From NCBI GenBank assembly GCA_025454395.1, contig JALOOM010000044.1, positions 1-42,293 on the forward strand: 42,293 nt of DNA. Direction: 5' to 3'. This DNA is from Elainella sp. Prado103 (GTDB taxonomy: Bacteria; Cyanobacteriota; Cyanobacteriia; Elainellales; Elainellaceae). Below are positions 1-42,293 of the stretch, piece after piece. The notes under the pieces are model-generated. The model was not told the origin of the DNA, searched no databases, and was given only the letters and a program-made list of their open reading frames with translations. Each line of letters opens with the position of its first letter. The stretch's first letter is position 1. Both the position numbers and the translations under genes were made by a program.

Positions 1-95
1 TATCGATACCAGTCAAAATCAGCCGGAATCAGCCGGAACCCTGAGAATGCTACCAGGGATGAACCAGGGCTCACTCCCTAGCGCGATCGATCCGC

Positions 96-1691
96 TTAGT
101 AGTTGCTGGCGACTCCTGTGGAACTGCTGGCAGTGCCGATCGAACGAGTGGCAACATCGCTGGTATCTTTCAAGAAGCCACTGTAAGCTTCCATCCCATG
201 TTCGCCGATATCCAGTCCCACGATCTCCTCTTCTTCGGTGACCCGAATGCCCAAGGTAGACTTCAGAGCTACCCAGAAGATTGTGGAGAGCAGCACCGTA
301 ATGCCACCGACGCAGATCGTGCCCAAGAATTGGATCCAGAGCTGACTAATGCCACCACCCATAAACAAACCTGCACCTGGGCCAGCGGTGTAGAGTACAT
401 CTTGTCCCACGGTGACATCGGGGCCAACCGCAAACAGACCGACGGCTAGAGTACCCCAAACTCCGTTAACCAAATGCACTGAGGTTGCACCCACCGGGTC
501 GTCAATTTTGATGCGATCGAAGAATAGAACCGCAAATACCACCAGGGTGCCACCAACTGCCCCAATTAGGGCTGCGGCCCACACAGGAACAAAGGCGCAA
601 GGAGCCGTGATTGCCACCAAACCAGCCAGAATGCCATTGATGACCATGGATAAATCAGGTTTGCCCAGCACCACCCAAGCAACGATTGTCGCAGCCGCCC
701 CACCGAACGCAGCAGCCAAGTTAGTCGTCATGGCAATGTGAGCAATCAGCCAGCTCACTCCCATGGTGGAACCAGGGTTAAAGCCAAACCAACCCAACCA
801 CAGAATCAGGCAACCCAAAGTCGCGATCGACAGATTGTGACCTGGGATCGCATTGACGGAACCATCACTGTTGTATTTTCCTAACCGGGGCCCGAGGAAA
901 GCTGCACCCATTAGCGCTGCCCAGCCGCCCACAGCATGAACCACCGTGGAGCCTGCAAAATCCCAGAAGCCCAGGCTAGCCAACCAGCCACCACCCCAGA
1001 TCCAGTGTCCGGTAATGGGGTAGGCAACCCCAACAAGCAGCAAGCTGAAGATCAGGAAGTCCACAAACTTGATCCGTTCGGCTACGGCTCCAGAGACGAT
1101 CGTGGCTGCCGTGCCAGCAAACACCAACTGGAAGAAGAATTTCGCTAGCAGAGGCACTCCCGTCCAGCTCAGCGCTGCATAGGCTCCTTCATAGGCATCA
1201 CCTGTCGCTGGGCTATTGTCTGCACCCCCCAGGAAGAACAGCCCTTCACCGCCGATAAAGCCATTGCCATTACCGAACATTAGACCGAAGCCCAAAACCC
1301 AGTAAGCGATCGTGGACATGGCGAACACGATCAGGTTCTTTGCCAAAACGTTGACTGCGTTCTTTTGCCGACAGAAGCCGGTTTCTAGCATACCGAAGCC
1401 CGCATTCATGAAGAAGACGAGCATCCCTGCCACCATCACCCACATGGTATCCAAGCCCACTTTGAGATCTGCGGCTAGCTCTTCTACAGAAGGAGTGCTC
1501 TGCGCCGAAGCAGACATCGCAGTAATCCCTACGATCAGCATCGCCAGGGGAATGCAAGCCTGCCAAGACATTGCTAAATTACGAATTTTTCTGAATTTCT
1601 TTTGTAGGGTAGAAACAACAGGAGAGCTGAAGCCCCGTTCAGGAGATTGCCTGCCTCTATTTCTTTTACCTTTAGCCAGTACCTTAGACAT
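96..1691 (-). CDS. amt: Ammonium transporter (Amt family)
   Basis: Channel-type ammonium transporter of the cytoplasmic membrane, supplying ammonium for glutamine synthetase. The product is 531 aa with about 11 hydrophobic segments. Family signatures are visible: the region around [11 protein letters not shown], the first pore-histidine region ([11 protein letters not shown]) and the second ([17 protein letters not shown]). A further upstream start would be TTG at 1709; ATG 1691 is preferred because AAGGAA lies about 8 nt before it. That start leaves a basic 40-residue extension before a typical signal-peptide-like stretch ([15 protein letters not shown] ending SASAQS), so ATG 1571 is an alternative, although it has no clear ribosome-binding site. 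A perfect NtcA site lies about 325 bp upstream and a hairpin sits just before the ribosome-binding site. Family assignment is certain; the exact start is not. Confidence 0.95.
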
Positions 1692-1724
1692 TGCAGGAAG
1701 TTCCTTCAAGATGAATTAGGTTGG

Positions 1725-1752
1725 GTCTGCACCTGACAAGTTGCGTGCAGAC
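1725..1752 (-). promoter_or_regulatory. Hairpin just upstream of the amt ribosome-binding site
   Basis: Perfect 8-bp inverted repeat (GTCTGCAC and GTGCAGAC) with a 12-nt loop. It lies about 20 nt upstream of the AAGGAA ribosome-binding site of amt, inside the presumed long 5' leader. It could affect translation initiation or mRNA stability. There is no T-run on the coding strand, so it is not a typical terminator. Confidence 0.45.
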
Positions 1753-2015
1753 AAACCGATCGGATAGGAAGAGCAACCCAGCACTCGCATGAACCCTTTC
1801 ATAATCATCAGGACTGTCAACAGCGGAGGTCGTCGCCTTGTCTTAGAACAAGATCCAAACCTCACAGACCCAATGCAGACCGAACTCTGATTGAAACCAA
1901 GTGCAGTCAGACCGAAAATCGACCAGCCATCTGATCAGGGGATCGCGACTCAAACGCCGCCAGCGATGCAGAAAATGCAGTAGTAGAATTTCATCAACTC
2001 TTAATATGTTTATTC

Positions 2016-2031
2016 TGTATTCCAAACTACA
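2016..2031 (-). promoter_or_regulatory. NtcA-binding site (TGTA-N8-TACA)
   Basis: The sequence TGTATTCCAAACTACA matches the full palindromic NtcA consensus TGTA-N8-TACA exactly. NtcA is the cyanobacterial global nitrogen regulator (CRP family, 2-oxoglutarate responsive) and classically activates amt genes from about -41. The next gene in the minus direction is amt, so the functional link is strong. A clear TAN3T -10 box at the usual 20-24 nt spacing is not seen; the closest word is TGAAAT. Confidence 0.75.
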
Positions 2032-2190
2032 TTTTCCTGATCCCTCCTGAAAGTTCCTGCCGGTCAGCAGAAGCAATGCAATCAATACAGCCACTTCGAT
2101 CGGTAAATACGGAAGTTTAAGAATCCCGTATTTTGTTCTGTTTTGTTAAGGGATTGGCGTTATTGCTGTAATAGTTTAAGGCGATCCCTG

Positions 2191-2562
2191 CTAAACTTCA
2201 GTCTCAACTCTTTCATCCTCGGCTCGCCATGCCGGATCCACAATGCACAAAAAGACTAACGGCACCGTACTGGTACAACATACAAATTGACGTGCCAGAG
2301 GAGGAATATAAACGGCATCCCCCGCATTGATACAGGCAATTTCTGCGTCAATGTGCATTTCACCAGTGCCGCTTAGCACATAGTAAACCTCGGAAGTTTT
2401 CAGAGTGTGGGGTTTGGAGGTTTGTCCAGGTTGCAAAACGGCATGAGCCAAACTGTAACGCAGGTCGATCGCCTGTTTGTCGGGGTGGAGTAGCTCTCGC
2501 AGCAAAGTTGCATCTCCCGCCACAAACTCAGGGCAATTTTGCAGTTTGCGGATCAGCATCAT
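2191..2562 (-). CDS. Small cupin-domain protein
   Basis: A 123-aa single-domain cupin (Cupin_2 type). The core reads PGQTSKPHTLKTSEVYYVLS (residues 45-64), then a conserved-looking GTGEMHID turn, GDAVYIPP (81-88) and the C-terminal FLCIVDPAWRAEDE. Of the usual metal ligands, His52 and Glu58 are present. The second position of the HxH pair is Leu54, and the late histidine is Gln92, so the metal site is incomplete. The substrate is unknown. Two adjacent ATGs (2562, 2559) follow a triple 17-bp tandem repeat and there is no evident ribosome-binding site, so the start is uncertain. It may be cotranscribed with the Cys-rich gene upstream, 146 bp away on the same strand. Confidence 0.8.
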   Translation of the reverse strand: MMLIRKLQNCPEFVAGDATLLRELLHPDKQAIDLRYSLAHAVLQPGQTSKPHTLKTSEVYYVLSGTGEMHIDAEIACINAGDAVYIPPLARQFVCCTSTVPLVFLCIVDPAWRAEDERVETEV

Positions 2563-2610
2563 GTTTGGTTATGGCTCATGTTTGGTTATGGCTCATGTTT
2601 GGTTATGGCT
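2560..2610. repeat. Three perfect 17-bp tandem repeats at the cupin start
   Basis: The unit CATGTTTGGTTATGGCT occurs three times head to tail (2560-2576, 2577-2593, 2594-2610). The first copy contains the cupin start codon on the minus strand, and each copy carries an ATG. Because 17 is not a multiple of 3, the three ATGs lie in different frames. The array occupies the place where the ribosome-binding site should be. Confidence 0.9.
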
Positions 2611-2707
2611 CAATATTTTGGTTGAATTGAGTTGGGTGAATGCCTGAACTTACTGGGTGAAAAACCATTCCACCCCGCTGGAATTCTCAGCATTAAACAA
2701 GGCTGGT

Positions 2708-3040
2708 TTATTGGGAAGTAGTCGGTTTATCGAGAAAAGATGCATAGCCTGAAGATTGATAATCGGGACAATCGATCGCATCTTTTGATAAAGCGATCGT
2801 AGGATGTACTGGACACTTTAAGTAGTGCGTATCAGTAAAAAATTGGCAGTTGGCACAGGGAATTTTATGCATTTGTTGAGCATTGTTGACTGCATCGCGA
2901 CCGGCTGCCCACAGATTCCAAACCATCATGATCACAACCAACCAGGCCACTGCAAAACAAATAGGGATTAGAACGGGTTGAGGGATCGGCAGCCATGCAT
3001 AAACCGATCCATAGAGTAGAAAAGAGCAAGTAAAAAGCAT
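2708..3040 (-). CDS. Small membrane protein with Cys-rich C-terminal tail
   Basis: A 110-aa protein starting at ATG 3040, preceded by CACAGGAA 5 nt upstream; the longer frame to 3145 lacks such a site. Two hydrophobic segments (about residues 3-17 and 21-44) are followed by a soluble tail with Cys62-x2-Cys65, Cys76, His79 and Cys91, in words such as CANCQFF and LKCPVHP. The four cysteines suggest a small metal or redox site. I recognise the style of a conserved cyanobacterial hypothetical but cannot name a function. It is upstream of and on the same strand as the cupin. Confidence 0.75.
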   Translation of the reverse strand: MLFTCSFLLYGSVYAWLPIPQPVLIPICFAVAWLVVIMMVWNLWAAGRDAVNNAQQMHKIPCANCQFFTDTHYLKCPVHPTIALSKDAIDCPDYQSSGYASFLDKPTTSQ

Positions 3041-3179
3041 CGGGTTCCTGTGAGAGTAAATGAGGCGGGCAGCTCTTTGTGAAGCTGAGTAGAACAAAGG
3101 GCTTAAGCTCCTTGTCTGGCAAGAATTTATTCTACGCAAGCTCATATCAACAAGCTCATATCAAATTGGCGTTCCTACC

Positions 3180-3275
3180 TTTTACTAAAGCAGACTTTCA
3201 CTAAAGCAGACTTTCACTGAAGCAAACTTTCACTGAAGCAAACTTTTACTGAAGCAAACTTTCACTGAAGCAGAC
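3180..3275. repeat. Six 16-bp tandem repeats
   Basis: The unit TTTCACTGAAGCAAAC, with variants at four positions, is repeated six times without gaps (3180-3275). A seventh copy (TTTTACTGAAGCAGAG, 3438-3453) lies beyond the foldback element at 3284-3420, as if that element sits within the array. There is no spacer structure, so it is not CRISPR. Confidence 0.9.
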
Positions 3276-3283
3276 CTGCTTTG

Positions 3284-3420
3284 CTGACAAAACTCAAGCT
3301 GCCCTCACCCCAACCCCTCTCCCAGAGCGGGCAAGGGGCTTTCGAACCAGGATTTGATTGCAAGTCCCTTCGCCCCTAGTGGGAGAAGGGATTTAGGGAT
3401 GAGGGGAAAGGATTTGTCAG
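3284..3420. mobile_element. MITE-like foldback element
   Basis: A 137-bp segment bounded by CTGACAAA and TTTGTCAG, with long imperfect inner arms: CCCTCACCCCAACCCCTCTC on the left and a complementary GGGAGAAGGG...GATGAGGGG on the right. This arm sequence resembles non-autonomous repeats that I know are scattered in cyanobacterial genomes. It has no coding capacity and no clear target-site duplication. Confidence 0.65.
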
Positions 3421-3755
3421 TCAATCAGGAAGCAGACTTTTACTGAAGCAGAGTTGTGGCAAGGATGGTATCTCACCTGAGAAGCCACCTGAGAAGCAAT
3501 TGACACAACCCCCATCTAGAGATCCCTCTATCGGGGTAGGGGCGATCGGGCGGGGGCGAGGATTGCAAAATTATGGATATCGAAGAAATTGGTCAATCCG
3601 CTCACCTAACCACTCAACTTTGCCGATCGATTCTACCTGCCTCAAGTCATCAGATTATAAAAAAGCTCTAAACTCCGATCGGAAAACCGGGCTATTATGA
3701 GAAGATATAAAATCGATCCAAATTGTTGTTGAAGTAACAGACAGGAATTCAAACT

Positions 3756-4391
3756 ATGGGACTGCGACTCGGTGATACCGTTCCTAACTTCACTCAAGCA
3801 TCCAGCGAGGGTGACATCGACTTTTACACTTGGGCAGGCGACAGTTGGGTGGTGCTCTTTTCCCACCCCGCAGATTATACGCCTGTTTGCACTACTGAAC
3901 TCGGTACCGTTGCAAAGCTTAAGCCAGAGTTTGACAAGCGCAACGTTAAGGTGATCGCGCTCAGTGTGGATGATGTGGAGTCCCACAAAGGCTGGATCGG
4001 TGACATTGAAGACACCCAAAGCACCAAGCTGAATTACCCAATTTTGGCGGATCCTGACCAGAAGGTGTCGGATCTGTATGACATGATCCATCCAAACGCT
4101 AACGCCAAGGTGACCGTGAGAACCGTGTTTGTGATTGATCCTGCTAAGAAACTGCGCCTGACCCTCACCTACCCCCCCAGCACTGGTCGGAATTTTGATG
4201 AGATTTTGCGCGTGATCGACTCTCTTCAACTAACCGATAACTACAGCGTGGCAACCCCTGCCGACTGGCAAGATGGCCAAGATTGTGTGGTTGTACCTTC
4301 CATTCCAACCGAAGAAGCGCGTCAGAAGTTTCCGAAAGGGGTCACGGAAATTCGTCCGTATCTGCGGATGACTCCCCAACCGAATAAGTAG
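3756..4391 (+). CDS. 1-Cys peroxiredoxin (Prx6 type)
   Basis: Thiol peroxidase of 211 aa that reduces hydrogen peroxide and alkyl hydroperoxides in the cytoplasm. The peroxidatic motif HPADYTPVCTTE places the catalytic cysteine at Cys45, with Thr42 two turns before it. The length and the C-terminal extension (DGQDCVVVPSIP) are typical of the Prx6 group rather than 2-Cys enzymes; no resolving VCP motif is present. Cyanobacteria carry one such gene (slr1198 in Synechocystis). It appears monocistronic, flanked by long gaps. Confidence 0.95.
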   Translation: MGLRLGDTVPNFTQASSEGDIDFYTWAGDSWVVLFSHPADYTPVCTTELGTVAKLKPEFDKRNVKVIALSVDDVESHKGWIGDIEDTQSTKLNYPILADPDQKVSDLYDMIHPNANAKVTVRTVFVIDPAKKLRLTLTYPPSTGRNFDEILRVIDSLQLTDNYSVATPADWQDGQDCVVVPSIPTEEARQKFPKGVTEIRPYLRMTPQPNK

Positions 4392-4730
4392 GGACATCTT
4401 GATCAAACATCTTGATCAAACAGCCTAATTCAGTCAGTAAACCGTTGGCTGATCGATCAATCTGCTCAATTAGCCTGCCCAATCAGCTCAATCAGGCAAG
4501 GGCGGCACTGAAAACAAAGGATTTCTCCCTGCGAGTCTTACTCGGAAAGTCATCGATCGGGCGCGGTATCAACTGCGCTCTTTTTGTTGGGCTTTTTGTT
4601 GGGCTTTAAGCTCGAATTGTGTTTTTTGTTGGGCTTTTTGTTGCGATCTGTTGCCAGGTCTCAGACGGGTTCAGCCAAGTCAAGTCGGTATGATACAAAC
4701 TAGAAATGATGCTCAGTTGGCAGGTTAAGT
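4392..4730. other. Gene-free gap with 12-bp repeats
   Basis: It contains a 13-bp direct repeat (CATCTTGATCAAA, twice near 4395-4422) and four copies of TTTTTGTTGGGC or a close variant in two tandem pairs (4581-4604 and 4623-4646). The 65-codon frame at 4412-4609 is translated from these repeats and is not credible. No terminator with a stable stem was seen. Confidence 0.5.
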
Positions 4731-5294
4731 ATGAAGCCAGAAGAGATTACTCAAGCGCTCACCACCCTCTTCGGGGATAGTATTCAGGTGGCAGAACCGG
4801 AGTCTTGGCAGGTCGAAGGCGAGAACCTGCGACTCTTGGTGTTGCTATCGGAAGATCAATCCTGGCTTAGAGCATTGATCACGATCGCTCCCATGCAGGA
4901 AGCTGCTCCGTTTTATCAACAACTCCTAGCAGCCAATTTTGACGAAACGCAAGAAGTTCGCTATGCCCTATTTCAAAACTTACTGTGGGGCGTGTTTCAA
5001 CATAGCCTGGAAGGGCTAAGGATCGAAGACTTTCAGACCGCAATTGTCCGGTTAGTGGAGCTGCATCAACGCGGTTTGAGCGACAGTTTTAACCAACTTG
5101 CAGAAACTCAGATTCGACAAATTATTCGAGCTGCTAAGTTGCAAGGACAATCGCTGGAAACCACGATGCAGACTCTGGAGCGGTTCTATGAGGAAGGGGT
5201 GATGGGCGATCTAAATGCTGGAGAACAGGTTCGTAGTGAATTTTTGGGGGCTTGGCGCTATCAGTTAGAGCGACTCTGGCATGAGGAGGGCTAG
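4731..5294 (+). CDS. YbjN/CesT-like conserved protein
   Basis: A 187-aa soluble, acidic protein without signal peptide or membrane segment. The first 130 residues alternate helix and strand in the pattern of type III secretion chaperone-like/YbjN folds (for example SEDQSWLRALITIAPMQEA and FQNLLWGVFQHSLEGL). A helical tail follows (about 120-187). I assign the fold from overall pattern only, and no catalytic residues are evident. It is convergent with the P450 gene; their stops are about 15 bp apart. Confidence 0.7.
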   Translation: MKPEEITQALTTLFGDSIQVAEPESWQVEGENLRLLVLLSEDQSWLRALITIAPMQEAAPFYQQLLAANFDETQEVRYALFQNLLWGVFQHSLEGLRIEDFQTAIVRLVELHQRGLSDSFNQLAETQIRQIIRAAKLQGQSLETTMQTLERFYEEGVMGDLNAGEQVRSEFLGAWRYQLERLWHEEG

Positions 5295-5308
5295 GGTATA
5301 GGAGAAAT

Positions 5309-6649
5309 CTAGGCTGCGATCGGGGCAAATTTCACCTTCAGCCCATCTCTGGGGTGGGGGGTGGGCACGGTGATCAAAGTGAGATCTTGATCAGGCAAGA
5401 GCTGCCATTCATACCCCCGCAACAAATGCACGGCAAAAATTTTCATCTCTAGCCGGGCAAACTCTTTTCCCAGGCATTCGCGAATTCCACTGCCAAACGG
5501 CACATAGCCATATTTTTGTCGATCGATACTTTGGGCAGCAATTGCCTCGGGGCTAAATCGATCGGGATCAAATCGATCGGGCTGGGGATAGAGAGAACCA
5601 TCCTGATGCGTAGAATTGATTTCATAGAGGACTGTCCAACCCTGGGGAATTTCATAGCCTTCCAACTCACAAGACTCTAGCACCGTCCGAAAGCCACCTC
5701 CTACTGGTGGAACAAACCGCATCACTTCCCGAAGCACTTGATCCAGATAGGTCATTTGCTTCAAGCTATCCAACGTGAGCGGGGCGGGGGCAAATTGGGC
5801 TTGTTCGACTTGTAATTTCTGCCAAACTTCTGGATGTTGGGGGAGACACAAACAAAAGGTTGCAAGGGCTGAGGTCAGGGTTTCGTGTCCGGCAAACAGA
5901 AGTAGTAAGATCTGGTCTTTGAGTTCGGCAATGCTGAGCTGTTGCCCATTTTCATCAGTAGCCTGGATCAGTAAGCCGAGGGTGTCTGCTCCCGGATCTC
6001 CCTGCTGTTTGCGTTGTTGGATCAACCGTTCTAATTCGGCAACAAGTCGATCGCGGCTCTGTTGGGCACGACCAAAGCGCGACCAGGGTAGGGCAAGTGG
6101 AATTGAGAATAAACCCTGGCTCCAGGTTTCAAACCAATGTCCCAGTTGGGTTTCAGCTCCATTGTCTAACCCAGCTAATAATTTACAGGCAACATCAAAT
6201 GTATACTGCCGCAACTCAGGATACCAGGCAAACGTGACTTGCTGCGACCAACGATCGAGATACCGCTGCGTGATGGTTTCCATCGTTTCGATATAACCTG
6301 CTAGGGCTCGAGGCATAAACGCTTGCGCCAGCAATTTACGGCGATTTTGATGGATCTCGCCGGTCTGGAGGGCCAAAGATAAGTCACCCAAAAGGGCTGT
6401 TGTGCTAGGTGGCCAACTTACAGCAAAGTAGCGATTTTCATTAGAGAGAATAAATTGATTGGCTGTAACCCCCTTGACAAATATAGTGGGTTTGCCCAAA
6501 AGTCGCGTTTTAAAGATAGCTCCATATTGCTGATGACGTTTGCGGGCAAAATCTGGATCGCGAAAGAAATTGAAGGTTTCGCCAATCCAAGGGAAGCCAT
6601 AATTTCCGGGTGGAAGGGATGGGCGATCGATCGAATTGAAGTTTGTCAT
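5309..6649 (-). CDS. Cytochrome P450, CYP120-like
   Basis: A 446-aa soluble P450. Seen: the N-terminal PPGNYGFPWIGETFNFF, the I-helix oxygen-binding AGHETLT, the K-helix EVMR and the heme loop FGSGIRECLGKE, with the heme-ligand cysteine near residue 392. The protein closely follows Synechocystis CYP120A1, a retinoid (retinoic acid) hydroxylase, including the LKDQILLLLFAGHETLTSAL block as I recall it. ATG 6649 is chosen because it gives the CYP120 N-terminus; a GTG at 6730 would add a hydrophobic 27-residue extension and has a poorly spaced ribosome-binding site. No ferredoxin or reductase partner is adjacent. Confidence 0.93.
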   Translation of the reverse strand: MTNFNSIDRPSLPPGNYGFPWIGETFNFFRDPDFARKRHQQYGAIFKTRLLGKPTIFVKGVTANQFILSNENRYFAVSWPPSTTALLGDLSLALQTGEIHQNRRKLLAQAFMPRALAGYIETMETITQRYLDRWSQQVTFAWYPELRQYTFDVACKLLAGLDNGAETQLGHWFETWSQGLFSIPLALPWSRFGRAQQSRDRLVAELERLIQQRKQQGDPGADTLGLLIQATDENGQQLSIAELKDQILLLLFAGHETLTSALATFCLCLPQHPEVWQKLQVEQAQFAPAPLTLDSLKQMTYLDQVLREVMRFVPPVGGGFRTVLESCELEGYEIPQGWTVLYEINSTHQDGSLYPQPDRFDPDRFSPEAIAAQSIDRQKYGYVPFGSGIRECLGKEFARLEMKIFAVHLLRGYEWQLLPDQDLTLITVPTPHPRDGLKVKFAPIAA

Positions 6650-7054
6650 TTTTGATAAAACCAATAAGAGAACTGAATAGAGAATTAAGAAACCATGAAA
6701 TCGTGAATTTGTAAATTTACAGATACGCACCTTTTCTTAAAACTGCCGTGAAGTTCAGCAGAATTACTCGAAACTCTCCGGATTTGTAAGCCATGATCTG
6801 CGTATGTAGACGTAGGGTTGGTTCAAAGTTTGGTCAAAGTTTACAGATGCCAATTTGTAGTCGCAAGAGAGCTGCAGATTGACAAAATGTTTCTGGAATC
6901 AGGTTTTCGCATCAATACCAACCATTCGATTCAACCCAGACTTCCTGGTAATTACAGAGATAGCAGGTTATTGAGGTGTTATCCAACACTCTGTTCAGCC
7001 TGCGGATTCTTGGCTTGAGATTAGTTGCTGATCTTTACTTAAGTGCATTCTCTC
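6650..7054. other. Divergent intergenic region between P450 and PPC-protein genes
   Basis: About 400 bp that must hold both divergent promoters. A near-repeat CAAAGTTT occurs twice at about 6825-6845. The plus-strand frame at 6818-7018 is not credible as a gene. No clear operator or structured RNA was recognised. Confidence 0.4.
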
Positions 7055-8728
7055 ATGATGACTAACTGGCAGAAATCTTCAGAGTTTTCCGGAACAAGAA
7101 CCCAAAATCGGAGTGTGCAATCCTTCTCCGATCGACTAGATCGTAAAGACCGTCGAGATGCATTTCGAATTAACATTGGTTCTAGAAGCAGCTATCAAGC
7201 GCGTTTGACTGGTATTTCTAAGAATGCAAACGTTGATTTTCGATTAATTAATAGTAGAGGGAAGACCGTTGCGGCTTCTCGCAATAAAGGCAGCAAGTCC
7301 GAATTCATCCAAATCAACTCCTTAAACCAGGGCGTATATCGTCTGGTTGCTGAGCTGAAAGGCAATGTGGCAAGCCGGTTCAAAATTAAGTCGATCGCGA
7401 CTCCCCTAGCCAGCCCGATTCCCAGTCCCAATCCTAATCCTAGCCCGATTCCCGGCCCCAGCCCAATTCCTGGCCCTAGTCCGATTCCTGGCCCCAGTCC
7501 GATTCCCGGCCCCAGTCCAATCCCTGGCCCTAGCCCAATTCCTGGCCCTAGCCCAATTCCCGGCCCCAGCCCAATTCCCGGCCCTAGCCCTAACCCGGTT
7601 ACCTTACCCACCGATATTGGCAAAAATACGCTGGCAGAAGCCCAAGCATCTCCTTTTGCAGTGACCAGTACACCGACTGAATTCAGCAATGGGGTAGCTA
7701 CTGGTGTTGACCTTAACGACTTCTTTACCTTCACGGTTGGCGATAATGCCAAGCCTACGGTCAAGTCATTCAACCTGGACTTTACGAAAACGGGCAGCGG
7801 TGCCGCTGATCTGATTCTGCTCGACAGTGCTGGTAACCCGATCGAGACTAAATCTCTCACCAGTGGCAATGGCAGTGGCTCCTTTACTATCAACGGGCCG
7901 GTAGAGAAGGGAACCTATTCTCTGCAAATCAAGGCAACCTCAGCGGAAGCAGCGCTGTACAATTTCTCGGTGTCCGGCGATTTTGAACCAGACAATGCCG
8001 GGAATAGCCTGGCAGCAGCCCGAGAAATTACCCTGACCTCTACCCCAACCGATTTCACAGACTTTGTGGGGGCCGGAGATTCTAAGGATGTGTATAGCTT
8101 TGATTTAGGCAATACGGATCCAACAGGGGTACTGACAGCATCCATTACAGGAGCAGACGGTGGAGCCCTCGGTGGCAACATCACCGCTAACCTGATTGAT
8201 GAGAACGGAGCAGTGGTAGCAACCCAGAATATTACCAGCAGCGGTGGCATCTTCTTTGATAAGAGAAACCTCCAAGCCGGTCAATACTTCCTGGAACTTG
8301 AAACCGCCTCTCCAAATGTCGGCTACAAACTTTCTCTCACAGGTGATTCGATCGCCGACAACGGTGGCAACGAGGGAAGTCCAGTTGGCTTGACATTTGG
8401 CAATAGCTTCAACCGAGCAAGTGATTTCGTTGGGGTGGGAGACTCATCTGACTTCTACTCCTTCACGCCTAATGCGAACCGAGTTGTTGAGTTATTTGTG
8501 CGGCGAAGCGATGGCGGAACGATCGACCTTGCCAATGCACAAAACTTCAAGTTGCTGTTGCTCAATCCCAACGGCAGCGTTCGAGAAGAGCGGTTTGTGA
8601 CTGGTGCGGCGAATGCAACTGAGTTAAAACTTGTTCGGGATGTGGAAGCCGGACAGACTTATCAAATCCGTCTCCAGGATTCTCGCAATACAGGCACCCG
8701 CTACGATTTAGACTACAAGTTCTTGTAA
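7055..8728 (+). CDS. Multi-domain PPC (pre-peptidase C-terminal) protein with Pro-rich linker
   Basis: A 557-aa protein from ATG 7055 (GTG 7043 or ATG 7058 are alternatives; no strong ribosome-binding site). An N-terminal PPC-type beta domain (about 18-120, with RSVQSFSDRLDRKDRRDAF) is followed by a Pro/Ser/Gly linker with eight SPIPGP hexapeptides (130-177). Three further PPC-like beta-sandwich domains span about 190-310, 320-430 and 440-555. Such domains occur in secreted or surface proteins, but no N-terminal signal peptide is visible and no peptidase domain is present. A role in adhesion or in the extracellular matrix is inference. A rho-independent terminator follows. Confidence 0.8.
   Translation: MMTNWQKSSEFSGTRTQNRSVQSFSDRLDRKDRRDAFRINIGSRSSYQARLTGISKNANVDFRLINSRGKTVAASRNKGSKSEFIQINSLNQGVYRLVAELKGNVASRFKIKSIATPLASPIPSPNPNPSPIPGPSPIPGPSPIPGPSPIPGPSPIPGPSPIPGPSPIPGPSPIPGPSPNPVTLPTDIGKNTLAEAQASPFAVTSTPTEFSNGVATGVDLNDFFTFTVGDNAKPTVKSFNLDFTKTGSGAADLILLDSAGNPIETKSLTSGNGSGSFTINGPVEKGTYSLQIKATSAEAALYNFSVSGDFEPDNAGNSLAAAREITLTSTPTDFTDFVGAGDSKDVYSFDLGNTDPTGVLTASITGADGGALGGNITANLIDENGAVVATQNITSSGGIFFDKRNLQAGQYFLELETASPNVGYKLSLTGDSIADNGGNEGSPVGLTFGNSFNRASDFVGVGDSSDFYSFTPNANRVVELFVRRSDGGTIDLANAQNFKLLLLNPNGSVREERFVTGAANATELKLVRDVEAGQTYQIRLQDSRNTGTRYDLDYKFL
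7442..7585 (+). repeat. In-frame 18-bp minisatellite (eight units)
   Basis: Eight tandem 18-bp units encode SPIPGP. Units differ only at synonymous positions (for example GGCCCC versus GGCCCT, ATTCCC versus ATTCCT). Flanking SPIPSPNPNP and SPNPV are degenerate edges. Length variation would keep the frame. The complement reads as GLGPGI repeats, which accounts for a long but spurious antisense frame. Confidence 0.95.
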
Positions 8729-8768
8729 GTTCGAGGCAGGTGAGACAATCTAGCCTTGAATAAGCTGA

Positions 8769-8798
8769 AGCTAGCACCCAGTTTATTGAGTGCTAGCT
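8769..8798. repeat. Perfect 9-bp hairpin
   Basis: AGCTAGCAC and GTGCTAGCT separated by 12 nt, between the convergent PPC and dxr genes. It lacks a T-run on either strand, so it may be a processing or pausing structure rather than a true terminator. Confidence 0.5.
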
Positions 8799-8816
8799 CA
8801 AAATAGCAAAATTAAG

Positions 8817-8847
8817 GGCATGAGGAGGTCTATCTTCATGCCTTTTT
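8817..8847 (+). terminator. Rho-independent terminator after the PPC-protein gene
   Basis: Stem GGCATGA / TCATGCC with a 12-nt loop, followed directly by TTTTT. It lies about 90 bp after the stop of the upstream plus-strand gene, before the convergent dxr gene. Confidence 0.65.
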
Positions 8848-8897
8848 CAGTTTGACAAATTTACAAATGCGCTCTGCAACCGGCTGGACATCTGAAC

Positions 8898-10085
8898 TCA
8901 GCGCGTTGCCAACTCAACGCGATCGCCCATGCCTTTCGTCAACACGGCTTGGCGAGCCCACTGATCGGCTTCTAAGATATCGTCAAGGGTCGGGGTAGAT
9001 CGATTGTGCGCGTGGTGTTGATCACACACTTGTTCAATCAGGCGAGGAATGTCGAGGAACTGAATTTTTTCATCCAGGAAGAGAGCCACCGCTTGCTCGT
9101 TCGCTGCATTTAATACCGCTGGCATCGTGCCCCCGGCTCGTCCAGCCGCATAGGCTAAATTCATACAGGGATACTTTTGGTGATCGGGTTCACGGAAGGT
9201 CAGATTACCCGCTTTGACGAGATCCAGTCGTTCCCAATCGGTGGCAACCCGTTCTGGATAGGACAGGGCATACAGGAGCGGTAATCGCATATCTGCCCAA
9301 CCCAACTGCGCCAGCACCGAAGTATCCTGGAGTTCGATCAGCGAATGGATAATGCTCTGCGGGTGGATGACAATCTCGATCTGGTCATAATCTACCCCAA
9401 ACAGAAAATGGGCTTCGATCACCTCTAAGCCTTTATTCATCAACGTGGCCGAGTCGATCGTAATTTTGCGCCCCATTGACCAGTTGGGATGTTTCAAGGC
9501 ATCAGCCACTGTGACCGATGCCAGCTTTTCCACCGGCAGATCTCGGAAAGCTCCTCCGGAAGCCGTCAACAAAATTCGCCGCAATCCGCCTGCGGGCACC
9601 CCTTGCAAACACTGAAAAATAGCCGAGTGTTCTGAGTCGGCCGGCAACAGCTTCACGCCATATTTTTCGACCAAGGGCAAGACGACAGCTCCACCGGCAA
9701 TTAAAGTTTCTTTATTGGCCAGGGCAATATCTTTACCTGCCTGAATAGCGGCGATCGTGGGCAGTAACCCTGCACAGCCGACAATCCCAGTTACCACCGC
9801 TTGGGAATCGCCATAACGAGCGACTTCTACCACCCCTTCTTCACCACCTAATAGGATCGGCTGAGGATCGAGGTCGGCGATCATCGCTTGCAGTACTGGT
9901 AGTTGATCGGCATTGCAAATCGCGACAATTTGCGGGCGAAACTGGCGAACCTGCTGAGCTAAAAGCTCCACATTGTTGCGAGCTGCCAACCCAACGAGGC
10001 GAAATTGATCGGGATATTGAGCCACAATATCGAGGGTTTGGGTTCCGATCGAACCCGTTGAGCCTAGCAGAGTAATCGCTTTCAC
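8898..10085 (-). CDS. dxr: 1-deoxy-D-xylulose 5-phosphate reductoisomerase
   Basis: Second enzyme of the MEP pathway: converts DXP to 2-C-methyl-D-erythritol 4-phosphate with NADPH, feeding carotenoid, phytol and quinone synthesis. Full length at 395 aa. Seen: the N-terminal NADPH loop [18 protein letters not shown], the metal and substrate-binding [31 protein letters not shown] and HPQSIIHS. The start is GTG at 10085, since an in-frame stop lies shortly upstream and no ATG gives the intact nucleotide-binding motif. Confidence 0.98.
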
Positions 10086-10386
10086 AGTGATGACAACCGA
10101 AGCACAGCAATTCCACTATAAAATGCAGCGGGATCACTTTGAACGATTCATTGAACGATTCATTGATGATTTAAGTGATGGGTGATTTAAGATAGCTGAT
10201 CGGAATCAGTCCAATACGCCCGATCCGGTCAAGGCATTCGATCGGGCGATCGGAGTCAGGTAACCTGCCGGATCAGGTAGCGTGCCGGATCATTTGGAGC
10301 AGAGATTGTAGAATCGCGGTAGCGTCCTTCAGTGGCATCCTTTGCCTCGATCCAGCCTTTTAGCGTCTCACCCGGATTTCAACCCT
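10086..10386. other. Divergent gap between dxr and corA, with short repeats
   Basis: It holds a 12-bp tandem duplication (GAACGATTCATT at 10141-10164), a GATTTAAG direct repeat just after it, and a TGCCGGATCA direct repeat near 10265-10292. Promoters for both genes must lie here, but none is clear. Confidence 0.45.
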
Positions 10387-11586
10387 ATGACTAAACACTC
10401 TGAGTTCTCGGCTGAGGTGGATGTAATCCCTACGCCTCTGGCTTCAGCCTATCCCTTCATTGATTTAGAAGAAGAGGAGGAAGAGAGCGATTACTTTGAG
10501 TATTTTTCGGATGAACCGGGCAGTGCTCCTGGTACGCTCAGTATTGAAGCCGATGCTTCTCCACCCGTCATTTTCTTGATCGATTACAACGAGCACAATG
10601 CCACCCGCATCAAAATCAATGAGCCAGAAGATTGTCTTCCTTATTTAGATACGGTTTCAATTTCCTGGATCGATGTTCAGGGGTTAGGCAGCGAAAATGT
10701 ATTGCGTCGGTTGGGCAATGTGTTTAACCTCCATCCGTTGGTGCTGGAAGATGTCGTCAACGTGCCACAACGCCCCAAAATTGACGAATATGGCGATCAA
10801 CTTTTGGTGATCACCCGAATGGTCACTCCCAAAGATAGTGGTCGAGGGTTTGTGGCAGAGCAGGTCAGCCTGATCTTAGGCAAAAATTATTTGTTGACGG
10901 TGCAGGAAGAACCCGATTTCGATTGCTTTGGGCCCGTGCGGGAACGGATTCGTACCGCCAAGGCTGCGATCCGGCAGCATGGAGCCGATTACCTCGCCTA
11001 TGCGCTGATCGATGCGATCATCGACGGCTTTTTCCCAGTTTTAGAAGACTACGGCGAAGCGTTGGAAGAACTAGAAGATGAAGTGGTAGCTAATCCAACT
11101 CGGCAAAGCTTAGAAAAGATCCACCGGATCAAGCGTGAATTACTATCGCTTCGACGAGCGATCTGGCCACAGCGAGATGCCATCAATACCCTGATTCGAG
11201 ATTCCAATGACCTGATCAGCAATGAAGTGCGGGTTTATCTGCGCGATTGCTACGATCACGCCGTTCAGGTGATTGACATGGTCGAAACCTACCGCGAGGT
11301 GGCTTCCAGTTTGATGGATGTCTATGTTTCCTCCGTCGGCAACAAGATGAATGAAGTAATGAAGTTGTTGACGATTATCTCCACCATTTTTATTCCGTTA
11401 ACCTTTATCGCTGGGGTATATGGCATGAACTTCAACCCCGATGCTTCGCCGTTGAACATGCCAGAACTGAATTGGTTTTGGGGCTATCCGGCTTGTTTGG
11501 GCTTTATGGCCGCCATTGCGATCGCCCTGATTTTCTACTTCAAGCGCAAGGGATGGTTTGAAAATTTCTCTGGGATTAAGGACTAA
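10387..11586 (+). CDS. corA: CorA-type magnesium/cobalt transporter
   Basis: A 399-aa divalent cation channel of the CorA/MIT family. An acidic N-terminal tail (EEEEEESDYFEYF) leads into the cytoplasmic alpha/beta domain, a long helix (about 190-320) and two C-terminal membrane helices. The signature YGMNF is at about 345-349, ending the pore helix, and is followed by the periplasmic loop and last helix. A basic tail (FKRKGWFENF) ends the protein. ATG 10387 is preferred to an in-frame TTG at 10342. The gene stands alone; apt follows 119 bp downstream. Confidence 0.95.
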   Translation: MTKHSEFSAEVDVIPTPLASAYPFIDLEEEEEESDYFEYFSDEPGSAPGTLSIEADASPPVIFLIDYNEHNATRIKINEPEDCLPYLDTVSISWIDVQGLGSENVLRRLGNVFNLHPLVLEDVVNVPQRPKIDEYGDQLLVITRMVTPKDSGRGFVAEQVSLILGKNYLLTVQEEPDFDCFGPVRERIRTAKAAIRQHGADYLAYALIDAIIDGFFPVLEDYGEALEELEDEVVANPTRQSLEKIHRIKRELLSLRRAIWPQRDAINTLIRDSNDLISNEVRVYLRDCYDHAVQVIDMVETYREVASSLMDVYVSSVGNKMNEVMKLLTIISTIFIPLTFIAGVYGMNFNPDASPLNMPELNWFWGYPACLGFMAAIAIALIFYFKRKGWFENFSGIKD

Positions 11587-11705
11587 AAAACCGGGTGCGT
11601 CCATTCGGTGTAGTAGGATTTCTAGGGTGCTGACCTGAGCAAGACCTTGTTAAGGGGCATCCTCCTCAAGGCATCCTCAAGACCTTTTTCCTCCAAACAT
11701 TCCCT

Positions 11706-12218
11706 ATGGATCTGAAAGCTCTGATTCGCGATATTCCTGATTTTCCGAAGCCTGGTATTTTGTTCCGAGATATCACTACCCTGCTGCGCGATCCAGACGG
11801 GTTACGGTACACGATCGATTCAATGGCGGAGCAATGTGAAGACTTCGCTCCGGATTATATTGTCGGGATGGAATCTCGCGGCTTTATTTTCGGCACCCCG
11901 CTCGCCTATCGGTTAGAGGCTGGTTTCGTACCAGTGCGTAAACCAGGGAAGCTGCCTGCTGCGGTTCATGCCGCCGAATATGAGCTAGAGTATGGCACCG
12001 ATCGGTTAGAAATTCATCAAGATGCCTTGCCAGCAGGAAGCCGGGTGTTGATTATTGATGATTTGATCGCCACGGGTGGCACGGCGGCCGCTACTGCGGA
12101 GTTGATCGATCGATCGGACTGCACACTCGTTGGCTTCGGCTTTATCATCGAGTTAACCGGGTTAGAAGGGCGGAAAAATTTGCCAGCAGCCCCTGTGATT
12201 TCGCTGGTTCAGTATTAA
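11706..12218 (+). CDS. apt: Adenine phosphoribosyltransferase
   Basis: A 170-aa purine-salvage enzyme that makes AMP from adenine and PRPP. Seen: [16 protein letters not shown] at the N-terminus, the [11 protein letters not shown] region, [10 protein letters not shown], and the PRPP-binding loop [16 protein letters not shown]. Full length for the family. The start ATG 11706 gives the typical [15 protein letters not shown]-terminus. Confidence 0.97.
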
Positions 12219-12320
12219 CTCCTGGTTTGAGTTGCCGCTGGTGAGTTAATCATTCGGTCAACAAATCACCTGTCTCGCCGTTCTTCAGCCGCTCACTTCT
12301 CTAGCTGCGACCTGATTGCC

Positions 12321-13382
12321 ATGACAATGACTCCCGTCTCATTTCAGCAGCGTTGGCAAACCTTAATGGATCGGCTGATCGCTATTGTTACTGGTGAAAC
12401 CTTTAGCTACGTCGTCAAGCGGCTGTTGCAAGCCCTGCCGACCCTCCTGTTGACTTCTGCCCTCAGCTTTTTCCTGGCTCAACTGATGCCAGGAGACTTC
12501 CTCGATCAATTACGGCAGAATCCTCAGGTGTCCCAAGAGACGATCGAAAATTATCGCAAACTCTATGGGTTGGATCGGCCGGTCATCATGCAATATTTTT
12601 ACTGGTTGCAGCAAATTATTACCCGTGGCGATTTTGGCCCCAGTTCCTCCTATGCCATGCGATCCACGACTTCGCTGATTTGGGAACGAGTGCCCGCCAC
12701 CCTTTTGCTTTCTATTTCTTCACTGATAGTCACCTGGTTGATTGCAATTCCTCTGGGTGTGCTTGGAGCAGTTCACCAAAATCGCCTGATCGATCGGGTG
12801 CTGCGTGTACTCAGCTACATTGGGCAGGGGTTTCCCACCTTGATTACCGGGCTACTACTGCTCTTTTTTGCCCAAATGACCTCACCGTTGTTTCCCGTTG
12901 GTGGAATGACGAGTCTGGATCATGCGGATCTCAATGGGTTGGGTCGCCTGCTCGACATTGGTTGGCATCTCATTTTGCCGACCTTGGCGCTCAGTTTGAC
13001 CAGTTTTGCGGGGCTCCAGCGCATCACTCGCGGTGAACTGCTGGATGTGCTGCGGCAAGACTACATTCAGACGGCTCGTGCCAAAGGGTTATCTGAAAAT
13101 CGGGTGATTTATGTCCATGCCCTCCGGAATGCAGTCAATCCACTGATCACGCTCTTGGGGTTTGAGTTTGGTAGCCTCCTGGGGGGAGCCTTCATCACCG
13201 AAAATTATTTCAACTGGCCGGGTTTGGGGCGGTTAATCTTGCAGGCAGTGCAAGCCCAAGATCTTTATTTGGTGATGGCTAGCTTGATGATGGGCGGTGT
13301 CATGTTGATTCTGGGTAATTTACTGGCCGATATAGCCCTTAAGTTTGTTGATCCTCGCATTCAGTTGAGTGAGTTGCAGTAA
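12321..13382 (+). CDS. ABC transporter permease, OppB/DppB family
   Basis: A 353-aa inner-membrane permease of the peptide/nickel (binding-protein-dependent) type. An N-terminal membrane helix is followed by the family motif QLMPGDFLDQLRQNP and LYGLDRPVIMQYFYWL, then five helices and the cytoplasmic coupling loop RARGE-like segment IQTARAKGLSENRVIYVHAL. It normally works with an OppC permease, ATPases and a solute-binding protein, none of which is adjacent; scattered Opp genes are common in cyanobacteria. The substrate cannot be told. Confidence 0.92.
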   Translation: MTMTPVSFQQRWQTLMDRLIAIVTGETFSYVVKRLLQALPTLLLTSALSFFLAQLMPGDFLDQLRQNPQVSQETIENYRKLYGLDRPVIMQYFYWLQQIITRGDFGPSSSYAMRSTTSLIWERVPATLLLSISSLIVTWLIAIPLGVLGAVHQNRLIDRVLRVLSYIGQGFPTLITGLLLLFFAQMTSPLFPVGGMTSLDHADLNGLGRLLDIGWHLILPTLALSLTSFAGLQRITRGELLDVLRQDYIQTARAKGLSENRVIYVHALRNAVNPLITLLGFEFGSLLGGAFITENYFNWPGLGRLILQAVQAQDLYLVMASLMMGGVMLILGNLLADIALKFVDPRIQLSELQ

Positions 13383-13419
13383 GGTCATTTTGATTGCGAT
13401 TTTATCTTGCAGCTTCATC

Positions 13420-13489
13420 TTGCGGTTCTGATCTTGTGGTTCTGATCTTGCGGTTCTGATCTTGTGGTTCTGATCTTGTGGTTCTGATC
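13420..13489. repeat. Five 14-bp tandem repeats
   Basis: The unit CTTGTGGTTCTGAT (C/T at the fifth base) is repeated five times, spaced exactly 14 bp, with degenerate copies just upstream (about 13392-13419). It lies directly after the OppB-type permease gene. Confidence 0.9.
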
Positions 13490-13542
13490 TGGCAGCCCGT
13501 AGGGATATAAGCTGCTGTTCCGCAAAAATTCAAGCTGGCTTG

Positions 13543-13670
13543 ATTCTAGACAAGTCAGACATCCTGAGAATTCTAGACGAGTCAGATGTCCTGAACTAGA
13601 TGTCCTGAACTAGATGTCCTGAGAATTCTAGACGAGCCAGATGTCCTGAACTAGATGTCCTGATCAAAGG
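13543..13670. repeat. Composite repeat block with 14-bp units
   Basis: Three copies of ATTCTAGACGAGTCAGATG-like sequence (starting near 13543, 13570 and 13624) are interleaved with the 14-bp unit GTCCTGAACTAGAT. GTCCTGA starts at 13588, 13602, 13616, 13643 and 13657, mostly 14 bp apart. This looks like a two-level amplification. Confidence 0.8.
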
Positions 13671-13826
13671 AAATCACGATGGCGTAAGATGAAGAGATGC
13701 CCAAATCAGCCATGGCCTTCAGCCAATGCCTTACGACAAACGATCGTCATGCGCACAAAAAGGAGTAAACTATTTGGGTTTGTTTTAGTCAGTGAAAGCT
13801 GCTGCATCGAAGCGTAGGAAATTGGT

Positions 13827-14072
13827 ATGAGTCAAGAAGAGATTTACGATCGGGTTAAGAAAATTGTGGCGGAGCAATTGAGCGTTGAGTTGACTGAGGT
13901 CAAACCAGAAGCTAGCTTTGCCAATGATTTAGGTGCCGATTCCCTGGATACGGTGGAACTCGTCATGGCACTGGAAGAAGAATTTGATATCGAAATTCCC
14001 GATGAGGCAGCAGAAGGGATCGCCACAGTTCAGGCGGCGGTCGATTACATTAAAGATAAAGTAGCAGCTTAG
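13827..14072 (+). CDS. acpP: Acyl carrier protein
   Basis: An 81-aa, strongly acidic carrier protein of type II fatty-acid synthesis. The motif [20 protein letters not shown] places the 4'-phosphopantetheine serine at Ser39. The start ATG follows TAGGAA at good spacing. fabF follows 106 bp downstream on the same strand, the usual acpP-fabF order. Confidence 0.98.
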
Positions 14073-14178
14073 TCATCGATCGTTGAGCCAGCCAATTCGA
14101 TCGAATCTTCATCGAATGGCGATCGATTCATTTAGATTGGTCTGTTGTTTTGGGTATTAAACCCTAGAATTTCCTGTC

Positions 14179-15435
14179 ATGACAAGTTCTGGTTCTGAAT
14201 TAAAGCGGGTGGTCGTTACCGGATTGGGAGCAATTACACCGATTGGGAACACACTGGCCGAGTATTGGGAAGGCTTGATCAGTGGTCGCAATGGGATTGC
14301 TCCGATTACGCTGTTTGATGCCTCCAAGCATGACTGCCGCATTGCCGGTGAGGTGAAAGGCTTTGATCCGCATGTTTACCTCGATCGCAAAGAGGCCAAA
14401 CGGATGGATCGATTTGCTCAATTTGGGGTTGCTGCCAGCAAGCAAGCTCTCACTGATGCCGGTTTTGTGATCAATGACCTGAATGCAGAGCAGGTGGGTG
14501 TTGTGATCGGCACCGGAATTGGGGGCTTGAAGGTGATGGAAGAACAACAGGAAATCTACCTGAATCGTGGGCCCGATCGCTGTAGTCCATTCATGGTGCC
14601 GATGATGATCGCCAATATGGCGGCTGGGCTGACGGCGATCCATACCGGGGCCAAAGGGCCGAACAACTGTACAGTGACAGCTTGTGCAGCCGGATCGAAT
14701 GCGATCGGGGATGCTTTTCGATTGGTACAACGGGGCTATGCTCAAGCCATGATTTGTGGAGGCACGGAAGCCGCCGTCACCCCCCTGTCACTGGCTGGGT
14801 TTGCCGCCTGTAGAGCTCTGTCCACTCGCAATGACGATCCGGCCCATGCTTGTCGTCCTTTTGATGTGGGTCGGGATGGCTTTGTCATGGGTGAGGGTTC
14901 CGGTATTCTGATTTTGGAAGAACTGGAACATGCCCTTAGCCGGGGAGCTAAAATCTACGCGGAGATGATCGGCTATGGGATGACTTGCGATGCCTACCAT
15001 ATGACTTCTCCTGTGCCCGGTGGTGAAGGAGCCGCCCGCGCCATTCAACTGGCTCTTAAGGATGCAGGCATTACCCCGGATCAGGTCAGTTACATCAATG
15101 CCCATGGCACCAGCACTCCTGCCAACGATTCCACTGAGACAACGGCGATCAAAACGGCTTTAGGAGCGGCAGCTAGTCAAGTAGCGATCAGCTCTACCAA
15201 ATCGATGACGGGGCACTTGCTCGGAGGCTCCGGTGGGATCGAAGGGGTGGCAACCGTGATGGCTGTGGCAAACGATCAACTCCCGCCCACGATCAATCTG
15301 GAAAATCCCGATCCGGCTTGTGATTTAGATTATGTGCCGAATCAAAGCCGTAAACAGCCCGTTGAGGTAGCACTTTCCAACTCCTTTGGATTTGGTGGAC
15401 ACAACGTTACGCTTGTCTTCAAAAAATATCGTTAG
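14179..15435 (+). CDS. fabF: Beta-ketoacyl-ACP synthase II
   Basis: A 418-aa condensing enzyme that elongates acyl-ACP with malonyl-ACP. The catalytic triad is visible: Cys169 in CTVTACAAGSN, His309 in INAHGTSTPAND and His346 in STKSMTGHLLGG. The C-terminal SNSFGFGGHN loop is intact. The length and N-terminus (RVVVTGLGAITPIG) are typical. It probably shares transcription with acpP, and a terminator follows. Confidence 0.98.
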   Translation: MTSSGSELKRVVVTGLGAITPIGNTLAEYWEGLISGRNGIAPITLFDASKHDCRIAGEVKGFDPHVYLDRKEAKRMDRFAQFGVAASKQALTDAGFVINDLNAEQVGVVIGTGIGGLKVMEEQQEIYLNRGPDRCSPFMVPMMIANMAAGLTAIHTGAKGPNNCTVTACAAGSNAIGDAFRLVQRGYAQAMICGGTEAAVTPLSLAGFAACRALSTRNDDPAHACRPFDVGRDGFVMGEGSGILILEELEHALSRGAKIYAEMIGYGMTCDAYHMTSPVPGGEGAARAIQLALKDAGITPDQVSYINAHGTSTPANDSTETTAIKTALGAAASQVAISSTKSMTGHLLGGSGGIEGVATVMAVANDQLPPTINLENPDPACDLDYVPNQSRKQPVEVALSNSFGFGGHNVTLVFKKYR

Positions 15436-15468
15436 ATAAAACAGGCTCACAACTCAACTTTGCAACAG

Positions 15469-15498
15469 ACTGGTTTGGTACAATTCAAGCCAGTTTTT
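15469..15498 (+). terminator. Rho-independent terminator of acpP-fabF
   Basis: A 9-bp stem (ACTGGTTTG / CAAGCCAGT, with one T-G wobble) and 8-nt loop, followed by a TTTTTGTGTTTTT tail. It starts 34 bp after the fabF stop. Confidence 0.75.
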
Positions 15499-15566
15499 GT
15501 GTTTTTAGCTTCTGCATCTGTTTGCAGCCTGCTTATGATTGCCCCCTCGTTGGAATCTTCTGATCT

Positions 15567-16730
15567 ATGGCATCTTCCTCTCCCGCTTTGACTGCAATTG
15601 AAGTTCGGCCGGTACAGACCCCTCAAGAAGCCGAGCAGTTTCTCGATTTACCGGCTCAGGTCTATGCCAACAATCCCAACTGGGTACCGCCGTTTCGGAG
15701 CAGTGTGGCTAAACAATTTGCGCCGGAAAATCCCTTTTTTGAGTATGGGCGCTTGCAGCGATTTCTAGCGTTTCGCCAAGGACAGCCCGTCGGACGAATT
15801 GTGGCGGCTGTGAACGATCGGCTGATCCAACGGGAAGGACAGCCAATTGGACTCTTTGGCTTTTTTGAGTGCTTGGAGGATTTTGAGGCAGCTCAGGCGC
15901 TGCTCAATGCGGCGAGTGATTGGTTACGGCAGCAGGGGATGACCCGTGTGCGCGGGCCGATCGATCTTTCGACCCATAATGGATGCCTGTTTCTGGTCGA
16001 TCGGTTTGATCTGCCCCCGATGATTCTGATGCCCTACAATCCCCCCTACTATCCCCAGTTTCTGGAGCAGGATGGCTGGGAGAAAGCCCAAGATGCCTAT
16101 TCCTATAATTTTCCGCTGGATACCACCCTGCCAGAGGAATTTGAAAAAGCCTATCGGATTGCTTTAAAGTCGGGCGTGAAGTTTCGCCCAATTCGCACGA
16201 AAGGGGAAGGCTTTGAGGCTGATGCCCGCAGTGTTTATCGCCTCACCACCCAGATGTTTGCCCACAACTATAGTGCTACCCCCCGAACCGAGGAGGAGTT
16301 TCTGGAAGAGGCTAAATCCCTGCAAAGCTTGATCGATCCTGATGTGTTCCCCGTGGCTGAATATGAGGGGAAAATGGTGGGCTACTGGATGGGGCTGCCT
16401 GACTACAACATTGCCCTGAAACATATCAACGGCAAACTCGATTTGTGGGGCACGCTGAAATTTCTCTGGTATCGTCGGCAGATCGATCAAGGTCGAGTGG
16501 TGCTCTTCTGCGCCCTACCGGAGTTTCGTCGCAAGATGGTGCCCCCCGCTCTGATTTATCTGGGCATGCAGGGCGGGATTAAAAAGGGCAAACCTTACAA
16601 GCGAGCTGAGTTGGGGTATGTGTTTGAAAGCAATGCGCCATCGCGAAGACTGGTGGAGGCATCGGGCGGCACAATTTACAAAACCTATCGGATTTATGAA
16701 AAGGCGATCGAGGCAAGGAGTGAGGCATGA
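15567..16730 (+). CDS. GNAT-like conserved protein
   Basis: A 387-aa cytoplasmic protein. The N-terminal half contains GRIVAAVND and an acyl-CoA-type beta-alpha core (LFGFFECLEDFEAAQALL), with RVRGPIDLSTHNGCLFLVD after it. The C-terminal half contains AEYEGKMVGYWMGLPDYN and a second GNAT-like end (AELGYVFESNAPSRRLVEASGG). This resembles double-GNAT hypothetical proteins; the substrate is unknown. Its stop overlaps the next start by 4 bp (ATGA), so it is translationally coupled to the SDR gene. Confidence 0.75.
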   Translation: MASSSPALTAIEVRPVQTPQEAEQFLDLPAQVYANNPNWVPPFRSSVAKQFAPENPFFEYGRLQRFLAFRQGQPVGRIVAAVNDRLIQREGQPIGLFGFFECLEDFEAAQALLNAASDWLRQQGMTRVRGPIDLSTHNGCLFLVDRFDLPPMILMPYNPPYYPQFLEQDGWEKAQDAYSYNFPLDTTLPEEFEKAYRIALKSGVKFRPIRTKGEGFEADARSVYRLTTQMFAHNYSATPRTEEEFLEEAKSLQSLIDPDVFPVAEYEGKMVGYWMGLPDYNIALKHINGKLDLWGTLKFLWYRRQIDQGRVVLFCALPEFRRKMVPPALIYLGMQGGIKKGKPYKRAELGYVFESNAPSRRLVEASGGTIYKTYRIYEKAIEARSEA

Positions 16731-17692
16731 GAGCATTAGTGACGGGAGCTAGTGGTTTCACAGGATCCCATTTGGTGCAAGCCCTAGAGCAGAGAGGGCA
16801 TCAGGTGGTCGCTTTGGTGCGAAAAACCAGTGACTTGTCGCGCTTAGCTCAGTGTCAACCGGAATTGGTCTATGGAGACATTACCGATCGGGCAGCACTC
16901 CAGCAGGCCATGGTGGGAGTAGATTGGGTGTTTCACACGGCAGCCTATGTGGAACTGGGCTTGGTGGATGCGGCAGAAATGGCTCGCATTAATGTGGCAG
17001 GGACTCGCGCAGTGCTGGAAGCAGCCCAAGCCAGCCAGCAGCAAGGACAGCCGCTCCAAAAACTGATCTATTGCAGCACGATCGGCATTTACGGTGACAC
17101 GCGAGGTCGGGTAATTGACGAAACCTTTCAACGTCAACAGCAAGGATTCTCCTCAGCCTATGACCTGACTAAATATCAGGCCCAGCAACTGGTAGATGAG
17201 GCGGCGGCGACCGGCTTACCGATCGTCAGTGTGATGCCCTCTGGCATTTTTGGAGCAGATGACCCTCATTTTGGGCCGGTCGTGCAAACCTTTCTGAAAG
17301 GCAAGCTCAAGGTTTGGGCCGGGGGGCAACGAATCACAGGAATCGTTCATGTTGATGATCTGGTGGAAGCCATGCTGCTAGCCGTCGAGCAGGCAGCCCC
17401 CGGTTCCCACTACATTATTTCCAGCGGCGATCTAAGTACCAGTGAAATGTTTAGCTTTCTGAGTCAGCAAACGGGTATTCCTACGCCTTGGGAGGCACCC
17501 GAATGGCTGGTGCGGCTCGTGGGTTATCTCCTCGATCCCATTGGGCGAGCCTTCCGCTGGCAACCCCCCATCAGTCGCGAACGAGTGCATTACATTTACG
17601 ATCGATGTGTACGAGTGGATGGCAGCAAAGCCCGACGGGAACTGAACTGGCAACCTCGCACTGTGGAACAGACGCTAAAAGACTTACTTTAG
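16727..17692 (+). CDS. NAD(P)-dependent epimerase/dehydratase (extended SDR)
   Basis: A 321-aa extended short-chain dehydrogenase. The N-terminal TGASGFTGSHL is the nucleotide-binding loop, and the catalytic Tyr/Lys are in SAYDLTKYQAQ. The pattern CSTIGIYG, the VMPSGIFGADDPHFG block and GIVHVDDLVEAMLLA resemble dihydroflavonol-reductase-like or hopanoid-associated sugar epimerase-type enzymes. The real substrate is not deducible. It overlaps the GNAT-like gene by 4 bp, suggesting a two-gene operon acting on one metabolite. The ABC ATPase gene converges from the other side. Confidence 0.88.
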   Translation: MRALVTGASGFTGSHLVQALEQRGHQVVALVRKTSDLSRLAQCQPELVYGDITDRAALQQAMVGVDWVFHTAAYVELGLVDAAEMARINVAGTRAVLEAAQASQQQGQPLQKLIYCSTIGIYGDTRGRVIDETFQRQQQGFSSAYDLTKYQAQQLVDEAAATGLPIVSVMPSGIFGADDPHFGPVVQTFLKGKLKVWAGGQRITGIVHVDDLVEAMLLAVEQAAPGSHYIISSGDLSTSEMFSFLSQQTGIPTPWEAPEWLVRLVGYLLDPIGRAFRWQPPISRERVHYIYDRCVRVDGSKARRELNWQPRTVEQTLKDLL

Positions 17693-17805
17693 CTGCTTTA
17701 GCTTCAGTTGGCTGGGTTCAGTCCGATTGGCGCAGGCTGCCGTGCTTTACCCAGCTTGCAGGCGCACAAGCCGCAAATTTTGCTTCCAGCCCTCGCTTCC
17801 AGCCC

Positions 17806-18603
17806 TCAATTTTGCATGAGATGGCTTCTCTGGCTAGATTGCAGCAGCCCATCTTCGATGTAAACAATGCGATCGGCTTCTTCGGCAATCCGAGCATCGT
17901 GGGTAACCATCACTACCGTACGACCCTGTTCTTTGGCCAACCGTCGCAACAGGCTCACCACCGCATGACCACTGCGAGAATCTAAGGCAGCCGTGGGCTC
18001 ATCCGCCATAATGAAGTGGGGATCCCCAGCTAAGGCCCGTGCAATTGCAACGCGCTGTTTCTGACCACCCGAGAGATCCCGTGGCAGACTGTTCGCTCGA
18101 TGCTCTAGCTCAACCTGTTCTAGCAGATGCATGGCTTCTTTCTGAGCAGCCTTGCCCTTGATGCCTTTTAATTCCAGAGTCAAGCTGACATTTTCGAGGG
18201 CAGTCAGGGCAGGAAACAGGTTAAATTCCTGAAAGATAAAGCCAATGTTCTTCAGGCGAAACTTCGCTAACTGAGCACGAGACATTTTTGTTAAATCTTG
18301 TCCCAATAGACAAACAGTGCCAGCCGTGGGAGTTAAAATGCCACCTAAGATAGAGAGCAGTGTCGTTTTGCCTGAGCCCGAAGGCCCCATCAAAAGCTGA
18401 ATATCTCCCCGGTAGACCTCCAGGTTAATCCCCTTCAGCGCTTGAAACCGTTGGCTCCCGTTCTGGAAAACCATATCGACATCACGCACCACAATTGCCC
18501 TGGCACCGGCTTTGATCGGGTCGATCGCGGTTTCAGCACCCGGATAAAGAACGGTGTTTGGCTCCGTTACATTGACTTGAAAATTGATAGGGGTCGCAGT
18601 CAT
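17806..18603 (-). CDS. ABC transporter ATP-binding protein (DevA/MacB-like)
   Basis: A 265-aa ATPase of the MacB/LolD/DevA group. Seen: Walker A GPSGSGKTT, Q-loop FIFQEFNLFPALTALEN, signature LSGGQKQRVAIARAL, Walker B HFIMADEPTAALD and H-loop VMVTHD. An N-terminal 40-residue extension precedes the nucleotide-binding domain. In heterocystous cyanobacteria DevA works with DevC and the adaptor DevB to export envelope glycolipids; related sets occur in non-heterocystous species. The matching permease lies upstream at 19284-20525, but 680 bp away. Confidence 0.93.
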   Translation of the reverse strand: MTATPINFQVNVTEPNTVLYPGAETAIDPIKAGARAIVVRDVDMVFQNGSQRFQALKGINLEVYRGDIQLLMGPSGSGKTTLLSILGGILTPTAGTVCLLGQDLTKMSRAQLAKFRLKNIGFIFQEFNLFPALTALENVSLTLELKGIKGKAAQKEAMHLLEQVELEHRANSLPRDLSGGQKQRVAIARALAGDPHFIMADEPTAALDSRSGHAVVSLLRRLAKEQGRTVVMVTHDARIAEEADRIVYIEDGLLQSSQRSHLMQN

Positions 18604-19283
18604 GGGTAGTTCTAAAAAATCGTGGCAGGGTTGCTGTCTAAGAACTTCTTAGGTGGAGCTTCCCCTCATCTATGCAAGTGGACTCAGCCAATGGACTCAA
18701 TAAACTGGTCGGTGAACTTAGGTGCGTTTAAGGCAGGGTATTTAGAAGATGCCTGGATTGAAAAAATCCTGTAAGCAGTATGAGGGGTTTTGAACGAGAT
18801 AGTTGTTAATCTGGCACAGTCCTCAATCTGGCACAGATGCTAAGGGGAGAGCGAAATCAACGGTTAAGGGAGTAAGGGATTGCTTGAGATACAACGCTCA
18901 GTTCAACCACTTCCGATCGATCCCTATAGATCGATCCCTCAAATCTGTGCCTCAAATCTGTCACAAGATGAAACCGATCGTTGAGGGTGAATTCACTCAG
19001 AAGTCGATGAAATTCGGATAAACCGACAAACTTGATAAAGGCTTTACCTGAGTTTTCGGGTGTTTTGTGTTCATATCGTTACAAAACTATTATCGCAGAA
19101 CCACGATTGACTATCCAAGCAGAGCTATTTAACCAGGGTTATTTAACTATGACTATCCGATCGTCCTGTTTTTCTAGACCATCCGCCTTCCTCCATTCGG
19201 TTCAAATCTCAAGATTCAGCCTGGAGTTTAAACCTAAAAACTCGCTCGAAAGTTAGTCCATGCTTGAGACAGAGGACTGCTTG
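18604..19283. other. 680-bp gene-free gap within the ABC pair
   Basis: No credible gene on either strand; the plus-strand frames at 18803-19021 and 19032-19256 have no recognisable domain. There is a 13-bp tandem duplication (CCTCAAATCTGTG, 18937-18962) just after a GATCGATCCCT direct repeat. The gap separates genes that are usually tightly clustered and may contain decayed sequence or a separate promoter for the ATPase. Confidence 0.5.
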
Positions 19284-20525
19284 CTAGGACTTAAACACCA
19301 AAGCTGGATCCACCCGAGTAATTTTTTGGATCGCAAAGATGGCCGATCCCACACACATCAGTAGGGTCAGTCCAAACACACCAGCCGCGGTCAAAGGGGT
19401 AATCAAAATCATGATGCCCTGGGTTTGAAACGTCCAAGCCCCCAGACCAAAGCAAACTGCCAAACTTGGGAGATAGCCCAAAACCCCCATCCATAAGGCT
19501 TGGCGAATGATAATACCATAGACGGCTCGATCGGAAACTCCCATGGCTTTCAACGTGGCAAATTCTTTGAGGTGATCAGAAACCGAGGAATAGAGAATTT
19601 GACCCACAATCACAATCCCCACAATGACCCCCACCGTTGCCCCCAACCCTAAAATGAAACCCACTCCAGTTCGTTGCACCCAAAACCGGCGGGTGCGATC
19701 GGCCATCTCGGTCTGAGTAAGAGCGATCGTGCCCGGTAAGGCCACCTCTAACCGTTGCTTCAACGCTTCCAAGTCTTCCCCTGGAGCGGCTCGAACAAGA
19801 ACGTAGCTAATCGGATCAGTAGCAGCCAAGGGGGTGGGCTGGGAAGCAGCCGGATTGGTATCAGGAGATCGTTCGTACACATTTGTACAAAGAAAATCAC
19901 CCTCTTGGAGACGACAGTTCAGATTGGCCGTTAAGCCAGCCGTTGAGAAAGCCTTGGCATTTTCGATCGAAGTAAAGAGATAGGGACTGGAGGTGATGGA
20001 TTGGGATCGCTCCGTCAAGCCAACGAGTTTGAGCCCAAGGGCTCCCAGAGTCGCCGTATCTCCAACTTGCGTAATCCCCAAACTATCTCTAACCGATTCA
20101 TCTACCATGACGCTGTAGGGCTGCTGCAAGTTGCTGAGATCGCCCGCCCGGATTGTAAAGTTACTAAAAAGTTGCCCAGTAGGCTCAAAGCCAAACACCC
20201 GCACCAGGTTGATTTCTCCATTCGGACTGCGCCAAGTTCCTCCCCCCATCACTAAGGGCTCAGCAAGCTGGACACCGGGTACCTGACGCGCTTGGGTCAG
20301 ATGAGCGGCGGGCATGGGAAGAGTTAATTCGAGTTGCACCATGTCTTGATTTGCAACCCAGATATCCGCATCAGCATGATCGATCAAAGCGCCCACCGAT
20401 CGAATGAAGCCGTTCAACACACCCGTTTGAATCGTCACCAAACTGACCGCAAACATGATGCCTGCTTGGGCAACTAAAAAGCGAGGAATATCTTCAAATA
20501 AATTGCGGCGGGCGATCGAAGGCAT
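19284..20525 (-). CDS. ABC transporter permease (DevC/MacB-like, FtsX fold)
   Basis: A 413-aa permease. One N-terminal membrane helix (about 14-35) is followed by a large extracytoplasmic MacB-like domain (about 36-290) and three C-terminal helices (FILGLGATVGVIVGIVIVG, WMGVLGYLPSLAVCFGLGAW, PLTAAGVFGLTLLMCVGSAI). This is the FtsX/DevC topology. ATG 20525 gives a standard cytoplasmic N-terminus (MPSIARRNLFEDIPRF); ATG 20561 in frame would add 12 residues. No HlyD-type adaptor (DevB) is adjacent. It likely pairs with the ATPase at 17806-18603. Confidence 0.88.
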   Translation of the reverse strand: MPSIARRNLFEDIPRFLVAQAGIMFAVSLVTIQTGVLNGFIRSVGALIDHADADIWVANQDMVQLELTLPMPAAHLTQARQVPGVQLAEPLVMGGGTWRSPNGEINLVRVFGFEPTGQLFSNFTIRAGDLSNLQQPYSVMVDESVRDSLGITQVGDTATLGALGLKLVGLTERSQSITSSPYLFTSIENAKAFSTAGLTANLNCRLQEGDFLCTNVYERSPDTNPAASQPTPLAATDPISYVLVRAAPGEDLEALKQRLEVALPGTIALTQTEMADRTRRFWVQRTGVGFILGLGATVGVIVGIVIVGQILYSSVSDHLKEFATLKAMGVSDRAVYGIIIRQALWMGVLGYLPSLAVCFGLGAWTFQTQGIMILITPLTAAGVFGLTLLMCVGSAIFAIQKITRVDPALVFKS

Positions 20526-20692
20526 GGGTGACAACCTGAGTGAAACTGGGCAGATTGGCATCGGCAGGGGATCAGATTGCCCAACCTCCCTTCAGCAATA
20601 CCGTATCAATAAGTAACCAGTATGACCTGTGGCCTCAGTATTAAACGTTTCCCGAATTCTGGCAAGCCAGCAGTCAGCCAGTCACCCTACCC

Positions 20693-22252
20693 CTAACTCA
20701 ACTTAGTTAATAGGCCTAATAAAAAGCGACTGCGAGGCGTGAGCAACGTGCGGCGGTAGGCATCGGCCGCTTTTTTGATCGCCTCTGCTTGGGTAGGGTA
20801 GGGATGAATCACACTAGAGAGCTGGCTCAGTCCTAGACGATGCACGATCGCTGTAGTAATTTCACTGATCATTTCACCGGCGTGCCGAGCCACGATCGTG
20901 GCACCCAGAATTTGATCGCTGCCGGAAGGATGGAGAATTTTTAAGAAGCCAGCCTCTTCACCATCGGCTAAGGCTCGATCTACTTGACTAAAAGGAATGC
21001 AGATTGTTTCGACTGCCATGCCTCGTTGTTTCGCTTCGGCTTCATACAATCCCACATGGGCGATTTCCGGATCGGTATAGGTGACCCAGGGCATCACTAA
21101 ACTGCTTAGTTTTGATTTACCCAGTCCCAACGGGGAGAAAAGCGCATTTTTGATGACGATCCGAGCTGCGGCATCTGCTGCATGGGTAAACTTCCAGTTC
21201 ATGCAAATGTCACCCGCCGCAAAAATGCGGGGATTGCTGGTTTGCAGGTAATCATTGACCTTGACCCCCTTAGCATCATACTCAACCCCGATCGCCTCCA
21301 AGTTGAGGCCTTCCACATTTGGAGAGCGACCGGCTCCCACCAGAATGGCATCGACTGGAATCGAAGTCGGGGATCCGGCGGATGATTGGTAATGAATCAC
21401 CTTTCCTGTCGCGGTTTGCTCTACCCGATCGATCTGGGAGTTGAGTACCAGTTGAATGCCCACTTGGCGGAATGTAGTTTGAATGATTTCAGCCGCTTCC
21501 GGATCCTCTTTCTCAAGCAGATGGGAGCCGCGATGAAATAACACGACCTGACTCCCCAATCGTTGAAAGGCTTGTGCCAATTCACAACCGATCGGGCCAC
21601 CGCCAATCACCGCTAGGCGATCGGGCCGTTCTGTTAAGGAAAATACGGTCTCGTTCGTCAAATAGCCAGTTTCAGCCAATCCGGGCAGGTCAGGTTGGGT
21701 GGCTCTGGCTCCCGTGGCAATCACTGCTTTTTTGAAGCGTAAGACAGCATCTCCAACGGTGATGGTTCGATCGGACTGAAACACACCCTGTCCTAGGAAC
21801 ACGTCGATTCCGAGCTTTTGAAACCGACTTGCAGAATCATGATGGCTAATCCCAGCCCGGATGCGTCGCATTCTCGCCATCACTGCCCCAAAGTCTACTT
21901 CGATCGAACTGGGGGGCATCATTCCAAATTGATCAGCCGTTTGCAGCTCCGCTATCACCCGCGAGGAGCGGATCAGACACTTCGAGGGGACACAACCAAC
22001 ATTCAGGCAATCTCCCCCCATCAAATGGCGTTCAATGAGCGCCACTTTTAAGCCTAAACCCAATCCGGCCGCTCCAGCCGCCACCACCAAACCAGCGGTT
22101 CCAGCCCCAATCACCACCAAATCATATTCCGCCTGCGGTACTGGATTCCGCCAATCTACCGGATGAACGGCAGCCAGCAAGGTTTGATTGTACTCATCCA
22201 GAGGAGCCAAATGGCCCCACTGAACAGTCGAGTCGGTAACAGACTGAGTCAT
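20693..22252 (-). CDS. FAD-dependent disulfide oxidoreductase (mercuric reductase-like)
   Basis: A 519-aa member of the class I pyridine nucleotide-disulfide reductases. FAD loop VVIGAGTAGLVVAAGAA, redox-active disulfide GGDCLNVGCVPSKCL, NAD loop LAVIGGGPIGCELAQAF, second FAD motif NPRIFAAGDIC, and a C-terminal dimer domain with HPYPTQAEAIKKAA. It lacks both the N-terminal heavy-metal domain and the terminal cysteine pair of true MerA, so mercury reduction is doubtful. ATG 22252 is chosen over the longer frame (to 22426) because GAGGGAG precedes it and the upstream part is translated repeat DNA. It forms a probable operon with the upstream VTT protein; such pairs recur in bacteria. Confidence 0.92.
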   Translation of the reverse strand: MTQSVTDSTVQWGHLAPLDEYNQTLLAAVHPVDWRNPVPQAEYDLVVIGAGTAGLVVAAGAAGLGLGLKVALIERHLMGGDCLNVGCVPSKCLIRSSRVIAELQTADQFGMMPPSSIEVDFGAVMARMRRIRAGISHHDSASRFQKLGIDVFLGQGVFQSDRTITVGDAVLRFKKAVIATGARATQPDLPGLAETGYLTNETVFSLTERPDRLAVIGGGPIGCELAQAFQRLGSQVVLFHRGSHLLEKEDPEAAEIIQTTFRQVGIQLVLNSQIDRVEQTATGKVIHYQSSAGSPTSIPVDAILVGAGRSPNVEGLNLEAIGVEYDAKGVKVNDYLQTSNPRIFAAGDICMNWKFTHAADAAARIVIKNALFSPLGLGKSKLSSLVMPWVTYTDPEIAHVGLYEAEAKQRGMAVETICIPFSQVDRALADGEEAGFLKILHPSGSDQILGATIVARHAGEMISEITTAIVHRLGLSQLSSVIHPYPTQAEAIKKAADAYRRTLLTPRSRFLLGLLTKLS

Positions 22253-22268
22253 CGATCGAAACTCCCTC

Positions 22269-22298
22269 TTTAATTTTGAATCCTTTAATTTTGAATCC
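22269..22298. repeat. Two 15-bp tandem repeats between the reductase and VTT genes
   Basis: TTTAATTTTGAATCC occurs twice head to tail, followed by a partial third copy that runs into the stop of the VTT gene. It fills nearly all of the 47-bp intergenic space. Confidence 0.85.
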
Positions 22299-22299
22299 T

Positions 22300-23127
22300 T
22301 TAATCTTGCGTATCCAATGTCGAAGTATCCTGTAGCCCTCGATTTTCCAGGGCTTGGCGAGCAATCCGGGTTGTATAGAGAGTTACTGCCAAGGTGGCGA
22401 TAAATCCGACCCCGCGCCCGATCCATTGCAGTTCAGTCTGGGTTGTGGCAGCAGCAGAACCAGCTTGAGCCAGGCTACCTGCGATCGAACCTAAATACAC
22501 ATAAAGAAAGGTTCCAGGTAACATGCCAATACAGCCTAAGACATAGTCCTGCCAAGAAACCTGAGTAATTCCTAATGCATAATTCAGTAATGTGAAAGGG
22601 AAGATTGGAGACAGACGACTTAAAACAACAATCTTGAAGCCCGCTTTGCCAATTGCAGTATCGATCGCCTGAAACTGAGACCGGGACTGAATTTTAGCAG
22701 CAACCCAGTCTCGAACCAGATACCGTCCGATCGAAAATGCCAGGATTGCTCCCAAACTAGCGCCCAGAAACACATAGAGTGAACCTTGCAATACCCCATA
22801 GGCTGCTCCTGCTCCTACAGTCAGGAGTGAGCCAGGGATTAACGCCACTGTGGCAATGGCATAGAGGCCAACAAATGCAAAACCGCCCCAGACTCCCCAC
22901 TGCTGAATCTGACTCAAAACTGCCGGAATCAGGTGATGTAAATCGGCGATCAGGGAGTTCAGGCTAGACAGGATAGGTAAACTCCAGTTGAGAGTAACTA
23001 TCTGCCCTCCAGACTCGGGAAGTAGTCGCGGCACAGCCTCAACAGGCGATATCCAGCCGATCCAAAGCAGCAAAACTAAACTGCTGAGTGCGCAAAACCA
23101 GTCCAATCGAACCGCTTGCCGCATCAT
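22300..23127 (-). CDS. TVP38/TMEM64 (VTT/DedA-like) membrane protein
   Basis: A 275-aa polytopic membrane protein. The VTT core is clear: GGFAFVGLYAIATVALIPGS, GAGAAYGVLQGSLYVFLGAS, SRLSPIFPFTLLNYALG and GMLPGTFLYVYLGSIAG. The family includes lipid scramblases and transporters; the substrate is unknown here. ATG 23127 follows GGGGAG at good spacing, and the longer TTG start at 23160 is less likely. It lies 47 bp upstream of the disulfide reductase on the same strand. Confidence 0.9.
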   Translation of the reverse strand: MMRQAVRLDWFCALSSLVLLLWIGWISPVEAVPRLLPESGGQIVTLNWSLPILSSLNSLIADLHHLIPAVLSQIQQWGVWGGFAFVGLYAIATVALIPGSLLTVGAGAAYGVLQGSLYVFLGASLGAILAFSIGRYLVRDWVAAKIQSRSQFQAIDTAIGKAGFKIVVLSRLSPIFPFTLLNYALGITQVSWQDYVLGCIGMLPGTFLYVYLGSIAGSLAQAGSAAATTQTELQWIGRGVGFIATLAVTLYTTRIARQALENRGLQDTSTLDTQD

Positions 23128-23338
23128 TGAGTAGACTCCCCGATCAATCGAACGAAACAAGTGAGTTGCTCTATGCCTTACTCTACAAAGATCCTGAAGG
23201 ATTGGAATGAGCCCGGGTTAAAGAATTGCTGAACGTAGGCTGAGAGAAAAGGGGCGAGGCGTAAACTGAATTTGAGGGTAAGGTTAGAGCTACCGGAGAG
23301 CCGGAAACCGTTATGCAGCGGATCTCTTTACGATCGAG

Positions 23339-23710
23339 TTAGGGTAGGAAACGATCGAGGGCTGATTTCAGTTCTTCAATTTCTGCTTCAATGTTGCCAT
23401 CTTTTGCTGCCCTCGCTACACATTCAGTTAAATGCTCGTCCAAAATGATGCGGGAGACCCGATCCAAAGCTCCTCGCACCGCCGCAATCTGTACCAGTAC
23501 ATCCGGACAGGCTCGACTCTCCTGCACCATCATTTTAATGCCGCGAATGTGCCCTTCAATCCGCGACAGACGATTCACAATGCGCCGCAGCGATTCTGTA
23601 CTATGCACATGGGCATGAACCGCTTCCCCAGCATACTCAGCCAACCCATCGGGATGAAGGTGATCCGAATGGGAATGACCGATCGATGGACGAGGTTCAG
23701 AGATTGTCAT
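23339..23710 (-). CDS. CsoR-family metal-sensing repressor, InrS-like
   Basis: A 123-aa four-helix DNA-binding repressor (DUF156). With ATG 23710 as start, the ligand positions are His36, Cys68, His93 and Cys97. The spacing (32, 25, 4) is identical to the nickel ligands His21, Cys53, His78 and Cys82 of Synechocystis InrS. The N-terminus is also histidine-rich (HSHSDHLH, HAHVH). Family core: RLSRIEGHIRGIKMMVQE and AAVRGALDRVSR. Nickel or cobalt sensing is inferred. It sits 211 bp upstream of the VTT and reductase genes on the same strand, which may be its targets. No G-tract operator was confidently located. Confidence 0.9.
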   Translation of the reverse strand: MTISEPRPSIGHSHSDHLHPDGLAEYAGEAVHAHVHSTESLRRIVNRLSRIEGHIRGIKMMVQESRACPDVLVQIAAVRGALDRVSRIILDEHLTECVARAAKDGNIEAEIEELKSALDRFLP

Positions 23711-23796
23711 GCTGACCACTTAAAAGAACGGCAATGTCCTGATTCTAGCCTAGCCTAGGCAGGAGAGCATTTTCTACCGGACGGGTTCATGCAGGT

Positions 23797-25116
23797 TCAG
23801 CTAGGTGGATTGCCAGCAGAGTCAGGAGCAGGAGCCGATGGGATAGGTTCGGCAGGAGCCGGTGGGGTAACGGGGGGTAATTCCGGGAGGACAGGCAAGC
23901 TAGGTTCTGGGGGCGCGGGTTCGGGTGTCATCGGTTGAACTGCCGCCGGGGCACTTTCCGGAGTAGGGAGAGGAGCAAGCACGGGATCGACCACAGGAGA
24001 TGGGACAGGAGCGGGCTGGGGGCTAGTCGTCACTTGAACACTCGAAGGGGTGGGTGCAGACAATTGAGGATCAGGCACGATCGGAGCACTGGGTAGGGGT
24101 TCCCAGTCTGGAGTGGCGTAATCTTCTACAGGACTGACTCGATAAACGGGTTCTTCAATCGGACTGGCATCTGGATTAAAGAACTGCGGCGTTTCTGAAA
24201 TGGGCCAGTTTTGATCAGGCGGAAACGATTGCTCGCGGCTAAATAAGGAGGGTTTTAGTCTGGAAATTCTGGCTGGGTTGGGTTGAGTCTGTGGGGCACC
24301 GGACTGATTTAAGTCCTGGGCGTTCGACCTGCTGGCACTTAACCGCAGAGACAGCCCAAACCCTGCACCGAGTAGACCGCCGGCCATAGAAATGGAGATG
24401 ATCGCGATCGGCATCCACCCTTTGGAATGCTTTGGCAATGGGCGCTCTGGGGAAAGTCCGTAGGGCTTGAGAAACTGAGGAGACAGAAGCTGCTTCACCG
24501 GAATAGTGGGAGGATGAGATGGCTGATCCGATCGAGCTGGCTTTCCCCAGTGTAGTACTGACTTGGTTGGAGCCTGAGTGACCGCTGGTTTTGCTAACTC
24601 CCCTTGCTCCGGCGAAACCAGGGCTGGGATCGGAGAAATTTCAGATGAAGGAATGCGAGTGGCAGCAGCCGACTCAACCTCTTCCGGTGATGAAGTCTGT
24701 GCTGCGAGAACTGCGGAGCTGGGTGGCGACTCTGGCAGAGTAGACAGGGGGTTCACCGTATGCGGCATTAATGGAAACCAATCAACTAGCAGCGGTGGAG
24801 ATTGACCGGGCACTCGCTCGAACACCACAAACGGCAGATTCCCTTCCTCAAAACAATCTAGAACCCGTGTGGCTTGAGAACCTTGAGCGATCGATCGAAC
24901 CGTATTGAAAAATTGTTGGCGAATCTGCTCAAAGTCTTGGCGTTCGCGCAATACTGGATTTAACGTTTGCAGTACAACATCTTGATTAAGATAGGCATGA
25001 AGCGCTTGATAAGTCGATCCAAAATCGCTTTGGTGGAGTAGCTTCTGGATAATGTACTTCTGATTTTGCAGCGTCGTTCCAGCCGTCAAACTCATATCGA
25101 ATGCTCGTAGCGCCAT
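23797..25116 (-). CDS. Membrane-anchored Ser/Thr pseudokinase fragment with Pro-rich outer domain
   Basis: A 439-aa protein from ATG 25116 with AGGTGAG 4 nt upstream. Residues 8-110 align by eye with the N-lobe of cyanobacterial Ser/Thr kinases (SLTAGTTLQNQKYIIQKLL...VVLQTLNPVLRERQDF...LPFVVFERVPGQS). The glycine loop is degraded (HQSDFGSTY), the catalytic lysine is Gln50, and the alpha-C glutamate is replaced near Val73. The protein lacks the whole C-lobe: no HRD or DFG. A Pro/Ser linker, a membrane helix (234-258) and a Pro-rich tail rich in PAP and PEP motifs follow. It cannot be an active kinase; a scaffold or sensor role is inference. Confidence 0.8.
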   Translation of the reverse strand: MALRAFDMSLTAGTTLQNQKYIIQKLLHQSDFGSTYQALHAYLNQDVVLQTLNPVLRERQDFEQIRQQFFNTVRSIAQGSQATRVLDCFEEGNLPFVVFERVPGQSPPLLVDWFPLMPHTVNPLSTLPESPPSSAVLAAQTSSPEEVESAAATRIPSSEISPIPALVSPEQGELAKPAVTQAPTKSVLHWGKPARSDQPSHPPTIPVKQLLSPQFLKPYGLSPERPLPKHSKGWMPIAIISISMAGGLLGAGFGLSLRLSASRSNAQDLNQSGAPQTQPNPARISRLKPSLFSREQSFPPDQNWPISETPQFFNPDASPIEEPVYRVSPVEDYATPDWEPLPSAPIVPDPQLSAPTPSSVQVTTSPQPAPVPSPVVDPVLAPLPTPESAPAAVQPMTPEPAPPEPSLPVLPELPPVTPPAPAEPIPSAPAPDSAGNPPS

Positions 25117-25372
25117 AATTCTCACCTAATAGTACCGCCTTTCAGGAAAAGCTGAGGTATCCACTCGCATCCCTCACCCTTCGGGTTGCCAACGGGGCAC
25201 TTCTGGGCACTCATTCCGTCCTAACACAAAAGTTGATCAGCATTAATCGGCATTGATCAGCATCGATCCTCAGCGTTGCTCACAGCAACGGCAGGCCGAT
25301 CAGTTATTTTGCTAAAGTCATTTATTGGGAAGTGCCGATTCTTCCTGAGGTATCTCTTAAGGGATTGAAGCT

Positions 25373-25912
25373 ATGTCACGTCAGAACTCTCTTCCGCTTC
25401 GTTGGTTGTCTACTGTAGCGATTGCGGGCTGTTTAACTGCGGGTTTTATCCCCTTCGCTCAGGCCCAGGGGCTGCCGGGATTCACGATCTTTAGCGGGGT
25501 GGAACGAGAAAACCAACTGAGCTGGCGGATGGATTTTGATGGCGAACCCGGTAGGCGGGATCGCTATCGTCTCAGAATTCCTGCCAAAAAAATGGAATTT
25601 GCGGTTGAGCAGTTTTCAATTACCTATCCAGATACCTATCGGGGGCAATTTGATCCAGAAGCGGTGGAAGTCAAAGTGGATGGAGATGAAGTTTCCCTGG
25701 ATGAAGTTACCTGGGATCCAGAAAATCGCATTATTGAAATTTATCCTCAGCAGCCTGTTCCGGCAGATACCCGTGTAGAAATTGTGCTGTCAGAAGTCCG
25801 CAATCCAACGCGAATTGGTACCCACTACTTCAATGCAATGGTACGATCGCCGGGAGATTTGCCACTCATGCGCTACGTTGGTACCTGGATTTTAACCATT
25901 GGGCGACGGTAA
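25373..25912 (+). CDS. DUF2808 exported protein
   Basis: A 179-aa protein with a clear signal peptide (basic SRQNSLPLRW, a hydrophobic core, cleavage after AQA near residue 31). The mature part is a beta-rich domain with the DUF2808 signs: DRYRLRIPAKKMEFAVEQF, TYPDTYRGQFDP and a C-terminal PLMRYVGTWILTIG. Function is unknown; the family is largely cyanobacterial. AAGGGA precedes ATG 25373. An imperfect hairpin (CCAAAGTG / CACTTGG) follows the stop without a T-run. Confidence 0.85.
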   Translation: MSRQNSLPLRWLSTVAIAGCLTAGFIPFAQAQGLPGFTIFSGVERENQLSWRMDFDGEPGRRDRYRLRIPAKKMEFAVEQFSITYPDTYRGQFDPEAVEVKVDGDEVSLDEVTWDPENRIIEIYPQQPVPADTRVEIVLSEVRNPTRIGTHYFNAMVRSPGDLPLMRYVGTWILTIGRR

Positions 25913-26000
25913 TTACCAAAGTGGTTAAACACTTGGATCGCAAAGCACTAGCTTGATTCCAGACAAAACCGGATCTCTAGATAGCAGTGTTCAGAACCTC

Positions 26001-26045
26001 TCCAACTTGCTATGATGATAGACTGTGGCTTTTTTTGAAGTTGGA
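26001..26045 (+). promoter_or_regulatory. Probable rpmH promoter inside an inverted repeat
   Basis: TGCTATGAT (26009-26016) is a good extended -10 element, 40 bp before the rpmH ATG; a -35 near 25989-25994 (GTTCAG) is weak. The -10 lies within the loop of a perfect 8-bp inverted repeat (TCCAACTT 26001-26008, AAGTTGGA 26038-26045). GGAG at the end of the repeat may serve as the rpmH ribosome-binding site. Confidence 0.45.
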
Positions 26046-26055
26046 GTAGGCATTT

Positions 26056-26196
26056 ATGACCAAGCGGACGCTGGAAGGAACAAGCCGTAAGCGCAGAAGA
26101 ACCTCCGGATTTCGAGCCCGGATGCGCACCAAAAATGGACAGCAAGTCATCAAAGCGCGTCGTCGTAAAGGGCGGGCCAGGCTTTCTGTATCGTAA
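26056..26196 (+). CDS. rpmH: 50S ribosomal protein L34
   Basis: A 46-aa, very basic protein of the large ribosomal subunit. The sequence starts [20 protein letters not shown] and ends with the conserved [12 protein letters not shown]. It is complete. It heads the conserved cluster rpmH-rnpA-(PH)-yidC-jag. Confidence 0.97.
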
Positions 26197-26208
26197 GGCA
26201 TCAACATC

Positions 26209-26622
26209 GTGGCGTTGCCTAAAGTGAATCGGCTCAGGCATCGACAGGAGTTCAATGCAATCTATCAGTCCGGTTTGCGACGGTCTACCTCGAATTTAAC
26301 GCTGAGAGCCTGGCATCCGGTGAAGCGATTGAAGCAGGCAAAATCCCCGCAACTCGATCCGGAAAATAACTTGGGAACGGAATCTGGTTTTCCACCCCGA
26401 ATTGGTATCTCGATTAGCCAGAAAGTCAGTAAGCGGGCGGTTGTCCGCAATCGAATTAAGCGTCAAATTCGGGCTGTCTTGCAGCAGTTGTTACCCCAAA
26501 TTGCACCCGGCTGGCAGTTGGTGATTGTCGTAAAGCCAAATGCGACTCAGTGCGGTTACGAACAATTTCTGCAAGAATTAAAGCAGCTATTGATCAGTGC
26601 CGAGGTTATCAATGGGCATTAA
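26209..26622 (+). CDS. rnpA: Ribonuclease P protein component
   Basis: A 137-aa basic protein that assists the RNase P RNA in maturing tRNA 5' ends. Seen: RLRHRQEFNAIYQSG, and the RNR signature SKRAVVRNRIKRQIRAVL. An insertion of about 20 residues (KQAKSPQLDPENNLGTES) sits before the IGISISQKV strand. The start codon is GTG 26209, 12 bp after the rpmH stop; no upstream ATG fits. Its 3' end overlaps the PH-domain gene by 11 bp. Confidence 0.96.
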   Translation: MALPKVNRLRHRQEFNAIYQSGLRRSTSNLTLRAWHPVKRLKQAKSPQLDPENNLGTESGFPPRIGISISQKVSKRAVVRNRIKRQIRAVLQQLLPQIAPGWQLVIVVKPNATQCGYEQFLQELKQLLISAEVINGH

Positions 26623-27007
26623 GGAAGAGGTTTATTACGAGGGCGCTCCCCATATCGGGGACTTGATCATTAATATCCTGTTAGGGTTCACGGTGATCTG
26701 TTTGCCACTCACGGTTGGTGCGATCGTTCGAGCTTTGTGGCTGCGATATCGCATTACCGATCGACGCATCTCGGTCATTGGTGGCTGGATGGGACGAGAT
26801 CAGGCTGATGTCGTCTATGCGGATATTACCAAAGTGGTTACAGTGCCACGCGGACTGGGAGCCTGGGGCGATATGGTGCTTTTTCTCAAGGATGGCAGCA
26901 AAATTGAAATGCGGGCTGTTCCAAAGTTTCGCGATCTGTACAATTACATCAATCAAAAGCTTTCGATCAGAGCGCAACAGGCGAGTGGATCGATCGGCAC
27001 CAATTAG
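26612..27007 (+). CDS. PH-domain (bPH2-like) membrane protein
   Basis: A 131-aa protein. Short N-terminus MGIKEEVYYEGAPH, one hydrophobic hairpin (about 14-42, LIINILLGFTVICLPLTVGA), then a small beta domain with WLRYRITDRRISVIGGW and DITKVVTVPRGLGAWGDMVL, typical of bacterial PH domains. Cyanobacteria keep this gene between rnpA and yidC, so a role in membrane insertion is possible but unproven. ATG 26612, inside the end of rnpA, is preferred over 26597. Confidence 0.85.
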   Translation: MGIKEEVYYEGAPHIGDLIINILLGFTVICLPLTVGAIVRALWLRYRITDRRISVIGGWMGRDQADVVYADITKVVTVPRGLGAWGDMVLFLKDGSKIEMRAVPKFRDLYNYINQKLSIRAQQASGSIGTN

Positions 27008-27160
27008 TTCCATCAGGTATCCCCTTCATCTCATCCGATTCCCTGCCTCGGGAAAAAGGCTCTTCTCCTGGGCAGGTGAGGGCAGATGCAACTGCCAGAG
27101 TGAGGTATGGGCAACTTGATCATTCGGTTGAAAACTCAGAGGACTAGGTAGACACAGCGC

Positions 27161-28459
27161 ATGGACTTTGGAGTCGGATTTCTTTCTAACAATGTAATGC
27201 TGCCGATCCTGGATTTCTTCTACGGGATCGTGCCCAGCTATGGTCTTGCCATCGTAGCTCTGACTTTAGTAATTCGGTTTGCGCTTTATCCTTTGAGTGC
27301 AGGCTCAATTCGGAGTATGCGCCGGATGCGAGTTGCTCAGCCGGTAATGCAGAAGCGCGTTAAAGAGGTGCAAGAGCGCTTTAAGGATGACCCTGCGAAA
27401 CAGCAAGAGGAGATGAGCAAGCTCTATAAAGAGTTTGGCAATCCACTGGCGGGCTGCTTTCCGGTGCTCCTCCAGATGCCGATCCTCTTCGCTCTCTTCG
27501 CAACCTTGAGAGGATCGCCGTTTTCCGACATCAATTACAACGTGAATTTGCAGATCCTGCCCCAGGAGCAGATCGAGCAGATTCAACCTCAAGCCTTTGT
27601 CACCAATCCACAGAATATCTACGTAGCCGATGGAGTTCACGCTCCGATTTCAGCGGTTTTGCCAGGTGGCAATCGGTTAGCAGTGGGCGAAAAAACGAAT
27701 ATTTTGTTCCAAACCTCGACTGGCAAGCCACTCAACGAATTCCTCAAAGAGTATCCGGAAACCGAGATTCAACCCCATTGGCAAATTACCAAAGGTGACG
27801 ATCTAATTCGAGTGGATGAGCAGGGCTATCTGGAAGCACTGGCTCCAGGAGAGGTCACCATCCAGGGCACTGTGCCTGGGCTGGCTGCTAACAAAGGCTT
27901 CTTGTTTATCAAGGCCTTGGGGCGAGTTGGTGCGATGGGTGAGAATGGTCAGATTAACTGGGATATTCTCGGAATGGTGCTGTTCTTCGGTGTCAGCCTT
28001 TATGTTAACCAGTTACTCTCTGGGCAGGGGCCAAGTGCGAATGCCAATCCTCAGCAGGCAGCCGTGAATCGGTTTACGCCAATTATTTTCTCTGGGATGT
28101 TTTTGTTTTTCCCGTTGCCAGCCGGGGTACTGATGTATATGGTGATTGCCAATGTGTTTCAGACCCTGCAAACCTATATTTTGTCAAGGGAACCCCTGCC
28201 GGAAAACTTGCAGAAAATTGTTGATGAGCAGGAAAAGCAAAACAGTGGGGATAGCCGAGCAGCATTACCGTTTGAGCCAGTGAAGTCTAAAAAAGAAGCT
28301 GAGGCAAAACCTGAAGCGAAAACTGAGCCTAAGTCAACTGCTAAACAGAGTAAACCCGCTAGTAAATCAGCAACGAGTAAGCCTACAACCAGTAAAGCGA
28401 CTTCTAAACCAGCAACTCCCAAAGATGCAGACCGTCCAAATACCAAGAAAAAAGGTTGA
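27161..28459 (+). CDS. yidC: Membrane protein insertase YidC/Oxa1/Alb3
   Basis: A 432-aa insertase for thylakoid and plasma-membrane proteins. The N-terminal helix [20 protein letters not shown] carries the groove arginine Arg39. The cytoplasmic hairpin (50-95, [27 protein letters not shown] in part) and the [20 protein letters not shown] helix follow. Residues about 121-265 are an extra luminal or periplasmic insertion whose end ([20 protein letters not shown]) looks like a Big2 Ig-like repeat. The last helices ([20 protein letters not shown]) and a Lys/Thr/Pro-rich tail (351-432) end the protein. Its stop shares a base with the jag start (TGATG). Confidence 0.97.
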
Positions 28460-28983
28460 TGCTGCGCATGGATGAACAGCAGATGCAACAAGGGCAGAAA
28501 TGGCTGGCAGAAATGCTGGAAATTGCAGGTCTGTCTACTCAAGTGACTGTTGACCAGAGTCAATCTGGGTTGGATGGAAGTTGTTGGTTGACGATCGATG
28601 ATGCTGAGCTGACAGCCGAACAGGTGAGAATCCTGACCGGAGAGCAGGGTGGTGTGCTAGATGCCATGCAATACTTGGCAAACACTATCCTGAATATTGG
28701 GCATGGTGAGGCAGAACAGACCGCCTACACAATTGAGTTAGCTGGCTATCGGGTGAGACGGCAGCAAGAGTTGCAGGAGTTGGCTGAAGCTGCTGTGCAA
28801 CATGTTCGCGGAACGGGCGAAGAGTACGAACTGATCTCCCTTTCCTCGGCTGAACGCCGCCAGGTGCATACCTACCTTAAGAGCTACGAAGACCTTGAAA
28901 CCTATAGCCGGGGTAAGGAACCCGATCGCCGCCTTGTTGTCAAGTTGGCCGGAGAGGACGAGTTGGATGATCCGCTATCCTAA
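28459..28983 (+). CDS. jag: Jag/SpoIIIJ-associated KH-R3H RNA-binding protein
   Basis: A 174-aa cytoplasmic protein, partner of yidC in gene order throughout bacteria. The KH-like domain (about 40-95, LTGEQGGVLDAMQYLAN) is followed by an R3H domain with LSSAERRQVHTYLKSYEDLETYSRGKEPDRRLVV. The N-terminal Jag domain is short. The start overlaps the yidC stop by one base, so translation is coupled; ATG 28468 is an alternative start. Confidence 0.93.
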   Translation: MLRMDEQQMQQGQKWLAEMLEIAGLSTQVTVDQSQSGLDGSCWLTIDDAELTAEQVRILTGEQGGVLDAMQYLANTILNIGHGEAEQTAYTIELAGYRVRRQQELQELAEAAVQHVRGTGEEYELISLSSAERRQVHTYLKSYEDLETYSRGKEPDRRLVVKLAGEDELDDPLS

Positions 28984-29045
28984 CAGCCAGTCCTGAGGAA
29001 AGGATGACAGGCAGGACGATAGGGAGATGTTTTGGAAGGAGCGTT

Positions 29046-29552
29046 ATGGCGGCTATCTATATTCCTCAGTTGGTCAGATCGCCAGAGCAGACCGAGCGGG
29101 TTCCTGTCAATGATTACTTGCCCGATCTGCTCACTTTAACCCCGGTTCAGGGAGAAGTGCGGGTCACTCACCATGGCAACTATCTTGAAGTTGAAGGTCA
29201 TGCTGAGTCGATTGTCACTTTAAGTTGCGATCGATGCTTACAGCAATATAATCATCGAATTGTGGTGGATACTGCGGAACTGATTTGGTTGGAAAAACCC
29301 GAACCAGACCCAGAGCCTGACCTACTAGAACGGGAAATCGCCTTCGAGGATCTGGTCGAAACGCTCGATCCGGAAGGCTACTTTCAACCGCTGGAATGGC
29401 TGTACGAGCAATTTTGTTTGGCGATGCCACCCCGTCAACTTTGCGATCCCCAATGTCGAGGCATTCAGGTAGAAGATGCCCCTGCCCCATCGCAACCGAT
29501 CGATCAACGCTGGAACTCCCTGCAATCGCTGCGCGACCATTGGCAGAACTAG
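29046..29552 (+). CDS. DUF177 (YceD-like) protein
   Basis: A 168-aa acidic protein from ATG 29046, preceded by GGAAGGAG at ideal spacing; the longer frame to 29004 is rejected. Typical signs: LEVEGHAESIVTLSCDRCLQQYNH, the acidic middle and LCDPQCRG, giving two CxxC-like cysteine pairs that may bind metal. In plants and bacteria the family is linked to 23S rRNA accumulation and large-subunit maturation. It belongs to the same run as yidC and jag. Confidence 0.9.
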   Translation: MAAIYIPQLVRSPEQTERVPVNDYLPDLLTLTPVQGEVRVTHHGNYLEVEGHAESIVTLSCDRCLQQYNHRIVVDTAELIWLEKPEPDPEPDLLEREIAFEDLVETLDPEGYFQPLEWLYEQFCLAMPPRQLCDPQCRGIQVEDAPAPSQPIDQRWNSLQSLRDHWQN

Positions 29553-29663
29553 CATCCCAGACTCAACACAATAGTAAATATCAATACTTTCTGGCTGATA
29601 GCTGTTGTCGGTTGCTCCATGAAGTGATAGGTAATAGAAAGTTACCCTTGGAAATCTTGTGTC

Positions 29664-31163
29664 ATGAGCTTTAGCGACGAGTTTGAGCTGCTGCTTCGCG
29701 CCCGTTATCCATTAGTTTATATTCCGACTCGTGAAGAGGAACGGGTTGAAGCTGCCATTACTCACTGTGCTAAACAGCAAGGTAACCGAGGGGTCTACGT
29801 TTGGGACTTTGTTGATGGTTATCAAGGCAACCCCAATGATGCAGGGTTTGGACGACGGAACCCGCTGCAAGCCTTAGAGTTCGTTGAAAAGTTGCCTGCT
29901 ACTGTGCCAGCCGTATTTGTGTTGCGTGACTATCACCGTTTCCTGGAAGATGTTGCCATTTCGCGAAAGCTGCGTAACTTGGCGCGCCTACTGAAGGCTC
30001 AGCCCAAAAATATTGTGATAGTCTCGCCTCAGATCACGATCCCAGATGATCTGAGTGAAGCCCTGACGATTTTAGAATTTCCGCTGCCTAGTTTAACTGA
30101 GATTCGCGCTGAGGTTGAGCGTCTATTATCTGCCACTGCCCAATCCCTCGACAGTAAGTTGCTGGACGAATTGGTGCGTTCCTGCCAAGGTCTATCGATG
30201 GAGCGGATCCGGCGAGTTTTGGCGAAGGGGATTGCGATCCATGGATCGCTTCAACTGGAGGATGTCGAATTGATCTTGGCAGAAAAGCGCCAGACGATTC
30301 GACAAACCCAAATTCTTGATTTTTATCCTGCGACCGAACGCATCTCTGATATTGGTGGATTGGATAACCTGAAAGACTGGTTGTTGCGGCGCGGTGGAGC
30401 TTTCTCCGAGCGGGCCCGCCAATATGGCTTGCCTCATCCCAGAGGTCTGTTGTTAGTAGGCATTCAGGGTACGGGCAAATCTTTGACTGCTAAAGCAATC
30501 GCCCATCATTGGCATTTGCCCTTACTGCGATTAGATGTCGGGCGGTTATTCGCCGGATTGGTCGGAGAATCAGAATCTCGTACCCGCCAGATGATTCAGC
30601 TTGCCGAAGCGCTGGCTCCCTGCGTACTCTGGATCGATGAAATCGATAAAGCCTTTGCCGGTATTGATGGACGAGGGGACTCTGGTACGACCAGCCGTGT
30701 ATTTGGCACATTTATCACTTGGCTAGCGGAAAAATCTTCTCCTGTGTTTGTGGTCGCAACGGCCAACAATATTCAGGCCTTGCCTCCAGAAATGCTAAGA
30801 CGAGGAAGATTCGACGAGATCTTTTTTGTCGGGTTACCCAGCCAAGAGGAACGACGATCCATTTTTGCAGTTCATCTGTTGCGCCTCCGCCCCCATAATT
30901 TGCAATCTTTCGACCTGGATCGGTTAGCCTACGAAACCCCAGATTTCTCAGGGGCAGAAATTGAGCAGATGTTAATTGAAGCGATGCATCTGGGATTTAG
31001 CCAGAATCGCGATTTCACGACGCAAGATATTCTAGAAGCGGCCAGTCAGCTTATTCCTCTGGCCCGAACTGCTCAAGATCAAATTCAGCTATTGCAAGAC
31101 TGGGCCACCGCCGGTCGGGTACGGTTGGCTTCTCGGCAAGCAAATCTGACTAGCAGAATTTGA
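29664..31163 (+). CDS. ycf46: Ycf46-type AAA ATPase
   Basis: A 499-aa AAA protein. The N-terminal domain (1-230, MSFSDEFELLLRARYPLVYI) is family specific. The AAA module has Walker A GIQGTGKS at about 266-273, Walker B LWIDEID at about 322-328, an arginine-finger region (EMLRRGRFDEIFFVGLP) and the lid helix. The gene is kept in many chloroplast genomes of algae and in cyanobacteria, and has been tied to CO2/bicarbonate acclimation. It follows the DUF177 gene on the same strand. Confidence 0.93.
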   Translation: MSFSDEFELLLRARYPLVYIPTREEERVEAAITHCAKQQGNRGVYVWDFVDGYQGNPNDAGFGRRNPLQALEFVEKLPATVPAVFVLRDYHRFLEDVAISRKLRNLARLLKAQPKNIVIVSPQITIPDDLSEALTILEFPLPSLTEIRAEVERLLSATAQSLDSKLLDELVRSCQGLSMERIRRVLAKGIAIHGSLQLEDVELILAEKRQTIRQTQILDFYPATERISDIGGLDNLKDWLLRRGGAFSERARQYGLPHPRGLLLVGIQGTGKSLTAKAIAHHWHLPLLRLDVGRLFAGLVGESESRTRQMIQLAEALAPCVLWIDEIDKAFAGIDGRGDSGTTSRVFGTFITWLAEKSSPVFVVATANNIQALPPEMLRRGRFDEIFFVGLPSQEERRSIFAVHLLRLRPHNLQSFDLDRLAYETPDFSGAEIEQMLIEAMHLGFSQNRDFTTQDILEAASQLIPLARTAQDQIQLLQDWATAGRVRLASRQANLTSRI

Positions 31164-31206
31164 GTGAAGTCTCTACAATGAGGAGTCCCGATCGAGTCAA
31201 CGCAAT

Positions 31207-31674
31207 ATGACGATGAGTTTGTCTGGGGTTTTTCGGTTTATCCTGGGTTTTTTGCTGGCGATCGCCCTCTTATTTTTAGCGGGAGCAGGCTTAACCCGCT
31301 ATATGCTGGCTCGATTAGCCACACCGCCGCCGCGCCCTAATTTCCCCAACGATCCTTCTCCTACCGCGGTGACCAGTCCTGCTGCAAGCCCTCCAGTGAA
31401 TGGGGCTGCTTCTCCTGTGCCTAGTCCGGCCACGCCCCCCACGCCTGCCCCTAGTCCCTCTCCAACAGCAGGGTTTCAGGCTCGTGTGATTCAACCGATC
31501 GGGCTAATTGTCCGCAATGAACCGAATGTAGATGCGGCTCAGGTGGGTAGCATTGAGTTCAATCAAGAATTGACCGTTCTGGAAGAGAATGCCGATGGTA
31601 GCTGGCAGAAGGTACGTTTGTCGAATGGCACAGAAGGCTGGGTTAGAGGTGGGAATACAGAGCAGATGAATTAA
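31207..31674 (+). CDS. Membrane-anchored SH3b-domain protein
   Basis: A 155-aa protein. One N-terminal membrane helix (8-30), a Pro/Ser/Ala-rich linker (35-90) and a bacterial SH3 domain (about 95-150, VIQPIGLIVRNEPNVDAAQV ... SWQKVRLSNGTEGWVRG). Such proteins usually bind peptidoglycan or peptides on the outer face. It starts 44 bp after ycf46 and may share its transcript. Confidence 0.85.
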   Translation: MTMSLSGVFRFILGFLLAIALLFLAGAGLTRYMLARLATPPPRPNFPNDPSPTAVTSPAASPPVNGAASPVPSPATPPTPAPSPSPTAGFQARVIQPIGLIVRNEPNVDAAQVGSIEFNQELTVLEENADGSWQKVRLSNGTEGWVRGGNTEQMN

Positions 31675-31942
31675 AAAAGGGAGCAAGCCTTTAGGAGATG
31701 CCTCGCCACAGGTGATATCACAGACGATCAGGCGATCATTAGATTTCAATTGCTTTACATTTTTTGCGCAGTTTAATTAAGAAGTTTGAGCAAACCTTAA
31801 CCTTGGTTACAAGATAGCCTGTGCAATTTATTTCTTTGAGGCTTCGATGGTAGTTTGATGAGAAGGATTTTAGTGCCTTCAGGGTTGGCGTTATTTAACT
31901 TCTTTTCAAGACTCATCTTTTCAACACTCATCGTAAGTCAGC

Positions 31943-32113
31943 ATGTATAACAAAGATACTAAGAAAGATTGGCTGGTGGCTTCTGTAACCGCAGGTATAG
32001 GAGCGGGTATTCCTGCTTATATTGCAGTCCTGCAAGGTCAAAACCCTCTGATTGCCATTGCGATTACAGGCTTAGCGGTTGCTCTAGCGCTAGTGATCGA
32101 TCATTTTTGGTAA
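31943..32113 (+). CDS. Small hydrophobic protein (56 aa)
   Basis: An open frame of 56 codons from ATG 31943 to TAA 32113. It begins MYNKDTKKDWLVASVTAGIG and carries two hydrophobic stretches (about 10-31 and 33-53), ending VIDHFW. Charged residues occur only at the ends, as in a two-helix membrane peptide. The composition, uninterrupted frame and isolated position argue for a real gene. Function unknown. The ribosome-binding site is weak (GTAAG). Confidence 0.65.
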   Translation: MYNKDTKKDWLVASVTAGIGAGIPAYIAVLQGQNPLIAIAITGLAVALALVIDHFW

Positions 32114-32136
32114 TGATTACTTGCAACTACAGCCAC

Positions 32137-32192
32137 GAATATACAGCCATGAATATTTAGTCATGAATATACAGTCATGAATATTTAGGCTA
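32137..32192. repeat. Four 14-bp tandem repeats
   Basis: GAATATTTAGTCAT and variants (GAATATACAGCCAT and others) start at 32137, 32151, 32165 and 32179, exactly 14 bp apart. They lie 24 bp after the small hydrophobic gene. Confidence 0.85.
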
Positions 32193-32198
32193 AGGCAG

Positions 32199-32212
32199 GG
32201 GGCTTAAGCCCC
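32199..32212. terminator. Perfect palindrome GGGGCTTAAGCCCC, terminator-like
   Basis: A 14-bp perfect palindrome that can form a 5-bp GC stem with a TTAA loop, followed by TTGTTGATTCT. It could end the transcript of the 56-aa gene; the T-run is weak. It may instead be a dispersed repeat end. Confidence 0.35.
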
Positions 32213-32314
32213 TTGTTGATTCTGACCTCCGCAACGATAACCGGCATATCAGTGGCGCGTTCTTGATGTCATCTCGACATAGCTACCACGATACATTCAA
32301 ATAAACCTCATGGT

Positions 32315-32362
32315 TTCCTGAGCCTAACTTTTCCTGAGCCCAGCTTTTCTTGAGCCTAACTT
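32315..32362. repeat. Three 16-bp tandem repeats
   Basis: TTCCTGAGCCTAACTT, TTCCTGAGCCCAGCTT and TTCTTGAGCCTAACTT are adjacent, with two mismatches in the second copy and one in the third. Confidence 0.85.
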
Positions 32363-32446
32363 ACCTGCCCACTTGATTTAGCCTCAACAATAATTGAGCT
32401 TGCAAGCTCATCAACTTGCAAGCTGGCTGACTATCGATGCGACTGA

Positions 32447-33613
32447 CTATTTACTATCGATACTCAGTAATTCTACAATCGCTCGATGTTCTGCCGGGGG
32501 ATGCGCTGGCATGGTTTGGCGGGTATCTGTGATGAGCCAGTCAAGGGCTGCCGCTTGCACATCGATCGCGGCTCCAGTTTTGTCCACGCAGTAGCGTCCA
32601 AACACAAGCTTGTCAACAAGACGCACGCCTGCACCCAACCGCGAGTATTCAAAAATCACGCTATTGTCTACAGTTGCATTACTACAAATATGACAGCTTG
32701 GGCCGATCATTGATGGGCCGACAATTGTTGCTCCATCTTCAATTCGTGTCATGCCACCAATATAGACAGGCCCTTGAATATTGACCTTATCCCAATTAAC
32801 TGCAACATTCAGTCCAGTATAGATACCTGGCGCAACTTCATGCCCAGGAATTTGTACATTTTTCACGTTCCCTAATAGTACATCTCGAATTGCTTGCCAA
32901 TAATCAGGAACTTTACCAATATCGACCCACTCAAAGTCCATCGCAATGCTATAAAAGGGAGCATTCTCTTCTACTAATTTTGGGAATAGTTGTCCGCCAA
33001 TGTCGTACTCTACGCCAGAAGGAATGTATTTGAAGATTTCTGGTTCAAAAATGTAAATCCCGGTGTTGATATTGGTACTTAGCGCTTCTTCAACCGAGGG
33101 TTTTTCCTGAAATGTTTTAATTCGCCCATCTGCATCGGTTACCACCACCCCATAGCTTGGGACTTCTTCGCGGGGCACAGTTTTGGTAATGACCGTGGCG
33201 ATCGCTCCCTTCGCTCGATGTTGTCGTACTGCCTCAGTTAAATCGAGATCGATCAGTGCATCTCCACATAGGACGACGAAGGTATCATCGAAAAAAGGCG
33301 AGAAGTCTTGAATGCGGCGCATCCCACCGGCAGAACCCAGGGCTTCACCGACTAGCTCACCGTCTACAATGCGGCCTTCAAAAGAATAGGCAATTTCGAC
33401 ACCGAACCGCTGACCATCACGGAAATAGCTTTCGATCTCAGTTGCTAAGTGGCTCACATTGACCATAATTTGATCAAAGCCATGCTGTCGCAGAAGTTCC
33501 AATAGGAATTCCATCACGGGCTTTTGTAGGATCGGAATCATCGGCTTTGGGATGGTATAGGTGATGGGGCGAACCCGTGTTCCTTTACCAGCCGCCAAAA
33601 TCATGGCTTTCAT
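32447..33613 (-). CDS. Nucleotidyltransferase, mannose-1-phosphate guanylyltransferase-like
   Basis: A 388-aa sugar-nucleotide pyrophosphorylase. The N-terminal Rossmann-like domain starts MKAMILAAGKGTRVRPITYT (nucleotide-binding loop), with LCGDALIDLDL (metal Asp), FQEKP and the INTGIYIFEPE motif. After about residue 255 comes a left-handed beta-helix of hexapeptide repeats (IQGPVYIGGMTRIEDGATIV). The layout matches cyanobacterial GDP-mannose/glucose-1-phosphate transferases used for exopolysaccharide and glycosylation. Substrate choice (Man-1-P, Glc-1-P) is not certain from sequence. Confidence 0.9.
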   Translation of the reverse strand: MKAMILAAGKGTRVRPITYTIPKPMIPILQKPVMEFLLELLRQHGFDQIMVNVSHLATEIESYFRDGQRFGVEIAYSFEGRIVDGELVGEALGSAGGMRRIQDFSPFFDDTFVVLCGDALIDLDLTEAVRQHRAKGAIATVITKTVPREEVPSYGVVVTDADGRIKTFQEKPSVEEALSTNINTGIYIFEPEIFKYIPSGVEYDIGGQLFPKLVEENAPFYSIAMDFEWVDIGKVPDYWQAIRDVLLGNVKNVQIPGHEVAPGIYTGLNVAVNWDKVNIQGPVYIGGMTRIEDGATIVGPSMIGPSCHICSNATVDNSVIFEYSRLGAGVRLVDKLVFGRYCVDKTGAAIDVQAAALDWLITDTRQTMPAHPPAEHRAIVELLSIDSK

Positions 33614-33893
33614 AAACTTCTAGTCCTCTAAAACCTGAGCTACTGATGCTGGGAGATGCACTGCACAATCTCTAGAAGATCATGCAGATAGCTTTTTCCA
33701 GTTTTTCATAATCCACCTCAAAGATCAGGCAACCCAAGGTATTTTTGCAGAAATTACATCGAAACTGAGGAGAGGTAGCTGATTCTCCATCATTTCCTCA
33801 AACTCAATCTCGAACTCAACCTTCAATTCAATCTGGCGCTTGAATCCAAGCTGGAAATCTGCTGAAAATCTGTTCCTGGAAACCCAATCTAGC

Positions 33894-34778
33894 TTAGTCT
33901 AAATCGATCGGCGGTGCCATCGGTAATTCAGCGCCATCTGTAGACTCAGAGACAAAGCTACGAACTTGTAAATCTTGATAGAACTCTTGCTGGGCGAGTT
34001 CCACTTTGGACTGAGCAGATAAAAATAGCAAAGCCCAAAACACACCCACTCGATCGTGAATGGTTGGAGCGCTGACTGGTGGCGGTGGAGCGGTTTGGTT
34101 AAGACGGGCAGAACGCCCTGATTTCCCGGTTGAATGGTCTATATTCTGGGCGGAAGACCAGAACGCTAATAGGCTTTCAAAGTCGAGCCATTCTTGTTCA
34201 GAACCAAACTGTTGCCAGTGATCGGCTAAGAAAGTCTCTAAGACAGCGGCGATTTCCGATAGGTTTTCTTCATGGGCCAGTTGAGCGATCGTTCGCATCG
34301 CCTGAGCCCGAGATTGGGGTTTAGGTCTGCGGACATTCGATCGACGGGGTTTTGGATCAGCAATGGCCGTAGCGATCAGGTTGAGTTGAGCAATTAACTC
34401 TTGTAGCGTTACACGCCGACTTTGGACGGGTGGAGCTGTTGCTCGTCGGCGGATCTTACGCTCTAGATTCAACAATAAAGGGCGTTCAATCCCAATCCCA
34501 TCTTCCAGGATCTCAGCTTCGGCTTCGGTCTGATCCGCTTCTAGGCGAGCCAAACTGTCTGCTTTAAGCAACAGCAACATGGATGCATATAAGAATGCTT
34601 GCCCTGATTGGGACAGATCAGATTCATAGGGAGAATGCCCTGACTGTACCTCGGGTGTCAGCTTACTGAGGAACCGATCGATCACCTCAATCACCTGTAC
34701 ATCCCAGGGATCAATTTCTCCACGCTCTGCCAAATCGATCAGCATAGCAATGGCGTTTTGAGCCAAGGAAAGCGTCAT
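33894..34778 (-). CDS. scpA: Segregation and condensation protein A
   Basis: A 294-aa kleisin that joins SMC and ScpB in chromosome condensation. N-terminal kleisin start MTLSLAQNAIAMLIDLAERG and EIDPWDVQVIEVIDRFL are characteristic, as is the SQSGQAFLYASMLLLLKADS helix. The C-terminal winged-helix part (RVGVFWALLFLSAQSKVELA, QEFYQDLQV) is intact. A 38-codon frame and a 70-codon gene lie just upstream on the same strand. Confidence 0.93.
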   Translation of the reverse strand: MTLSLAQNAIAMLIDLAERGEIDPWDVQVIEVIDRFLSKLTPEVQSGHSPYESDLSQSGQAFLYASMLLLLKADSLARLEADQTEAEAEILEDGIGIERPLLLNLERKIRRRATAPPVQSRRVTLQELIAQLNLIATAIADPKPRRSNVRRPKPQSRAQAMRTIAQLAHEENLSEIAAVLETFLADHWQQFGSEQEWLDFESLLAFWSSAQNIDHSTGKSGRSARLNQTAPPPPVSAPTIHDRVGVFWALLFLSAQSKVELAQQEFYQDLQVRSFVSESTDGAELPMAPPIDLD

Positions 34779-34802
34779 GAGGTTCAGATCAATGAAAGGC
34801 TG

Positions 34803-34919
34803 CTACTTGATACTAGCGCGAATGAAATAAATTGCCGCCAGAAAAATTAGTCCTAGCAGACTGAAGGGAACCCAAAGGCTCCATGGGCTGAGCGGATCAA
34901 GTAATACAGAACCATCCAT
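34803..34919 (-). CDS. Candidate 38-aa single-helix membrane peptide
   Basis: ATG 34919 to TAG 34803 encodes MDGSVLLDPLSPWSLWVPFS followed by a hydrophobic helix (LLGLIFLAAIYFIRA) and the end SIK. The topology is that of small photosynthetic or NDH-complex subunits, but I cannot match it to a named one. It ends 24 bp before scpA, so it may be in the same transcript. The ribosome-binding site is not evident. Confidence 0.45.
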   Translation of the reverse strand: MDGSVLLDPLSPWSLWVPFSLLGLIFLAAIYFIRASIK

Positions 34920-35034
34920 GACCGATCGATGGAAAGCGTTAGATAAAAACGCCCATTGAAGAACTTGGTTGAAGAACTCCGCTTCAGCCTTAGAGTTAGC
35001 CAGTTAGAGCGACTAGAAGTTGAGGACGGTAGGG

Positions 35035-35247
35035 TCAGGTTGAGCCAAACTTAGGGGTTTGTCGTTGCTTCTGCACCATGGCTTGCAATCGTTCTAAAGG
35101 ATACTCTGCCATAAAGCTTTCCCAACGCTTGGCATGTCCAGCCGCGTTATATACATACAGGACACCGCCGATTGTTCGGCTGGAGGTGATTAGATCTAGC
35201 GCTCTGGCTAGATTCAAACATTGAGTGAACTCATTTGGAGTGGTCAT
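35035..35247 (-). CDS. Small conserved hypothetical protein (70 aa)
   Basis: From ATG 35247: MTTPNEFTQCLNLARALDLI, then GGVLYVYNAAGHAKRWESFM and a basic C-terminus (QKQRQTPKFGST). It is soluble and probably helical, with no metal motif. The longer frame to 35346 adds an unlikely leader. It is upstream of the 38-codon frame and scpA on the same strand. Function not recognised. Confidence 0.6.
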   Translation of the reverse strand: MTTPNEFTQCLNLARALDLITSSRTIGGVLYVYNAAGHAKRWESFMAEYPLERLQAMVQKQRQTPKFGST

Positions 35248-35704
35248 GTTCGCAAGTCGATATCCAGTTGTCTTAAAGAAAATCAATAGAAGTAAGCTGA
35301 CCAAAGTAGGAGAGCCGCTCAAAACACTCCTCAAATCCGATCGCAAATTTTGAAACGCTATTAGATCTTGAGCTACTCAGCGCCAAAAATGCTTGATGAG
35401 TGGGGAATTTCCCTGATTCTAAAGTAACTAAATATTGCCACGTTTGCCGAGATTTAATTGCTAAGTTACATAACAGAATGGTCTGTCCTCTTCCATGGGT
35501 TGTGCGTCAGCACCCTGATAGCCACTCTGATCGGCTCTGATCGGCATCCTGATCGGCATCCTGATCGGCATCTTCAAAGGCAGTGTGCTGCCTTCCTGTT
35601 TGATGCCCAGTTCTCCCAATCTAGTTCTCCCAATCTAGTTCTCCCAATCTAGTTCTCCCAATCTAGTTCTCCCAATCTAGTTCTCCCAATCTGGCGCTTC
35701 AACC
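35248..35704. other. Repeat-rich gap of 457 bp
   Basis: It contains CTGATCGGC repeats at 10-12 bp spacing (35527-35572) and a six-unit 14-bp array (35609-35692). The 64-codon frame at 35458-35652 runs through both repeats and is not a credible gene. Confidence 0.6.
35609..35692. repeat. Six perfect 14-bp tandem repeats
   Basis: AGTTCTCCCAATCT is repeated six times without mismatch, ending 12 bp before the stop of the convergent ABC permease gene. Confidence 0.95.
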
Positions 35705-36526
35705 CTAGCGCTTTAACCCTGTATTCGCAATCCCTTGGACAAACTGGCGTTGACAGACTACGAATAGAAGCACGATCGGTAGGGTGGCGATCACGACTGC
35801 TGCCATTAAGAGCGACCAGCGATTGGTGAACTGCTCCTGAAACTCGGCCAATGCCAGTTGAACGGTTCGCAATTCCGGCCGGGTGGTAAACACGAGAGGT
35901 TTGAAAAGATCATTCCATTCTCCGATAAAAGTAAACAAAAACAGGGTGACAACAGCCGGACGAGCCAGGGGCAAAATGACGCGGATCAAAATCTGCAAGC
36001 GGGTTGCTCCATCTAGGGCAGCGGCTTCCTCCAGTTCGATCGGAATCGTTTCGAAAAATTGTTTTAGTAGGAAAATGCCAAAGCCACTCGCAGCGGTCGG
36101 CAAAATCAGGGCAGCATAGGTGTTAATCAAATGTCCTGCTTTGAGGATGAGGAAGATGGGAATTACCAGCAGTTGGAACGGAATCACCAGCGTAGCCAGC
36201 AAGATCAACAGCACTGTCTGTCGTCCCCAAAACTTCAACCGAGCCAAAGCGTAGCCCGCCAGGGTTGAGGTCAGAATTTGCAACAGTGTGACTGAGATCG
36301 CCACCAAGGTAGAATTACCAAAGGCAAGAAGAAAATGACCTTGCCGCCAAGCAATCATCAGATATTCCCAACTCCAGTGATGCCCATCTAACCAGTCGGC
36401 AGGAGAAAGTAGCCTCACCGCATCTGCGGTTGTGAAGGCGGTCAATAGCACAATGACCAGGGGAAATATCATGACGACCGCTCCCAGACTTAACCAGAGC
36501 TGGATCAGAGAAAATAGGGTAGGCAT
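35705..36526 (-). CDS. Carbohydrate ABC transporter permease (MalG family)
   Basis: A 273-aa permease with six membrane helices. The coupling loop EEAAALDGATRLQILIRVIL carries the EAA-type motif of the CUT1 sugar permeases, and the N-terminal block ATLVIPFQLLVIPIFLIL is typical. It needs a MalF-type partner, an ATPase and a binding protein, none of which is adjacent. ATG 36526 is preferred to an in-frame TTG at 36535. The alpha-mannosidase nearby hints at glycan use, but nothing proves a link. Confidence 0.92.
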   Translation of the reverse strand: MPTLFSLIQLWLSLGAVVMIFPLVIVLLTAFTTADAVRLLSPADWLDGHHWSWEYLMIAWRQGHFLLAFGNSTLVAISVTLLQILTSTLAGYALARLKFWGRQTVLLILLATLVIPFQLLVIPIFLILKAGHLINTYAALILPTAASGFGIFLLKQFFETIPIELEEAAALDGATRLQILIRVILPLARPAVVTLFLFTFIGEWNDLFKPLVFTTRPELRTVQLALAEFQEQFTNRWSLLMAAVVIATLPIVLLFVVCQRQFVQGIANTGLKR

Positions 36527-36687
36527 GGGTCGCAAAATGATATCGATACATCTCTATCTTTCTAGAGATTAAAATCAATGAATTCTTCAATCATCATTAG
36601 ATCTTATTGAACAATCTGTTTATCAGAGTGTGTTCCTATTTCTATCAAGAATTGCTTGTAAATAATTGCCCTAACCCAGTAGGGTGT

Positions 36688-36733
36688 AGTTTGGGATCGT
36701 TTTAAGTTTCGGCAAACGCTTAGTTCCCAAACT
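36688..36733 (+). promoter_or_regulatory. Structured inverted repeat upstream of ado
   Basis: Outer arms AGTTTGGGA (36688-36696) and TCCCAAACT (36725-36733) pair perfectly over 9 bp. Inside them TAAGTTT and AAACGCTTA form a further stem of about 7 bp (two-base bulge) capped by CGGC. The element lies 63 bp before the ado start. It may be a leader hairpin or an operator. There is no T-run after it. Confidence 0.5.
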
Positions 36734-36796
36734 TATTCAAACTCAATCGAGACGATAGAGAATCGGCATAGTTTTACCGAGGAGACGACGGATTTT

Positions 36797-37492
36797 ATGC
36801 AGCAGCTTGAAATCAGCCCTAGTATTGATTTCCACAGCGAAACTTACAAAGATGCCTACAGTCGCATTAATGCGATCGTCATTGAAGGCGAAATGGAGGC
36901 CAACGCAAACTACCAGCGGCTTGCAGAGTTGCTACCCGACTCAGCAGAGCAGCTTCAAGGGTTAGCGAAAATGGAAAACCGCCATATGAAAGGCTTTCAA
37001 GCCTGTGGACGGAATCTCGAAGTCACGCCAGATATGGAGTTTGCCCGTCAGTTCTTTGCGGAGTTGCACAACAATTTTCAGGAAGCTGCTGCAGCGGGCA
37101 ATATTGTGACTTGCCTACTGATTCAATCGCTGATTATTGAATGTTTTGCGATCTCAGCCTATAACATTTACATTCCAGTTGCGGATGATTTTGCCCGTAA
37201 GATCACTGAAGGAGTGATCAAAGATGAGTATCTTCATCTCAACTTCGGTGAAGAGTGGTTGAAGCAGAATTTTGAGACATCGAAGGCAGAATTGGAAGTT
37301 GCCAATAAGCAAAACCTGCCGATTGTCTGGCGGATGCTGAATGAAGTTGAAGATGATGCCCATGTGCTGGGTATGGAAAAAGAGGCCCTCATCGAGGATT
37401 TTATGATCAGCTACGGCGAAGCCCTCAGCAACATTGGCTTTGGGGCACGGGATATTATGCGGATGTCAGCCCACGGGCTAGCTGCTGCTTAG
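36797..37492 (+). CDS. ado: Aldehyde-deformylating oxygenase
   Basis: A 231-aa ferritin-like di-iron enzyme that turns fatty aldehydes into alkanes (or alkenes) plus formate, with O2 and reductant. All six metal ligands are at the family positions: Glu32, Glu60, His63, Glu115, Glu144 and His147 (in [22 protein letters not shown] and KDEYLHLNF). The substrate acyl aldehyde comes from acyl-ACP reductase, whose gene usually adjoins ado; here the 3' neighbour is the alpha-mannosidase on the other strand. GAGGAG lies 13 nt before the ATG. Confidence 0.98.
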
Positions 37493-37561
37493 ATTCCAGT
37501 CCAATTCAGCTCGATCGATTCCTTAGAGCCATTCTGGGTGTAGCCATAGAGCTGAAACTGA

Positions 37562-37603
37562 ATTTGTGATTCAACATTTGTGATTCAACATTTGTGACTC
37601 AAC
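37562..37603. repeat. Three 14-bp tandem repeats
   Basis: ATTTGTGATTCAAC is repeated three times (37562-37575, 37576-37589, 37590-37603), with one mismatch in the last copy. It lies 70 bp after ado. Confidence 0.9.
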
Positions 37604-37654
37604 CTGAAGTGGGAGAAAGGGGCAACCCAATCTCCCATTTGTTTTGCACAACTT

Positions 37655-37719
37655 GCTTGGATTATTTGCTTGAATTATTTGCTTGGATTATTTGCTTGGA
37701 TTACTTGCTTGGATTGCTT
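37655..37719. repeat. Five 13-bp tandem repeats
   Basis: GCTTGGATTATTT and close variants start at 37655, 37668, 37681, 37694 and 37707. The array runs up to the stop codon of the alpha-mannosidase. Confidence 0.85.
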
Positions 37720-40385
37720 TATTTGCGATCGAAGCGATAGGTAGCGATCTGCCAAGCTCTCAAACCAGCGGATGCCCCGGACTGAACCTGTTCCAGCAAA
37801 TTGACCGCTTGCACGGAATTGAGGTCGAGCTGAGTTTGCAACCAATCACTCAACTGGGTTGGCCAATTCAGGTTGGTACTGCGGCCATGGGCTTCATACA
37901 AGCGGAGAATCCACTGATTCGGATTGTCTTCCGCCGGTTTACAGGTGGACAGCATGACGTTGGGGGGCAAATCGATGAAACCCGCTCTCGCAGGTAGCGT
38001 CCGGGTCGATCGCAAGGTCGATGGATTGAATAACATCACGCGCAAAGGCTGATTGAGGGCATAGGCTTGGCGCACCGTTTGGGCCGTTCTCCAATCTCGA
38101 TCGTGAGCATAAACTCCATAGGTAAACTGGTGCTCACCCCGATCAGAATTGGGATCGGGCCATTCGGAACCCCGCAGGAGGGAGAGTCGGAGTCGATCAG
38201 GGCTGGCATCATAGCCCTGTTTGCAGTCGCTTAAAAGACTGATGCCGTAAGAATCCTGAGTGACCGTATCGCTCAGATCGGCCCAGCGCAGGGCCGGTAC
38301 CTCCCACTTTGCCTGCTCGGCTGGGGTTTGAGGTCGGGTGGTGCGCTGAATTGCCCCGTTGGGAATTTCATAGGTGGCGTAGGCGGCGTTGATATTAAAC
38401 GAAAAAGCCGCTTTGACGAGCGTGCGGCGCTCCTGCCAGTTCGCCTGGGTTGCAATTTTCACCACAGCCGATCCCTGATCCAGGATATACACCTGGTTGA
38501 ACGTAGATTGCCCAATGCGGCGAATCACGCGAATGCGGGTGGTCAAGCTGCCCCGATCCTCATAAAAAATTTGGGTCAACTGGGCTGGTGGCAAAGGATT
38601 TTGGGCATAGTTGGGAGCAATATCCCAGGCATCCCAATATTGGCCGCTATCCCGGAAGAATTGCAGCTCGTTACCCGGACGACTCAACAAATCCCGGCGA
38701 TGTACCTTATCAAACAGGCGGCTCATATGACCCGTGCGCGGATCGAGGATCACCTGGAGGCGATCGTTCTCCATTACAAAAGGATTGCTCCCAGGTAAAG
38801 GAGTCGTTGGCGGTACTGGATTCCCGATCGATCGGGGCAATAGCCAGAAGCAACGATAACCCGTGGCAGGCACTTCCGCCCGGAAGAAAATCTGACAATA
38901 GGTTTGCCCATTTTCTCGCCAGCAGTGGGGTTGGGTCGGAATTTCTCGACTGTCGAGATCGGTAATTTGCCAGAAACAAGCTCGCTCATCCTGAGTCTGT
39001 TGAATCGATACAGTCACCAGTTCTGATCGCACCCAACTCATAGCGTTGAACACGGTCACCAGTTGGGCTTGGGGATGGGGCGTGGCAGGCAGATCGATCG
39101 CCGCTGCAATTTGCTGCATGGCCTGTTGGCGGACATTCCAGCCGGTATCTAAGGCGGCTTGCCAGTCCTGATTGGCATCTATAAACACTTCTGGGATGGA
39201 AGTGCCAGGCAAAATATCATGGAAGTGGTTAAATAACACTTTTTTCCAGGCGGTTTCCAGGGCTGCCTGAGGGTAGGTGGCTCCCGTCAGGAGCGTGCTC
39301 AGGCTAGCAAACAACTCTGCTTCATAGAGCAAATCTTCACAACGGCGATTGAACCATTTTTGATCGCTGTGATTGATGTAGCAGCCCCGATGCAATTCTA
39401 GATACAGTTCAGAATTCCAGATGGGTAACGGAGTCTCAGCAGATTCTACGGTTTTGAGGAAATCCGTCGTCTGGGTAAATTGCAACTTTGGGAAAAAGGG
39501 AGACTGCTGCCACCGGCGGGCTTGCTCCAACATATCGCGCGTTGGGCCACCGCCATGATCGCCGACTCCCGGTAGCCATAGGGCAATATTGCGTCCCGTA
39601 TTTCGTTCCCAATCACAAACATAGCGCGCCATTTTAACCGGATCGATCCCCTCTCCGATCGGGGCTGAATGGAGGCTGAGAATTTGGCTGCCATCTGGAG
39701 CTTGCCACTGATGAAGCTGATGGGGAAAGCGGGTAGTGTCGTTCCAGCGCAGTTTTTGAGTGGCGAAATAGTTGACTCCACCCTGCTTTAAAAATTGTGG
39801 CAATTGCCAATTAAACCCAAAAGTATCTGGCAACCAGGCAATCGTGGCCTGCGATCCAAACCGCTGCTGCAGATAGCGCTGTCCATAAAGCAATTGGCGG
39901 GCGATCGATTCGCCATTGCCTAAATTCATATCTGGCTCGATCCAAAGCGGCGCAATTGACACATCCCATTGCTTAGATTGCACCTTAGCTTGAATTGCGG
40001 CAAACAGATCGGGTCGATTTTGTTCCATCCAGGCATAGAGCGCCGGAGAGGTGTGGCTAAAAATTAGTTCCGGAAAATCTTTTTGCAGATTCAGTACCGA
40101 TCGGAACGTGTTTTCTGCCACTTGCCAGGTTTCTCGCACTGGCCAGAGCCAGGCCATATCCAGATGGGCATGACCCGACAGATGAATTTGCCGCGCTTTC
40201 ACCAAACTGCTCAAAGGCTGAAGTTGTTGACGAAGTGCCGCCAAGCCTCGATCGAAACTGGGGCGATCCGTGACAGTCAGAACTGACCAAGGGAGCTGGG
40301 CCAGAGCATTGGCTAACTGAGGCAGCCGATCGGGCCACAAAGGCCGGTTCTGCTGTGGGATTAACGGTCTGAGATGCGAGTTCAT
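37719..40385 (-). CDS. GH38 alpha-mannosidase, catalytic and C-terminal part (frameshifted gene)
   Basis: An 888-aa frame holding most of a glycoside hydrolase family 38 alpha-mannosidase. Zinc ligands lie in SGHAHLDMAW (His72, Asp76 in this frame), and the catalytic nucleophile is Asp187 in WLPDTFGF. Further family blocks are YFATQKLRWNDT, the LPGVGDHGGGPT loop and the FNHFHDILPGTSI motif. The ATG at 40385 is not the natural start: the N-terminal domain is encoded upstream in another frame (40057-40887). Removing one base from the GGG at 40332-40334 joins the frames into about 1055 aa, the usual family size. Cytoplasmic, as no signal peptide is seen in either piece. Confidence 0.88.
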   Translation of the reverse strand: MNSHLRPLIPQQNRPLWPDRLPQLANALAQLPWSVLTVTDRPSFDRGLAALRQQLQPLSSLVKARQIHLSGHAHLDMAWLWPVRETWQVAENTFRSVLNLQKDFPELIFSHTSPALYAWMEQNRPDLFAAIQAKVQSKQWDVSIAPLWIEPDMNLGNGESIARQLLYGQRYLQQRFGSQATIAWLPDTFGFNWQLPQFLKQGGVNYFATQKLRWNDTTRFPHQLHQWQAPDGSQILSLHSAPIGEGIDPVKMARYVCDWERNTGRNIALWLPGVGDHGGGPTRDMLEQARRWQQSPFFPKLQFTQTTDFLKTVESAETPLPIWNSELYLELHRGCYINHSDQKWFNRRCEDLLYEAELFASLSTLLTGATYPQAALETAWKKVLFNHFHDILPGTSIPEVFIDANQDWQAALDTGWNVRQQAMQQIAAAIDLPATPHPQAQLVTVFNAMSWVRSELVTVSIQQTQDERACFWQITDLDSREIPTQPHCWRENGQTYCQIFFRAEVPATGYRCFWLLPRSIGNPVPPTTPLPGSNPFVMENDRLQVILDPRTGHMSRLFDKVHRRDLLSRPGNELQFFRDSGQYWDAWDIAPNYAQNPLPPAQLTQIFYEDRGSLTTRIRVIRRIGQSTFNQVYILDQGSAVVKIATQANWQERRTLVKAAFSFNINAAYATYEIPNGAIQRTTRPQTPAEQAKWEVPALRWADLSDTVTQDSYGISLLSDCKQGYDASPDRLRLSLLRGSEWPDPNSDRGEHQFTYGVYAHDRDWRTAQTVRQAYALNQPLRVMLFNPSTLRSTRTLPARAGFIDLPPNVMLSTCKPAEDNPNQWILRLYEAHGRSTNLNWPTQLSDWLQTQLDLNSVQAVNLLEQVQSGASAGLRAWQIATYRFDRK

Positions 40386-40887
40386 ATAGACAGATGCCCC
40401 GTACTAAGGCTCCGTTAGAATGACCGGGACTCACCAGCCGCAAGGCCACATCGATCGTTTGGCCAATTTGTACCGATCGGCTCAGTAGAATTCGGGCAAC
40501 GCTATCAAATAAATCTCCTGCTTGTACGAGCTGGCCATTCACATAGATCTGAGCCAAACTCGCCCACCAAGTCAGCCCCAACCGTAACATTAACCCTTGT
40601 AAATAGTAGCCTTGCAGATTGTGCGGTACGACGATCCGCTGTCCTAACCACAGTACCCGTTGCCCCTTTTCCCAGGTCACTTGCCGATTGCTATTCAGGG
40701 TGACTGGCCGCCAACTCTGCCAGGTATTGAACTGGGTGGCCTGAGCCGGTGGCAAATCACCGAGATAGCTGCGCCAATTGGCCTGCACATCCAATTGGTT
40801 CAACTGTCGCAACCGCTGAACCGTATTGGCAATTTGGGTATTGATGGCCGAAGCCTGCACCGCTGAGGGGATCGCAGAGTAAGTCAT
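40057..40887 (-). CDS. GH38 alpha-mannosidase, N-terminal fragment (frameshifted)
   Basis: From ATG 40887 (GGAA just upstream) this frame encodes the N-terminal beta domain of the alpha-mannosidase: WLGQRIVVPHNLQGYYLQG, AQIYVNGQLVQAGDLFDSVA and LRLVSPGHSNGALVRGICLY. Homology-like sequence continues to EPAFVA (about residue 184). After that the frame is only the shadow of the catalytic frame and ends at 40057. It is the 5' part of the gene at 37719-40385, displaced by one base. Confidence 0.8.
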   Translation of the reverse strand: MTYSAIPSAVQASAINTQIANTVQRLRQLNQLDVQANWRSYLGDLPPAQATQFNTWQSWRPVTLNSNRQVTWEKGQRVLWLGQRIVVPHNLQGYYLQGLMLRLGLTWWASLAQIYVNGQLVQAGDLFDSVARILLSRSVQIGQTIDVALRLVSPGHSNGALVRGICLYELASQTVNPTAEPAFVARSAASVSQCSGPAPLVSSDCHGSPQFRSRLGGTSSTTSAFEQFGESAANSSVGSCPSGYGLALASARNLASGRKHVPIGTESAKRFSGTNF

Positions 40888-41007
40888 ATTTCCGGTTAAG
40901 ATCGCAGTAAGGCGAGATGCCTCCTATTATTCTCTCTGTCTACGGATTTTTCCACTGCCTGGGTTGCCCCCTCGATCGCTGCTGACCTTCGCTTCACTCT
41001 AGACATC

Positions 41008-42293
41008 ATGGCTGGACAATATCAAAGCAAAGTTTTTAACTTTCTGAATCGGCAGTCTTGGCGGCTGCGCGATCAATCAGCCCAGTCTTGGCGGAATTTG
41101 AAGCTCACAGCAGTTTGGGGCGTACAGATTTTGCTCTACCCCATTTATGTCGCGTTTCAGACAAGTCGGTTGGTAGATAAGCAATTACAGCAGACGGTAA
41201 AGCAGGTCATGCCACGACTTCGGGCGGCTGGACAACAGATTTTTAACCCTGAACCGGCTGCAATGCTTAGCCCTAACCAACCGATCCAACGGACATTGGA
41301 CTCGATCGCATCGCTGCAAGTGACCGCCTCCCAAGGGGAAGAATTACTGTTGTTGCCAGCAGACAGTCAGCCCGATGTAGAGCAATCTTTAGCTTTGCGG
41401 TGGCGATCTCAAATCATAGAGCGGGCTACCCTAGCCCCAGCGGATCTGTCTGCCAAGCTAGCGCCAACCGATCCGGCGATTCCCGAGTTAGGGGCCGTTC
41501 GAGTGCAGGGGGTGGCTTCTCAACTGGCTGATCGCCGCATTGTGTTAGTAACCACGCGCAATCAGGTTTTAGATGTCTTAACCGTAGAACAGCAATCCCA
41601 TCTAGCTCGCCGCATGGTGGCAGAAGCCGCCATTTACTGGCAACAACAGCGACAATTCAACCCTCCTAACGATCGATGGTGGGTGACAAGAGATTTACCT
41701 CTACCGAAAGTTCGGGCTCAAACCATCGCTCCCATCCGCGCCTTTCAGCAACTAATGGGTTGGATGCAGCAAGGCTCGCTAGCGGTTGCCGCCGACCTCT
41801 TTCACGAGTCACGGTTTGCTCAACCCGTGCTGCCAGCACATCTGCAAATGGCAATGATCGGATCAGCCGATGCCGCTACGGCTCAGTTGCTTCGATCGGC
41901 ACAACCGACCTGGGTTACCGTAGAAGCGCAATTTTATGATTGGCTGGCTCAAGCAGGCCAAGCCATGCAGTCCGGCTTGATCGAGATTTTAATGCGAGGT
42001 CAGCGAGGCTTGGCCAAATGGCAGGGGAGTTCACGGGATGAGATTCGATCGGCTGATTTCCGTTCCAGCTCCATCGCCTTACCTGCATCGCGGCCGCCGT
42101 CAGACGTAGCGGTTTTACCTGCTACTTCTAAATTCCCCCGGACTGATCGTCACCTCGATCGATGGTTAAGTCAATTGATGGGCTCTGCCCCTGGATTGGT
42201 GCCTCCTGCCGCCTTACCCCCACAATCTGCCTCTCCTCAGTTGCGCCCAGAGAATGGGTCGGCTCCAGTGCTGCCAGCTCAGTCAACTCAGTC
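41008..42293 (+). CDS. Partial hypothetical protein, cut by the window end
   Basis: An open frame from ATG 41008 with no stop to the window edge: at least 428 aa. N-terminus MAGQYQSKVFNFLNRQSWRL, one hydrophobic segment (about 37-55, AVWGVQILLYPIYVAFQTS), then a soluble, Gln-rich helical region (LTVEQQSHLARRMVAEAAIY) and a Pro/Ser-rich stretch near the edge. It is divergent from the alpha-mannosidase, 120 bp apart. I do not recognise a family with known function. Confidence 0.75.
   Translation, partial: MAGQYQSKVFNFLNRQSWRLRDQSAQSWRNLKLTAVWGVQILLYPIYVAFQTSRLVDKQLQQTVKQVMPRLRAAGQQIFNPEPAAMLSPNQPIQRTLDSIASLQVTASQGEELLLLPADSQPDVEQSLALRWRSQIIERATLAPADLSAKLAPTDPAIPELGAVRVQGVASQLADRRIVLVTTRNQVLDVLTVEQQSHLARRMVAEAAIYWQQQRQFNPPNDRWWVTRDLPLPKVRAQTIAPIRAFQQLMGWMQQGSLAVAADLFHESRFAQPVLPAHLQMAMIGSADAATAQLLRSAQPTWVTVEAQFYDWLAQAGQAMQSGLIEILMRGQRGLAKWQGSSRDEIRSADFRSSSIALPASRPPSDVAVLPATSKFPRTDRHLDRWLSQLMGSAPGLVPPAALPPQSASPQLRPENGSAPVLPAQSTQ

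Follow-up and report, generated by a model that had tools for sequence, protein, structure and literature searches.

The window analysed here is a stretch of 42,293 nucleotides of contig JALOOM010000044.1 from Elainella sp. Prado103. The gene under study is encoded on its reverse strand, flanked by a gene for a CsoR-type repressor and by a DUF2808 – rnpA – yidC stretch (25373–28459). From its N-terminus, the predicted protein consists of a remnant of a kinase N-lobe, a proline-rich linker, a single membrane helix, a conserved outer peptide and a proline-rich outer tail (Table 1).

Table 1. Features of the gene under study and its immediate neighbours in the window
Feature	Coordinates	Strand	Evidence
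Whole coding sequence, 439 codons and stop	23797–25116	−	Open frame; orthologues
Ribosome-binding-site-like AGGTGA, 5 bases 5′ of the ATG	25122–25127	−	Read from the sequence
Met8, alternative start, aligned with the start of most orthologues	25093–25095	−	Orthologue alignment
Kinase N-lobe remnant, residues 8–105, five strands and helix alpha-C	24802–25095	−	Profile, AlphaFold2, structure matches
Gln50, at the catalytic Lys position	24967–24969	−	Alignment of 26 family members
PPLLVDWFPLMP, which may derive from alpha-I, the last kinase helix	24763–24798	−	Score-matrix test (moderate)
Proline-rich cytoplasmic linker, weakly conserved	24421–24762	−	Alignment, dN/dS
Single membrane helix, about residues 235–258	24343–24414	−	Hydropathy; AlphaFold2 helix
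GxxxGxxxR (G250, G254, R258), end of the membrane helix	24343–24369	−	Alignment A3
Outer juxtamembrane peptide PSLFSREQSFPPDQNWPISE, QxFPxxxxW motif (Q296 to W304)	24193–24252	−	Alignment, profile searches
Proline-rich outer tail, 32 % Pro	23800–24183	−	Composition of the tail
Neighbour: CsoR-type metal-sensitive repressor, found close to the gene in 10 of 27 other family loci as well	23339–23719	−	Pfam
Neighbour: DUF2808 protein; L079 and L080 (Elainella, Pegethrix) show the same adjacency	25373–25912	+	Pfam

The intact frame and ribosome-binding site described in the initial annotation were both borne out. The true start may nevertheless lie seven codons downstream, at 25095, and a gene of 432 codons is, from the alignment, as likely as one of 439. 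Hydropathy identified one hydrophobic segment in the protein (residues about 235–257) which, together with the proline content of the tail, agrees with the membrane helix and outer tail of the original description. Database searches with the single protein revealed little: no Pfam family was found at E≤1, and NCBIfam returned weak kinase matches, all within residues 9–106. The PASTA kinase model NF033483 scored 10 bits against a cut-off of 450, and no outer PASTA repeats were detected by the Pfam search. The gene was absent from the Pkinase matches in a search of its own genome, and no kinase was found at E≤1 when the PDB was searched with the window protein alone.

The identity of the N-terminal domain as a kinase N-lobe, proposed from the sequence by the initial annotation, was confirmed at the level of the family. 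A profile of 26 N-lobe sequences matched the staphylococcal kinase PknB/Stk1 in the PDB (E 8e-5, positions 11–109). AlphaFold2, run on the same 26-sequence alignment, predicted five strands and helix alpha-C with a mean pLDDT of 88.9, and Foldseek with VIA-align matched this model to PpkA (Z 13.2), Rv3910 (12.6) and PknB (about 12). By profile and by predicted model, the window protein has the N-lobe fold of a Hanks kinase.

The same domain lacks what catalysis requires. The beta-3 Lys is replaced by Gln50 in the window protein, and across 26 aligned family copies from 18 genera this position is occupied by Gln in 24 and His in two. The Gly loop reads HQSDFG and is broken, and the C-lobe with its HRD and DFG motifs is missing, as seen both in the alignment and in the own-genome Pkinase search. 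These losses were all in the initial annotation, which had also reported the alpha-C Glu as lost; this holds for the window copy, in which the position is Thr, but not for the family as a whole, as Glu is kept in 6 of 26 members. The invariant residues of the family N-lobe are G6, L9, Q10, A31, F62, F82, E84 and V91 (alignment A4 numbering). The window protein is a pseudokinase in the sense of kinase homology with missing catalytic motifs, but not in the sense of a domain with both lobes: after the N-lobe there is only the hinge and a possible remnant of alpha-I.

Family members keep a short segment after the hinge, with LxDWLxLPPEP in several, which resembles the last helix of full kinases, RPQTVAEWLALLP. 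This resemblance was assessed with an alpha-I score matrix built from 27 full-length relatives, leaving out G017 (no Trp), G001, G020, G029 and G011. The site ranked first of all positions in 10 of 23 proteins, including that of the window, and in 3 of 23 without the Trp; in the window copy it was first of 431 positions, and fifth if Trp was ignored. The mean score without Trp was −4.0, which is below zero, compared with −14.9 for permuted columns, and was reached by 10 of 5000 permutations in which columns were permuted identically in all rows. We suggest, with moderate confidence, that the kinase was shortened by an in-frame deletion running from the hinge to alpha-I.

Homologues with the same losses, which the initial annotation proposed to look for, are common in family f1. 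This family holds Elainella, Pegethrix and Phormidium tenue FACHB-886, with Elainella saxicola (G001), Pegethrix bostrychoides (G002) and P. tenue FACHB-886 (G021) among its named members. As far as the loci were read, N-lobe-only orthologues are present in 30 of 36 family genomes (that of the window and 35 others), of which 25 were classified and five (G013, G018, G031, G033 and G035) were seen as loci, partly fragmentary. Two further family genomes (G020 and G029) have a full-length dead kinase, and G011 has the membrane module described below with no kinase. No copy was found in G003 or G004, which belong to the same genus as the window; G004 is 77 % complete and was covered by the first family search only. 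The locus of G034 was not fetched. About 24 of the 30 genomes show an apparently unbroken frame. Broken frames were seen in G001, G014, G018, G031 and G035, all drafts of 280 to 680 contigs, and in G026 (8 contigs) the tail of the orthologue looks out of frame. In the Elainella genome G001 (L004/L079), an undetermined base interrupts the orthologue, which goes on in another frame; the interruption is probably a draft-assembly fault. The window copy contains no frameshift.

Selection was assessed by Nei–Gojobori counting in seven same-genus pairs. N-lobe dN/dS in the six computable pairs was 0.085, 0.244, 0.082, 0.062, 0.263 and 0.10, with the upper bootstrap limit below 1 in every pair (highest 0.70); members of a single genus recur in three of these pairs, two of which show high dS (2.4 and 3.2). 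Silent sites were saturated in the seventh pair, and also between the window and Elainella (pN 0.143, pS 0.796), giving no ratio. Among the same-genus pairs with finite values, dN/dS was 0.16–0.55 in the linker, 0.24–0.49 in the tail and, in four pairs, 0–0.14 in the outer peptide. In the pair G028/G033, the N-lobe (0.26) was no lower than the linker (0.23). The family N-lobe is under purifying selection and no relaxation was seen. The shared losses, low dN/dS and conserved replacement of Lys by Gln support a selected, non-catalytic function, as had been put forward for the window copy. Relatives with a full active kinase, together with relaxed selection or frameshifts in this copy, had been named as evidence against such a function: relatives with an intact-looking kinase do exist, but no relaxation was seen in the family, and the window copy carries no frameshift.

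Conservation extends into and beyond the membrane. In alignment A3 (25 rows, including full-length kinases of other families), an invariant GxxxGxxxR is followed by QxFPxxxxW; in five rows the Trp follows a spacer that is shorter by one. We refer to this helix and peptide as the module, and both elements are present in the window protein. A module search gave a match in 149 of 290 genomes, exactly one each, a number that is a lower bound, since weak modules also occur in kinases of G045 and G057. The profile was checked on the fetched loci, most of which had been chosen for holding the module, and matched 90 of 4437 frames, never two per locus; the reversed profile had no match in the same frames. 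A profile made from six rows outside the family found the module in 27 of 28 family loci. The frames that carry the module range from 84 to 713 codons, stop to stop. AlphaFold2 predicted the membrane helix confidently but gave the outer peptide no structure, as expected of a docking peptide.

Outside the family, the module gene mostly lies between a tRNA-nucleotidyltransferase-type gene (DHH, CBS and PolyA_pol domains) and a DUF6825 – ABC1 – PP2C run, as identified with Pfam. At least one of these four cluster genes is present at 47 of 60 module loci outside the family, and DUF6825 and ABC1 together at 46; among kinase-less loci the proportion with at least one is 15 of 17. The 13 outside loci without any cluster gene come from f26 (six), f3 (two), f4, f9, f10, f22 and f30. 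The orthology of the gene outside the family is fixed mostly by this synteny. DUF6825 was also found in 14 of 16 genomes picked for having no module match (13 listed as module-free and three f32 genomes absent from the matches), although in two of the 14, G045 and G057, the DUF6825 locus holds a kinase with a weak module. The presence of DUF6825 in module-free genomes indicates that module and cluster are separable.

Separation is the rule within family f1. The tRNA-nucleotidyltransferase neighbour is kept in 10 of 27 other family loci and separated in 17, and neither DUF6825 nor ABC1 lies near the gene in any fetched family locus, the window included; the window gene does not occupy the cluster position. 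ABC1 is found elsewhere in the genome, beside DUF6825 and PP2C, in 15 family genomes searched, and the genome of the window likewise has the trio away from the window locus. The closest structures to the PP2C protein next to the module in L061 were 5iti and 2j82 (the two best matches), 2xzv and 2y09, which we take to be PphA structures. Equating the ABC1 neighbour with SpkI rests on gene arrangement. With these identifications, the module gene looks like an ancestral member of the spkI–pphA cluster.

The state of the kinase domain differs widely among carriers of the module. We classified 89 genomes, picked to span families and frame lengths rather than at random: 19 keep the Lys, HRD Asp and DFG Asp; 27 have a full-length degenerate kinase; 25, all in family f1, have the N-lobe only; and 18 have no kinase domain. 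In five of the 19 intact kinases (G135, G192, G056, G107 and G177), the Phe or Gly of DFG is changed. G042 was set as intact by hand, though its frame lacks the start of the N-lobe, and G011 was set as kinase-less by hand; the other kinase-less assignments were made on a frame length under 310 and checked afterwards by kinase profile. The state counts leave out G044, in which the gene is cut by the contig end, and the locus counts leave out the duplicates L210, L213 and L221. The intact-kinase profile found no match in the 949 frames of the 18 kinase-less loci except the ABC1 neighbour, matched weakly in five of them (at most 16.5 bits); the same profile matched in all 27 degenerate and all 24 N-lobe-only loci examined with it. 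No Pfam match was obtained for the 13 of 18 kinase-less proteins that were run, and the kinase-less module members tested had no match in either Pfam or NCBIfam.

A tree of ABC1 proteins from 76 genomes (quick search, midpoint root) requires six changes of the kinase-less label, three of them forced by strongly supported branches, and seven changes in the presence or absence of the C-lobe. The N-lobe-only label requires three changes on the ABC1 tree and two on a tree of N-lobes, one being forced on each, and a single origin of the N-lobe-only form is likely from these trees. In the N-lobe tree, the N-lobe-only copies group with the dead kinases of f3, f4, f19 and genus g17 (89 %), from which it follows that catalysis was probably lost before the C-lobe; this tree comes from a quick search of few columns and places a long-branched dead f6 kinase among the N-lobe-only copies. 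It leaves out f13, G001, G042 and G029, as well as G016, L110, L111 and L115, in which the N-lobe match was too short. Taken with the states of the domain, the trees suggest repeated decay or loss of the kinase domain, with the membrane core staying more constant.

The N-lobe tree also contains one paralogue clade within the module kinases. L203–L208 (f32), L029, L030 and L102, the last from the genome of the window, carry a separate, related intact kinase. This paralogue has a hydrophobic segment but no outer motif, and the f32 loci have no cluster nearby. A different origin, with the N-lobe taken over from another kinase in the host genome, was considered and rejected, as the tree puts the copies with the module kinases. 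In a search with the N-lobe profile, module kinases scored up to 118 bits, L102 scored 92 and the other kinases of the genome at most 26.

The outer peptide has its own pattern of retention. Of the 19 intact-kinase genomes, 9 have the Trp motif, compared with 66 of the 70 others under a loose pattern and 62 of 70 under a strict one, a contrast that rests on about three clades, making a Fisher p value untrustworthy, and in which the non-intact genomes were mostly found via the motif itself. Of the ten intact-kinase genomes without the motif, seven are from f26 and one each from f28 and f33, and in the tenth (f41) a stop cuts the frame. The peptide is not universally kept: the motif is missing in f26, f28 and f33 despite an intact kinase. 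This distribution suggests that kinase and outer peptide are two separable functions of which lineages may keep one, and a gene that had lost both would escape the search.

Several loci illustrate the extremes. In L191 (G291, f41; 4939–6258, reverse strand), an intact-looking kinase has an in-frame stop just before the expected Trp, which could be real or an assembly error. L163–L165 (G277, G095 and G221; f30) have frames of 84–99 codons that encode little beyond the helix and outer peptide; two of the three still lie in front of DUF6825 – ABC1 – PP2C, and the three proteins had no match in Pfam or NCBIfam. The f26 loci L063, L066–L068, L211 and L220 encode module kinases with intact catalysis and no Trp motif, and most of them adjoin a conserved gene, F14 (no Pfam match), rather than the DUF6825 cluster.

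We consider it probable that the window gene encodes, rather than an enzyme, a membrane adaptor that ancestrally belonged to the SpkI–PphA cluster, and whose relic N-lobe has been kept as a non-catalytic cytoplasmic binding module. The ancestor would have been a membrane-anchored Ser/Thr kinase encoded in the order tRNA-nucleotidyltransferase-type gene – kinase – DUF6825 – ABC1 (SpkI-type) – PP2C (PphA-type). In the ancestry of family f1 the catalytic residues were most likely lost first, given that f3, f4 and genus g17 keep a full-length dead kinase, and the C-lobe would have been removed next. The parts kept would be a foldable N-lobe with its Gln, the GxxxGxxxR membrane helix and the outer QxFPxxxxW peptide, with helix and peptide as the putative working core. 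The small-residue face of the helix may pack with itself or with a partner membrane protein, and the outer peptide may dock on a periplasmic (envelope) or lumenal protein. The N-lobe would offer a cytoplasmic docking surface that does not bind ATP and that would link this anchor to a signalling partner such as an ABC1 kinase, a Hanks kinase or PphA. The topology, with the N-terminus inside, is presumed from kinase parentage, and the partners and direction of signalling are putative.

A broader proposal, which we put forward tentatively and which may well prove wrong, is that a single-copy family of cyanobacterial membrane adaptors is the constant component of the SpkI–PphA cluster. The kinase domain would then be a dispensable attachment that several times was killed, cut back to an N-lobe or removed, and the role of the protein would never have been mainly phosphorylation.

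The initial annotation had favoured a regulatory partner of a true kinase, in which the N-lobe remnant would pair back to back with the corresponding lobe of an active Ser/Thr kinase and either activate or block that kinase. In favour of this role are the confident fold of the N-lobe, its purifying selection and the conserved Gln at the Lys position. The genome of the window has 19 Pkinase family matches over the cut-off, and the pseudokinase domain of Rv3910/MviN, among the best structural matches, dimerizes back to back in solution (PMC12599244, in the text available). We regard such partnering as possible but secondary, and as unlikely to be the principal role: 18 of the 89 classified genomes keep the orthologue with no N-lobe at all, so N-lobe partnering cannot explain in general why the gene is kept. 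In those genomes the membrane helix and the outer QxFPxxxxW peptide stay more constant.

Still less probable is a history in which the helix–peptide protein was ancestral and kinase domains were added independently in some lineages. In favour of this history, the root of the ABC1 tree was placed by midpoint only, and the kinase-less f9 and f12 adjoin it. Against it, the dead kinases and N-lobe relics form a graded set of remnants, and in f1, f13 and f30/f41 kinase-less genomes are nested next to those that bear a kinase; even under such gains, the reading of the window gene as a product of loss would be unchanged. That the gene is a decaying kinase pseudogene heading for loss is very improbable: catalytic residues and C-lobe are gone, two genomes of the same genus yielded no copy and the copy seems interrupted or out of frame in six of 30 family genomes, but the remaining frames, the dN/dS values well below 1 and the Gln or His at the Lys position in all 26 copies from 18 genera disfavour it. 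A membrane adaptor remains the reading that we prefer.

The PphA-type neighbour also raised the idea that an active module kinase might be the missing PII kinase. This is unlikely in general, because the genome of L170, presumably Synechococcus elongatus PCC 6301, carries the kinase-less form of the gene, and PII phosphorylation is known in S. elongatus. The PII kinase is described as not identified in a review (PMC11863333), and SpkB has been proposed as a candidate (PMC10651672), according to the available text of each. The Synechocystis gene for SpkI (sll1770, ABC1) lies upstream of pphA, which encodes the PII phosphatase (PMC11863333). Both of these gene kinds stand beside the orthologue in most loci outside the family; the available text on the Synechocystis SpkI–PphA cluster does not name a Hanks kinase or a small membrane protein as a member. 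No literature was found on DUF6825 or on sll1768.

Compared with known systems, the window protein shares with PknB-like Hanks kinases (PF00069) the N-lobe fold, an N-terminal cytoplasmic domain, one membrane helix and an outer tail, but it is without the Lys, Gly loop, C-lobe, HRD, DFG and PASTA repeats. Like the ActPs3 pseudokinases (Rv3910/MviN) it is a membrane-linked, non-catalytic kinase domain with a close N-lobe match; however, the solved domain of Rv3910 is about 249 residues long and aligns in part, whereas the window gene encodes the N-lobe only. The CP1 pseudokinases of cyanobacteria and proteobacteria are, in the available text of PMC12599244, likewise cyanobacterial and partly catalytically dead. 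They are described there as being without transmembrane regions and linked to COG3899; the window protein, in contrast, has one membrane helix and no Pfam domain. Pseudokinases, including membrane-linked ones, are already known. Among the literature matches listed, no title or abstract opening names an N-lobe-only cyanobacterial pseudokinase, and the available text of PMC12599244 has no occurrence of ‘truncat-’ or ‘C-lobe’ and yielded no N-lobe-only family.

The orthologues of this one gene form a natural series that begins with a membrane kinase that seems active, passes through a dead kinase and an N-lobe alone, and ends with proteins that have no kinase domain. Through it, catalysis and anchoring can be told apart as functions of bacterial membrane kinases, and the 84–99-codon open frames of some species provide a small testable part. 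The SpkI/PphA cluster, in which a PII kinase has been looked for, gains an unstudied member. Genes of this kind would be overlooked by kinase surveys that discard incomplete domains; a 2007 survey of cyanobacterial kinases excluded 17 proteins without all or part of the catalytic domain (PMC2176072, available text). Finally, the C-termini of many family proteins consist of a hydrophobic residue, one more residue and Gln (VISQ, VIDQ and IFRQ are examples), unlike the window protein, which ends in PPS.
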